Assembly (NCBI GenBank): GCA_009929415.1
Contig: SAAM01000002.1
Coordinates: forward strand, 1 to 51,519
Direction of reading: 5' to 3'
Length of the DNA: 51,519 nucleotides
Source of the DNA: Clostridia bacterium
GTDB lineage: Bacteria > Bacillota > Clostridia > Peptostreptococcales > Filifactoraceae
Shown here piece by piece: positions 1 to 51,519 of this stretch. A program made the translations under genes and the position numbers. The notes under the pieces were generated by a model. It ran no database searches. It saw only the letters and a list, made by a program, of their open reading frames with translations, and was not told the DNA's origin. Numbering within the stretch: position 1 is the stretch's first letter; each line of letters opens with the position of its first letter.

Positions 1-68
1 TCGAACCCACACGCTTTTGAGGGCGGCGGATTTTGAGTCCGCTGCGTCTGCCATTCCGCCACATCGGC
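1..68 (-). tRNA. tRNA-Leu (anticodon CAA), 3' end outside the window
   Basis: Read on the minus strand, the sequence starts with acceptor GCCGATG at 68. It continues with a D arm, then the anticodon stem-loop GCGGA-CTCAAAA-TCCGC, which places CAA at positions 34-36 (decoding UUG leucine). A long class II variable arm follows, and then the start of the T arm (GTGGGTTCGA), where the window begins. The long variable arm agrees with leucine. The 3' half of the T arm and the acceptor 3' strand are missing only because of the window edge. Confidence 0.93.
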
Positions 69-74
69 GTGCTG

Positions 75-101
75 GAATATCTTGATAATACTTTGATATT
101 C
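75..101. repeat. 7-bp inverted repeat just upstream of tRNA-Leu
   Basis: GAATATC at 75-81 pairs with GATATTC at 95-101 across a 13-nt loop. It lies between the glutamine synthetase stop and the tRNA. No U-tract follows on the minus strand, so it is not a convincing terminator. It overlaps where a tRNA promoter would sit: a weak TTGTGT (104-109) and TATCAA (82-87) pair is 16 nt apart. The role is unknown. Confidence 0.35.
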
Positions 102-129
102 TAACACAACGTTTAATAAAAATCAAGCT

Positions 130-2043
130 TTAGAACAGATTTTTCTTGTATTTGCTGTAGATGCTCTTAAGTTCAGAAACTTTATCGTTCATTTCGAGCT
201 GAAGTTCTGAAATTCTCTCGAAGTCTTTATTGTCAATGGCCTCTTTTATCATAGTGAAAACAGATGTATTATCCACGCTGTCCTTCATCAATTCCCATCT
301 GAGTGAGTTTACCTTTGTCCAGTTCACTATATCAAGATCTGATATCTCGGTTTCATTGTGAACCTTCATGCAGTCTCTTACTACCTCCATGTTATCTTCA
401 ATGATTCTATAATTCAGTTGATTAAGCCATTTTTCCTCTACAAACATCCTGTATGAGTTCAGGATTGCATCCGTAAATATATCATCCTCTTTTAATACCT
501 GAAGCTTTTCAGGATAAAGTTCAAGAGATTTTATGTTGTCATATACAGTTCCTGGCGGAACTCCGAATCTCTCATTTCTTTCTTCCTGAGAGTAGTAATC
601 AAAAACATTTTCCTCACTTCTGTACTGTCTGTATTTTTCAAGATATATCCCATCTGCACCATAATCCTTTGAAAACTCCTCAACAAGCTCTTCAAGAGTC
701 ATTTTCATTCCCGCATTCACCAGTCCGTCCAGCATTGCCTGGTAGCATGCGGCAAGGATGAGATATACATTTGAGTGAGGATTTGGAGCTCTCAGCTCAA
801 ATCTCGTTGCCAGAGGAGATTCAATATCCTTAATGAGTCCTATGAGTATTGATCTGTTTCTGGAAGGGGTTTTGACTGATTTTCCAAGCGACGACACAAT
901 ACATATAGGCGCTTCAAAGTGAGGCTTTAGTCTGTTTAGCGAATCTATGCTGTTTGCAACAAACGGATTGATCACTTCATAATTTTTCAATATTCCCATG
1001 AGCGTAGAAATTGCAAAGCTGCTAGCATAGTTATTTTTGTGATCGGCATGAGTGAACAGGTTTACTCTTCTTCCTGAGTCGAGCTTTGCCGCTACTCCTA
1101 TATGAGTGTGTTTTCCGCTCCCAGCAACTCCTTCGATAGGCTTTGCTCTGAAAGTCACTTCAAGTTCGTATTTGTGAAAAATATCTTTAATGAGATGCCT
1201 TACTATTACTTCAATGTCTGCTGCATGCATTTCGGTACTGTATTTCCAGTCAATCTCCAATTGTTCCATTACATGATTCAGTTTTCCAGTCACATTTATT
1301 TTGGATTTTATGCCTCCCACTTCTTTGTGCCCCATTTCAGGCTCAAATCCGTAGTGCTCCATAATTTCAAGAGTTTTTTCAAGTGCGCTTCTTACGCTTC
1401 CATCCGTTCTTTTCCAGTATTGCTCCTTAAGCATCTGAGAAACTGAGAGTTTTTCTTCATCAGCTTTATCTTCGGGAGTTTTTACCCAGAACTCAAGTTC
1501 AGTTGCAGATGTCAGCACTATTTCTTCGATTTTTTCATCTGCTGTTATTCCAACTTCTTCCTTGAATCCAGGTTTTGAGTCAACATATCTTATAGCTTCC
1601 CGCTTAAATCTGTCAGCTGATTTCTTTAAAAGAGAGCGCGAACACACCATCTTATTGTCATGTATAAGAAACGATGGTATTATAAGAGTTCCGACAAATT
1701 TTCCGTTAAAATGCATATTGTTGTAATTATAGTCAACATACCAGTCTACATCCCTGTCAGGAAGTATTATTACCTTTGCGTTGTCAAGCGTCGCAATGCC
1801 ATGAAGGACAACACTTGAACCGTCAGTCTGAACTCCAAGCTTGAGCTGTTTGTCCATATCTTCCAGGAACAGGCTTACAGGAATTCTTTCATCAGTGCCA
1901 TTTCCACCAAAATCAACTCCAACATAGGATACAAATTGGATTTCCGGATGATTTTTCAATAATTCAGTAACAGTTTCAACTGTACGTCCTTTTTTTTCAA
2001 TCTTAAAAACAAGCTCACTTAAATTCACTTTTTCCAAATTCAT
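130..2043 (-). CDS. Glutamine synthetase-like protein, long clostridial form
   Basis: It is a GS catalytic-domain protein of about 637 residues, predicted to make glutamine from glutamate, ammonia and ATP in the cytosol. An N-terminal beta-grasp region (GVQTDGSSV) is followed by the catalytic barrel. Recognisable sites are TELEF (metal glutamates), HKEV, GSGKHTH, LKPHFEAP, and ELRAPNP followed by LAACYQAMLDG. The second metal glutamate of the usual GQxE motif seems to correspond to EQLEID, about 16 residues further on than in GSI, so an insertion lies between HKEV and it. The C-terminal 150 residues are helical and charged. I chose the ATG at 2043, which has AAAGGG just upstream; an in-frame start at 2079 would overlap the previous gene and has no ribosome site. 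The length fits neither classical GSI (about 445) nor GSIII (about 700). Substrate specificity is inferred, not shown. Confidence 0.8.
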   Translation of the reverse strand: MNLEKVNLSELVFKIEKKGRTVETVTELLKNHPEIQFVSYVGVDFGGNGTDERIPVSLFLEDMDKQLKLGVQTDGSSVVLHGIATLDNAKVIILPDRDVDWYVDYNYNNMHFNGKFVGTLIIPSFLIHDNKMVCSRSLLKKSADRFKREAIRYVDSKPGFKEEVGITADEKIEEIVLTSATELEFWVKTPEDKADEEKLSVSQMLKEQYWKRTDGSVRSALEKTLEIMEHYGFEPEMGHKEVGGIKSKINVTGKLNHVMEQLEIDWKYSTEMHAADIEVIVRHLIKDIFHKYELEVTFRAKPIEGVAGSGKHTHIGVAAKLDSGRRVNLFTHADHKNNYASSFAISTLMGILKNYEVINPFVANSIDSLNRLKPHFEAPICIVSSLGKSVKTPSRNRSILIGLIKDIESPLATRFELRAPNPHSNVYLILAACYQAMLDGLVNAGMKMTLEELVEEFSKDYGADGIYLEKYRQYRSEENVFDYYSQEERNERFGVPPGTVYDNIKSLELYPEKLQVLKEDDIFTDAILNSYRMFVEEKWLNQLNYRIIEDNMEVVRDCMKVHNETEISDLDIVNWTKVNSLRWELMKDSVDNTSVFTMIKEAIDNKDFERISELQLEMNDKVSELKSIYSKYKKNLF

Positions 2044-2072
2044 AAATAACCCTTTCCGAACTTTATCAGCAA

Positions 2073-3356
2073 CTAACAATGTTTTAAAATCTCACTAAGC
2101 GCAATCTGAGCACCAATTTTTGAATGCTCATATGTCAGGCCTCCTTGAAAATATACTGTAAACGGCTCCTTGATAGGTGCATCTGCACTCAGTTCAATTG
2201 ATGATCCCTGAATGAAAGCACCAGCTGCCATTATTACCTCAGAATCGTAGCCAGGCATAGCCCAGGGTTCTGGCGTGACAAACGAATCTACTGGCGCGGC
2301 TTTCTGTATTCCTCTGCAGAAGCTGATTATTTCTTCTTTGCTGTTTAGTCCAACAGATTGAATAATATCACTTCTCTGATCAGAAAATTTTGGGAAAGTG
2401 TCATATCCATAATTTTCAAACAGCTTTGCACAGAACACTGCACCTTTTTTTGCATTTGATACTATCATTGGCGCAAGAAACAATCCCTGAAGCAAGGTCC
2501 TGGTTGTTCCAAAAGTAAGCCCGCACTCTTTTCCTATACCTGGAGAAGTCATTCTGTCTGCAACTATATCGACAAGTTCTTTATTCCCGCATATATATCC
2601 ACCGGCAATTGCAAGGCCACCCCCTGGATTTTTAATCAGAGATCCTGCCATTATATCTGCACCCGCTTCAATCGGCTCTCTTGTTTCGATAAATTCACCA
2701 TAACAGTTGTCAACCATTACTATGATTTCAGAATCGATGTTTTTAACAAATTTAACCACCTTTTCGATATCATCTATAAGGATTGATTTTCTTCTGCTGT
2801 ATCCCTTTGATCTCTGAATATAGACCATTTTTCTTGAATTTGAGCTCTTAACTGCTTTTTCGATTTCAACATAATCAAAATCTCCGTTCTCAAGAAGATC
2901 TATCTGTGTATAAACTACTCCCTGGCTTATGAGTGAATGATAGGAATCTGATATCCCTATTACTTTGTCAAGGGTGTCATAAGGCTTTGAAGAAATCGAA
3001 ATAAGCTCAAACCCGCTCTTCAGTATGCCCTGAAGGCAAAGCGTCAGTGCATGCGTTCCGTTGACGATTGTCGGCCTTACTATCGAGTCCTCGGATTTGA
3101 ATATATTGGAAAAGATCTCTTCCGTTTTTTCTCTTCCGGAATCATTGTATCCATATCCAGTATTCCAGGCAAAATGAGTATCGCTTAATCTTGCTCTTCT
3201 CATCGCATCCAGGACTTTAAGGCTGTTGTATTCTCTAACTGTATCAATATCCAGAAACAGCGGCTGCAATTCTTCTTCAATTCTTCTGGTCTCTCTTATG
3301 ACATCACTTCTTATACCAAAACTATTTTGTAATAAATCCTCTAAAACGTTCTGCAT
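2073..3356 (-). CDS. Methionine gamma-lyase family PLP enzyme (aluminium-resistance-protein family)
   Basis: A 427-residue member of the PLP-dependent family annotated as methionine gamma-lyase-related or aluminium resistance protein (YnbB-like) in Firmicutes. The family fold is that of Cys/Met metabolism enzymes. Visible marks are VNGTHALTLCLQG near residue 100, VDNCYGEF near 217 (cofactor Asp region), and SLIKNPGGGLA near 240, whose Lys is the likely PLP Schiff-base residue. The start has a good site (GGAGGAG, spacing 2-6). The true substrate of this family is poorly known, and the aluminium label is historical. It lies 29 nt upstream of the glutamine synthetase-like gene, so the two are probably co-transcribed, with a possible promoter in the 108-nt gap before it. 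Confidence 0.87.
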   Translation of the reverse strand: MQNVLEDLLQNSFGIRSDVIRETRRIEEELQPLFLDIDTVREYNSLKVLDAMRRARLSDTHFAWNTGYGYNDSGREKTEEIFSNIFKSEDSIVRPTIVNGTHALTLCLQGILKSGFELISISSKPYDTLDKVIGISDSYHSLISQGVVYTQIDLLENGDFDYVEIEKAVKSSNSRKMVYIQRSKGYSRRKSILIDDIEKVVKFVKNIDSEIIVMVDNCYGEFIETREPIEAGADIMAGSLIKNPGGGLAIAGGYICGNKELVDIVADRMTSPGIGKECGLTFGTTRTLLQGLFLAPMIVSNAKKGAVFCAKLFENYGYDTFPKFSDQRSDIIQSVGLNSKEEIISFCRGIQKAAPVDSFVTPEPWAMPGYDSEVIMAAGAFIQGSSIELSADAPIKEPFTVYFQGGLTYEHSKIGAQIALSEILKHC

Positions 3357-3383
3357 TACTCCTCCGTAAATTTACCTTAAAAC

Positions 3384-3389
3384 ATTATA
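3384..3389 (-). promoter_or_regulatory. Candidate -10 box for the methionine gamma-lyase-like gene
   Basis: TATAAT on the minus strand lies 28 nt before the start codon. The best -35 at proper spacing (TTTAAT) is weak, so only the -10 is claimed. Confidence 0.4.
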
Positions 3390-3446
3390 CTACACATCCT
3401 GCAAGAATTAAATATATTTTTTAAAAATTTAGCATTCTATTTATAT

Positions 3447-3462
3447 TTCGACTTAAGTCGAA
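3447..3462. repeat. 16-bp perfect palindrome after the M18 aminopeptidase stop
   Basis: TTCGACTTAAGTCGAA is self-complementary and begins 2 nt after the stop codon of the aminopeptidase gene. The sequence that follows on the minus strand (ATATAAATAG) is AT-rich but not a U-tract. It could be a weak terminator or a protein binding site for the downstream promoter. Confidence 0.5.
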
Positions 3463-3464
3463 CA

Positions 3465-4739
3465 TTACAAAGAATAAAAATGTCTGAACAGCTTTATAAG
3501 ATCGATATGATCTTTTGTTCCTGCAAGCTCTCTTATTGAGTGCATTGACAGCATAGGATTTCCTATATCTACCGAATCTATGGGAAGATGCGTCAGTGAA
3601 ATAGGCCCTATTGTCGATCCACCTGGCTGATCTGAACGATTTACAAAAATCTGATACTCAAGTCCGAGATCTTTGCATAAAGATATAACAGTTCCAGTGC
3701 TTTTTGAGTCTGATGTGTATTTTTTGTTTGCACTCTGTTTTATGGTCAGTCCACTGTTCATCTTCGGTTTATTGGTTGGATCGCTCTTGTCGCTGAAATT
3801 CGGATGAACAGCATGTGCCATGTCTGCTGATATCATGAATGATTTTTCTATTGCCTGCAGGAAATCTTCTCTTCCTCTTCCGAATGAAAGAAGTATTCTT
3901 TCTGCTATATTGCTCAGTATATCTGAATCCGCACCATTTTGAGCAGAGCTTCCGATTTCTTCGCCGTCAAATCCAGCCACGAGTTTTATTCCTCTGCCTT
4001 CACGGCTTTCTACAAGCGCTCTTAAAGATGCATGGAGCATGGCTATGTTATCTATTTTCTTTGATGAAATCATTTCTTTGTCTATTCCTACAAAACCTGC
4101 CTTTTGAGTGTCGTAGAGGTTAAGGTCATATGACAGTATGCTGTCTTTTTCGATCTGAAGATGCCTTGAAATCTCATTGAGAAGAATGTCTCTGTCGATT
4201 TCTCCTCCTTTTATCCCAAATACCGGAATCATATGCGCCTGCCTGTCAATTTTAAATCCATTATTTACTTCACGGTTCATGTGAATTGCAAGATTTGGTA
4301 TGATGCATATGTCCTCTTCAAAATCTACCAGCCTCATTTCCGGCTCCATTGGATCTTCACTTTTCAGGTGCACACAGCCTGCCATAGACAATGGCCTGTC
4401 AAACCATGTGTTAAGGATTGGTCCGCCGTATATCTCGGTGTTAAGCTTTATATAGTCATCCTGTTTAATCACTGCATTGCTCTTTATAGATATCGAAGGC
4501 GAATCCGTATGAGATCCAATTATTTTGAAGCCATCATCAAGAGAATCTATTCTGAAGGCAAATATCGAACCTTTTTTGCAAAAGAAGTATTTTCCACCAA
4601 TCTTCAGACTCAGTTTTTTACCTACATCTATTTCTTCAAAAGAATTCTCAATTAGATATTTTCTTGCATAGTCTGCAACATGGTATATAGATCTTGCATT
4701 GTCAAGAAATTTAAACAAATCTCTGATTTCACTTTTCAT
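3465..4739 (-). CDS. apeB: M18 family aminopeptidase
   Basis: A cytosolic di-zinc aminopeptidase of the M18 family (424 residues), which trims N-terminal residues from peptides. The family signatures are visible in order: SHTDSP near residue 77 (first zinc histidine), a NxxxH segment after PNLAIHMNRE, FDGEEIGS near 255 (catalytic and metal glutamates), SADMAHAVHPN near 305, and a C-terminal SMHSIRE containing the last zinc histidine. I chose ATG at 4739 because AAAGGAGC sits 6-7 nt upstream; the in-frame TTG two codons earlier lies almost on the ribosome site. The gene is 18 nt downstream of pcrA and likely in its transcript. Confidence 0.92.
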   Translation of the reverse strand: MKSEIRDLFKFLDNARSIYHVADYARKYLIENSFEEIDVGKKLSLKIGGKYFFCKKGSIFAFRIDSLDDGFKIIGSHTDSPSISIKSNAVIKQDDYIKLNTEIYGGPILNTWFDRPLSMAGCVHLKSEDPMEPEMRLVDFEEDICIIPNLAIHMNREVNNGFKIDRQAHMIPVFGIKGGEIDRDILLNEISRHLQIEKDSILSYDLNLYDTQKAGFVGIDKEMISSKKIDNIAMLHASLRALVESREGRGIKLVAGFDGEEIGSSAQNGADSDILSNIAERILLSFGRGREDFLQAIEKSFMISADMAHAVHPNFSDKSDPTNKPKMNSGLTIKQSANKKYTSDSKSTGTVISLCKDLGLEYQIFVNRSDQPGGSTIGPISLTHLPIDSVDIGNPMLSMHSIRELAGTKDHIDLIKLFRHFYSL

Positions 4740-4757
4740 ATCCAAGCTCCTTTGTCG

Positions 4758-6938
4758 TCAATCAATTTTTTTAAGCTTTGCAAAATTTGCATCAATTTTT
4801 TTTAATCCTGCTCCTTCAAAAACTATTGTATATATTCCGTTATTTTTAGCTACTATTTTCCCATTGCCAAAAACAGGATGTTTTACCTTTGCTGCAATAT
4901 CAAATTCCTCAGAAGGTTCTTCTGTGGGCTTTAGTGTTTCAGCTTTTTCAAGTCTGTATTTTTCCTTATATTTATTATAAAGAGAATATCCTTCAAACTC
5001 TCTGTTTTTAGGCATTTCAAGTTTTCCATTAAGCAGTTTCTGCGGTATGTCTTCAAGAAATCTTGAGGCTCTCTGATTTGTTGTTTTTCCAAATATAGTC
5101 CGCTCTGTCGCATAGGTAAGATAAAGCAGCTCTTCAGCTCTCGTCATTCCCACATAGCATAGCCTTCTTTCTTCCTCAAGCTGTGTCTCATTTATGAGGG
5201 ATCTGCTTATTGGAAACACGCCTTCCTCCATACCTACCATGAATACGACTGGGAATTCGAGCCCTTTTGCACTGTGTATGGTCATCAGAGTGACCGTGTT
5301 TTCGTCGTCGTCCATGGAATCAATATCGGTACTCAGGGATATTTCTGTAAGAAAATCTTCGAGCTTCTTTTCTGGATTGTTGTTCCCATACTCCTGCGCC
5401 ACAGCTATGAGCTCCTGAATGTTTTCAAATCGAGTCTGATATTCTATGTCTCCCTCATTTTCAAGCTCTGAGAGATAGTTTGTATTTTCAATTACTTTTT
5501 TTATAAGATCTGATATGTTTATGACTTCGGTCATGCTTCTGAAAGAGCTTATAAGAATTACAAAATTACGTACTGTGTTTTTCAGTTTTGAAGAAAACTC
5601 GACATTTTCAAGGTCTATCATCGCACTGTATATTGACTCTCCAGTAATTCCTGCCTTATCTTCGAGTTTTTCGACAGTCCTTGCCCCGATGCCTCTCTTT
5701 GGTACATTTATTATTCTTTTAAGAGCTATATTGTCAGATGGATTGCTAATCAGTTTAAGATAAGCAAGTATGTCTTTTATTTCTTTTCTGTCGTAGAATT
5801 TCAATCCACCATATATGTTATAAGGAAGATTCTTCTTAAGCAGGTTTTCTTCTATGAGCCTTGACTGTACGTTAGTTCTGTAAAGAATTGCAATATCGCT
5901 GAAATTATACTTATTCAGCGCACTGAGCCTGTTGATTTCCTGTGTGACATAAACAGCTTCATCTTTATCGCTGTAATTTTTCTTTATCTCTATCTTCACA
6001 TCACTGCTTTTATCGGTCCAAAGTTTTTTGTTCTTACGTCCAGTATTTTTTGCAATTACTGCGTTTGCAGCATCAAGTATAGTCTCAGTAGATCTGTAGT
6101 TTCTTTCAAGCTTTATTATCTGAGCATCACTGTAATCCTTTTCAAATTCCAGTATATTTCTTATATCTGCGCCCCTCCAGCCATATATTGACTGGTCATC
6201 GTCTCCTACGACACAGAGGTTTCTGTGTTTCTGAGCCAGAAGATTTATCAATATATACTGAGCATGGTTTGAATCCTGATACTCGTCTACAAGGATATGC
6301 CTGAACTTGTTCTGATAGTAATCCAGAACTTCCTTGTTCTCCTTTAAAAGCTTAATCGTAAGTACTATTATGTCATCAAAATCAACCGCATTGTTTTTTT
6401 TGAGTTTTTTCTGGTAAAGGCCATAGACCTTGGATGCAAACCTTGTTTTTAAATCAACGGCATACTTTTCTTCGTACTTGTCAGGAGTTATAAGCTCATC
6501 CTTTGCATTTGAAATAACTGATGAAAAGTACGAGGGCTTCATAGTGTCTGAAATAACATTCGCTTCCTTCATGCATTCTTTTATAAGGGTGGCCTGATCA
6601 TAGCTGTCGTAAATAACAAAATTGCTGCTGTAGCCAATCTTCTCTATGTCCCTTCTGAGTATTCTAAGGCACATCGAGTGGAAAGTTCCAATCCACATGT
6701 TATTTACATTGCCGCTCAATATTCCTTCAAGTCGGGTCTTCATTTCCTTAGCAGCTTTGTTCGTGAATGTAAGTGCGAGTATCTCGCCTGGAAATATGCC
6801 ATTATCAATGAGATTGGCAATCCTGTATGTGATAACTCTGGTTTTTCCCGAACCTGCACCCGCAAGAATCTGTAAAGGGCCATTAAGCGTTTCTACAGCT
6901 TTACGCTGTTCTTCGTTTAATAAGTTTAAATCCATCAT
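4758..6938 (-). CDS. pcrA: UvrD/PcrA-type ATP-dependent DNA helicase
   Basis: An SF1A helicase of 726 residues that unwinds DNA 3' to 5' in repair and replication-fork clearance. Motifs in order: Q motif LNEEQRKAVE, Walker A GAGSGKT at about 27-33, GTFHSMCLRILR, DEYQDSN near 217 (Walker B), GDDDQSIYGWRGA, ERNYRST, then C-terminal TIHSAKGLEFPVVF and EEERRLCYVGMTRA. The C-terminal KHPVFGNGKI...FEGAGLKK segment resembles the Tudor-like domain by which PcrA binds RNA polymerase. Two ATGs (6938 and 6935) follow AGGAGG closely. The second has the better spacing, so the protein may be one residue shorter. Confidence 0.93.
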   Translation of the reverse strand: MMDLNLLNEEQRKAVETLNGPLQILAGAGSGKTRVITYRIANLIDNGIFPGEILALTFTNKAAKEMKTRLEGILSGNVNNMWIGTFHSMCLRILRRDIEKIGYSSNFVIYDSYDQATLIKECMKEANVISDTMKPSYFSSVISNAKDELITPDKYEEKYAVDLKTRFASKVYGLYQKKLKKNNAVDFDDIIVLTIKLLKENKEVLDYYQNKFRHILVDEYQDSNHAQYILINLLAQKHRNLCVVGDDDQSIYGWRGADIRNILEFEKDYSDAQIIKLERNYRSTETILDAANAVIAKNTGRKNKKLWTDKSSDVKIEIKKNYSDKDEAVYVTQEINRLSALNKYNFSDIAILYRTNVQSRLIEENLLKKNLPYNIYGGLKFYDRKEIKDILAYLKLISNPSDNIALKRIINVPKRGIGARTVEKLEDKAGITGESIYSAMIDLENVEFSSKLKNTVRNFVILISSFRSMTEVINISDLIKKVIENTNYLSELENEGDIEYQTRFENIQELIAVAQEYGNNNPEKKLEDFLTEISLSTDIDSMDDDENTVTLMTIHSAKGLEFPVVFMVGMEEGVFPISRSLINETQLEEERRLCYVGMTRAEELLYLTYATERTIFGKTTNQRASRFLEDIPQKLLNGKLEMPKNREFEGYSLYNKYKEKYRLEKAETLKPTEEPSEEFDIAAKVKHPVFGNGKIVAKNNGIYTIVFEGAGLKKIDANFAKLKKID

Positions 6939-6950
6939 GCCTCCTGTATA

Positions 6951-6972
6951 GAAAAAGGGACCTTTAGTCCCT
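6951..6972 (-). terminator. Short intrinsic terminator between the nitroreductase gene and pcrA
   Basis: On the minus strand AGGGAC-TAAAG-GTCCCT is followed by TTTTTC. The 6-bp stem is short, so termination is likely partial, and pcrA may be read through or use a promoter of its own. Confidence 0.55.
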
Positions 6973-6977
6973 GTGAT

Positions 6978-7784
6978 TTAAAAATAGAATTTAAGTTTTA
7001 TTTCCTGATTTTCAGGTGCCTTAATCTGATCTGCTTCATTGCATGCCATCATGTTCACGCTGATTCCTTTTGCTTCTCCTGCTTTCATGAAATAGAATGC
7101 AATTATTCCCGCTTCCAGATCAAGGTCGCTTCCAGAAGACTTTTCCATAAGAAGGTACACATCTTTTTCAGTGACTACAAAGCTCCAAGGCTGCTTATTT
7201 CCCCATGAAGGTGCAAATTTTGCAAGATAGAAAACTTCCTCAAGTCCCATCTGAGATAATTTTTCCCATGTTATAACGTTTCCAAATGTGCTGTCATATA
7301 CGAATTCTACAGGGCCTTTTCTTTCAGCTTTCTTATCTGTATTCTTCTTGAACACTCCGCCATACTCATATCCGAGGCCTATACATGCGACAAGAGTCTT
7401 TTCAGGGCTTATGCTGAATATATCGCTGTAATTAACGCCTTCCGTCGCACTTATCCAGCAACTTGAGAGTTCATTATCATAAAGTCTGAATCTCATCCAC
7501 TCTGCCATGTATCCGCATTTAAGCTTTGTATTCTCATCATTTTTCCCAAAAAGAAGTATATACTTTGGTGCCTTGATGAGCTTTCCAAAATATCCTATTT
7601 TGCCGTCATAGTCATTGAAGAATTTTTCACCGTCTTCTACAATAGAAAGACTTATTTCACTGTCATTTATGCTTCCAGCCTTCTCTGCCTCTTTTATAAT
7701 TAAAGATAAAAGATTTGAATCTACAGCCTGCTTTTTGAATTCTCTTACGGATTTGATTTCTGTCATTATTTTTTCGTAATTCAT
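6978..7784 (-). CDS. Nitroreductase family protein (TM1586-type)
   Basis: A 268-residue protein resembling the putative TM nitroreductase family. These are single-chain proteins in which two nitroreductase-like halves form one FMN site. The N-terminal SVREFKKQAV and the central APSWGNKQPWSFVV segments match the FMN-contact regions (S-x-R and the R/NxQPW motif) of the two halves. The likely role is FMN-dependent reduction with NAD(P)H; the substrate is unknown. It begins with a GGAGG site and lies 86 nt after the HPr gene. A second, truncated member of the same family is at the right edge of the window. Confidence 0.8.
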   Translation of the reverse strand: MNYEKIMTEIKSVREFKKQAVDSNLLSLIIKEAEKAGSINDSEISLSIVEDGEKFFNDYDGKIGYFGKLIKAPKYILLFGKNDENTKLKCGYMAEWMRFRLYDNELSSCWISATEGVNYSDIFSISPEKTLVACIGLGYEYGGVFKKNTDKKAERKGPVEFVYDSTFGNVITWEKLSQMGLEEVFYLAKFAPSWGNKQPWSFVVTEKDVYLLMEKSSGSDLDLEAGIIAFYFMKAGEAKGISVNMMACNEADQIKAPENQEIKLKFYF

Positions 7785-7870
7785 AATTATTCCTCCCTGA
7801 ATATTATTATATAATTTTGATACATCTTAACCGTCATCCCGTAAATCCGACTTATAAATCTGATAAAAGC

Positions 7871-8128
7871 CTAAAAATCATTCTCGATGAATTTTACAAG
7901 TTCATTTACTACCTTATCTTCATCAGGTCCCATTGCATAAATAGCAATTTCACTTTCCTTAGGTATTGCAGCCGCAAGAAGCCCCACAACACTTTTTGCA
8001 TTTATTGGTCTACCCATATATTCAAGAAAAACAGTAGATTTATAATTTGCAGCAATTTTTACAAATTCAGATACTGATCTTGCATGAAGTCCAATCTCAT
8101 TTACAATTTTTGTTTCTATTCTGTACAT
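7871..8128 (-). CDS. HPr family phosphocarrier protein
   Basis: An 85-residue HPr-fold protein. The phosphotransferase histidine is H15 in GLHARS, followed by R17. The regulatory serine is S46 in NAKSVVG, the site for HPr kinase in Firmicutes. Proline 18, nearly constant in PTS HPr (HARP), is serine here. That could indicate a specialised HPr-like protein (Crh-type or other) rather than the general PTS carrier. However, both phosphorylation sites are present, unlike Crh, which lacks H15. It sits between asnA and a nitroreductase gene, with no enzyme I or PTS permease nearby. Confidence 0.88.
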   Translation of the reverse strand: MYRIETKIVNEIGLHARSVSEFVKIAANYKSTVFLEYMGRPINAKSVVGLLAAAIPKESEIAIYAMGPDEDKVVNELVKFIENDF

Positions 8129-8144
8129 GTTTGCCCCTTGACCT

Positions 8145-9158
8145 TTACAGTAATTTTATTCCATTTTCTTCACATCTGATTATCATTTCCTCGTCCCATA
8201 CCGAAGCCTGCACTTCACCTATATGCGCCTTTTGAAGGAAAAACATGCAGATCCTGGATTGTCCTATTCCACCACCTATAGTGAAAGGCACTGTACCTTC
8301 AATTATACTCTTTTGAAACTCAAATTCAAGTTTATTTTCCTGATTCCTTATTTTACATTGCTCAATAAGTGCTTCTGAATCAACTCTTATACCCATAGAT
8401 GAAAGCTCAAGTGCTATGTCGAGCACAGGATAATAGAATATGATGTCTCCATTCAGATTCCAGTCGTCATAGTCTGCAGCTCTTCCATCGTGCATTTCGC
8501 CATTCGAAAGCATGCATCCTATCTGCATTATGAAAACCGCTTTATGCTCTTTTGCGATTTCATATTCTCTTTCTTTTGCCGTCTTATTCGGATACATCTC
8601 CAGGAGCTCCTGTGATGTTATGAAATAAATCTCGTCAGGAAGTTCTGTCTTTATCTGTGGGAATTCATAATTCATCTGGTGAGCTGTAATTTTGAATACC
8701 TCATAAATATCATGGACAATCGACTTTAATGTATCCAGATTTCTATCATCTTCATTTATTACCTTCTCCCAGTCCCACTGGTCAACATAGATAGAGTGAA
8801 TATTGTCAAGTTCCTCATCACGTCTTATAGCGTTCATATCTGTATACAAACCAGTTCCTGGCTTGAATCCATATTTCGAAAGTGCCATTCTCTTCCATTT
8901 TGCAAGAGACTGAACAATTTCAACATCATGTCCTGTTTCAAGCATGTCAAATCCTACAGGTCTTTCAATCCCATTAAGGTCATCATTAAGGCCAGTTGAT
9001 TTCTTAACAAAGAGAGGAGCTGATACCCTTGTGAGATTCAGCTTCTTCGCCAGCTCTTTTTCGAATTTATCCTTCAGGGTCTTTATCGCTATTTCGGTTT
9101 CCATAATGTCCAGTTTGCTTTCATAGCCTTCTGGTATTATCAATTTTTCAACTCCCAT
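8145..9158 (-). CDS. asnA: Aspartate-ammonia ligase (asparagine synthetase A)
   Basis: A 337-residue class II synthetase-like enzyme that makes asparagine from aspartate, ammonia and ATP. The sequence is full length and typical. It shows RVSAPLFV near the N-terminus, DMNAIRRDEELDNIHSIYVDQWDWE near residues 108-132 (ammonia/ATP site), MHDGRAADYDDW near 222, and the C-terminal motif 3-like GGGIGQSRICMF. Family knowledge: AsnA uses free ammonia, unlike glutamine-dependent AsnB. It starts 17 nt after RNase G, with a GGAGAAC site, and precedes the HPr gene by 16 nt, so the three probably share a transcript. Confidence 0.95.
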   Translation of the reverse strand: MGVEKLIIPEGYESKLDIMETEIAIKTLKDKFEKELAKKLNLTRVSAPLFVKKSTGLNDDLNGIERPVGFDMLETGHDVEIVQSLAKWKRMALSKYGFKPGTGLYTDMNAIRRDEELDNIHSIYVDQWDWEKVINEDDRNLDTLKSIVHDIYEVFKITAHQMNYEFPQIKTELPDEIYFITSQELLEMYPNKTAKEREYEIAKEHKAVFIMQIGCMLSNGEMHDGRAADYDDWNLNGDIIFYYPVLDIALELSSMGIRVDSEALIEQCKIRNQENKLEFEFQKSIIEGTVPFTIGGGIGQSRICMFFLQKAHIGEVQASVWDEEMIIRCEENGIKLL

Positions 9159-9174
9159 TTTTGTTCTCCTTAGA

Positions 9175-10497
9175 TTATTTGATTTTTATTTCATGAATTG
9201 CTTCATATTCCTTTTCATAATGAAATTCACACTCAAAATATTTCTCAAGCCTTACAAGATGTCCCAAAAGCCTCTCGTATCTGTCATATGGGACAGAAAC
9301 TGCATATTCTTTCTTTCCTGTATTATTTATTTTGCTTCTCAATGCGATTTCAAATTCATCAAGCAATAAAGCATCGCTGTATGCACGACCAGTTCCATTG
9401 CATCTTTCGCAGCTGCAGGTAAGCTTCTCTATAAGGCTCATGCTCGATTTCTGGCATATTATCTCTAAGAGGCTGTTTTTTGTTATCTTTGAATGCCTCA
9501 TCTGTTTTTTCTGGTTTTTCATGATGTCAGACACATATTCATCAAGCTGCACCCTTAAGCTTTGCGGCATGTTAATAAGGTCTATTATGATTATTCCACC
9601 TATATCAAGAAGATTTATGAGCTCAAGTGATTTAAAAACAGCTTTTCTGTTTATTTCAAAGAAATGGCTTTCTTTTAGCCTGCTGTTGTCGATATATCCT
9701 GAATCAATGTCTATCACAGTCATTGCTTCAGTTTTCTCAATATGAATGCTGAAATCGGCAAATTCAAATTTCCGTTTTATGAGATTTTCTACGTTAACAC
9801 CATTATGATTAAAGCAGTAGTTTTCGATGCATTCAAATCTCATATTTCTGGTCAGCATCTTTTTTCTATTTATTATATAATAATTTTTATCATTTGTTAA
9901 TATATCACTGATCATAAATTTATTCAAGAGCTCATCAATCTTGCTGTCCATGTCATTTTGAGATATCCTGCTTCCTATCTCATTTTTCGATATGAACAGT
10001 GAATATTTTTCTTTAAGACAACATATATCCGAATTAATGTCTTCATAATCTGATTCAAATGCTTTTGTCCTTAGAATTAGGCCTGTACCTTCATGAGCGT
10101 TCTTTATTCTTTCTGCGACAGATTCTTTCTCAGGATTTATATTACGTGGAATCTTTAAGTTTTTTTCATTTGGAAGCAGAACTGCATAATTTCCTCTCAA
10201 AGAGATGTCCTGCGTCAACTTTGGCTTTTTTGATTCATTGCCTTCTTTTATGACCTGTACAGCAATTCTATCTCCTACCTTTGCCTTGCTGTTTTTCATT
10301 GGCATAAAGCCGGTATTAATGCCTATATTGACAAATGCAGCGTCAAGTCCACTTACTATCTGAACTACTTCTCCGATAAAAATATCATCAAGCCTTGCGT
10401 CATCATTCTTTTCGATAATATCGATATATATGAGCTCTTTGTTGTCTATAATTGCATATTTGGTAAAAGACAAAGTATCTTCAATCAGTAATTTCAT
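9175..10497 (-). CDS. rng: Ribonuclease E/G family endoribonuclease
   Basis: A 440-residue RNase E/G catalytic protein without the long disordered C-terminus of RNase E, so it is RNase G-like in length. There is an S1-type segment near residues 38-110 (GEVVQIVSGLDAAFVNIG). The two catalytic magnesium aspartates are in MTVIDIDSG (near 260) and GGIIIIDLINM (near 303). A Zn-link CERC motif with CNGTGR lies near 390. It processes or degrades structured RNA. It follows two radical SAM-associated genes, an arrangement common in Clostridia. Ribosomal protein genes L21/L27 often come next, but here asnA does. Confidence 0.9.
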   Translation of the reverse strand: MKLLIEDTLSFTKYAIIDNKELIYIDIIEKNDDARLDDIFIGEVVQIVSGLDAAFVNIGINTGFMPMKNSKAKVGDRIAVQVIKEGNESKKPKLTQDISLRGNYAVLLPNEKNLKIPRNINPEKESVAERIKNAHEGTGLILRTKAFESDYEDINSDICCLKEKYSLFISKNEIGSRISQNDMDSKIDELLNKFMISDILTNDKNYYIINRKKMLTRNMRFECIENYCFNHNGVNVENLIKRKFEFADFSIHIEKTEAMTVIDIDSGYIDNSRLKESHFFEINRKAVFKSLELINLLDIGGIIIIDLINMPQSLRVQLDEYVSDIMKNQKKQMRHSKITKNSLLEIICQKSSMSLIEKLTCSCERCNGTGRAYSDALLLDEFEIALRSKINNTGKKEYAVSVPYDRYERLLGHLVRLEKYFECEFHYEKEYEAIHEIKIK

Positions 10498-10509
10498 TTC
10501 GGTTCCTGT

Positions 10510-11169
10510 CTATATTATATTTATAATATCATCAGCAATCATAATTGATGCGATTTTTACTATTCTGTATGGATTGAATTCTTTTCCAAAATTCTCATTT
10601 ATCGCCTTTAACATGTCTGTGGGCTTCAAAGCTCCTTCGGATGAATTAGTCAGTATCGTTTTTATGATATTTTTTTCAGGGTCATATTCAATTGAATGGA
10701 TTTTTTCTCTGACATTGACATCTTTTATCTGCTTTTTCTTGTTTCTTTTTTTCAGCATAAGCTCTTCGCTTTTCATTACCTGTGCTATTGCATCAGAAAT
10801 CCCGTCATTATCTGAATCGAAATAAATCTCATAAAGGCTGTGGCTCATAGTCTTTGTCAGCGGCTCTGCTTTTTCCGTCTCCTTGCATTCAATTATGTCA
10901 ATGCCCTCAGGAAGAGATTCATTCATTCTCTGTAAGAAATTTATGCTATCTCCGCTGTTTTTTATGTCGATATCTATAAACTCTGCATAGCTTTCAATTC
11001 CCAGACTCAGCGCTGATGAAAAGCTGATTTTCGGATGAGGGTGAAATCCTTCGCTGTAATTTACTTCTATCATGGATCTTCTAAGAGCTCTTATGAATAT
11101 CTTCAGCAGGTCCAGATGTGATATATAGGCAATATCCCCTAATTTTGTAAATCTGCATCTTAAAATCAT
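10510..11169 (-). CDS. TIGR03936 family protein, radical SAM-associated
   Basis: A small (about 219 residues) protein of the TIGR03936/DUF2344 family, almost always encoded beside or fused to a TIGR03960 radical SAM protein. The N-terminal RCRFTKLGDIAYISHLDLLK and the GFHPHPKISFSSALSLGIES segment are characteristic. I start it at the ATG at 11169, which overlaps the previous stop codon as TAATG; the longer in-frame reading upstream lies inside the preceding gene. The overlap implies translational coupling. Its function is not established. A role with the radical SAM partner in RNA or ribosome modification is speculative, based on the RNase G and translation neighbourhood. Confidence 0.85.
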   Translation of the reverse strand: MILRCRFTKLGDIAYISHLDLLKIFIRALRRSMIEVNYSEGFHPHPKISFSSALSLGIESYAEFIDIDIKNSGDSINFLQRMNESLPEGIDIIECKETEKAEPLTKTMSHSLYEIYFDSDNDGISDAIAQVMKSEELMLKKRNKKKQIKDVNVREKIHSIEYDPEKNIIKTILTNSSEGALKPTDMLKAINENFGKEFNPYRIVKIASIMIADDIINII

Positions 11170-13010
11170 TAGCACAGTCCCTTTCCTATATCTGTATTGA
11201 TTGAACATCCAAGGCAATTTTCTCTGCAGTCTCCTGTAGTATTTTCTTCAAGCGCCTCATTCCACTCTCTTACGAGAAACGCCTTTGATACTCCAGTATC
11301 AATATGATCCCAAGGCAGTGGCTGATCTATTTTCCATTCTCCATTTGCAATTTCAAAAGGATCTATACCGTTTTCTTCAAAAGCTTCCATCCAAAGATCA
11401 TATCTGAAATGCTCACCCCAGCTGTCAAACTTACATCCTTTTCTGAAAGCACTGTGAATTGCCGCTGAAAGTCTTCTGTCACCTCTTGCTATAACTGCCT
11501 CAAGAAAACTGAGGTCATAATCATGATAGTCATAGGAAATGTTCTTATGTCTAAGCTTTGCCTTAAGATACTGCTGCTTTTCTTTCATGGTCTCCTGTGA
11601 ATCCTGAGAGAACCACTGGAAAGGAGTATTCGGCTTTGGTACAAATACTGAAGTGCTCACAGTAACGTTGAATCGCGGAGAAAGCTTTCCATCGTTAACT
11701 TCTCTGTTTGCATTTAAGACTGAATATGCAAGATCCACTATCCCATCGAGGTCTTCATATGTTTCTGTAGGCAGGCCTGTCATGAAATAAAGCTTCAGAT
11801 TTGACCATCCGCTCTCAAATGCTTTTTTTGATGTCCTTATAAGGTCTTCCTTTGTTACTCCCTTGTTTATAACGTCTCTCAGCCTCTGAGTTCCGGCTTC
11901 TGGCGCAAATGTCAGCCCAGAGCGCCTTCCTTTTTGAACTTTTTCTGCCATCTCAATAGAGAAATTATCAAGTCTGAGCGACGGAAGAGACAAGCTGAGA
12001 TTTTCGCATGTATATTTTTCATCAAGTTCATCAAGAAGCTCTTCGATTTTGCTGTAGTCGCTGCTGCTTAGGGATGTCAGTGAAACCTCTTCATATCCCG
12101 TAGCTCTGATAAGCTTTTCTGCGATTTCGAGCAGCTTTTCCTTGCTTCTCTCCCTTATAGGCCTGTATACTATTCCCGCCTGACAGAATCTGCATCCTCT
12201 TGTACATCCACGGAAAAGCTCAAGCATAATCCTGGAATGCACTACATCAATATTTGGAACAAGGATTTTTTCAGGAAAATATACTTCGTCCATTTTTCTT
12301 ATTATTCGTTTCTGAATTTTTTCCGGAACACCTTCATGGGTAGGCGCTATTGAGCTGAATTTTCCAGCTTTGTCATATTCAGCTCTGTAAAGTGAAGGTA
12401 CATATGCCCCTTTTACATTTATTGCGACTTCCAGAAGGAATTCATTTTTCATACCAGGATAGCTCTTACCCTTGTATTTTGAATATATGTTCATGACTTC
12501 CGGAAGCGATTCCTCTCCCTCACCGATCATTACTATATCGGCAAAATCTGCAATAGGCTCAACATTGTATGCGCATGGCCCACCGAACATTATGATAGGA
12601 TCTTCTTCTCCTCTTTCTTTAAAGAATAAAGGTATACCCGACAAATCCATTATATTCAGTATGTTTGTATATGACATTTCATACTGAAGAGTAAATCCCA
12701 CAAAGTCAAGGTCCTTAAGCGGAGTCTTGCTTTCAAGCGTAAAAACAGGAATTGATTTTTCTCTCATTTTTTCTTCCATGTCCGCTCCGACTGCAAAAGC
12801 TCTCTCACACCATACGTTTTCAAGCTCATTCAGTGCTCCATGTAGTATATGAAGCCCCAGGTGACTCATTCCTATCTCATATACATCAGGGAAAACAAAA
12901 CCATACCTGATCATATTTTCATCAGGCTGTTTTCTGATAATATTAAGTTCGTTTCCGATGTATCTGCCAGGCTTTTCTACTTCACCCAGAAAACTGTATA
13001 TTTCTTTCAT
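11169..13010 (-). CDS. TIGR03960 family B12-binding-like / radical SAM protein
   Basis: A 613-residue protein with an N-terminal cobalamin-binding-like Rossmann region (YEIGMSHLGLHILHGALN; GGPCAYNVEPIADFADIVMIGEGE near residues 145-168). A radical SAM barrel follows with the cluster motif RGCTRGCRFCQAG near 265. C-terminal cysteines (CRENCLGCSIN near 598) may hold another cluster or zinc. It is predicted to bind a 4Fe-4S cluster and S-adenosylmethionine; the substrate is unknown. It is coupled by a 1-nt overlap to the TIGR03936 gene, which is diagnostic for the pair. Confidence 0.9.
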   Translation of the reverse strand: MKEIYSFLGEVEKPGRYIGNELNIIRKQPDENMIRYGFVFPDVYEIGMSHLGLHILHGALNELENVWCERAFAVGADMEEKMREKSIPVFTLESKTPLKDLDFVGFTLQYEMSYTNILNIMDLSGIPLFFKERGEEDPIIMFGGPCAYNVEPIADFADIVMIGEGEESLPEVMNIYSKYKGKSYPGMKNEFLLEVAINVKGAYVPSLYRAEYDKAGKFSSIAPTHEGVPEKIQKRIIRKMDEVYFPEKILVPNIDVVHSRIMLELFRGCTRGCRFCQAGIVYRPIRERSKEKLLEIAEKLIRATGYEEVSLTSLSSSDYSKIEELLDELDEKYTCENLSLSLPSLRLDNFSIEMAEKVQKGRRSGLTFAPEAGTQRLRDVINKGVTKEDLIRTSKKAFESGWSNLKLYFMTGLPTETYEDLDGIVDLAYSVLNANREVNDGKLSPRFNVTVSTSVFVPKPNTPFQWFSQDSQETMKEKQQYLKAKLRHKNISYDYHDYDLSFLEAVIARGDRRLSAAIHSAFRKGCKFDSWGEHFRYDLWMEAFEENGIDPFEIANGEWKIDQPLPWDHIDTGVSKAFLVREWNEALEENTTGDCRENCLGCSINTDIGKGLC

Positions 13011-13028
13011 TTTTCCTCCAATGGCTCT

Positions 13029-13517
13029 TTATTTAAAAATTGTGCTTTCAAGATACGACAGCTGTTCAAATCTCGGATCATAACGCTCCTTGATACGAAG
13101 AGCATGATAAATCTCTCTGGCCTTTTCCTTTTTTCCAATATTATAATTTGATACGATTATGCATGCCAGCATCTTCTCATAAGGAACCTTTGACTTTCTG
13201 ATATAATCCCATACCTGATCAAAATATTCAACGGCCTTATTGTAATCTTTTTTGAAATGATATTGTACTCCAATCTGAAAAAGCGCTGATGTTTTCTCCT
13301 CAGAATTCAAATCAAGATTTCTTATAGCCATCTGCATAACATCTATAGCCTTCTGCCTTGCCTTGAAATAAGAAACGTAATGAGCTGATCTTTTCTGATA
13401 GTCTTCAAAAGTTTCGAGTTTCGTAAAAAATGCACCACGTACTGCCTTTACCAGCAGATATGCACTGAAAATATAAATTGCAATTATAATATAGCTGTAG
13501 CTTACGTCATTTCCCAT
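13029..13517 (-). CDS. Membrane-anchored tetratricopeptide-like protein
   Basis: A 162-residue protein with one N-terminal membrane helix (YIIIAIYIFSAYLLVKAV, about residues 8-25). The helical soluble part has TPR-like spacing (SALFQIGVQYHFKKDYNKAVEYFDQ, then CIIVSNYNIGKKEKAREIYHAL). It is probably a scaffold at the membrane; no catalytic residues are seen. It overlaps the 3' end of scpB by 11 nt and lies 18 nt before the radical SAM gene, so it belongs to the scp transcript. I do not recognise a named family. Confidence 0.72.
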   Translation of the reverse strand: MGNDVSYSYIIIAIYIFSAYLLVKAVRGAFFTKLETFEDYQKRSAHYVSYFKARQKAIDVMQMAIRNLDLNSEEKTSALFQIGVQYHFKKDYNKAVEYFDQVWDYIRKSKVPYEKMLACIIVSNYNIGKKEKAREIYHALRIKERYDPRFEQLSYLESTIFK

Positions 13518-14082
13518 ATTCTTCTCCTATATTGATCTGAGTTGGTCGTGAGTCTTCATCAGTGTTTTCCGGAAGCTCACTTAAGCTTGTTATGCCAAAT
13601 TCAACTAAAAATTTTTCTGTCGTGCTGTATAATATTGGCTTGCCTATCTTGTCCAGCCTGCCGCTTTCATATATGAGTCCATTATCATACAGATTGGATA
13701 TGGCACTGTCAGATTTTACTCCACGTATTTCATCTATCTCAACTTTTGTTACCGGCTGTCTGTAGGCAATAATGCTTAATACTTCAAGAGCCGCCTGAGA
13801 TAGAGATTTCTTTTTTGTCTTTATGAGTATTTTTTCTACATATTCATTATTATCTGCCCTTGCTACTATCCTGTAGCACCCGTCAGCAGAAATAAGTGAA
13901 AGCCCTGAATCCTCTCTTGAATACTTTGATTTTAGATGGCTTACAGCATTTATAATATCAGAAATTCCTATCTCTGCTTCACCGGATTCTGCAAATATGC
14001 TTTTTATATCTTTAATATTCATCGATTCTGATGACACAAAAAGCACAGATTCTATTATACTGCTAATTTTTTCCGTTGTCAT
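13507..14082 (-). CDS. scpB: Segregation and condensation protein B
   Basis: A 191-residue winged-helix subunit of the SMC-ScpAB condensin, which compacts and segregates the chromosome. The family-typical segments are ISSIIESVLFVSSES at the N-terminus and SLSQAALEVLSIIAYRQPVTKVEIDEIRGV near residues 92-122, ending with an acidic tail. It overlaps scpA by 4 nt (ATGA-type overlap), the usual coupled order scpA-scpB. SMC itself is not in the window. Confidence 0.95.
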   Translation of the reverse strand: MTTEKISSIIESVLFVSSESMNIKDIKSIFAESGEAEIGISDIINAVSHLKSKYSREDSGLSLISADGCYRIVARADNNEYVEKILIKTKKKSLSQAALEVLSIIAYRQPVTKVEIDEIRGVKSDSAISNLYDNGLIYESGRLDKIGKPILYSTTEKFLVEFGITSLSELPENTDEDSRPTQINIGEEYGK

Positions 14083-14774
14083 AAAGAATACAGCCTTTCT
14101 ATCAATATCTCCTCGAAAACTCTTTTCTGGTGTATATCAACTTTCTGATCTTTTGCAAGCTCAAGCACTCCCAGAAAAGATGCAACAACTTCATCTTTTT
14201 CATTAGTATTGAGTATTTTCTCAAAATAGATGTTTGCGTGCTTCTCCAGTATTTCCTGAATCTCTCTGATCTTGTCATCAACAGAGATTTTCTTAAAGCT
14301 GATTATCTGTGGCCTTGATTCCTGAAGCTGTCTGTTTATACCTGTATATGATCTGTATACGTCTTTTGTTGTATACCTTGAGAGATCAAGATATTTTTCA
14401 GTAAATATCTCATATCCCTTGTTTGTATAGAAACATGGAGTGTTTTCATACATATCCTTCATTATATCAGCTCTATCCTTGTAGTATTTATATGTCTCAA
14501 GTATATCTATCAGTTCTCTTCCCGGATCTTCTGCATCATCATCGTTAAGAAAAATGAGATATCTGGATTTGATTTCCATGAGCGAGGCAGCCATGACAAT
14601 AAACTCCGAAGCCATATCAAGCTGAGAAGAGGTCATTGTTTCTACGACTTCCAGATACTGATTTATGATGTCGATGATAAATATATCCTTGATTTCATAT
14701 CTGTTTTTTTTAATCAGCTCCAGAAGCAAATCCAGCGGTCCTGTAAAATCGATATTCTGTAAAGATATTTTCAT
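14079..14774 (-). CDS. scpA: Segregation and condensation protein A
   Basis: The kleisin subunit of SMC-ScpAB (231 residues). The N-terminal FTGPLDLLLELIKKNRYEIKDI is the SMC-neck-binding kleisin signature. A middle acidic linker follows, and then a C-terminal winged helix (VVASFLGVLELAKDQKVDIHQKRVFEEILIE) that contacts the SMC head. It lies 10 nt after the site-2 protease gene and overlaps scpB. Confidence 0.95.
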   Translation of the reverse strand: MKISLQNIDFTGPLDLLLELIKKNRYEIKDIFIIDIINQYLEVVETMTSSQLDMASEFIVMAASLMEIKSRYLIFLNDDDAEDPGRELIDILETYKYYKDRADIMKDMYENTPCFYTNKGYEIFTEKYLDLSRYTTKDVYRSYTGINRQLQESRPQIISFKKISVDDKIREIQEILEKHANIYFEKILNTNEKDEVVASFLGVLELAKDQKVDIHQKRVFEEILIERLYSL

Positions 14775-14784
14775 AGGAGCACCT

Positions 14785-15405
14785 CTAAAGAATAATGTTT
14801 ATGACTGAATTTATGAAAGTTATTATAATATTCACTATCGGGTTCAGTACAACCCCAAGAGTCCCAGTTATTATAAGAAGGATAAGAACAAGAGTCCCAT
14901 AATTCTCGTATTTGTATACAGCATATCTGTATTTAGCTGGTATAACTGAAAGCAGCAATTTTGAACCATCAAGAGGAGGCACAGGAAGAAGGTTGAAGGC
15001 AGCAAATGATATATTTATGCCCACAACGCTGTACATTACATTATAATATGCCTCACTTGTAAAAATATCCTCTGTATAATGCAGGAATATAAAGGTCACT
15101 ATTGCAATCAATATATTCATGCTTATTCCTGCTATTGAAACAAGAAAATTTCCAAGTTTTCTGTTTCTGAAATTATTCTCATTTACCGGAACCGGCTTTG
15201 CCCACCCGAATCTTGCTATCATGAGCATAAGAAACCCTATCGGATCAATATGGCTCATGGGGTTTATGCTCATTCTACCGCTGTTTCTGGCAGTTGGGTC
15301 GCCCATAGCATTTGCTACTGCTGCATGGGCAAATTCATGAAATGAAATTGCCGTAATAATTCCAGGCAGTATTACAAGAAAATCATAAATATAGTTTTCA
15401 AACAT
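14785..15405 (-). CDS. Site-2 protease family (M50) membrane metalloprotease
   Basis: A 206-residue, mostly hydrophobic protein of the group III M50 proteases. The zinc site is HEFAH (H23, E24, H27) in the first membrane helix. The third ligand is D146 in NLLPVPPLDGSKL. Several further membrane segments are apparent. These enzymes cleave substrates within the membrane; its target is unknown. It is commonly next to scpA in Firmicutes, as here. Confidence 0.92.
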   Translation of the reverse strand: MFENYIYDFLVILPGIITAISFHEFAHAAVANAMGDPTARNSGRMSINPMSHIDPIGFLMLMIARFGWAKPVPVNENNFRNRKLGNFLVSIAGISMNILIAIVTFIFLHYTEDIFTSEAYYNVMYSVVGINISFAAFNLLPVPPLDGSKLLLSVIPAKYRYAVYKYENYGTLVLILLIITGTLGVVLNPIVNIIITFINSVINIIL

Positions 15406-15418
15406 CGCTTCTCCTCTT

Positions 15419-17086
15419 TTAAACTTCCATTATTATAGGAAGAATCATAGGATTTCTTTTCGTTTTCTCAAAAAGATATTTTTTGAGATCTTCTCTGATC
15501 ATATTTTTTATATATGACCATTCTCTTATATTCTTGTCTTCACATCTTATTAAGCACTTCTTAACTATTACTTTGCATTCATCTATGAGATCTTCAGCTT
15601 CTCTCACATATACGAATCCTCTTGAAATTATATCCGGTCCCGAAACAACAGCTCCATCTTCTCCTGACATTGAAACTACAACAACTATGAGTCCATCCTC
15701 TGAAAGATGTTTTCTGTCTCTTAGCACTATGTTTCCTACATCTCCTACGCCAAGTCCATCAACAAGTATGTTTCCTGAAGGAACTCTCCCGGAAATATTG
15801 CAGGATTTTTTGTCTACCTCAAGAACCTGTCCGTTTGACATCATGAATATGTCTTCTTCAGGCATACCGAGCTCCATCGCAAGCCTTGCATGCTGCTTGA
15901 GATGTCTGTATTCACCATGGACTGGCATGAAGTATTTAGGTTTTATGAGCCTGTGAACCAGCTTAAGCTCTTCTCTGCAGGCATGGCCTGAAACATGGAT
16001 TTCCGAAAGGCTTTCGTATATTACTTCAGCGCCGTTTTCAAAAAGCTGGTTGATGACTTTTGAAACTCCCTTTTCATTACCTGGAATCGGGTGAGATGAC
16101 ATTATTACTACGTCACCCTTTTTTATGACAATTTTCTTATGCTCTTTTGCAGCTATTCTTGAAAGCGCAGCCATAGGCTCGCCCTGAGACCCAGTTGTCA
16201 GTATCACAAGCTCATGGTCTCCATATCTGTTCATTTCATTAATATCTATAAGCGTCCCATTTGGGATGTTAATATATCCAAGAGACTGTGCTATGCCAAT
16301 AGTATTTAGCATAGATCTTCCTGATATTACTACTTTTCTGTTATATTTAGCTGCAGAGTCAACAATCTGCTGTACTCTGTGCACATTTGATGAGAAGGTG
16401 GCAACAAGTATCCTGTTTTTCTTAATGTCTGCAAAAAGGCTGTCGAAAGTTTTCCCCACCACTTTTTCAGAGACAGTATATCCTTCTCTCTCAACATTCG
16501 TACTCTCACACATCATCAGCGTAACGCCGGTTTTGCCGAGCTCAGCCAGTTTTTGAAAGTCCATAACATGTCCATCGATTGGGGTGTAATCAATCTTAAA
16601 GTCCCCAGAGTGGAATATAATTCCCGCGCCAGTGTGGATAGCAAGGGCACATGCATCTGGTATACTATGATTTACCCTTATGAAATCTACCCCAAAATTC
16701 CCGATTTTAACATTTGAACCAATCTCGATTTCGTTCAGCTCTGCATTGGTTATCCTGTGTTCCTTAAGCTTGTTAGCTATAAGCCCCATAGCCAATTTCG
16801 AGCCATATATCGGTACATTCAACTTTTTCAGAAGATATGGTATTCCACCTATATGGTCCTCGTGTCCATGAGTTACTACCAAACCTTTTATGATTGCCGC
16901 ATTTTTTGTAAGATAAGTTATGTCAGGTATGACTATGTCTATACCAAGCATCTCATCTTCTGGGAATCCCATCCCTCCGTCTATTATGAGTATCTCGTTT
17001 TTATACTCTAACGCAGTCATATTTTTTCCTATTTCCTGCATTCCGCCCAAAGGTATTACTTTAAGCTTTGCTGTTTTCTTTGCCAT
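15419..17086 (-). CDS. rnjA: Ribonuclease J
   Basis: A 555-residue metallo-beta-lactamase/beta-CASP nuclease with 5'-3' exonuclease and endonuclease activity on RNA, central to mRNA turnover and rRNA processing in Firmicutes. The zinc motif HGHEDHIGG lies at residues 73-81. HSGDFKID near 160 and the beta-CASP ATFSSNVHR, VISGRSM and VSGHA segments follow, then a C-terminal domain. A strong terminator lies just upstream, after fur. It either uses a promoter in the short gap or depends on read-through. A GGAGG site precedes the ATG. Confidence 0.94.
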   Translation of the reverse strand: MAKKTAKLKVIPLGGMQEIGKNMTALEYKNEILIIDGGMGFPEDEMLGIDIVIPDITYLTKNAAIIKGLVVTHGHEDHIGGIPYLLKKLNVPIYGSKLAMGLIANKLKEHRITNAELNEIEIGSNVKIGNFGVDFIRVNHSIPDACALAIHTGAGIIFHSGDFKIDYTPIDGHVMDFQKLAELGKTGVTLMMCESTNVEREGYTVSEKVVGKTFDSLFADIKKNRILVATFSSNVHRVQQIVDSAAKYNRKVVISGRSMLNTIGIAQSLGYINIPNGTLIDINEMNRYGDHELVILTTGSQGEPMAALSRIAAKEHKKIVIKKGDVVIMSSHPIPGNEKGVSKVINQLFENGAEVIYESLSEIHVSGHACREELKLVHRLIKPKYFMPVHGEYRHLKQHARLAMELGMPEEDIFMMSNGQVLEVDKKSCNISGRVPSGNILVDGLGVGDVGNIVLRDRKHLSEDGLIVVVVSMSGEDGAVVSGPDIISRGFVYVREAEDLIDECKVIVKKCLIRCEDKNIREWSYIKNMIREDLKKYLFEKTKRNPMILPIIMEV

Positions 17087-17105
17087 TCATTTCCTCCTGT
17101 ATTCT

Positions 17106-17148
17106 AAAAAGTCACTAATCACCTAAACTATAATCGGTAATTAGTGAC
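17106..17148 (-). terminator. Intrinsic terminator after fur
   Basis: Arms GTCACTAATTACC (17136-17148, read on minus) and GGTGATTAGTGAC (17111-17123) form a 13-bp stem with one mismatch. A U-tract follows at 17106-17110. It closes the transcript that ends with fur and separates it from rnjA. Confidence 0.85.
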
Positions 17149-17163
17149 ATATTACTTTTACGT

Positions 17164-17607
17164 TTATTCTAAATTCTTACATTTACTGCATATGCCAAAA
17201 AATTTCAGATCATGATCCATAATCCTGAAATCATAGTTCTTTTCAATGTTGCTTTCAAGATCTTCAAGAAGATCTATCCGAACTTCTGATACATTACCAC
17301 ATAATTTGCAGATCAGATGATGGTGATTGTGAGTTTCTTCATTTACATTAAGCTCAAATCTCACGTAGCCGTCATCAAGGTTAAGTCTGTTAATTTTCTT
17401 TGTACTTTCCAGTATCTGCAATGTTCTGTAAACAGTAGCTATTCCTATCTCCGGACAGCTTTTTTTGACTTTTTCGTATATTTCATCGCAAGTCAGATGC
17501 TTTCCACTTGAAGAAATCAGAACCTTGAGTATTTCTCGCCTCTGTGGAGTCAGCTTATATCCATGTATCTTCATGCCTTCAAGCAAAGCTTTCAATTCAT
17601 TATCCAT
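17164..17607 (-). CDS. fur: Fur family metal-dependent transcription regulator
   Basis: A 147-residue repressor with the family layout: winged helix (residues 1-80, with IGIATVYRTLQIL as recognition region), then a metal dimerisation domain. NHHHLICKLCG and FGICSKCK supply two CxxC pairs for the structural zinc, and the HNHHH cluster is more like Fur than PerR. It could still be PerR or Zur; the metal cannot be decided from sequence. It follows DUF1292 by 57 nt. Confidence 0.82.
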   Translation of the reverse strand: MDNELKALLEGMKIHGYKLTPQRREILKVLISSSGKHLTCDEIYEKVKKSCPEIGIATVYRTLQILESTKKINRLNLDDGYVRFELNVNEETHNHHHLICKLCGNVSEVRIDLLEDLESNIEKNYDFRIMDHDLKFFGICSKCKNLE

Positions 17608-17664
17608 TTTGCACCAACTGTCTCTTTTTCACTGCAAAGAAATTCAATCAGATTTTTATCGGAA

Positions 17665-17922
17665 TTACTCTTCTATGAGTGTTTCATAAACTGCTACGAC
17701 CATTTCATACTCTTCATCATCATCAATAGCTTCTAATACCATCTCGCCATCTTCATCTTCTTCAATTCGGAAGATATATGCCTCATCTTCATCATCATTT
17801 TCTTCAACCGGAGCAAGTATCGCATAATTGTTATCATTAGCCTCGATGCTCATTACAAGTTCAAACTCTATCTCGTTTCCTTCTTCATCAAGAAGCGTTA
17901 TTATTTCATCAAAATTTTCCAT
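17665..17922 (-). CDS. DUF1292 family protein
   Basis: An acidic 85-residue protein of the YrzB-like DUF1292 family: ITLLDEEGNEIEFELVMSIE, NYAILAPVEE, EAYIFRIEED. The family is conserved beside ruvX and ireB in Firmicutes, and its function is unknown. It starts 1 nt after the ruvX stop. Confidence 0.93.
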   Translation of the reverse strand: MENFDEIITLLDEEGNEIEFELVMSIEANDNNYAILAPVEENDDEDEAYIFRIEEDEDGEMVLEAIDDDEEYEMVVAVYETLIEE

Positions 17923-17923
17923 T

Positions 17924-18346
17924 TTATCCTCTTTCCATGTTCTTTCTGCTTAGATATGTCTCCAGTATAACTACTGCCGCAATTGTATCTACAAGATTCT
18001 TCTTATCTTTCTGCTTTACATCATTCTCTATCATTATCCTGCGTGCTGAAATAGTTGTCATTCGCTCGTCCCACATAATTAAAGGCCTGTCTGTGCTCTG
18101 CCTCAGTACTTCTGCAAATTTGATCGTTTTTTCTCCCTGAAATCCTGTAGTTCCATCCATGTTTTTTGGAAGTCCTACTATTACTTCTTCAACATTATTA
18201 TCGTTGATTATTTTAACGATTTCTTCAATATCTCTTTCAATCCCTTTTCTGTGAATTGTATATAGAGGCTGTGCAAGAATCTGAAGTTCGTCACTTAGAG
18301 CTACTCCAATTCTCTTGTTTCCAACATCAAGTGCCATTATTTTCAA
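17924..18346 (-). CDS. ruvX: Holliday junction resolvase-like YqgF/RuvX
   Basis: A 140-residue RNase H-fold nuclease. KIMALDVGNKRIGVALSDE at the N-terminus carries the first catalytic Asp, VEEVIVGLPKNMDGTTG lies in the middle, and MWDERMTTISARR and DTIAAVVILETYL carry the later acidic residues. Family proteins resolve junctions or process pre-16S rRNA. I accept the TTG start at 18346 because a GGGTG site has 5-6 nt spacing to it and the resulting N-terminus matches the family; the next ATG would remove three residues. Confidence 0.93.
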   Translation of the reverse strand: MKIMALDVGNKRIGVALSDELQILAQPLYTIHRKGIERDIEEIVKIINDNNVEEVIVGLPKNMDGTTGFQGEKTIKFAEVLRQSTDRPLIMWDERMTTISARRIMIENDVKQKDKKNLVDTIAAVVILETYLSRKNMERG

Positions 18347-18359
18347 TTTATCACCCGTC

Positions 18360-19310
18360 CTAAATTACTTTTATACAGAAATCCGCGCATTCCTTTGCGC
18401 AGTAAGTGCAAAGTATGCACTTCTCATGGTCTACTACAGCTTTCCCTTCGATAAGGGATATCGCCTTGTACTGGCATCTTTGTGCACACTTGCCGCACCC
18501 TATGCACCAGTCGCTTATTATAAGCTTTCTGTTTACACTTTTCAGTTTTTGCTTAAGGGAACTGTCAATATAACCCCTTTCAAACATCTGTACATTTGCA
18601 AATATTTCTTCTTTTGACTGCATACCTACTGCAACAGAATCTATATATTCTTTTTCAATTACATATTTCATTGCCTCTTCGTATGAGTCTATCAGATTTC
18701 CTCCACCAAGCGGCTTCATTGAATATACGCCTATTCCCCTGCTCTTAGCATCAATTATGGCTTCATACATAAGATTACTGTCTCCATCTCCAATCCCAAG
18801 TGAAGCTTTATTGAACAGAGGATGTATTACATCCACATATCCTGATTTCACAGCGCCCTTTACCCCGGCAACATTGTGAGTAGAAATCCCAAAGGCTCTT
18901 ATGTAGCCTTTCTCCTTCATCTCAAGGAAATACTCCGACGCTTCAAAATGACCTCTCAGTGTATGTTCGCTTTCTTGTTCATGAAGCATGAAACCATCTA
19001 TATAATCTGTTCCAGTTTCGGCAAGAGCCTCTTTGAGAGCCTCTTCTGCCTGAGCTCTGGTATATGCATAAGTCTTTGTAAATATGACAAATTTAGACCT
19101 GTCTATTCTTTTCAGAGATTCTCTTATATATCTGTAAGTCCCATAGCTCTGCGCCGTATCAATAAAATTGACGCCAAGATCATATGCACTGCATATGAGT
19201 TCGCTCCCTTCAGATACAGAAAGATCAGCCTGCATGGGTCCCAGTGTAAGAGACCCATAGCAGAGCTTTGAAACCTTAATTCCTGTACTGCCTAAAAAAT
19301 TGTATATCAT
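18360..19310 (-). CDS. Aldo/keto reductase fused to a bacterial-type 2[4Fe-4S] ferredoxin domain
   Basis: A 316-residue protein. The aldo/keto reductase barrel has the catalytic Asp and Tyr in GVNFIDTAQSYG, Lys in FVIFTKTY and His in DGFMLHEQ. The C-terminus has two cluster motifs, CIGCGKCAQRC (near residue 273) and CILCTYCAKEC (near 302). It is a cytosolic oxidoreductase of unknown substrate that may exchange electrons through the clusters. Its start overlaps the ireB stop as TAATG, so it is coupled to the ireB-ruvX cluster. Confidence 0.92.
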   Translation of the reverse strand: MIYNFLGSTGIKVSKLCYGSLTLGPMQADLSVSEGSELICSAYDLGVNFIDTAQSYGTYRYIRESLKRIDRSKFVIFTKTYAYTRAQAEEALKEALAETGTDYIDGFMLHEQESEHTLRGHFEASEYFLEMKEKGYIRAFGISTHNVAGVKGAVKSGYVDVIHPLFNKASLGIGDGDSNLMYEAIIDAKSRGIGVYSMKPLGGGNLIDSYEEAMKYVIEKEYIDSVAVGMQSKEEIFANVQMFERGYIDSSLKQKLKSVNRKLIISDWCIGCGKCAQRCQYKAISLIEGKAVVDHEKCILCTYCAKECADFCIKVI

Positions 19311-19570
19311 TATTTTCCTTCAACGTAAGCTCTTATTATTTCTTCGAGGAGCTCATCTCTTTCAAATTTTCTTATAATGCTTCTGGCATTGTTATGACTT
19401 GTTATATAGCTTGGATCTCCGGAAAGAAAATATCCTACTAGCTGATTAACAGGATTATATCCTTTTTCAGTAAGTGCCTTATATACTTTTTCAACTACTT
19501 CTCTCTCTGAAAACTCATTTTCTTTCTGCGCCTCAAATTTCATCGTGAAATCCATATTGTTATTTTCCAT
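19310..19570 (-). CDS. ireB: IreB family regulatory phosphoprotein
   Basis: An 86-residue protein matching the IreB/UPF0297 family ([44 protein letters not shown]). In Enterococcus, IreB is phosphorylated by the Ser/Thr kinase IreK at N-terminal threonines and affects cephalosporin resistance. T9 in MDFTMKF is the comparable position here. It lies 11 nt after alaS, the usual neighbourhood. Confidence 0.95.
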
Positions 19571-19581
19571 TAAAACCCCTC

Positions 19582-22218
19582 CTAGTCGGCAATAAATCCA
19601 CCTGCAATGTCTAAGACTGCATCGATAGAATCTTGAAGTTTATCGAGATCTTTACCCCCGGCCTGTGCAAATCCCGGCTTGCCGCCTCCGCCTCCGCCAG
19701 CGATTGCTGCAACTTCCTTAACTATTTTTCCTGCATGTGCTCCACGAGACTGTGCAGTTTTTCCTGCAGCACATACATAATTTATCTTGCCGTCTGATTC
19801 GCCTGCAAACAGGACTACAAGACTGTCATTCCTGTCAATCAGAAGCTCAGCGGTATTTCTGAGGTCTTCGGAAGTCATGCCCTCGAACGATTTTCTTATG
19901 AGCTTTATTCCCTTGACATCCTCTGCCACGTTTATTAAATCCGATATCTGAGATAAAGCAATCTCTTTCTTCAGTTTTTCAATTTCCTTTTTGCAGCTTC
20001 TGTTTTCTTCCACAAGTTGCTCAAGTCTCGAAATTACTGCTATCTCCTTACACTTAAGTATATCAGTGATGGAGTTTAATTTCAATTCTTTTTCTTTAAG
20101 ATAATCCATTACTCCCTTTCCCGTCACAGCTTCAATCCTTCTGGTACCAGAAGCGACACCGTTTTCAGAGAGTATTTTGAATCCCATTATTTCTGAAGTA
20201 TTATTTACATGAGTTCCTCCACAAAGTTCCATGGAGAAGTCTCCCATGCTCACAACCCTGACCTCGTTTCCGTATTTCTCGTCAAACTGTGCTGTAGCGC
20301 CAGCTTTTTTTGCATCCTCAATTGACATATACTCTTTTTTGACTGGATACGAACTTATTATGGCGTTATTAACTATTTCGGTTACTTCCTCAAGTTCTTT
20401 ATCTGTAAGAGCTTCAAAATGAGTAAAGTCAAATCTCAGCCTGCTGTCATTTACATAAGATCCTGCCTGCGCGACATGCTCTCCCAGTACCATCTTAAGC
20501 GCTCTGTGTAGAAGGTGAGTAGCGCTGTGATTAGCCTGGATACTTTTTCTCTTGCCTGATTCAATCTGTGCTCTGACATTATCTCCAGTCTGCAGCTTTC
20601 CACTGTTTACAGATACTTTGTGTATTATAATCTGGCCAGATGCTTTCTGAGTATCTATGACTGCTGCATTTACACTTTCAGAATATACAGTCCCCTTGTC
20701 TCCTACCTGTCCTCCACCTTCAGCATAAAAAGGCGTCCTGTCAAATATTACTATCCCTTTTTCGCCTGGATTCAGTACCTCTGAACCATCTGTTTCATTG
20801 CTTACATAGAGTACTCTTACATCTGCTTCAGTGTATTCATATCCTATGAACTCTGTAGAGATGTCAGCTGGAATTTCAAGGCTGTCTTTTTTCCAGCCTT
20901 CATTGTCCTGGCTGAGCCTTGCTGTTCTAGCTTTTTCCCTCTGCTCATCCATCAGTCTTTCGAATTCTTCTCTGTCTACCTTCTTTGCGTTTTCCTGAAG
21001 AATCTCTTCTGTCATCTCAATAGGGAATCCGAATGTATCATACAACTTGAAGGCGTCTTCACCTGAAAGCGTATCGGAGTTTTTATTGTCAAGCTCATTT
21101 ATCAGATTTTCCAGTATGCTAAGTCCCTGATCAATTGTCTCAATGAACTTCTGTTCTTCGATAAGGATTATCTTCTTTATATATTCTTTCTTTTCAACAA
21201 GCTGCGGATAAGCATCGCCAAATTCTGCGATTACAACATCACAAAGCTCGCAGAGAAACTCTCCATTTATTCCAAGCAGCTTTCCGTGTCTTGCCGCCCT
21301 TCTCAATAGCCTTCTAAGAATATATCCTCTTCCTTCATTTGATGGAAGCACCCCGTCACATAACATAAAAGTAACAGCTCTTACGTGATCTGTAATTATT
21401 CTGATTGAGATATCAGTTTGATTGCTTGCATTATATTCTTTTTTTGATATTCTGCAGACCTGATCTCTAATGTTCTTCATGGTATCAATATCAAAAATAC
21501 TGTCTACCCCCTGCATTATGCAGGCAATTCTCTCGAGTCCCATACCTGTATCGATATTTGGGTTCTTTAGCCTGTTGTAGTTTCCTTCTTCATCCTTGTC
21601 AAACTGAGTGAACACAAGATTCCAGAACTCGAGGAATCTGTCACAGTCGCATCCAGGCTTGCATGTATCAGAACCACAGCCATATTTTTCGCCTCTGTCT
21701 ATATATATCTCTGAGCATGGACCACATGGACCAGTTCCGGTTCCAATCTCCCAGAAGTTATCCGCTTTTCCAAGCTTAACGATTCTTTCTCTTGGAACTT
21801 TTACATTCTGCGCCCATATTTCGAGAGCTTCGTCATCTTCTTCGTATACTGTAACCCAAAGCAGATCCTTATCCAGTTTGAGGTATTCTGTAACAAATTC
21901 CCACGCCCATTGAGTTGCCTCATTTTTAAAGTAATCACCAAACGAAAAATTTCCGAGCATCTCAAAGAAGGTCGCGTGCCTTGCAGTTATTCCTACATTC
22001 TCTATGTCACCCGTTCTGATGCACTTCTGGCAGCTCACCATTCTTTTGCTTGGCGGAGTTTCTGTTCCTATGAAATAATTTTTTAATGGCGCCATTCCCG
22101 CATTTATAAGCAGCAGACTCTTGTCATTTATAGGAACTAGCGGGAAGCTTTCCTGAACATAATGTCCTTTTTCTCTGAAAAATTCAAGAAATGCCGATCT
22201 GATTTCATTTACTTTCAT
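19582..22218 (-). CDS. alaS: Alanyl-tRNA synthetase
   Basis: A full-length (878 residues) class II synthetase. The aminoacylation core has motif regions [19 protein letters not shown] and [13 protein letters not shown]. The editing domain carries HSATHLLH and CGGTHV metal residues. A coiled stretch ([21 protein letters not shown]) follows, then the C-terminal DHHA1-like glycine-rich domain ([15 protein letters not shown]). The gene is preceded by a T-box leader that senses uncharged tRNA-Ala. Confidence 0.97.
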
Positions 22219-22239
22219 ATTTACCTCCTGAATGTATGT

Positions 22240-22471
22240 TAAAAAGCCCTTATGAGATTAATCTCATAAGGGCGAATTTACGCGGTACCACCTTATTTGT
22301 TCAATAGAACATCTCACGATTATAACGTAATCAACGCATTGTTTTCACAAATGAACTCCAAGGTAGCTTCATAATACTGCTGTAGAGATTCTCATCAACC
22401 ATCTCTTTTCTGGAATCAGCCTGTAAAATTACTAGTCCTTTTCATAGTAGGTCTTCTATATATTTTCTTTA
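22240..22471 (-). promoter_or_regulatory. T-box riboswitch leader of alaS
   Basis: About 230 nt of leader RNA. The T-box element AAGGTGGTACCGCG is at 22281-22295 (minus). It is followed by a terminator stem, and the antiterminator bulge pairs with tRNA. A stem I region lies upstream. In the sequence ATGAAGCTACC the codon GCT (22365-22367) is the likely specifier for alanine. Uncharged tRNA-Ala should stabilise the antiterminator and allow alaS transcription. Confidence 0.93.
22241..22273 (-). terminator. T-box terminator of alaS
   Basis: A perfect 28-bp palindrome at 22246-22273 (stem of up to 12 bp with a 4-nt loop) is followed on the minus strand by TTTTT. It is the alternative to the T-box antiterminator. 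Confidence 0.9.
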
Positions 22472-22477
22472 ATATAT

Positions 22478-22483
22478 ATTATA
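22478..22483 (-). promoter_or_regulatory. Candidate alaS promoter -10 box
   Basis: TATAAT on the minus strand lies just upstream of the T-box leader. Possible -35 boxes are TTGAAA (15-nt spacer) or TATTGA (17-nt spacer). No terminator follows iscU, so isc transcripts may also enter the leader. Confidence 0.6.
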
Positions 22484-22522
22484 ACATTTTCAATGATTTT
22501 TCAATAGTAAATTTATTAAGAA

Positions 22523-22960
22523 TTAAAACTCTTCTTCTTCTCCATGATCGTGATCCTCGACTATCTCGACATCTGTTAGTCCAGGGATAACTTTGTTATT
22601 ATGGATTGCATAGTCTCTTATAGCTTTTTTAATTGCCTGTTCTGCAAGAACAGAGCAGTGCATCTTCACAGGAGGGAGTCCTCCAAGTGCATTTGCTACC
22701 TCTTTGTTTGTAAGGTCAAGCGCTTCATAGATACTTTTACCTTTTATCATCTCTGTCGACATGCTTGAGCTTGCTATCGCAGAACCACAGCCAAATGTTT
22801 TGAATTTAACATCTACAATTATATCATTTTCAATCTTAAGATATATCTTCATTATATCGCCACACTTAGGATTTCCTACTTCGCCGACTCCGTCAGGATT
22901 TTCAATTTCACCAACGTTACGTGGATTTGAAAAGTGATCCATTACTTCTTTTGTATACAT
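22523..22960 (-). CDS. iscU: Iron-sulfur cluster scaffold IscU
   Basis: A 145-residue scaffold that assembles clusters from IscS-derived sulfur and passes them on. The three conserved cysteines are visible in NPKCGD, TFGCGSAIASSS and MHCSVLAE, with the acidic residue after the first Cys. The C-terminal tail is acidic and His-containing (EDHDHGEEEEF), which is longer than in Escherichia coli IscU. The start overlaps the iscS stop by 1 nt. Confidence 0.95.
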   Translation of the reverse strand: MYTKEVMDHFSNPRNVGEIENPDGVGEVGNPKCGDIMKIYLKIENDIIVDVKFKTFGCGSAIASSSMSTEMIKGKSIYEALDLTNKEVANALGGLPPVKMHCSVLAEQAIKKAIRDYAIHNNKVIPGLTDVEIVEDHDHGEEEEF

Positions 22961-24150
22961 TATTTGTTTTCTCCTTTCAAAAACGCCTCATATAACGGTG
23001 ACATCGATCTCAGTCTTTCTACGATTACAGGCAGCTTTTCCAGTACATATTCAACATCTTCATCCGTGGTGAAATCTGAAAGGCTTAGTCTAAGAGACCC
23101 GTGTGCAATCTCATGCGTAAGTCCTAATGCCATAAGGACATGAGAAGGATCAAGTGCGCCTGAAGTACATGCCGATCCGCTCGAACCCGCTATACCTACC
23201 ATATCAAGGCTTAGAAGAAGTGCTTCACCTTCGATGAATCTAAAACAGAAACTTGCCAGCGTCGACAGCCTGTTTTCTCTGTCCCCCGTAACTATTGTGT
23301 GAGGAATTCTTTCAAGCACTCCGCTAATGAGCTTTTCTCTCAGCTCAGTCATGCGGATGATGTGATTGTCGAGGTTCTCAAAAGCCAGTTCGCATGCTTT
23401 TCCAATTGCTGCTATACCTGCTGTATTTTCAGTACCTGCTCTTAGCTTTCTTTCCTGTCCTCCTCCGTGAATAAGATTGTGAATTCTTATTCCCTTTTTT
23501 ATATAGAGGGCACCTATGCCTTTTGGCGCATATATTTTGTGACCAGAAAGCGAAAGCATATCTATATTCATTTCATTTACATCTATTTCAACATTTCCTA
23601 CCGCCTGAACAGCATCCGTATGGAAAAGAATCTTATGTTCTCTTGCAATCTCGCCTATTTGTTTAACCGGCTGTATAGTTCCTATTTCGTTGTTTGCAAA
23701 CATCACGGAAATCAGTATGGTAGTCGGTCTTATCGAAGACTTGAGTTGTTCAAGGCTAATCATCCCTTTATCGTTTACATCCAGATAAGTGACTTCAAAA
23801 CCATGGAACTTTTCAAGATATTCGCATGTATGAAGTACCGCGTGATGTTCGATTTTTGTAGTTATAATATGATTTCCTTTTTCCCTCAGTGCAAAAGCAG
23901 TTCCTTTTATAGCCCAGTTGTCCGCTTCAGAACCCCCTGCCGTAAAATATATTTCATTAGACTGAGCACCTATGAGTTTCGCTACGCTCTGTCTGGACTT
24001 TTCTACTACAGGCTTTATATCCTGTCCGAATTTATGAATACTGGATGGATTTCCATGATAATTTCTGAGAACATCAAGCATTTCGGCGATTACTTCCTCT
24101 TTTACCGGAGTAGTAGCAGAATTATCCATATATACTCTTCTGAGTTCCAT
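22960..24150 (-). CDS. iscS: Cysteine desulfurase (NifS/IscS type)
   Basis: A 396-residue PLP enzyme that removes sulfur from cysteine for iron-sulfur assembly and tRNA thiolation. The PLP lysine is K205 in SLSGHKIYAPKG. H103 in EHHAVLH stacks on the cofactor. The persulfide cysteine is C328 in SSGSACTSG. It sits between iscR and iscU, the minimal clostridial isc operon, which has no hscAB, fdx or iscA. Confidence 0.95.
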   Translation of the reverse strand: MELRRVYMDNSATTPVKEEVIAEMLDVLRNYHGNPSSIHKFGQDIKPVVEKSRQSVAKLIGAQSNEIYFTAGGSEADNWAIKGTAFALREKGNHIITTKIEHHAVLHTCEYLEKFHGFEVTYLDVNDKGMISLEQLKSSIRPTTILISVMFANNEIGTIQPVKQIGEIAREHKILFHTDAVQAVGNVEIDVNEMNIDMLSLSGHKIYAPKGIGALYIKKGIRIHNLIHGGGQERKLRAGTENTAGIAAIGKACELAFENLDNHIIRMTELREKLISGVLERIPHTIVTGDRENRLSTLASFCFRFIEGEALLLSLDMVGIAGSSGSACTSGALDPSHVLMALGLTHEIAHGSLRLSLSDFTTDEDVEYVLEKLPVIVERLRSMSPLYEAFLKGENK

Positions 24151-24170
24151 AACTTTGTCTCCTTTATAAT

Positions 24171-24587
24171 TTATATATTTTTGTCAAGCATATCTTGAAG
24201 TGTAATCGAATCCATACACTGATCTATGCTTGTTTTCATTCTTTCCCAAACAATTTTTGTGACACAGTCCTCTGCATTAAGGCATGCAGAATCAGAGTCC
24301 TCCAAAACACAGCTCGAGGGAGCGAATGGACCTTCGAGGCTTCTCAGTACATCTCCAACTGTAATCTCATATGAATATTTCGCCAGGAAATAACCTCCCT
24401 GAGCTCCTCGGACACTCTTAATCAGTCCATTCTTCTTGAGAACAGAAAAAATCTGTTCAAGATACAATTCAGATACTCCGATTATTTCTGCTACAGTCTT
24501 CACAGGAAGAGGCGTATTCTTATCCGATAACAATGCGAGCTGATACATCGCCTTTAATCCGTATCTACCTTTGGTGGATAATTTCAA
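24171..24587 (-). CDS. iscR: Rrf2 family transcription regulator, IscR type
   Basis: A winged-helix repressor of the Rrf2 family (about 138 residues). The helix-turn-helix is in PLPVKTVAEIIGVSELYLEQIFSVL, with the wing GLIKSVRGAQGGYFLA. Three cysteines (spacing C-x8-C-x5-C near residues 94-110) fit a 2Fe-2S site, so it likely senses cluster status and represses this operon. I start it at TTG 24587: GGGGG lies 6 nt upstream and the N-terminus becomes KLSTKGRYGL, as in the family; an in-frame ATG at 24608 would have no ribosome site. Confidence 0.88.
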   Translation of the reverse strand: MKLSTKGRYGLKAMYQLALLSDKNTPLPVKTVAEIIGVSELYLEQIFSVLKKNGLIKSVRGAQGGYFLAKYSYEITVGDVLRSLEGPFAPSSCVLEDSDSACLNAEDCVTKIVWERMKTSIDQCMDSITLQDMLDKNI

Positions 24588-24616
24588 TTTAATCCCCCTT
24601 TCGGTCATAATTAATT

Positions 24617-24633
24617 CATAGTAAATTACTATG
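24617..24633. promoter_or_regulatory. Candidate IscR operator, 17-bp perfect palindrome
   Basis: CATAGTAATTTACTATG has two 8-nt arms around one central base. It lies directly downstream of the -10 box, across the expected transcription start, where a repressor would block initiation. The assignment to IscR is by position only. Confidence 0.65.
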
Positions 24634-24638
24634 CTTTA

Positions 24639-24668
24639 ATTATAATACTATTATGCCCTCAAAGTCAA
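24639..24668 (-). promoter_or_regulatory. iscR operon promoter
   Basis: -35 TTGACT (24663-24668) and -10 TATAAT (24639-24644) have an 18-nt spacer on the minus strand. The start of transcription is expected near 24632. Confidence 0.75.
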
Positions 24669-24675
24669 TATGTCA

Positions 24676-25185
24676 TTACAAAAAATTTTTGAATTTAAGC
24701 CTTCCAGTTATATATCTCGAAGTATATCCCACAAGAATTCCTGTACCAAGAGAAATATACATTAGAATTGGAAGATAGACAAATATGGATATATTCCTTA
24801 TGACCATGGCTGATACAATAAGCTGCCCTACATTAAAAAACACTGCGCCTACTACACTTACTCCTATCATGCTCACTCCAGGAATATTTAGCTTCTTCAT
24901 AAGGAACATGGCAATCATGCTGAGTATTCCTCCCGATATGCTGTACATAAAAGCATTTATACCTCCACCAAATATCGATGACATTATTACTCTTACGACA
25001 AGAACAAAAAAAGCATCACCTAATCCAGTCATATAAAGCAGAGAAAGTGTTATTATATTAGTGAGGCCAAGCTTTGCTCCAGGCGCTATAAAATAAAGGC
25101 TCGGAAGCATAGATTCTATGAAGTAAAGGATTAAGGAATAGGCAACCATAAGCGCCATAAATGTTATTCTTCTTGTACTTTTCAT
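24676..25185 (-). CDS. Gx transporter family membrane protein (hepT-component-I-like)
   Basis: A 169-residue integral membrane protein with about five hydrophobic helices. It matches the family annotated as Gx transporter or heptaprenyl diphosphate synthase component I (FMALMVAYSLILYFIESMLP, GAKLGLTNIITL, GGGINAFMYSISGGILSM). The LGLTNI and GxxNA-type segments resemble ECF transporter substrate-binding S components. The substrate is unknown. It is paired with the NusG domain II gene 8 nt upstream, a frequent clostridial pairing. Confidence 0.85.
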   Translation of the reverse strand: MKSTRRITFMALMVAYSLILYFIESMLPSLYFIAPGAKLGLTNIITLSLLYMTGLGDAFFVLVVRVIMSSIFGGGINAFMYSISGGILSMIAMFLMKKLNIPGVSMIGVSVVGAVFFNVGQLIVSAMVIRNISIFVYLPILMYISLGTGILVGYTSRYITGRLKFKNFL

Positions 25186-25193
25186 TTCTGCTC

Positions 25194-25580
25194 CTAACTC
25201 GCTATTACATCTACATGCTGCTCAGAATCTATTCCATCTGAGTCATCTTCAATCTTCACATACAGCTTATGCGGAAGACACACTATCATCTCTCCATCCC
25301 TTGAAATCTTATGGGATTTGACGCATAGCTCATCGTGACAGTTAGCTTCTGTAACGCTTACTTTTCCATCTTTTATATTAATGGTATTGATTTCACCTTC
25401 GTTTTCAATTCTAATGGTTTTTTCATAATTTTCATCTATCCTGTATCGGTGGATTTCCTTGCCGGCTTTTACTACTATGACAGTTTTTGTGTCATCCAGT
25501 TTACCTGTGCTGACAAAATTTCCGAATGTTATTGCTGCAATGAAAACAACAATTATAATTATTAAGTCTCCTTTTTTCAT
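25194..25580 (-). CDS. NusG domain II-containing exported protein
   Basis: A 128-residue protein with an N-terminal membrane anchor or signal (LIIIIVVFIAAITFGNFV). A small beta domain follows, with the family end motif CHDELCVKSHKISRDGEMIVCLPHKLYVKI. Two cysteines in CxxxxC arrangement plus one in CLPHK are typical of NusG-II (YxeK-like) proteins. It is not the transcription factor NusG; it probably lies outside the membrane. The role is unknown. It is co-encoded with the Gx transporter. Confidence 0.87.
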   Translation of the reverse strand: MKKGDLIIIIVVFIAAITFGNFVSTGKLDDTKTVIVVKAGKEIHRYRIDENYEKTIRIENEGEINTINIKDGKVSVTEANCHDELCVKSHKISRDGEMIVCLPHKLYVKIEDDSDGIDSEQHVDVIAS

Positions 25581-25599
25581 TTTTAGCCTTTCATAAGTA

Positions 25600-25643
25600 A
25601 AAAATATAATATTAAAGCTGAAGTTTCTATGTACTCCAGCTTT
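25600..25643 (-). terminator. Intrinsic terminator after the Na/Pi transporter gene
   Basis: Arms at 25633-25643 and 25614-25624 form an 11-bp stem with one G-U pair. An AT stretch and six U follow at 25600-25605 on the minus strand. It separates the transporter from the NusG-II/Gx pair. Confidence 0.75.
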
Positions 25644-25656
25644 AGCAATTTATTCA

Positions 25657-27270
25657 TTATACTATTGAATTAACTACAGAATCAGCAATGTTGGTTGCAT
25701 GATCTGAAATTCTCTCCAGGTTGCTGATTACATCAAGAAACATTATTCCTGATTCAGGATTACACATATTATTATTAAGTCTGTATATATGGCCTGCACG
25801 GCATGCCTTTTCCATTATGTCGACTTTTTCTTCAAGCTCTCTTACTCTCTGCGCTATTTCCAGATCACCGGTTCTCATGGCATCAAGCGAGGATTCAACA
25901 GCATAAAGAACCTTGTCTACCATGTTAATAAGCTCTTCCTTAGATTCAGTAGAATATGGCAGGTTATTTTCTATAGAATTCTGAGCAAGTTCTGCGATAT
26001 TTTCGGCATGATCTCCAATTCGCTCAAGGTCATTTACCGTGTTGAAAAGTCCATCTACCACTACACGATCCTCAAGTGATATTTCAGTATTTGACAGATG
26101 AATGAGATAATCAATTATCTCTCTCTCCATCTTATTTATATCTTTTTCGTACTTGAATACATCTTCAACTTTTTGTGAATCCTTCTCTATGAAACCCTCA
26201 ACAGCTCTCTGTACATTGGTTTTTGCAAGTATTCCCATATTTATGCACTCTTTGAATGCACTTTCAAGAGCAATAGAAGGTGTTTCTAGCATACGCTTGT
26301 CCAGATGTGTAACCATTCCGACTATGTCTTCATCCTTTACAGGTATTACAATCTGAGAGAATTTTACAATAAAATTAGCCAGCGGGAACTGTATTATTAC
26401 GTTTATTATATTAAATAAAGTATGTGCATTCGCGACCTGCCTTGTTACGTCTACAGGATCCAGCTGAGTAACAATGTACACGATTGGAGCATTTAAAATA
26501 AGCGCAAATATCAGGGTACCTATTACATTGAATGTCAAGTGCATTACCGCTGCTCTCTGAGCGTTTTTACTTGCTCCTATACTTGATATAAGCGCTGTTG
26601 TACATGTTCCAATATTGTCTCCGTATAGAATCGGAAGGGCCGCTGATAAAGGTAGCAGGCCTTCTGCTGCCAATGCAATCAGTATACCTATTGAGGCCGA
26701 GGAACTCTGCAGTAAAAGCGTGAGTCCAAATCCCATTAAAACACCCAGGAATGGATTTGTGCCAAAGTTTACAAGCATATCCTTGAAAGCTGCGATTTCT
26801 CTTAAAGGTTTGACAGCATCTTTCATATATACCATACCTACAAAAAGGATACCAAAACCAATAAGTATATCTGCATAATTTTTTGATTTTGTTCCTTTCT
26901 TGAGTATCTGCATTATTATACCGATACCTACAGCAACCGGTGCTACCTTTTCAAGATTGAAGGAAACCAGCTGCGCTGTAACAGTAGTTCCGACGTTGGC
27001 TCCCATTATTACTCCTATGGCCTGGCTTAGCTGCATTATTCCTGCATTTACAAAACCTACGACCATAACGGTAGTAGCCGAAGAGCTCTGAATGATAGCC
27101 GTAACAAAAATACCTACAAATACTGCAATGAATCTATTTTTAGTAAGTAATCCTATGATAGACTTCAATTTTTCTCCTGCAGCTCTTTGCAGTCCAGATC
27201 CCATAAGATTCATTCCATAAAGGAAAAGTCCCAGTCCGGCAACTACTTCCAAAAAGATTGTAAAGTACAT
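25657..27270 (-). CDS. Na/Pi cotransporter family protein with C-terminal PhoU domain
   Basis: A 537-residue PNaS-family protein. The membrane half (residues 1-300) has two repeats, each with a QSSSA motif (AIIQSSSATTVMVVGF and LLLQSSSASIGILIALA), the signature of sodium-phosphate symporters. The cytosolic half (about 340-537) is PhoU-like helical (VNDLERIGDHAENIAELA and ISNLERISDHATNIADSV), containing metal-binding ExxxD repeats. It probably takes up phosphate with sodium. I chose ATG 27270, five nt after GGAGG; the in-frame TTG four codons earlier overlaps the ribosome site. Confidence 0.92.
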   Translation of the reverse strand: MYFTIFLEVVAGLGLFLYGMNLMGSGLQRAAGEKLKSIIGLLTKNRFIAVFVGIFVTAIIQSSSATTVMVVGFVNAGIMQLSQAIGVIMGANVGTTVTAQLVSFNLEKVAPVAVGIGIIMQILKKGTKSKNYADILIGFGILFVGMVYMKDAVKPLREIAAFKDMLVNFGTNPFLGVLMGFGLTLLLQSSSASIGILIALAAEGLLPLSAALPILYGDNIGTCTTALISSIGASKNAQRAAVMHLTFNVIGTLIFALILNAPIVYIVTQLDPVDVTRQVANAHTLFNIINVIIQFPLANFIVKFSQIVIPVKDEDIVGMVTHLDKRMLETPSIALESAFKECINMGILAKTNVQRAVEGFIEKDSQKVEDVFKYEKDINKMEREIIDYLIHLSNTEISLEDRVVVDGLFNTVNDLERIGDHAENIAELAQNSIENNLPYSTESKEELINMVDKVLYAVESSLDAMRTGDLEIAQRVRELEEKVDIMEKACRAGHIYRLNNNMCNPESGIMFLDVISNLERISDHATNIADSVVNSIV

Positions 27271-27378
27271 TATGACCTCCAAAAATTCATATAATTAAAA
27301 TACCTTGTATATTTTAACAAAAAAACCAAATTAAAGATACAGCAATTTGAAAAAAATTGGAATTTCTTTTTATTGTTA

Positions 27379-28950
27379 CTATAAGCTGAATTCACAGATA
27401 ACGAATTCAGCTGTCTTAAGGCCATCTACTGCAGCGCTGACAATCCCTCCAGCATAACCAGCACCTTCTCCTGATGGATAAAGTCCTTTTACATTTACTG
27501 ACTGATGATTTTCATTCCTCAGTATTCTCAGAGGAGAAGAGCTTCTTGTTTCTACTCCTGTAAGCACAGCATCCTCCATATCAAATCCTTTAAGCTTTCT
27601 ACCCATATGGACAAGGGCTTCAGAAATCGATTCAGTGATTATATCCGGATATATCCTATCCAACCTTGCAAATCTGTATCCTGGCTTATAGCTTGGCGTT
27701 ACAGTTCCAACTGATCTGCTTTCTCTTTTATTTATAAAATCGCCAACAAGCTGCACCGGTGCGAGGTAGTCGCCTCCACCCATTTCGTAGGCCATTTTTT
27801 CGATTCTTCTCTGAAAATCTATTCCTCCTAAAATATCTTTTCCAAAATCTTCTGCTGAAACACTGCACAGTATTGCACTGTTTGCATTTTCAAGATTTCT
27901 GGCGTTATAGCTCATTCCGTTTACAGCAAGCATCTCCGGTTCTGAGGATGACCCTATAACCATCCCACCAGGACACATACAAAATGTATAACACGATCTG
28001 CCGGTACTGCTCTGATGTGTGAGGTGATACTCAGCCGCTCTCAGCTTTGGATGCTGATACAATTCCTTATACTGGCTTTTATCAATGACTACCTGAGGAT
28101 GCTCTATTCTAAATCCAACAGCAAAAGGCTTGGAGGTCATCATTACCTGTGAGCTGTGAAGCTTCTCAAAAGTGTCTCTTGCGCTGTGTCCAATAGCCAG
28201 AATAGCAGCATTTGTTTCAAATTCAGATCCATTTACTATAAGCCCCTTGAGTTCACCATTACTTATATTTAAGCCGTCTACTCTTGAGTCAAATCTTACT
28301 TCACCGCCCAGGGAGATTATTTCTTCTCTGATTTTTTTAACGACATCAATCAGCACATCAGTTCCAATGTGAGGCTTGTTGGCAAAGAGTATTTCTTCGT
28401 CAGCCCCAAAAAAGTGAAGGTCCCTGAGTATCAGATCCACTCTTTTATCTTTTATTCTGGTAGTAAGCTTTCCGTCAGAAAATGTTCCTGCTCCACCTTC
28501 CCCAAACTGAACATTCGATTCCGGATTAAGGGTTCCAGTCTCCCAGAAATTTTCAACATCCCCTTTTCTACGGATTACATCTTTCCCTCTTTCAAATACC
28601 ACAGGTCTATAGCCATTTCTTGCAAGCTCAAGTGCAGCAAAAAGTCCAGCTGGACCCAATCCCACTACCGCTACTCTTCCATTTACCTTAGTACTGCCTT
28701 TTATTGTTTCTTTTTTTATATATTCACTTACTTTTATTACATTTTTGTCTCTCTTTATTATGCTGTCCTCATTATCAGTTTCAACATATACCTGATATAC
28801 AAATTTTATTGGCTTTTTTCTTGCATCAATTGATTCCTTCACAATGCGATAATTAAAGGGTCTGCCTGAAACAATTTTTTCTATCTGCTTCCTTATGGCA
28901 ATATCTCTGTCATCATCAAGATCTATCTTAACATTTGATATCTGTATCAT
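27379..28950 (-). CDS. NAD(P)/FAD-dependent oxidoreductase (COG2509 type)
   Basis: A 523-residue predicted flavoprotein. An N-terminal alpha/beta region (about 1-90) precedes the dinucleotide fold VAVVGLGPAGLFAALELARNG near residue 93. SNVQFGEGGAGTFSDGKLTTR and LAIGHSARDTFEKL are family marks, and SCYTFCMCPGGMV contains conserved cysteines. The C-terminal GLYPSGEGAGYAGGIVSAAVDG is the second FAD segment. Its reaction is unknown. It starts directly at the stop of a 102-residue unknown gene (TAG then ATG). Confidence 0.9.
   Translation of the reverse strand: MIQISNVKIDLDDDRDIAIRKQIEKIVSGRPFNYRIVKESIDARKKPIKFVYQVYVETDNEDSIIKRDKNVIKVSEYIKKETIKGSTKVNGRVAVVGLGPAGLFAALELARNGYRPVVFERGKDVIRRKGDVENFWETGTLNPESNVQFGEGGAGTFSDGKLTTRIKDKRVDLILRDLHFFGADEEILFANKPHIGTDVLIDVVKKIREEIISLGGEVRFDSRVDGLNISNGELKGLIVNGSEFETNAAILAIGHSARDTFEKLHSSQVMMTSKPFAVGFRIEHPQVVIDKSQYKELYQHPKLRAAEYHLTHQSSTGRSCYTFCMCPGGMVIGSSSEPEMLAVNGMSYNARNLENANSAILCSVSAEDFGKDILGGIDFQRRIEKMAYEMGGGDYLAPVQLVGDFINKRESRSVGTVTPSYKPGYRFARLDRIYPDIITESISEALVHMGRKLKGFDMEDAVLTGVETRSSSPLRILRNENHQSVNVKGLYPSGEGAGYAGGIVSAAVDGLKTAEFVICEFSL
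27385..27411. repeat. 9-bp inverted repeat across the 3' end of the FAD oxidoreductase gene
   Basis: GCTGAATTC (27385-27393) and GAATTCAGC (27403-27411) flank a 9-nt loop. In RNA this is a stable hairpin over the last codons and ends just before the stop. No U-tract follows, so it is more likely an RNA 3'-end stabiliser or weak terminator than a full intrinsic one. Confidence 0.6.
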
Positions 28951-29259
28951 CTAATCCTCTATTATTCTTATATCAATATCCGTTTCATCACAAATTCCAT
29001 GCTCGGTTAATTCCATGATCAGGTCCCTCTTTATGTGCCCTATCAAGTCTTTTCTTGAAAATTCTAGATTTCTGAAATTTGAGCTGTCTGGTAAAATCAC
29101 TGCATCAAGCCTGTTTCCAAAAGACTTGTGACTGCTCACAAGCAAGTATGCCTTTATGTCAAACAGCCTGTTGCTGTAGTTAATCTCTATATCATTAAAA
29201 AAGCACTCAAATTCAAAATAGTTCTCATACGGCGTTATCTTTTCAAGCAGTATAAACAT
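28951..29259 (-). CDS. Hypothetical protein, 102 residues
   Basis: I do not recognise it. It is small, soluble and mixed alpha/beta by appearance (FILLEKITPYENYFEF; FDIKAYLLVSS; KDLIGHIKRDLIMELTE), ending acidic (DETDIDIRIIED). It is held tightly between DUF881 (2 nt) and the FAD oxidoreductase (0 nt), with base composition like its neighbours, so it is probably real and co-translated. Confidence 0.7.
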   Translation of the reverse strand: MFILLEKITPYENYFEFECFFNDIEINYSNRLFDIKAYLLVSSHKSFGNRLDAVILPDSSNFRNLEFSRKDLIGHIKRDLIMELTEHGICDETDIDIRIIED

Positions 29260-29261
29260 GT

Positions 29262-29963
29262 TTATTCCCCTTTCCTTAAATATTCAATGTCTTTCTGCAC
29301 ACTCAGCGGAGGTATAGTTATTTTTCTGGTCTTAGAAACATCTGATTTTATTCCATAGCTCGATTCCCAGCTTCTTAGCATGACATCTTTCTCCTTAAGG
29401 TTTCTGTAGAGGGTTTTTTCGTTTCCTATTACCTTTATTTCATACGGCGGGCTTACAGGAACATTATTAACGTTAATATGGTTTCCTGCAAGTGTTATTT
29501 CACTTGTACCTGTAATAATCTGATTGTTTATAGATATCACTTCTCCCCCTGATTTTTTTATATCATTTACAAGTTTAAGGAGGAGTCTGTTGGTTTCTGT
29601 GTCGAAGGCGATGTTTTTAGCTTCCACTGACTCAAGCTTTATTTCTACACCTTCTCCAGAAAGCTTTTCCAGACCGAGCATCATCCTGTAATTATAATAT
29701 TTATCCTTATCCTCTTTGGAGAGTCCCAAATTCTGATTCTCATATTCTGTCTGTAATTTTCTATACTGCTTATTCAGAGAACCCAGCTTTTCTTCAAGAG
29801 AATTCATCTCCGATTTTTCCTTGTTTATCTGAGATACAAGCTCCCTTGAAACACTTGATGAATACGGGCTGTACTGAAGTGGACTGTTTGTCTGAACGAC
29901 AATGAGCACACCTAAAAACAGAGAGAGTATGAAATATTCTAAAGAAATTTTTCTTCTGTTCAT
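29262..29963 (-). CDS. DUF881 family membrane-anchored protein
   Basis: A 233-residue protein with an N-terminal membrane helix (ISLEYFILSLFLGVLIVVQ). A coiled coil follows (about residues 45-85, SQINKEKSEMNSLEEKLGSL), then the DUF881 domain (LSGEGVEIKLES, LLLKLVNDIKKSGGEVISINNQ, PPYEIKVIGN). It resembles YlxW/YlxX-like proteins near cell-division genes in other Firmicutes. The domain probably lies outside the cytoplasm. The function is unknown. Confidence 0.9.
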   Translation of the reverse strand: MNRRKISLEYFILSLFLGVLIVVQTNSPLQYSPYSSSVSRELVSQINKEKSEMNSLEEKLGSLNKQYRKLQTEYENQNLGLSKEDKDKYYNYRMMLGLEKLSGEGVEIKLESVEAKNIAFDTETNRLLLKLVNDIKKSGGEVISINNQIITGTSEITLAGNHINVNNVPVSPPYEIKVIGNEKTLYRNLKEKDVMLRSWESSYGIKSDVSKTRKITIPPLSVQKDIEYLRKGE

Positions 29964-30005
29964 AATATACCCCCTCTGTAATTCTGTTGTGATTTTATTA
30001 TTGTG

Positions 30006-30611
30006 CTACTCTGAAATCTCGTATCCATTTTCCCTGTATATTTCCAGTACATGATTCCAGATTTCTTCAACACCAGTCTTCTTAAGCGCACTTATCGGAA
30101 GAATCCTTTCTCCCTCAAGCTTCATTTTACTTTTTATAGTTCTCTTTGATATTGCAGCGTCGTTTCTTGTCACCTTATCTGACTTCGTGGCAATTATGGA
30201 TACAGGTATCCCATAGTGCCTTACAAAGTCCAGCATAAGAACGTCATCTTCCTTTGGTTCATGCCTTATATCTACAAGTATGAAAACATGAATCAGGTTT
30301 TTTGAATTTATGAAATATTCTTCCATAACCTTGCCCCAGGAAGACTTCTCTTCCTTTGAAAGTTTTGCATACCCATATCCTGGAAGGTCTACGAAATAAA
30401 ATTCGCTGTTTATCTTATAGAAGTTTATAGTTCTCGTCTTACCAGGAGTCTGGCTCACCCTGGCAATCTTTTTTCTGTTGAGCAGCGTATTTATTGAAGA
30501 TGACTTACCTACATTAGATCTTCCTACAAAGGCAATCTGCGGCAGGCCATCATCTGGATATTGCTCTTTTTTTACTGCACTCATATCCATTCTTATATCT
30601 TTGATTTTCAT
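30006..30611 (-). CDS. engB: Ribosome biogenesis GTPase EngB/YsxC
   Basis: A 201-residue TrmE-Era-like GTPase needed for late assembly of the 50S subunit. G1 is GRSNVGKSS near residues 30-38, G2 lies in KTRTINF, G3 is DLPGYGYAKLS, G4 is TKSDK and G5 is SALKK. It overlaps the lon stop by 1 nt (TAATG), the conserved order in Firmicutes. Confidence 0.96.
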   Translation of the reverse strand: MKIKDIRMDMSAVKKEQYPDDGLPQIAFVGRSNVGKSSSINTLLNRKKIARVSQTPGKTRTINFYKINSEFYFVDLPGYGYAKLSKEEKSSWGKVMEEYFINSKNLIHVFILVDIRHEPKEDDVLMLDFVRHYGIPVSIIATKSDKVTRNDAAISKRTIKSKMKLEGERILPISALKKTGVEEIWNHVLEIYRENGYEISE

Positions 30612-32947
30612 TAATCTCTCTTTTCCAATGATAATTCTAAAACTTCACTCATATGTGATACGAAATAAAATTTTATCTTATTCCTTACTTCCTCTGGTAT
30701 CTCCATATAGTCAGGCTCACAGTCCTTTGGCATGATAATGGTATCTACTCCTGCACGATATGCAGCGAGCACTTTCTCTTTTATTCCTCCTACAGCCAGA
30801 ACCTTGCCTCGCAGCGTAACCTCTCCTGTCATTGCTATATTCGATTTTACAGGAATATCCGTAAGGGCAGACAGTACCGCTGTAACCATAGTTATGCCCG
30901 CAGAAGGCCCATCCTTTGGTATAGCTCCTTCAGGAATGTGAATGTGAATGTCTTTTTTTGTGTAAAAATCAGGTGAAAGGCCAAAGTCTTTAGCAATTGT
31001 CCTGATGTAGGTTATTCCAGCTCTTGCAGATTCCTTCATGACTTCGCCAAGCTTTCCTGTGAGTTCAATCTTTCCATTTCCATCCATTACAGAAACCTCG
31101 ATATTAAGGGTTTCTCCACCCACCTGAGTCCATGCCATTCCAGTCACTTCTCCGATTTTGCTCTCCCCTGACACCTTCTCTCTTCTTACTATTTCCTTTC
31201 CAAGATATTCCTTTACATCATCTCTGGTAACAGTAAGTCCCTGAAGATCCTGGTTCTTGACTTTCTGGACTGCAACCTTTCTGCATATCTTGCCAATCTG
31301 TCTCTCAAGCTTTCTTACCCCTGATTCTCTGGTGTAATTATTTATAAGATATTTGATTACATCGTCATCCATTTTTATGAAGTCTGAATCAAGCCCATTT
31401 TCTTCAAGCTGTTTTTTGAGAAGGTATTTCTTTGATATTTCAAGCTTTTCAAGCTCCGTATAACCGGATATCTCTATTACTTCCATTCTATCCAGAAGTG
31501 GTCCAGGGATAGTGTTCAGAGTATTTGCAGTAGTAATGAACATTACCTTTGAAAGATCAAAAGGAACCTCCAGATAGTGATCTACAAAATCCTTGTTTTG
31601 CTCAGGATCAAGCACTTCCAGAAGCGCAGACGCTGGATCCCCCTTGAAATCTGAAGCCATTTTGTCTATTTCATCAAACAAGAATACAGGATTAGCAACC
31701 TTTATATCTTTTATTGAGTTAATTATCCTTCCTGGAATTGCCCCTACATAGGTCCTTCTATGACCTCTGATCTCCGCCTCATCTCTAAGGCCACCAAGGG
31801 ATATCCTCACGAATTTTCTATCCATAGCTTTTGCAAGAGATTTCGCAATAGAAGTTTTCCCAACTCCCGGAGGACCTACAAGACATATTATAGGTGATTT
31901 CATTTTCTCGCTGAGCTGTCTTACTGCAAGGAATTCAATTATTCTTTCTTTTACTTTTTCCAGTCCATAATGGTCCTGCTCAAGTATTTCTGTGGACTTA
32001 TTAAGGTCTCTGTTGTCCTGAGTAAATATATTCCATGGAAGGTCTAGTATTGTCTCTATATAATTTCTAGTAACACTGTAGTCAGATGAAGACGAGTTCA
32101 TCCTTCCGAGTTTTTCAATTTCTTTTTCTATCTTCTTTGTCACAGTTTCCGAAAGATTAAGCTTTATGAGCCTGTTCTTGAATGCTTCAATATCCTCCTG
32201 GATATCTTCGTCTTCTCCCAGTTCCTTCTGAATTGCCTTAATCTGTTCTCTAAGGTAATAATCCTTCTGGATTTTCGAAACCTGATTCTTTACTCTCTTG
32301 TCTACTCTCTTTCTGATTTCGACAGTCTCAAGCTCCTCTTTTATGCTGAGATAGAGCGCGCTAAGCCTCTTCTCCACATCCAGCTGCTCAATAAGGCTCT
32401 GAATCTGGTCTGGTTTAAGATTCACATAGCTTGCCACTGTGTCTGCAAAAACAGATGGCTGATCAAGGTCTGAAAGCTGATCGAATATCACCTGGGAATT
32501 TTTCCCATTTTCCTTCATCAGCTCATCAAACGCTTCAAATATCATATCCATAAGCGCATATGCTTTTTTCTCGCTTTTTATAGCTCTGTCATGAATGCCC
32601 TCTACGTTTCCTGTAAAGAACGGCTCGCTGTCAATTATTTCTGATATCTTACCCCTGCTAAGACCTTCAACCAGAACCCGCACATTACTTCCAGGTATCT
32701 TAAGCATCTGCTTTATCTTGCAGATAGTTCCAAATTTATGAAAATCCTCTTCTGTTGGCAGTTCAATTTCTATATTTTTCTGAGTCGTAAGAAAAATAAC
32801 CTGATCATTTGCCATCGCTTCTTCAAGTGCCTTTATTGATTTATCTCTTGCCACCTCAAAGTGAGTGATGGTAGATGGAAATACGGCCAGTCCTCTTAAA
32901 GGCAGAATCGGTAGTTTGTATATTTCTTTTTTTCTTCTTGGTGCCAT
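30611..32947 (-). CDS. lon: Endopeptidase La (Lon protease)
   Basis: An AAA+ serine protease of 778 residues that degrades misfolded and regulatory proteins. The N-domain starts at [13 protein letters not shown]. Walker A GPPGVGKT is near residue 360, and Walker B is in [10 protein letters not shown]. The proteolytic domain has the catalytic serine in [11 protein letters not shown] and the Lys in [12 protein letters not shown] chose the ATG at 32947, because an upstream in-frame ATG at 32965 would leave only about 5 nt of leader from the predicted start of transcription, while AAAGGA serves the later one. Confidence 0.95.
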
Positions 32948-32977
32948 ATCATTTTCCTTTCTCATTTCCTCTGTATA

Positions 32978-33006
32978 ATTATAGTGTATAATTCAAGCTG
33001 CTTCAA
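32978..33006 (-). promoter_or_regulatory. lon promoter
   Basis: -35 TTGAAG (33001-33006) and -10 TATAAT (32978-32983) have a 17-nt spacer. No CtsR heptad repeat or CIRCE element is evident around it. Confidence 0.8.
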
Positions 33007-33023
33007 GAACTTTAAGGAAATTT

Positions 33024-33063
33024 TAAAAAAATATAAACCTTGATGTTAAATTAAGGTTTATAT
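33024..33063 (-). terminator. Intrinsic terminator after clpX
   Basis: Arms ATATAAACCTT at 33053-33063 (read on minus) and its complement at 33031-33041 form an 11-bp perfect stem. Six or more U follow at 33024-33030. It makes lon a separate transcript from tig-clpP-clpX. Confidence 0.88.
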
Positions 33064-33082
33064 TTTATGATATTATTCAGTT

Positions 33083-34348
33083 TTATGCTGTCACATTCGT
33101 AAATTCAAGAAGATTGCCTTCATCAGTAATGATTTTTGGCGGTTCGTTACCTTCTATGCATGCTTTTGTAACTATCACTTTTTTGATATCTTTTCTCGAA
33201 GGGGTCTCGAACATTACATCCAGCATTACTTTTTCAAGAATACTTCTCAATCCCCTTGCTCCGGTTTTCCTTTTCATTGCCTTTGAAGCAACCGATATAA
33301 GAGCATCATCTTCAATCTCAAGCTCTACGCCATCTATCTCAAAAAGTCTGATATACTGCTTTACAAGCGCATTTTTTGGCTCCTTGAGAATTCTTACAAG
33401 CGCATCTTCATCAAGCTGCTTGAGAGAAACAACAATCGGAACACGGCTCACGAATTCTGGAATTATTCCATATTTTATCAGGTCCTGTGTTTCAACTTTT
33501 TCAAGAAGGTTCATCTTCTCCATATCTTTTGAAGATGAGATCTTGGCTCCAAATCCGAGAGTTTTATCTCCCATCCTTCTTTTTATTATCTCTTCCATAC
33601 CATCAAACGCTCCACCAAGAATGAACAGGATATTTGTAGTATCAATCTGTATAAATTCCTGATGAGGATGTTTTCTTCCCCCTTGCGGAGGCACGTTTGC
33701 CTTAGTTGATTCTATTATCTTAAGCAGAGCCTGCTGGACACCTTCGCCTGAAACATCACGTGTTATGGATGTGTTTTCTGACTTTCTTGCAATCTTGTCA
33801 ATCTCGTCTATATAGATTATTCCCTTTTGTGCCTTTTCAACATCGTAGTTTGCTGCCTGTATGAGCTTCAGTAGTATGTTTTCAACATCCTCTCCTACAT
33901 AACCTGCCTCGGTAAGCGCAGTAGCATCAGCAATCGCAAATGGTACATTCAGTATTTTAGCCATGGTCTGAGCAAGAAGCGTCTTTCCTGAACCAGTTGG
34001 TCCAAGCATGAGAACATTACTCTTTTGCAGCTCTACATCTCCAACAGAACCAGAAGAATTTATTCTTTTGTAGTGGTTATATACCGCTACTGAAAGGGTT
34101 CTCTTTGCTTCATTTTGTCCAATTACATATTCGTCCAGTATTTTTTTTATTTCCTGAGGCTTTGGGAGTTCCGAAAAATCCTCTACCTCTTCAACTCTTA
34201 TTTCCTCGCTTATGATAGAATCACACAGCTTAATGCATTCATTGCATATAAATATGTCATTAGGGCCGGCCACAAGTCTTTTTACCTGATCCTGTGTCTT
34301 TCCACAAAATGAACATTTCACTGCTGATTTGCCGTCATTTGATTTCAT
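33083..34348 (-). CDS. clpX: ATP-dependent Clp protease ATP-binding subunit ClpX
   Basis: A 421-residue AAA+ unfoldase that feeds ClpP. The N-terminal zinc domain has cysteines C12, C15, C35 and C38. Walker A is GPTGSGKT near 117, Walker B is [11 protein letters not shown], and the pore loop GYVGEDVE precedes it. IGF-type ClpP-docking appears as LGFGAK. It is 11 nt after clpP and ends at a strong terminator. Confidence 0.97.
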
Positions 34349-34359
34349 TATTTTCTCCT

Positions 34360-34944
34360 TTATAGCCTTGTTTCAATTACTTCATCTATCAATCCATAAT
34401 CTTTCGCTTCATAGGCTGACATAAACGTATCCCTGTCTGTGTCTCTTTCAATCACATCCAGAGGCTGTCCTGTTTTTTCAGACAGAATCTTATTCAGTAC
34501 TTCTTTCATCTTTAAAATCCTGCTCGCCTGGATCTTGATATCTGTAGCCTGTCCCTGAGTTCCTCCACTAGGCTGATGGATCATGATTTCTGCATTCGGA
34601 AGAGCAAACCTCTTGCCTTTTGCACCTGCGCTTAGAAGAAACGCTCCCATGGAAGCTGCTGAACCTACACATATTGTAGATACATCAGGTTTTATATATT
34701 GCATCGTATCATATATTCCCATTCCTGCGGTAACTGAACCACCAGGGCTGTTTATATAGAAATGTATGTCTTTATCTGGATCTTCCGCTTCCAGAAAAAG
34801 CAACTGTGCTACAACAAGAGATGCAGTTGTGTCATTCACCTGATCGCTTAAAAAAATTATTCTGTCCTTAAGAAGTCTTGAGTAGATATCATAACTTCTC
34901 TCACCTCTGCTTGTTTGCTCAACCACTACTGGTATATAAGACAT
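34360..34944 (-). CDS. clpP: ATP-dependent Clp protease proteolytic subunit
   Basis: A 194-residue serine protease subunit. The triad S98 (GSAASMGA), H123 (MIHQP) and D172 (DRDTF) is intact. The N-terminal [23 protein letters not shown] is standard with no propeptide. It lies between tig and clpX; the 68-nt gap after tig holds a palindrome. Confidence 0.97.
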
Positions 34945-34977
34945 ATTATTCTCCTTTCATTTTTCATGGTTATTCAA

Positions 34978-35002
34978 AATACAGTAGCAGTGCTACTGTA
35001 TT
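34978..35002 (-). terminator. Palindrome between tig and clpP, possible attenuating terminator
   Basis: AATACAGTAGCA (34978-34989) and its complement (34991-35002) flank a single base, giving a hairpin of about 10 bp in RNA. Only TTTTG follows on the minus strand, so termination would be partial. It may set the ratio of tig to clpP expression. Confidence 0.5.
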
Positions 35003-35012
35003 CTGACAACTT

Positions 35013-36296
35013 TTATACTAATTTTGCGTTTTCTAATAATAAGTCAACAGTCTTTCTTGCAACAATCGTGCTCTTTATTGCTTCGTCCTGGGAGTTCTGG
35101 AATATTTCCTTAATTTTCTCTACTTCCAGCTTGTATATATCCGCCATCTTCTTGTATTCTGCTTCCATGTCTTCTTCAGTAGCTTCTACCCCTTCTGATT
35201 TTGAAACTGCATCAACTGCAAGACTTATTCTTACTCGCTTTTCAGCATCTTCCTTCATCTGATCTTCAAGTATCTCTTTTGAAGTTCCAGTGTACTGATA
35301 GTAAGTGTTAAGATCCATCCCCTGATATCTCAGGTTGTTTTCAAAATCCTTAAGCATGTTGTCTACTTCATTTTTTACCATGACTTCAGGAATTTCTACC
35401 TCTATATTCTCAGCAAGCTTTTCTACAACTTCGTTTTTCATAGCATCTTCTGCGCTTTTTTTCTTATTTTCAGCAGCCTTGGCTCTTATATCGTTCTTTA
35501 GTTCTTCAAGAGTTTCAAATTCAGTAGTATCCTTTACGAACTCATCATCTATCTTCGGAAGCTGCGTCTCTTTTATTTCGTTTATTTCAACTGCAAATAC
35601 AGCTTCTTTTCCTTTCAGATCTTCTGAATGATAGTCTTCAGGGAAAGTAACAACAACATCCTTGCTGTCTCCAGCGTTCATTCCTATAAGCTGTTCTTCG
35701 AATCCAGGTATGAAAGTGTTAGATCCAACAACCAGGCTGTAGTTTTCTGCTTTTCCGCCTTCGAATTCAACACCATCCACGCTTCCGCAGAAGTTAAGCA
35801 GTATGCTGTCCTTGTCTGAAACAGGTCTGTCCTCTACAGTGACCATTCTTGCATTCTGTTCCTGCATTTTATTTATTTCTGTCTCAACATCCTCTTCAGT
35901 AACCTCAGCACTTACTTGTTTTACTTCAAGACCCTTGTATTCTCCAAGCTTAACTTCAGGCTTAACCTGAACATTGATTACCATCACAAGGTCTTTTCCT
36001 TTTCCTATTTCCTCTATATCAAGAGACGGTCTGTCAATAACCTCAAGTTTAAGCTCTTCAACTGCATTTCTATATGCTTCCGGGAAAACTATGTCAATAG
36101 CATCCTCAAAAAATATGCCTTCTCCATACATTTTCTCAATAACTGCTCTTGTAGCTTTTCCTTTTCTAAATCCTGGAATATTGAATTGACCCTTGTTCTT
36201 GTTGTATGCCTGCTTGCACGCATTTTCAAAAGCTTCGCTTCCTACTGTAATCTTAAGTGTTACTGTGTTATTCTCTTGTTTTAAAATCTGATTCAT
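35013..36296 (-). CDS. tig: Trigger factor
   Basis: A 427-residue ribosome-associated chaperone and prolyl isomerase. The ribosome-binding signature GFRKGKATR is near residues 42-50. A central FKBP-like domain (DSILLNFCGSVDGVEFEGGKAENYSLVVGSNTFIPGFEEQLIGM, about 160-205) and a helical C-terminal arm follow. It has a GGAGG site and two promoters upstream. First gene of the tig-clpP-clpX transcript. Confidence 0.97.
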   Translation of the reverse strand: MNQILKQENNTVTLKITVGSEAFENACKQAYNKNKGQFNIPGFRKGKATRAVIEKMYGEGIFFEDAIDIVFPEAYRNAVEELKLEVIDRPSLDIEEIGKGKDLVMVINVQVKPEVKLGEYKGLEVKQVSAEVTEEDVETEINKMQEQNARMVTVEDRPVSDKDSILLNFCGSVDGVEFEGGKAENYSLVVGSNTFIPGFEEQLIGMNAGDSKDVVVTFPEDYHSEDLKGKEAVFAVEINEIKETQLPKIDDEFVKDTTEFETLEELKNDIRAKAAENKKKSAEDAMKNEVVEKLAENIEVEIPEVMVKNEVDNMLKDFENNLRYQGMDLNTYYQYTGTSKEILEDQMKEDAEKRVRISLAVDAVSKSEGVEATEEDMEAEYKKMADIYKLEVEKIKEIFQNSQDEAIKSTIVARKTVDLLLENAKLV

Positions 36297-36356
36297 TTTT
36301 CCTCCTAGTATATATATTATTTTATTTATCTTATTTCGATATAATTCAACTTTTAC

Positions 36357-36384
36357 ATTATATCATATGAAGACCTATTTTCAA
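36357..36384 (-). promoter_or_regulatory. tig promoter, proximal
   Basis: -35 TTGAAA (36379-36384) and -10 TATAAT (36357-36362) with a 16-nt spacer, about 60 nt before the tig start. Confidence 0.72.
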
Positions 36385-36399
36385 AGCCATTTTAAAGTA

Positions 36400-36428
36400 A
36401 ATTTAATACAAAAAACCTTATTTGTCAA
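36400..36428 (-). promoter_or_regulatory. tig promoter, distal
   Basis: -35 TTGACA (36423-36428) and -10 TAAATT (36400-36405) with a 17-nt spacer. Perfect -35 but imperfect -10. Together with the proximal box it suggests tandem promoters. Confidence 0.6.
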
Positions 36429-36459
36429 ATGAATGAGTCCGCTAGTACAACAACAGCTT

Positions 36460-37266
36460 CTAATTCATGAGAATATCAATCACCGCTTTGCATTTGCTGA
36501 ATTCTATAAAATATGGACTGGTCGCAATAAGAACGAGGGAAGCATTATCTATGAGCTTTCTTATAATTCTTATTTTTTCACTAAAGTCAATATAATCCAT
36601 CTCTTCGGAAAAAAAGTCCAGGTCCAGATCGAGAACGAAATTTCTGGTTAAATCATATTTATCCATTTCAAGCAGCGAATACTGTGAATCCACACAGTAG
36701 TGATTATCTATTATGTCCATTTTGATAAGGGGTTTTATAAAATTACCGACATTCAGTACTGAATTCGTATATAAAAAGGCAGCAATATCATCTTTATCTT
36801 CACTTCTGAAGTTTGCTTCTATTTCACGCTCTTCTTTTGTACCGGTATTAATCATATCGCGTCTGAATTTTTCAAAGGAAGAAAACAGAGAATTTCTGTA
36901 TTCATCAAAGTATATGTCCGGCTCCCGCATATCTTTGTGCTGATCCACATGTATAAAATCAAATTTTAAGCCGCCTGACTTAAAGTGCTTGTACGCGAAA
37001 TAAAATGAGTGATTGTGATTATCGAAAATAACCATATCCCTGCTGCCTTCATGCTGGACTATAATATTTCCGAGCCCCTTACAGCATGCTTCATTTCCCT
37101 CTTCATCTATTTCTATAAACGCATATTCTTCTCCGGGAGACAAATCTTTAATCATCCCTTCCACAATTGAGGGTACGACTATTTTTTTGACTTTTCTGTC
37201 TTCAAATGAAAACAAATTATTTGATACTGCAACTTCTATATAAAATTTATTGCTGTAAGCTTTCAA
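36460..37266 (-). CDS. UPF0489 family protein (peptide-arginase-like)
   Basis: A 268-residue protein with the UPF0489 signature set: DNHNH (residues 82-86), HVDQHKD (106-112), DLDLDFF (213-219) and ATSPYF (248-253). The DxHxD and DxDxD motifs are the manganese ligands of ureohydrolases (arginase/deacetylase fold). Some UPF0489 members are known as peptide arginases that turn arginine into ornithine in ribosomal peptides. No precursor peptide, radical SAM or transporter is nearby, so a peptide-modifying role is inference only; the substrate may be a protein or small guanidino compound. Start: TTG at 37266, preceded by GGAGG with 4 nt spacing; an earlier in-frame TTG at 37290 lies upstream of the ribosome site. 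It sits between tig and csp, divergent from csp. Confidence 0.78.
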   Translation of the reverse strand: MKAYSNKFYIEVAVSNNLFSFEDRKVKKIVVPSIVEGMIKDLSPGEEYAFIEIDEEGNEACCKGLGNIIVQHEGSRDMVIFDNHNHSFYFAYKHFKSGGLKFDFIHVDQHKDMREPDIYFDEYRNSLFSSFEKFRRDMINTGTKEEREIEANFRSEDKDDIAAFLYTNSVLNVGNFIKPLIKMDIIDNHYCVDSQYSLLEMDKYDLTRNFVLDLDLDFFSEEMDYIDFSEKIRIIRKLIDNASLVLIATSPYFIEFSKCKAVIDILMN

Positions 37267-37357
37267 TTTTCCTCCATTTTTTCTGCTCAATTAAACAAAT
37301 ATAAATCTCAAATACTTAATTTGTGCGAAAATATTTAACTATTTGAATAAAAAATAA

Positions 37358-37400
37358 TTAGCTTGCTGGCGCACTTCTCAAGGCGCGAAAAATAAGCTAA
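37358..37400. repeat. Inverted repeat between UPF0489 gene and csp promoter
   Basis: TTAGCTT (37358-37364) and AAGCTAA (37394-37400) enclose a locally GC-rich 29-nt stretch with a nested pairing around GGCGCA/GGCGCG. It lies 5 nt upstream of the csp -35 box. There is no U-tract on either strand. It could bind a regulator of csp or form a leader structure for the divergent gene. Confidence 0.45.
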
Positions 37401-37405
37401 ATCCA

Positions 37406-37434
37406 TTGACATTGTACGCTATACATGTTATCAT
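37406..37434 (+). promoter_or_regulatory. csp promoter
   Basis: A perfect -35 TTGACA (37406-37411) and -10 TATCAT (37429-37434) have a 17-nt spacer. Transcription would start near 37441, giving a leader of about 52 nt with a GGAGG site 8 nt before the ATG. Confidence 0.87.
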
Positions 37435-37492
37435 AAATGCAGTAGATATTCTACTATATTACAATTTTTAATGCATTTTTGGAGGAAAAAAA

Positions 37493-37693
37493 ATGAAACA
37501 AGGTATCGTGAAATGGTTTAACGCAGAAAAAGGATTTGGATTTATTTCAGTTGAGGGAGAAAACGATGTATTCGTACACTTCTCATCAATTCAAACAGAA
37601 GGATTCAAAACTTTAGAAGAAGGACAATCTGTAGAATTTGAAATCGTTCAGGGAGCTAGAGGACCACAGGCTTCTAACGTTACAAGAATCTAA
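37493..37693 (+). CDS. cspA: Cold-shock protein
   Basis: A 66-residue single cold-shock domain that binds single-stranded RNA and DNA. The RNP1 motif KGFGFISV (near 13-20) and RNP2 VFVHFSSI (near 26-33) are intact, and the C-terminus [11 protein letters not shown] is typical. It stands alone on the plus strand with its own promoter and terminator, suggesting high expression. The codons differ from its neighbours (more T/A-ending optimal codons such as GAA, GGA). Confidence 0.97.
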
Positions 37694-37822
37694 TTGTCAA
37701 ATTATCTGATTCTTTTAATATATACCTAAAGTTTTGAGCTTCGAAAATTTGTTTTAAAATTTACATAGCTGTTTATAATTGCGAATTATAAAATTAACTT
37801 AGTATAGATTAATTAACAGATC

Positions 37823-37850
37823 AAAAAAGAGGGATGCATCCCTCTTTTTT
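37823..37850. terminator. Bidirectional terminator between csp and the floA operon
   Basis: A perfect 28-bp palindrome: AAAAAAGAGGGATG and its complement. Read either way it gives a GC-rich stem followed by TTTTTT. It serves csp from the left and the minus-strand nfeD-floA transcript from the right. The roughly 130 nt between the csp stop and the palindrome is AT-rich, with no gene seen. Confidence 0.9.
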
Positions 37851-37852
37851 GT

Positions 37853-38263
37853 TTACCTGTTAATACTTTTTGGCTTGCCAAGTATTTCTGACATAATAAT
37901 CGCTTTTCTGAGGCTGTCTCTGTCTTTAAAAAATGCAGCCTCTTTTTTCGTATCTTCAAATATATAGTGATTTTTTTTCTCTACGTCCAAAACATCTGTA
38001 GTTTTCTTCTGAATTTGCGATTCGTGATTCAGCTTCTGAAACGCAGCAACTGATGCCGCCTCATCTCTTATATTGACAGTCTCCGCTTGAGCTTCATCAG
38101 CATATTCACCCGGAAAATTGAATATATCCCCCCATTTTCCAGATACTGGATTAAATTTTCTGGAAGACTTTTTCTTTGAAGTATTTCCAAAAGCTGCATT
38201 CTTCTTCTGTTTCGCTATGTTTGAAAAGATGTAAGATATGATTATCAGGATTATCCCTTCCAT
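37853..38263 (-). CDS. Hypothetical membrane-anchored protein, 136 residues
   Basis: I do not recognise a family. A short N-terminal hydrophobic helix (IILIIISYIFSNIA, residues 4-17) is followed by a basic, low-complexity linker (KKKSSRKF) and a helical charged region. The C-terminal LRKAIIMSEILGKPKSI may be a docking tail. It is the third gene of the nfeD-floA transcript, 10 nt after floA, so a role at flotillin membrane domains is plausible but inferred only from position. Confidence 0.7.
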   Translation of the reverse strand: MEGIILIIISYIFSNIAKQKKNAAFGNTSKKKSSRKFNPVSGKWGDIFNFPGEYADEAQAETVNIRDEAASVAAFQKLNHESQIQKKTTDVLDVEKKNHYIFEDTKKEAAFFKDRDSLRKAIIMSEILGKPKSINR

Positions 38264-38273
38264 GCTTCACCTT

Positions 38274-39236
38274 CTACTTTTCTTCAACCGTTGATATGCT
38301 TTCACGCATTTTCGTGTCCGCCATTATATTTTTCATGTTATAGTAGTCCATTACACCCAGCTTGCCGCTTTCAAAAGCATTCGCAATCGCCTGAGGAATT
38401 TTTGATTCTGCCTCAACCAGCTTTGACTGCATCTCCACTACAAGGGCCTTCATTTCCTGTTCCTGAGCTATTGCCATCGCTCTTCTCTCTTCAGCCTTCG
38501 CCTGAGCGATCTTTTTATCAGCTTCTGCCTGATCAGTCTGAAGCTGAGCCCCTATATTTCTTCCGATATCTATGTCCGCAATGTCTATAGAGAGGATTTC
38601 AAATGCGGTACCTGAATCTAGTCCTTTAGACAGCACGACCTTCGATATCATATCCGGATTTTCAAGCACATCTTTATGCTTAACCGCACTACCAACAGTG
38701 GTAACTACGCCTTCTCCAACTCTGGCAAGTATAGTTTCCTCTCCAGCTCCACCGACCAGTCTTTCTATATTTGCCCTCACGGTTACTTTTGCCTTTACTT
38801 TTACTTCTATTCCATCTTTTGCCACTGCCGAAATTATAGGAGTTTCAATTACCTTTGGATTAACCGAAACTTTTACAGCTTCAAGTACGTCTCTTCCTGC
38901 AAGATCTATCGCCGCAGCCTGTTCAAATTCAAGCATTATATTCGCTCTCTGAGCAGCTATCAACGCATTTACAACCATGTTGACATCTCCACCTGCCAGA
39001 AAGTGAGCCTCCAGCTTGTCTATTGTTAGATTAAGCCCTGCTTTTGTTGCCTTTATCATAGGATTTACTATGTTAGTAGGCCTTACTCTCCTTATGTTCA
39101 TACCCACGAGTGTCAGTATCGATATCTTTACCCCTGAAAACATAGCCGTGATCCACAGACCAACGGGTATAAATCTCAGAAGCGAAACCAGCAGCAGCAG
39201 TATGATTAAAATACTTATTACAATTCCTAAATCCAT
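38274..39236 (-). CDS. floA: Flotillin-like protein FloA
   Basis: A 320-residue scaffold of bacterial membrane microdomains. The N-terminus has two hydrophobic stretches ([27 protein letters not shown]), then an SPFH domain ([27 protein letters not shown]). A helical EA-rich oligomerisation region follows ([23 protein letters not shown] near 230-255). It overlaps nfeD by 1 nt (TAATG), the conserved nfeD-floA pairing. Confidence 0.95.
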
Positions 39237-39706
39237 TACTTTTCTCCTTCCATTTCTCTGACGAGAACTTTCGTACCGTCTACATAAGTGACTTTTACCA
39301 TTTTTCCTTTTTCAATAAGCTTGTCTTCTGAAACCACATCCAGTATCCTTCCTTCAATCTTAGCCTTTCCAGTAGGCCGCAGGGTACTTTCCGCTATTCC
39401 TACTTTGCCAGTATAGCTCTGAAGGTCTTTACTGCTTATATAACCTTCATCTTTGTTCAGCGAAGATGACAAGATAAGAGTGTTTCTCATCCTTTCCTTT
39501 GGAATGATCTTTATAAGGATATATATTATTATCCCTATTATTGTAAAGCTTACCAATATTGCAAGCAAAAGGCCAATAAAGGTATCAGTCATAAGAGTTA
39601 GTGCCCATATGACCATTATGGCTCCTACTGTACCCAAGACGCCTCCTGGTACGAATAACTCCGCAAAGATAAGCGCTATTCCGATACCTAAAAATAAACT
39701 ATTCAT
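39236..39706 (-). CDS. nfeD: NfeD family membrane protein
   Basis: A 156-residue short-form NfeD. It has about three membrane helices ([52 protein letters not shown]) and a C-terminal OB-like domain ([28 protein letters not shown]...[19 protein letters not shown]). It lacks the serine-protease part of long NfeD proteins. The usual partner of FloA. Confidence 0.93.
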
Positions 39707-39729
39707 TTATATTTACCTCCTGTCTTCTA

Positions 39730-39735
39730 ATTATA
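39730..39735 (-). promoter_or_regulatory. Candidate -10 box of the nfeD-floA operon
   Basis: TATAAT on the minus strand lies 24 nt before the nfeD start. No good -35 lies 16-18 nt upstream. An activator or alternative sigma factor is possible in view of the direct repeats upstream. Confidence 0.5.
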
Positions 39736-39756
39736 CCCTATTCTATAATTAAATAG

Positions 39757-39788
39757 TTACAATTATATAAAGAAAATATTACAATTAT
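39757..39788. repeat. Direct repeat TTACAATTAT, 22-bp period, upstream of nfeD
   Basis: Identical 10-mers are at 39757-39766 and 39779-39788. The 22-bp period is about two DNA turns, placing both on one face upstream of the -10 box. It may be an activator or repressor site. The region is AT-rich, so chance is not excluded. Confidence 0.45.
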
Positions 39789-39807
39789 GTAAATATGAGA
39801 TACTTAT

Positions 39808-39846
39808 AAAAAAATCAGCAGATGTTAATAAATCCGCTGATTTTTC
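39808..39846 (-). terminator. Intrinsic terminator after the DEAD-box helicase gene
   Basis: Stem arms around AAAAATCAGCGGA (read on minus) and its partner TCTGCTGATTTTTTT flank a 10-nt loop, ending in a U-tract at 39808-39814. T-runs on both sides make it usable from either direction. Confidence 0.85.
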
Positions 39847-39871
39847 AAAATTGAATATCTTTTAATTTTTA

Positions 39872-41479
39872 TTATTTACTTAGCTGAGCTGTAACTTTCT
39901 TACCTTTGATCTTAACGTTCTTCATGTTTTTCAATACCGTCTTCTCATATTTTGAAGGTATTTCAAAGAAACTGTAATTGTCAAACAGGTCAATTGATCC
40001 TATGTGCTTGCCCTGAATCTCACATTCTCCAGCTACCGCTCCTACGATGTCTGCAACTCTGACTTTGCTGTTTTTTCCAACATTGATATGGAATCTTACC
40101 ATGCCTTTTTCTACTTTGCCTGACTTTGATTTTCTCTGCGCTCTTTCAGGCTGTCTCTTGTCATATTCTCCAAAGTTTATGCTTTCCTTATCCTGCAGCT
40201 GAAGATTTTCTTTTAGTACAAGCGCAAGGAAAGTCTCAACATCCATGCCGGATTCCTTTATTTTATCGACTACTTCGTAATATGCATCTATATCTTCAGG
40301 AATATTTCGGTTCTTTATATCTTCAATATAATTATTGAGAACCTTCTCTTTGATTTCAGCATATCTTGGTATTATTGTTTCTTCTATCTCGCATTTTGCG
40401 TACTTCTGGATATTTTTGAGTTTTTGAATATCCCTTCCGTATACAAATGAATATGATTTTCCTTCTTTTCCTGCTCTTCCGGTTCTTCCTATTCTATGAA
40501 CATACTGCTCATCTTCCTGAGGAAGGTCATAGTTGAATACAACGTCGACATTTTTAATATCAAGTCCTCTCGCTGCGACATCTGTAGCAATAAGGATATC
40601 AATATTCCCACGTTTAAAGCGGTCCATTACATAATCCCTCTTCTGCTGCTTCATGTCTCCATGGAGTCCCTCTACTGAGTATCCTCTTGACTGCATGTCA
40701 TATGTCAGCTCATCTACCATCTTCTTAGTATTGCAGAACACTATAGATTTTCTAGCGTCTTCAAGCTGTATGATTCTCGAAAGAACCTCTGCCTTATCAG
40801 TATTTCTTACTTTTATATATTTCTGAACTATCCTGTCTACAGTAACCTGCTTGCTTGCTACCTTTATAATTTCAGGGTTTCTGAGATATTTTCTGGCAAG
40901 ATTTGCTATTGCCGCAGGCATAGTTGCTGAGAACAGCATGGTCTGTCTGTCTTCATCAGTTTGCTTCAGTATTTCTTCGATATCCTCTATGAATCCCATA
41001 TCAAGCATTTCATCCGCTTCATCCAGCACTGCAAACTTTACTTCGCTAAGCTTGAGAGTTTTTCTTCTTATATGATCAAGTACTCTTCCCGGAGTTCCGA
41101 CAACTATCTGTACTCCCTGCTTTATGCTCTTGATCTGTCTTTCTATGCTTTCTCCACCGTAAACTGCGGTTACCTTTACTTTAGTGAACTTGCATATTTT
41201 GTTGATTTCATTTGACACCTGTACTGCCAGTTCTCTTGTAGGACATAGTATTATAGCCTGTGGCTTGAATACTGATTTATCAATCCTTTCAACGATAGGT
41301 ATCGAAAAAGCCATAGTTTTTCCAGTACCAGTCTGTGACTGACCTATGAAATCGCCTCCATCCAGACCCAGCGGTATAGCCTGAGCCTGTATAGTTGTAG
41401 GTGTCTCATATCCACTTTCCTTAATTGACTTTAACATTTCCGGTGACAAGTTTAAATCTTCAAATTTCAAATTATTCAT
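39872..41479 (-). CDS. DEAD-box RNA helicase with DbpA-type RNA-binding domain
   Basis: A 535-residue ATP-dependent RNA helicase. Motifs: Q motif FEDLNLSPEMLKSI, Walker A SQTGTGKT near residue 48, PTRELA, TPGRVLDH, DEAD near 155, SAT, and HRIGRTGRAGKEG near 330. The C-terminal 75 residues (VRFHINVGKNSKVRVADIVGAVAG...) match the DbpA RNA-binding domain, which in the family targets 23S rRNA. Likely a ribosome-assembly or cold helicase (CshA/DeaD/DbpA group). Confidence 0.94.
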   Translation of the reverse strand: MNNLKFEDLNLSPEMLKSIKESGYETPTTIQAQAIPLGLDGGDFIGQSQTGTGKTMAFSIPIVERIDKSVFKPQAIILCPTRELAVQVSNEINKICKFTKVKVTAVYGGESIERQIKSIKQGVQIVVGTPGRVLDHIRRKTLKLSEVKFAVLDEADEMLDMGFIEDIEEILKQTDEDRQTMLFSATMPAAIANLARKYLRNPEIIKVASKQVTVDRIVQKYIKVRNTDKAEVLSRIIQLEDARKSIVFCNTKKMVDELTYDMQSRGYSVEGLHGDMKQQKRDYVMDRFKRGNIDILIATDVAARGLDIKNVDVVFNYDLPQEDEQYVHRIGRTGRAGKEGKSYSFVYGRDIQKLKNIQKYAKCEIEETIIPRYAEIKEKVLNNYIEDIKNRNIPEDIDAYYEVVDKIKESGMDVETFLALVLKENLQLQDKESINFGEYDKRQPERAQRKSKSGKVEKGMVRFHINVGKNSKVRVADIVGAVAGECEIQGKHIGSIDLFDNYSFFEIPSKYEKTVLKNMKNVKIKGKKVTAQLSK

Positions 41480-41500
41480 TTATTATTCCTTTCAACTTTC

Positions 41501-41515
41501 GGATATACTATATCC
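41501..41515. repeat. 15-bp palindrome over the ung stop codon
   Basis: GGATATACTATATCC is self-complementary around one base and includes the TAG stop of ung. No U-tract follows, so it is not a terminator by sequence. Confidence 0.4.
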
Positions 41516-42206
41516 ATTTAATTTCACTTTTTCCGTTTTCAATAAGATAATCATTTATCATTCTAAAGTGATTATTTCCAAAATATCCCCTGTAGCATGA
41601 GAAAGGACTCGGATGGCTTGACTTGAGTACGCAGTGTCTGTTCTGGTCTACAATAGCAGCTTTGTCTATTGCATAATTTCCCCAAAGCACAAATACCAGA
41701 GGTTCTTCTCTCATATTGAGAATACTGATTATCTTATCTGTAAATTTCTCCCAACCCATATTTCTATGTGAGCCAGGCTTTGATTTTTCAACTGTCAGTA
41801 TGCTGTTCAAAAGTAACACGCCTTGTTCAACCCAGTCAGAGAGATCGCCCAAAGTCCTCGATTCTCCATACTCGTTTTCAAGTTCCTTAAAAATGTTGAC
41901 CAGTGACGGAGGATTTTTGACCTCTGATGAGACGCTGAAGCACATGCCATTGGCCTGCCCTTCTCCATGATATGGATCCTGCCCAAGTATAATGACTTTG
42001 GCATCGTCAATGTCTATTCTCCGAAAAATCTCAAACACTTTTTCTTTCGGAGGATATACTGTGTTTTTCATGTACTGCCCATCAAGATATGTCAACATAT
42101 CTAAAAAGTAGCTTTCTTTAAGCTCATCAAAAATATGTTCTTTCCATCCCGGCTTTACGCTTTCAAGAGCAAATGACCTTGCAATATATTCTATACGCTT
42201 GTTCAT
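41508..42206 (-). CDS. ung: Uracil-DNA glycosylase
   Basis: A 232-residue family 1 UDG that removes uracil from DNA. The catalytic water-activating Asp is D77 in GQDPYHG, and the minor-groove loop is HPSPFSCYRGYFG near 195-210. GVLLLNSILTVE matches the uracil pocket region. The start follows the previous stop as TGAATG. It shares a transcript with argS. Confidence 0.96.
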   Translation of the reverse strand: MNKRIEYIARSFALESVKPGWKEHIFDELKESYFLDMLTYLDGQYMKNTVYPPKEKVFEIFRRIDIDDAKVIILGQDPYHGEGQANGMCFSVSSEVKNPPSLVNIFKELENEYGESRTLGDLSDWVEQGVLLLNSILTVEKSKPGSHRNMGWEKFTDKIISILNMREEPLVFVLWGNYAIDKAAIVDQNRHCVLKSSHPSPFSCYRGYFGNNHFRMINDYLIENGKSEIKWI

Positions 42207-42995
42207 TCAGGATACCTCTCTGTCCGTATTTCTATAACAGAGCTCAAGTTCTCCCATCTTTGCACTCAAGGCGATTGTCGTTATTCCTTCAACATTCTTC
42301 TTACTCTTGATTACGTACTCCCCTATAAGCGGAGACGTATATACATTGTCCAACTCTGAACTGAACAGTTTGCTCATATTGATTTTATCAATATATGGCT
42401 TCTTTTTAATCTGGAAAAGGCATATTTTTTGAAAGTAAAGTGACATTTTAAATAAATAGTCATCTTCATGAATAATATCTTCATCGAATCTTTGAAGCAG
42501 TCCCAGGTTCATTTCTATCTGTTTTTCTTCAATAAAATCAATAATAGCATCCTCAATGGAAATTTTATTTAATATTATATCAATCTTAGCTTTTTGAAAT
42601 TCCACTTCCTCTTCCCTGGTGCCCCCTGTCATATTTATCTTTGAAAATACAATATCCGGATCTTCAATTGAAAAAATACGGTATACAAGGAGATTAATTC
42701 CAATTCTGTTTTTAAGAGTCAGTTTCTTTCTTATTAGCTCATACAAATCATATGTGTTCTTTACAGCCTTTTCATAGACTGGGTTCGATAATATCAGTGG
42801 CATTAGCGCCGACATTATGCTGCCTTTCCCTTTATTCAAAAAGTATCTGTAGAGCTCCAGCTCGTCAGAGAGCCTTCTTGCATCTACTTTTACTTCAAGA
42901 TCTTGTTCAACTGGAAATAATGATCTTGTGATCATATACACTATATCCTTATTTCCAAATTCTGCGATATTCTGGTAAATCCGTTTTCTATCCAT
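42207..42995 (-). CDS. Hypothetical protein, 262 residues, between argS and ung
   Basis: I do not recognise a family. It seems soluble, helical and rich in charged residues, without a signal peptide or membrane helix. Distinct segments include VKVDARRLSDELELYRYFLNKG (near 30-52) and LGLLQRFDEDIIHEDDYLFKMSLYFQKI (near 165-195). I start it at ATG 42995, three nt after the argS stop. The longer in-frame reading (43034) runs inside argS. No clear Shine-Dalgarno is visible, so it may depend on ribosomes finishing argS. Confidence 0.72.
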   Translation of the reverse strand: MDRKRIYQNIAEFGNKDIVYMITRSLFPVEQDLEVKVDARRLSDELELYRYFLNKGKGSIMSALMPLILSNPVYEKAVKNTYDLYELIRKKLTLKNRIGINLLVYRIFSIEDPDIVFSKINMTGGTREEEVEFQKAKIDIILNKISIEDAIIDFIEEKQIEMNLGLLQRFDEDIIHEDDYLFKMSLYFQKICLFQIKKKPYIDKINMSKLFSSELDNVYTSPLIGEYVIKSKKNVEGITTIALSAKMGELELCYRNTDREVS

Positions 42996-42997
42996 AT

Positions 42998-44698
42998 CTA
43001 CATTTTTTCTGGAGCTTCCATTCCAAGAATCCACATTGCATTCTTGAGCGCATTTTTTGTTGCTGAAACCACAGCTACATAAGCCCTTTTATAATCCTCT
43101 TCGCTGTTCAGTATATGATTGTCATGATAGAATTTGTTGAACGCCTGAGAAAGATCAAGAGCGAATCTTGCTACATGATGAGGTTCATTCTTTCCCTGAG
43201 CTCTTAGAAGAACACTTTCAAAAGAATCAAGCACTCTTACTATCTCAACTACATCTTCATTACTTGAGAGCAGACTGTAGTCAATATCGCCAGTAACTTC
43301 AAAACCTGATTTTTTCAGTATCGAGCAGCATCTCGCATGTGTATACTGAACATACGGACCTGTTTCGCCCTCAAAGCTGAGAGTTCTTTCCCAAGAGAAC
43401 TGATAGTCCTTTATCCTGCTGTTTGAAAGTTCCTGGAAAACAATAGCCCCAACACCTACCTGCTTCGCGACATTATCAATGTTCTCGAGATCCGGGTTTT
43501 TCTGCTTTATGATTTCCTTAGTCTTTTCAATTGCCCTGTTGAGGACATCTTCAAGGAAAACTACCCTTCCTTTTCTCGTAGAAAGCGTTCCTTCTTCCAG
43601 TGATACTGTTCCGAATTGAACGTGTATGCAGTCTTTCGCCCATTCATTGCCCATTAGCTCAACGATTTTTTTCCATTGTCTGAAGTGAAGCTCCTGAGGA
43701 GTTCCAACCACATATATGTTTTTGTAGAAATCGTATGTTTCTTTTCTATATAGCGCTGCCGCTATATCTCTTGTTATATATAGTGTAGATCCATCCTTTT
43801 TCATTATGAGCGCTGGCGGCATTCCATGCTCCTCGAGGTCCACTATCTTCGCTCCCTGCGAATCCTGAAGTATCCCTTTTTCCTCAAGCTGCTTTATTAC
43901 CGAAGGCATCTTGTCAGAATAGAAGCTTTCTCCCGCAAAAGAATCATATTCTATACCGAGCATTTCATAAACCTTATTGAACTCCTTTAGTGATACGTCT
44001 CTTATCCACTGCCAAAGCTCAGTTGCTTCCGGATCCTTATCTTCCAGTTTTTTGAACCACTCTCTTGCCTGATCTTCCATTTCTGGATTTTCTTCAGCTT
44101 TGTCATGAAACTCTATATAAAGCTTCAAAAGCTCATTTATTGGATCCTTTTCAATGACGCTTCTGTCTCCCCAAGCCTTATAAGCTACTATGAGCTTTCC
44201 AAACTGCGTTCCATAATCTCCAAGATGATTTATGGCAACCGTATTGAATCCCATAAATTTATACAGCCTGTGAAGAGAATGACCTATAACCGTAGTTCTT
44301 ATATGTCCTATATGAAACGGCTTTGCTATATTTGGAGATGAATACTCGATTATCGTGGTTCTGTTCTGACCGAATCCCGTCTTTCCGAATTCTTCGCCTT
44401 CTGCTATGCAGCTTCCGATTACATCGCTTACCCATACATTTTTGTTCAGAAAAAAGTTAACATATCCGCCAAGATTTTTTATTTCACCCACGAACTCCGG
44501 TTTTTCGATTTTCTCAGCAAGCTCCAAAGCTATCTGATTAGGGGATTTTCTGAATTCTTTGGCCAGTCTGAAACACGGAAATGCATAGTCTCCCATTTCC
44601 ACATTTGGCGGAATCTCTATTAATGATAATATATCTTCCATGGCAAGATTTTCTAAATAATTATTTAAAATAATTGCAATTTCATTCTTAAAATCCAT
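42998..44698 (-). CDS. argS: Arginyl-tRNA synthetase
   Basis: A 566-residue class I synthetase. HIGH motif HIGHIRTTVIG near residues 130-140. The KMSKS equivalent is LSTRKG near 390. An N-terminal Add-1 domain (LENLAMEDILSLIEIPPNVEMGDYAFPCFRLAKEF) and a C-terminal DALR anticodon domain (RALDLSQAFNKFYHDNHIL) are present. Preceded by its own T-box leader, with a GGAGG site 4 nt before the ATG. Confidence 0.97.
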   Translation of the reverse strand: MDFKNEIAIILNNYLENLAMEDILSLIEIPPNVEMGDYAFPCFRLAKEFRKSPNQIALELAEKIEKPEFVGEIKNLGGYVNFFLNKNVWVSDVIGSCIAEGEEFGKTGFGQNRTTIIEYSSPNIAKPFHIGHIRTTVIGHSLHRLYKFMGFNTVAINHLGDYGTQFGKLIVAYKAWGDRSVIEKDPINELLKLYIEFHDKAEENPEMEDQAREWFKKLEDKDPEATELWQWIRDVSLKEFNKVYEMLGIEYDSFAGESFYSDKMPSVIKQLEEKGILQDSQGAKIVDLEEHGMPPALIMKKDGSTLYITRDIAAALYRKETYDFYKNIYVVGTPQELHFRQWKKIVELMGNEWAKDCIHVQFGTVSLEEGTLSTRKGRVVFLEDVLNRAIEKTKEIIKQKNPDLENIDNVAKQVGVGAIVFQELSNSRIKDYQFSWERTLSFEGETGPYVQYTHARCCSILKKSGFEVTGDIDYSLLSSNEDVVEIVRVLDSFESVLLRAQGKNEPHHVARFALDLSQAFNKFYHDNHILNSEEDYKRAYVAVVSATKNALKNAMWILGMEAPEKM

Positions 44699-44731
44699 TT
44701 TTACCTCCTCAAGTTATCACATTTTATAAAT

Positions 44732-44766
44732 AAAAAAACTCGTCTCTTTATATATAAAGAGACGAG
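44732..44766 (-). terminator. T-box terminator of argS
   Basis: A perfect 28-bp palindrome at 44739-44766 (CTCGTCTCTTTATA and its complement) is followed on the minus strand by TTTTTTT at 44732-44738. Confidence 0.92.
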
Positions 44767-44972
44767 ACTTTCCCGTGTTACCACTCTTCTTGGTATTTAA
44801 TACCCACTCTATATTCTATAACGTGAATGACTCGTACTTTTTATTTATTAAAGCATCCTCAGAGTTTCTATTCAAAATTCTATCCTACCAAGCTTCCACC
44901 ATCCTTGGTTCTCTATAAGGAAATCTTAATATTTACTTATCTCTTCACAGGAAAATATTTAACTATACATAC
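44737..44972 (-). promoter_or_regulatory. T-box riboswitch leader of argS
   Basis: A leader of about 235 nt with the T-box element AGAGTGGTAACACGGG at 44772-44787. An upstream stem I region carries paired segments such as ACCAAGGATGG...GCTTGGT. In GAATAGAAACTC the triplet AGA (44867-44869) fits the specifier position for arginine. It should let argS be made when tRNA-Arg is uncharged. The rest of the 338-nt gap between copA and argS is promoter and AT-rich spacer. Confidence 0.9.
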
Positions 44973-44978
44973 TGATTT

Positions 44979-45007
44979 AGTATATCATATTTCCAATCGA
45001 TAATCAA
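44979..45007 (-). promoter_or_regulatory. argS promoter
   Basis: -35 TTGATT (45002-45007) and -10 TATACT (44979-44984) have a 17-nt spacer. The start of transcription is near 44972. No terminator is evident between the copA stop and this promoter. Confidence 0.8.
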
Positions 45008-45036
45008 TAGGTTATTGTAAATCGCTATCATGTTTT

Positions 45037-47277
45037 TTAATAAGGTTTGAACCTTTTCAGTCTAAGCGCATTTGAAACGACAGATACCGAACTCAGACTC
45101 ATTGCCGCTCCGGCAAACATCGGGTTCATGAGAGGACCTCCGAAAAGATGAAGGATTCCCATGGCAACAGGTATTCCTATTACATTGTATCCAAATGCCC
45201 AGAATAAATTCTGCTTTATATTCCTTATAGTACTCTGACTTAGCTGTATGGCCGTAGCAACGTCCATGAGATCACTTCTCATGAGCACTATATCAGCAGA
45301 TTCCATGGCAACATCGGTTCCAGAGCCTATAGCTATACCAACATCGGCCTGAGCAAGTGCCGGAGCATCGTTTATCCCATCACCTGCCATCGCAACAATG
45401 CTTCCACTCTTCTGAAGCTTCTTAACCTCATTCGCCTTATCTGCGGGAAGCACATCCGAAAGCACTCTTTCTATTCCTACTTCCTTAGCTATAGCTCTTG
45501 CTGTTCCTTCGTTGTCTCCGGTTATCATTACAACGCTTATTCCCATGCTAGTAAGCTTTTCTATGGCTCTTCTGCTGTTTGGCTTTACTGTGTCAGCAAC
45601 TGCAATGACCCCTGCTATTTTCTGATTTACTGCAAGGTACATTGGAGTTTTTCCCTCAATTGCAAGTTTCTCCGAAACCGATTCAAACCCTTCCAGCTTC
45701 ACATCGTTATTTCTCATAAGCTTTATATTGCCGAGCAGTACCGATTTTTCTTCAATTACAGCTTTTATGCCAAACCCTGATATAGCGTCGAAATCCTGAG
45801 AACTTTTCAGTTCAAGGCCCAGCTCTTCAGCTTTCTTTATTATGGCTTCAGCAAGTGGATGTTCAGATCCATGTTCTGCAGATGCAGCAAGCTGAAGTAT
45901 GGTGTTCTCATCAAAATCTCCAAAAACTGTTATATCGGTCACAACCGGTTTCCCTTGAGTTATAGTTCCCGTCTTATCAAGGACTACAGTGTCTACTTTA
46001 TGAGCAGTTTCAAGAGCATCGCCACTTTTTATGAGAACTCCGTTTTCCGCTCCCTTCCCGGTGCCTACCATTATCGCTGTAGGTGTTGCAAGTCCAAGAG
46101 CGCACGGACAGGCTATCACAAGTACAGATATGAAAATAGTAAGTGAGAATCTTACCCCTTCGCCCGCCATATACCATCCGAGCCCTGACAACAGCGCCAG
46201 AACGATAACTACAGGGACGAAATAACCTGATATTATATCCGCAAGTCTCGCAATTGGTGCTTTGGAGCCCTGCGCCTCTTCTACAAGCCTTATTATCTGA
46301 GCTATGGCAGTGTCCTGACCCACTCTTGTTGCCTTGTATCTCACAAATCCATTCTTATTTATGCTGGCTCCGTAAACCTTATCTCCAACATTTTTTTCAA
46401 CTGGGATACTTTCGCCGGTAAGCATCGATTCATCAACCGAAGTCTTTCCTTCTGTAACTTCTCCATCTACAGGAAATCTTTCACCAGGCCTTACCATAAC
46501 AACATCAGACTCTCTTACGTCCTTAACTTCGATTTCAACTTCTTTGCCATCAACGAGTATCCGTGCCGTTTTGGGAGTAAGCCCAACTAATTTTTTTATA
46601 GCCTCCGAGGTTTTTCCCTTTGAGACATTCTCAAAGTATTTTCCAAGAGTTATAAGTGTCAGTATTACCGCAGCAGATTCAAAATATAAGCTGTGGACGT
46701 AATGATGATCCCCTGAAGATATCATTGCAACCGCATAGATTCCGTACAGAAAAGCAGCGGATGTTCCAATCGCAATAAGCGAATCCATGTTGGGACTTCG
46801 TTTGATAAGCGACCTGAAGCCTACAGCATAAAAATCTCGTCCACATATCATTACCGGAAGAGTCAGAATAAGCTGAATAACTGCGAAATTCAGCGGATTT
46901 ACATCAGGAGATATAATTTTCGGAACCGCCAGCCCAAACATAGTGCCCATAGAAATATATAGAAGCGGTATTGAAAACACAGCCGATATGACAAATTTTC
47001 TCCATAATTTCTTAATCTCTTCATCTTTCTTCTTTAAAAACTGCTCCTCATTTGCATGCCTTACTTCTTCATATACAGCTTTAAACCCAAGTTTTGCTAC
47101 AGTTGAAATTATCTTTTCCCGGTCAAGAGTGTTTTCATCATAGTCTATATTGAGATATTCAGTAGCAAAATTCACATTTGAGCTATATACACCATCAAGT
47201 TTTCCTGTCGCTTTCTCAATTGATTTTGCACATGCTGCGCAATGCATTCCCTCAAGTTTAAGCATTTCTCTTTTCAT
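45037..47277 (-). CDS. copA: Copper-exporting P1B-type ATPase
   Basis: A 746-residue pump for monovalent copper out of the cytosol. One N-terminal metal-binding domain has C13xxC16 ([10 protein letters not shown]). TGES is at 287-290 (actuator), CPC at 390-392 in membrane helix 6, DKTGT at 434-438 (phosphorylated Asp), and [18 protein letters not shown] near 657. Most P1B-1 pumps carry one or two such domains; there is one here, and no copZ nearby. Directly after csoR. Confidence 0.96.
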
Positions 47278-47294
47278 CCGTACATCCTCCGTTT

Positions 47295-47561
47295 CTATCT
47301 GTCTATAAGTTTTGAAAGTATTGCCATCACTTCGTCAAGCTTGTCTTTGCCGTCACCTTCAGCAAAAGCTTCTGCAACACAGTGCTCTATATGCTGCTTC
47401 AGAATCAGAACGTTGGCTTTTTTAAGCAATGACTGCGCCGCAATAATCTGGTTTGATATATCTACGCAGTAACGATCTTCTTCTATCATTCTTATGGTTC
47501 CTTCTATCTGTCCTCTGGCTATTTTCAGCGTGCTCATCGCCTGCTTTTTTGCATCATTCAT
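47295..47561 (-). CDS. csoR: Copper-sensing repressor CsoR
   Basis: An 88-residue helical repressor of the CsoR/RcnR family. The Cu(I) ligands Cys-His-Cys are at C32, H57 and C61 (YCVDIS and KQHIEHC), with the family spacing. When copper is bound it leaves DNA. Start: ATG at 47561, 5 nt after AAGGTG; an in-frame TTG one codon earlier is less likely. It is 17 nt upstream of copA, and a matching operator lies over its promoter. Confidence 0.94.
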
Positions 47562-47578
47562 CAAATCACCTTCCTCAC

Positions 47579-47596
47579 TACCCCCCAGGGGGGTGT
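47579..47596. promoter_or_regulatory. CsoR operator
   Basis: TACCCCCCAGGGGGGTGTA is a G/C-tract palindrome of the kind known for CsoR (TAC-C-run/G-run-GTA). It sits just downstream of the -10 box at the expected start of transcription, so binding should block csoR-copA. In this AT-rich DNA the C6-A-G6 run stands out sharply. Confidence 0.88.
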
Positions 47597-47604
47597 ATAT
47601 CTTT

Positions 47605-47632
47605 ATGATATCATATATTATCTTTATGTCAA
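47605..47632 (-). promoter_or_regulatory. csoR-copA promoter
   Basis: -35 TTGACA (47627-47632) and -10 TATCAT (47605-47610) have a 16-nt spacer, with the operator adjoining. Confidence 0.82.
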
Positions 47633-47633
47633 T

Positions 47634-47686
47634 AAAAAAATCTGCATCCAGTGAATAATGATTGTCTCACTGCTGCAGATTTATAT
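47634..47686 (-). terminator. Intrinsic terminator after the DUF2156 gene
   Basis: AAATCTGCAGCAGTGA and TCACTGGATGCAGATTT (read on minus) form a long stem with a small internal mismatch around a 12-nt loop. A U-tract follows at 47634-47640. It lies directly before the csoR -35 box. Confidence 0.88.
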
Positions 47687-48592
47687 TTATATTTCATTTA
47701 CACTGTATTTCTCAACAAATCTCAATGGGTGATATGACAGCTTTGCCTTTCTGAGTCCAGCTATCCCCAGATCTTCTTCCCTGTTTACAAATTTTGAATC
47801 CGGGAATTCATTTAAAATAAACTGCTGATTTATAAATTGATAGAGCCCTCTTATTTCCTGATTTGCTTTTTCTATATGGACAAGCGCCATTTCTTCGTTC
47901 AGCATCTCTCCAATCGTAAAGGCTTCAAGATTTCCATCAATATAAACTCCTGCTATCTTAAGCTTGTCACTGAGAATCTCATAATTTTCGAATATCTTCC
48001 TGATTCCTTCTGATTCATCATCCATTCCCTCATCGAAGTCATCAATTTTTTCCTTTGTCTCCGCCCATGTCTCCATGAGTTTATAACAATCTTCAAAGTC
48101 TTCCGAAGAAAGTAACCTGTAGTTAAATCTCCCCTCATACTCTTTGAGAAAATAATTCAGATGGTTTCTTTTCTTCTGATTTTTCTTGCCCGCAAGAGTT
48201 CTAAGACTCTCTCCATCATAAATATAGTCAAAGAGGTCTCTTTCCTCTGTATATACAAACCGTTCAGGGTAATTCTGTTTCAGCAGGTTAAGAACATCAG
48301 AGGTTATACCCCTGAAATATATCCTGCTTCCGCTTTCCTTAAAATAATCTATGGCATAATCCACAGCTTTGAGAAGGTTCTCTTTTTTTGCAAGTGGCAT
48401 TATGGAATATGCATTTCCCTCATACTCTGCCATTATTATCGCAAAATCACTGTCTATATGGTAATGAGTCTTATATACATGCTGCCACATGAATAGCGTA
48501 GTAAAACAATATTCACAGGCCTCATAATCAACCATTTCAAAAAATGGGTCAAGTTCTGTCTTCGCATCAATGCTGATTTCTTTAAATAACAT
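47687..48592 (-). CDS. DUF2156 family protein (phosphatidylglycerol lysyltransferase C-terminal-like)
   Basis: A 301-residue protein with two GNAT-like halves, as in the catalytic domain of MprF and in FemX-like aminoacyl transferases. Segments typical of DUF2156 include CFTTLFMWQHVYK near residue 30, KKNQKKRNHLNYFLKEYEGRF near 135, AFTIGEMLNEEMALVHIEKAN near 220, and VNREEDLGIAGLRKAKLSYHP near 270. It has no membrane part, so it is not MprF itself. Soluble members are often annotated as acyltransferases of unknown substrate. Confidence 0.87.
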   Translation of the reverse strand: MLFKEISIDAKTELDPFFEMVDYEACEYCFTTLFMWQHVYKTHYHIDSDFAIIMAEYEGNAYSIMPLAKKENLLKAVDYAIDYFKESGSRIYFRGITSDVLNLLKQNYPERFVYTEERDLFDYIYDGESLRTLAGKKNQKKRNHLNYFLKEYEGRFNYRLLSSEDFEDCYKLMETWAETKEKIDDFDEGMDDESEGIRKIFENYEILSDKLKIAGVYIDGNLEAFTIGEMLNEEMALVHIEKANQEIRGLYQFINQQFILNEFPDSKFVNREEDLGIAGLRKAKLSYHPLRFVEKYSVNEI

Positions 48593-48673
48593 AAAATCCT
48601 CCTTGTTATATTAAAATTATATCACAGTCATTTACGAAACGCAATAGTTTTGAAACGCATCTGTCTAATTATC

Positions 48674-48702
48674 TTGAAAAATAATGTCATTCGTTGTATA
48701 CT
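48674..48702 (+). promoter_or_regulatory. tetR promoter
   Basis: -35 TTGAAA (48674-48679) and -10 TATACT (48697-48702) have a 17-nt spacer. A second TATAAT follows at 48708. The 147-nt divergent gap also must hold the promoter of the DUF2156 gene. Confidence 0.72.
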
Positions 48703-48739
48703 TACAGTATAATATAAAATTTAGATATGGAGTGTAAAG

Positions 48740-49363
48740 TTGAAGAATATTTATAATAAATGTGAGAACAAAGAAGTATTAAAACCTGGACGCCCAATCG
48801 ATAAGTCCAGAGACCCAGTTATACTCAATGCAGCGCTTGAGCTGATTGCTGAATTTGGTTATGAGTCAGTCACCATAGAAGCCATAGCTCAGAAGGCTGG
48901 AGCAGGTAAAGCGACTCTGTATAGAAGATGGAAGTCAAAGCCTTATCTTGTAGCCGATGCCATGTCATATATCTCTCCCTGCGAAGACAATGTCGAATAC
49001 TCTAAATGCGAGGATGACCTTAGCAAATACCTCTGTGAGCTTTTGTCAAAGTATTTTGGAATAGGCAACGAAATCCGACAGAAAGTCATGCTCTCGGTGG
49101 CTACTTCACTGAGCCGTGATAAAGAGCTTGCAGAACTTGTAAATCTCAACCCGATATCCAAAAACTGCTGCAACCTTAAAAAAGCCATACAGTTTTCTCT
49201 TGGAAGTGATGTTGATGAAGATATCCTGAATATGATTACTGATATCGGACCTGCAATGCTTTTCTACCAGCTTATAATTACAGGCAGGATAATTGAGAAG
49301 AGTTATATCGAAAAAATCATTACCAGCGTTATAATGCCTCTAATTCATAAACATCAGGCTTAA
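48740..49363 (+). CDS. TetR/AcrR family transcription regulator
   Basis: A 207-residue repressor. The N-terminal helix-turn-helix is AALELIAEFGYESVTIEAIAQKAGAGKATLYRRWKSK (about residues 30-66). The C-terminal ligand domain is helical and resembles the TetR_C_11 type (PAMLFYQLIITGRIIEKSYIEKII). Start: TTG at 48740, 7 nt after GGAG; no in-frame ATG is available before the HTH. It is divergent from DUF2156 and upstream of a GNAT gene. The ligand and targets are unknown; no efflux pump is nearby on this strand. Confidence 0.9.
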   Translation: MKNIYNKCENKEVLKPGRPIDKSRDPVILNAALELIAEFGYESVTIEAIAQKAGAGKATLYRRWKSKPYLVADAMSYISPCEDNVEYSKCEDDLSKYLCELLSKYFGIGNEIRQKVMLSVATSLSRDKELAELVNLNPISKNCCNLKKAIQFSLGSDVDEDILNMITDIGPAMLFYQLIITGRIIEKSYIEKIITSVIMPLIHKHQA

Positions 49364-49421
49364 CTGGTTCTTATATGATCTTCTTTTATTTTTACATTTT
49401 AAATTGACAAGGAGGACGAAA

Positions 49422-49700
49422 ATGGATTTTAAAATCGAAAAAAATCGCATATACTTTGAGGATGAAAATGGAAAGCTTCTTGCAGAACTTACTTACAGAG
49501 ACATTGACGACACCACGGTAAATATAAACCGCACATTCGTGGATTCTTCTCTGCAAGGTAAGGGAATAGCAGGAGAGCTTATGAAGACAGTGGTAGATGA
49601 GCTTGTAAAAAATGGGAAGCACGCTGTTCCAACATGCTCTTACGCTGTAAAATGGTTTGAAAAAAACAAAGAATATAGCAATCTTTTGGCTGAACAGTAA
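49422..49700 (+). CDS. Small GNAT-fold acetyltransferase (YjdJ/NATD1 type)
   Basis: A 92-residue single-domain GNAT of the short YidJ/NATD1-like class. KIEKNRIYFEDENGKLLAELTY leads to the acetyl-CoA pyrophosphate loop QGKGIAGELM (near residues 45-55) and the C-terminal CSYAVKWFEKN. The substrate is unknown. Start: ATG at 49422, preceded by AAGGAGGA; a TTG six codons upstream overlaps the site and is rejected. It lies 58 nt after tetR and ends at a strong bidirectional terminator. Confidence 0.92.
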   Translation: MDFKIEKNRIYFEDENGKLLAELTYRDIDDTTVNINRTFVDSSLQGKGIAGELMKTVVDELVKNGKHAVPTCSYAVKWFEKNKEYSNLLAEQ

Positions 49701-49703
49701 AAC

Positions 49704-49749
49704 ATAAAGAAAGAACCAGAATTCATATGAAAACTGGTTCTTTCTTTAT
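49704..49749. terminator. Bidirectional terminator between the GNAT gene and the zincin gene
   Basis: Arms ATAAAGAAAGAACCAG (49704-49719) and the exact complement (49734-49749) form a 16-bp stem around a 14-nt loop. The A/T-rich ends supply T-rich tails either way. It separates convergent genes. Confidence 0.85.
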
Positions 49750-51021
49750 CTATGCAGCTTTTTCTTCAGCTTCTGCCAAATTTATGATATTGCTTCTAAT
49801 TATTTGTCGCAGCTCTACAAATTCTGGATATTCATAAAAAAAGCTGATTTTTCGGCCGATCTCTGAGTTATCAACCGGCTTTTCGCTCAAGACAAAAGCT
49901 GTGAAGCTCTCACAGATATCTTCAGCTGGATCAGTTGATGCATAACGGCTTACAAAGTCCGGATTGTGCCTCATATAAAAAAGATAGCTGTCCTGCGTAA
50001 ATTTATTCTCATATTTAAGCAGGTCCCAAAATCTCATGCTGAAAGCATTAAGATATGAATCGATATTTGTAACAACTTCATGATCATAATACGTATAAAC
50101 ATTGGGAACATCCAAATACGACACCTGCGTTTCGTTAAGCGTTACATAGTGAAAATACTCATGAATTATAGTTTCATAAAAAAGATCTTTGTCCGATATA
50201 TCCTCCGGATCAATGGATATGCTCCATCTGCTTCCCGTAGAATCGTTGTTCCTTACATATCCAAGATTATTCATCTCTCCATCTGATGTAAGCATGAATT
50301 CATCAAATCCGTGAAAATACTCATATGGTATTATTGACAGAATCTCCCTCCATACATCAGGAAAGTCCTTCTTAATTCTTACGTCCTTCTCTTCAAGAGT
50401 AACATAAGGAATTTCGTCATATTCAAGCCTGCTTTCATTTATCGAATATACCGCAAGGAGGTTTTCGCTTCCATCTAGTATATGGCTAAGAAGCTGTTCA
50501 GGGTTAAGTCTTGGGTACTTCCTTAAAATCATGCTTATCTCATCTACTATTTTCTGGACCTGTTCGTCAGTGATGCTGTAGTCTCGCTCATATTTTTCGC
50601 ATAATATATGAAGCCTGTTGTAATCTGACAAAGCGATGACATGTTTAATGTTCTGTATGACATAGTTGTGATAATCACCATAATTCTGATTTACTTCATA
50701 CTTGCCGTCAAAATAATACTTCACTGTATATTCATCAAGCTTTTTGGTAAGCTCTTTCATTGCCTGGGCTTCTCTTATTGAAGGTTCTGCCTTTTTTGCA
50801 CTTATTCTGCTTTCATAAAGATTTTTCCAGCTTCTTACAAGCGCCGAAATCCGCTGCCTCTCATAATTACTGATTTTACTGTCGAGCTCTCCTAAAAATT
50901 CAGAAACAACCTCACTGTTGCTGTAGCTTCTGATTGGAGTCTCTAAAGCCTGAGAAAAGGAAGTCATCGAAAAAACAAAAATAAGGCTTATGCTCAATAT
51001 CTTTTTATATATTTTATCCAT
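49750..51021 (-). CDS. Secreted zincin-like metalloprotease, unnamed family
   Basis: I cannot name the family. The 423-residue protein has a signal peptide (basic start, SLIFVFSMTSFSQA; cleavage likely after residue 25). It has a zinc motif HEYFH (H287, E288, H291) in a helix-like ETIIHEYFHYVT. About 75 residues later PAEDICESFTAFV (E367 or E371) fits the third ligand pattern EDxxE of gluzincins. The central 60-200 region is helical and polar. It lies 3 nt after a nitroreductase-like gene whose last codons contain its GGAG site. It presumably works outside the cell or in the wall; no substrate is suggested by context. Confidence 0.75.
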   Translation of the reverse strand: MDKIYKKILSISLIFVFSMTSFSQALETPIRSYSNSEVVSEFLGELDSKISNYERQRISALVRSWKNLYESRISAKKAEPSIREAQAMKELTKKLDEYTVKYYFDGKYEVNQNYGDYHNYVIQNIKHVIALSDYNRLHILCEKYERDYSITDEQVQKIVDEISMILRKYPRLNPEQLLSHILDGSENLLAVYSINESRLEYDEIPYVTLEEKDVRIKKDFPDVWREILSIIPYEYFHGFDEFMLTSDGEMNNLGYVRNNDSTGSRWSISIDPEDISDKDLFYETIIHEYFHYVTLNETQVSYLDVPNVYTYYDHEVVTNIDSYLNAFSMRFWDLLKYENKFTQDSYLFYMRHNPDFVSRYASTDPAEDICESFTAFVLSEKPVDNSEIGRKISFFYEYPEFVELRQIIRSNIINLAEAEEKAA

Positions 51022-51024
51022 ACT

Positions 51025-51519
51025 TTACTCCTGTAATAAACACTCTGCATAGTTTCCCAGAGGAAAATTCGTCCCGGTTGCAACATAAAAATGATATTTG
51101 GCGATGCCCAGATCAACAAAATCAAATTCATTGAGTTCGTTTACGTATATTATAACTTTGTGGTTAATGTATTTCAGCTTAACAGGCTGACTGTTTTTTG
51201 CGGAAGGCTCTTTTTGTATGGCTTTTATGCCAGCAATGAATTTATGGGGAAGGTTCTTTGTATCAGAATAGTATATTTCATTCATGCTTCTGTTCTTCCT
51301 GTGAACAGCCGCGGATATTATCTTCTCCCTGAAGGATTTTTCATTATTGCAGTATCCCATAGTAATAACGCCTATAAATCTATCGCCAGGCTTTCGGTCA
51401 AATATTTTTGATTTTTCATCAAAGGTGCCACCTACCCAGCAGGTACCAAGATTCAGCCTTACGGCTTCAATTAAGAGTTTCTCTCCATAATATCCAATTT
51501 TTTCATCCAGATATTGATC
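51025..51519 (-). CDS. TM1586-type nitroreductase family protein, 5' part outside the window
   Basis: The reading frame is open to the window edge: the 53 codons between 51519 and an internal ATG at 51360 have no stop, and they carry GYYGEKLLIEAVRLNLGTCWVGGTFD, a nitroreductase FMN-domain segment. The C-terminal half (AGIKAIQKEPSAKNSQPVKLKY, FVDLGIAKYHFYVATG) resembles the equivalent half of the nitroreductase at 6978-7784. So it is a partial, not short, gene. The zincin gene follows after 3 nt. Confidence 0.83.
   Translation of the reverse strand, partial: DQYLDEKIGYYGEKLLIEAVRLNLGTCWVGGTFDEKSKIFDRKPGDRFIGVITMGYCNNEKSFREKIISAAVHRKNRSMNEIYYSDTKNLPHKFIAGIKAIQKEPSAKNSQPVKLKYINHKVIIYVNELNEFDFVDLGIAKYHFYVATGTNFPLGNYAECLLQE

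What the first reader, a model, noticed from the sequence alone, without database searches (positions are those of the whole stretch)
36460..37266. Orphan UPF0489 protein with ureohydrolase metal motifs between tig and csp
Seen: DNHNH, DxHxD (in HVDQHKD) and DxDxD (in DLDLDFF), in this order, matching the manganese ligands of the arginase/deacetylase fold. Known: UPF0489 relatives act as peptide arginases in ribosomal peptide pathways. Here there is no precursor peptide, no radical SAM or leader peptidase and no exporter in the neighbourhood; the neighbours are trigger factor, Clp and cold-shock genes. A housekeeping arginine-to-ornithine change on a cellular protein, or a small guanidino substrate, would be new. 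No better clue to the substrate is visible.
Basis: partly seen in the sequence, partly recalled or inferred. Interest (0 to 1): 0.62.

Follow-up and report, generated by a model that had tools for sequence, protein, structure and literature searches.

The report
Core arginase-like enzyme, substrate unknown
A small enzyme gene built like the manganese enzymes that cut urea off arginine is kept in nearly every member of two related clostridial families, away from any peptide-making gene cluster, and nobody yet knows what it acts on.

Summary
The gene is real: window 36460-37266, minus strand, 268 aa, TTG start behind GGAGG. It is a UPF0489 (PF12640) protein; its AlphaFold model (pLDDT 92.8) has a ureohydrolase core whose best solved match is the peptide arginase OspR (Z 13.3). 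All six metal ligands are invariant in the relatives inspected. It is not an orphan: it is a single-copy core gene of Filifactoraceae (11/11 genomes) and Peptostreptococcaceae (70/71, including Clostridioides difficile), not found in ten other sampled families of the order, and patchy in Omnitrophota and Patescibacteria-type genomes. Linkage to tig holds in two genera only. It forms a distinct subfamily: OspR's Glu11 is Asn, EEHNE is DNHNH, the dimerisation domain is missing and 75 N-terminal residues are added. It fails the defining motif of known peptide arginases, so arginine-to-ornithine chemistry is plausible but unproven. One substrate lead: the genome encodes the SCIFF peptide elsewhere, and an Arg two residues after its last Cys goes with the enzyme (43/46 carriers, 5/65 non-carriers). 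But the two families are sisters (about one event), three carriers lack that Arg, and SCIFF is absent from the 11 non-clostridial carriers tested.

The parts
36460..37266 (-). CDS of the UPF0489 (DNHNH subfamily) protein, 268 aa, TTG start
   Evidence: PF12640; orthologues
37271..37275 (-). GGAGG ribosome-binding site, four bases before the TTG
   Evidence: read from the sequence
37042..37266 (-). extra N-terminal domain, residues 1-75 (invariant N16, N17, R24, F50, G64), absent from OspR, no PDB match
37009..37023 (-). DNHNH motif, residues 82-86 (H84 = OspR Mn ligand His12; N83 in place of Glu11; H86 in place of Glu14)
   Evidence: alignment to 8BRP; invariance
36931..36951 (-). HVDQHKD motif, residues 106-112 (Mn ligands D108, H110, D112)
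36772..36918 (-). helical insert, residues 117-165, present in Filifactoraceae and nearly absent in Peptostreptococcaceae
36616..36630 (-). DLDLD motif, residues 213-217 (Mn ligands D215, D217)
35013..36296 (-). tig (trigger factor), next gene downstream; context only, linkage lineage-specific
37493..37693 (+). csp (cold-shock protein), divergent; context only

Best explanation
A metalloenzyme of the ureohydrolase superfamily, a distinct 'DNHNH' subfamily of UPF0489 related to the RiPP peptide arginases. Most likely two Mn ions held by H84, D108, H110, D112, D215 and D217 activate water, which attacks the guanidino carbon of a peptide- or protein-bound arginine, giving ornithine and urea; the enzyme acts in trans on a substrate encoded elsewhere in the genome. 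Shown by computation: gene, fold, ligand conservation, core distribution. Inferred: metal identity, catalysis, guanidino substrate, peptide rather than free substrate. In this lineage the C-terminal Arg of the SCIFF peptide is one candidate site, a weak lead (about 13%).
For: Profile of 29 relatives finds only OspR (peptide arginase, 8BRP) in the PDB, E 4.8e-16. Model pLDDT 92.8; OspR first at Z 13.3, other ureohydrolases at or below 9.5. OspR's six Mn ligands map to six invariant residues. Profile-profile match to OspR-like proteins of the same phylum, E 9.1e-14. Single-copy and near-universal in two families with no conserved partner gene, as expected of a trans-acting enzyme. SCIFF is present in the window's genome, and Arg at Cys+2 of SCIFF occurs in 43 of 46 carriers against 5 of 65 non-carriers; peptide arginases acting on SCIFF precursors are reported (PMC12703449).
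Against: OspR's Glu11, proposed to hold the guanidinium, is an invariant Asn here; Glu14 is His and Ser42 is Lys, so the pocket is less acidic at these places. The dimerisation domain thought to bind the peptide is absent. NCBIfam's peptide-arginase model scores 18.9 bits against a cut-off of 350. The SCIFF association rests on one clade (sister families); G004, G872 and G873 carry the enzyme without that Arg; 11 of 11 Omnitrophota/Patescibacteria-type carriers have no SCIFF.
Confidence: 0.42

Rival explanations
1. It hydrolyses a small guanidino, amidino, formimino or amide metabolite, as agmatinases, guanidinases and formiminoglutamases of the same fold do, perhaps in the amino-acid metabolism of these fermenters.
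For: Same fold and metal site as agmatinase, guanidinase and formiminoglutamase structures. No leader-binding dimerisation domain. The changed pocket (Asn, His, Lys for Glu, Glu, Ser) suggests another substrate. An arginine-deiminase-type block (read from sequence) follows the gene in L043 and lies near it in L055.
Against: OspR, a peptide enzyme, is clearly the nearest solved relative. OspR-type proteins lack the residues that bind the amino-acid backbone of free arginine. Only two loci show the arginine genes.
Confidence: 0.33
2. It is a dedicated SCIFF arginase in Filifactoraceae and Peptostreptococcaceae, converting the Arg after the last Cys-Glu of SCIFF to ornithine; non-clostridial members act on other peptides.
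For: 43/46 against 5/65; SCIFF in the window's genome; reported peptide arginases that act on SCIFF precursors.
Against: One clade, so about one evolutionary event; three carriers without that Arg; a few non-carriers with it (G011, G070 and others); no gene linkage; no SCIFF in the distant carriers.
Confidence: 0.13
3. A non-catalytic member that has kept the fold as a binding protein.
For: Loss of the guanidinium-facing Glu; extra N-terminal domain.
Against: All six metal ligands and many residues beside them (N83, N85, H86, Q109, S250, P251) stay invariant or nearly so across phyla, as expected of a working active site.
Confidence: 0.07

Closest known systems
Peptide arginase OspR (PF12640; PDB 8BRP)
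   Same: Ureohydrolase core (Z 13.3 over 161 residues), six Mn ligands, DxHxD and DxDxD motifs
   Different: EEHNE is DNHNH; Glu11 is Asn83; no dimerisation domain; 75 extra N-terminal residues; no peptide cluster
Peptide arginases FlmR/OhkR (NCBIfam NF052474) and BipC
   Same: Weak profile match around DLDLD; same superfamily
   Different: 18.9 bits against a cut-off of 350; EEH motif missing; not in a RiPP cluster
Agmatinases, arginases, guanidinases, formiminoglutamase (ureohydrolase family PF00491)
   Same: Fold (Z about 9-9.5) and two-metal ligand set
   Different: About 10-19% identity in the structural alignments; no Pfam match to PF00491
'UPF0489 family protein' of Clostridioides difficile (WP_003434933.1)
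   Same: Orthologue, same three motifs; the name is the annotation on the record, so the gene itself is already catalogued
   Different: Lacks the helical insert; lies beside SEC-C, dipeptidase and yabG genes instead of tig

Membership tests
UPF0489 (PF12640) | Pfam profile at or above the gathering score (27 bits) | tested here: inconclusive
   Window protein 24 bits, E 5.6e-5; all 29 relatives match at E up to 0.1, best 1.5e-14
UPF0489 (PF12640) | DXHXD and DxDxD metal motifs | tested here: met
   HVDQHKD and DLDLD; ligand residues invariant in 29 sequences
Ureohydrolase superfamily | Three-layer alpha/beta/alpha fold | tested here: met
   Model pLDDT 92.8; OspR Z 13.3, many ureohydrolases Z 9-9.5; Foldseek probability 1.00, E about 1e-3
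Ureohydrolase superfamily | Six ligands of a binuclear Mn cluster | tested here: met
   H84, D108, H110, D112, D215, D217 align to OspR's ligands and are invariant; metal itself not tested
RiPP peptide arginase (OspR/FlmR type) | EEH(N/H)EAF motif with Glu11 | tested here: not met
   DNHNHSF, invariant DNHNH in all 29 relatives; motif definition
RiPP peptide arginase (OspR/FlmR type) | Dimerisation domain after DxDxD (OspR 170-234) | tested here: not met
   Only 51 residues follow D217, all in core helices and strands
RiPP peptide arginase (OspR/FlmR type) | Encoded beside a precursor peptide and maturases | tested here: not met
   No such genes beside it in the window or in the loci; the only radical SAM gene found near is an MiaB-like ORF read by eye in L056
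RiPP peptide arginase (OspR/FlmR type) | NCBIfam NF052474 cut-off (350 bits) | tested here: not met
   18.9 bits
RiPP peptide arginase (OspR/FlmR type) | Converts peptidyl Arg to ornithine and urea | not testable with these tools
   Needs an enzyme assay

The most novel reading that the evidence does not exclude
A core, trans-acting enzyme of the Peptostreptococcaceae and Filifactoraceae that installs ornithine in a conserved peptide such as SCIFF or in a cellular protein: a housekeeping member of the peptide-arginase kind that lies outside any biosynthetic cluster.
Probability: 0.22. Interest if true: 0.78.

Novelty: new variant of a known kind. Interest (0 to 1): 0.48.

Why it matters
If it acts on a protein or peptide, ornithine would be a routine modification in a clade that includes C. 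difficile, made by an enzyme outside any biosynthetic cluster. Because the gene is single-copy and nearly universal in the clade, one deletion in a laboratory strain plus proteomics and metabolomics would show what UPF0489 proteins without a peptide cluster do. Even if the substrate is small, this defines a UPF0489 subfamily with a changed active site and a new domain arrangement.

Tried and rejected
SEC-C protein as partner: next to the gene in most Peptostreptococcaceae loci, but close homologues are common in families of the order without the enzyme. RluA pseudouridine synthase and methyltransferase: upstream in most Peptostreptococcaceae, but detached in Clostridioides and not adjacent in Filifactoraceae. 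tig: adjacent in two genera only; csp in one. UppP downstream in Filifactoraceae genera g3 and g5: not followed. N-terminal domain alone: Foldseek gave only matches with E above 2 and VIA-align none at Z 2 or more; this does not show a new fold. Mobile spread: no phage match; the two 'plasmid' matches are a 163-kb C. difficile record carrying ordinary chromosomal-type genes and a 2.6-Mb record that looks like a chromosome. Papers: 4 with UPF0489, none on this subfamily; a search for guessed C. difficile locus tags found nothing on the gene. The Fisher p for the SCIFF Arg (2e-21) is not an evolutionary p, since the carriers form one clade. SCIFF as substrate of the whole subfamily: rejected.

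Full report
THE GENE. DNHNH, HVDQHKD and DLDLDFF are there as described. The protein matches PF12640 weakly (24 bits, cut-off 27), but all 29 relatives gathered here match that family, the best at 1.5e-14. The single sequence finds no solved structure; a profile of the 29 finds exactly one, the peptide arginase OspR 8BRP, at 4.8e-16.

FOLD. AlphaFold2 on an alignment of 19 relatives gives mean pLDDT 92.8. Foldseek's top rows are agmatinase, OspR and arginases, with probabilities near 1 but E-values just above 0.001. VIA-align puts OspR first at Z 13.3 (161 residues, rmsd 2.9) and other ureohydrolases at 9.5 or less.

ACTIVE SITE. Alignment to OspR and OspR-like proteins maps OspR's Mn ligands His12, Asp39, His41, Asp43, Asp165 and Asp167 (PMC10028609) to H84, D108, H110, D112, D215 and D217. 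All six are invariant in 29 sequences from Filifactoraceae, Peptostreptococcaceae, Omnitrophota, Peregrinibacteria and Gracilibacteria, and are seen in the eight further sequences printed. The surroundings differ from peptide arginases. Glu11, proposed to hold the guanidinium in OspR, is N83; Glu14 is H86; Ser42 is K111 (Thr in one Omnitrophota sequence, L084). Three OspR-like proteins in the same phylum keep EEHNEA or EEHHEA; beside them I read, by eye, radical SAM and acyltransferase-like ORFs and in one case a precursor-like ORF. So the difference is a subfamily trait. Other UPF0489 proteins (L070, L091) have ENH, so Asn at this place is not confined to this subfamily.

ARCHITECTURE. OspR begins at its first metal-ligand strand and carries a dimerisation domain after DxDxD. 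The window protein has 75 extra N-terminal residues with invariant N16, N17, R24, F50 and G64, and only 51 residues after D217. The N-terminal piece models confidently on its own (pLDDT 90.7) but has no PDB match.

DISTRIBUTION. Single copy in all 11 genomes of the window's family and in 70 of 71 of Peptostreptococcaceae: 60 of 60 high-quality genomes, 23 of 23 genera. The window's family is Filifactoraceae by inference: its member genome G005 is 98.3% identical over 15 kb to a record of Acetoanaerobium noterae. In a sample of the order ten other families had none, and in the phylum sample only OspR-like or other UPF0489 proteins appeared. Outside: 6 of 145 genomes of the Omnitrophota sample and 4 of 287 of the Peregrinibacteria-phylum sample have the DNHNH type. 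A SecA tree joins the two families as sisters (SH-aLRT 99); the UPF0489 tree has Filifactoraceae as one group (95). One gain in their common ancestor and vertical descent is the simplest history.

NEIGHBOURHOODS. In the window's genus and one other the gene precedes tig-clpP-clpX-lon; in two other Filifactoraceae genera it lies near uppP; in most Peptostreptococcaceae it follows a methyltransferase and an RluA synthase and precedes a SEC-C protein. In Clostridioides the first two are detached. No neighbour is conserved across both families, and the SEC-C protein is common in families without the enzyme. Linkage to tig is local and says little about substrate.

SCIFF LEAD. PMC12703449 reports peptide arginases that act on SCIFF precursors. 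SCIFF is encoded in the window's genome on another contig (G000 C376 2573-2701) and in 55 of 59 genomes of the order. In carriers of the enzyme the peptide mostly ends ...NQECER; in non-carriers mostly CEN, CEK or similar. Arg at two residues after the last Cys: 43 of 46 carriers, 5 of 65 non-carriers. Four things limit this. The carriers are one clade, so the association may be one coincidence. G004, G872 and G873 carry the enzyme without that Arg. None of 11 Omnitrophota or Patescibacteria-type carriers has SCIFF, so SCIFF cannot be the substrate of the whole subfamily. And an Arg somewhere after the last Cys also occurs in 22 of 61 non-carriers. I treat it as a testable lead at about 13%.

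VERDICT. A well-conserved, uncharacterised enzyme in an ordinary-looking locus. Fold and metal site are as settled as computation can make them; chemistry and substrate are not. It is filed as a new variant within UPF0489 and not as a peptide arginase, because that family's motif, domain and gene context were tested and not met; it may still work like one.

Noticed in passing
window 22265-22454 and 44755-44957, minus strand: Two T-box leaders above Rfam's gathering score; the genes downstream on the minus strand begin at about 22218 (878 aa) and 44698 (566 aa).
   Followed up: no
L088 and L089 (genomes G730 and G748 of the Omnitrophota sample): Weak UPF0489 matches inside single open frames of 25,332 and 23,032 aa; L089 shows HIDGHAD and DIDID motifs.
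   Followed up: partly
L167 (Filifactoraceae genome G004): Two SCIFF units fused head to tail in one ORF of about 95 aa, both lacking the Arg at Cys+2.
   Followed up: no
L043 8858-11110 and L055: An arginine-deiminase / ornithine-carbamoyltransferase-like pair (read from sequence) follows the UPF0489 gene in L043 and lies near it in L055.
   Followed up: no
L300 (NZ_CP149720.1, 129185-147856): A 163-kb circular C. difficile record labelled plasmid carries yabG, ispE, murI, spoIIR and the UPF0489 gene, which look chromosomal; an assembly error or an excised piece.
   Followed up: no
Peptostreptococcaceae genomes G859 (C14 26604-27295) and G857 (C44 22319-23002): UPF0489 copies with an in-frame stop: decay or sequencing error.
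   Followed up: no
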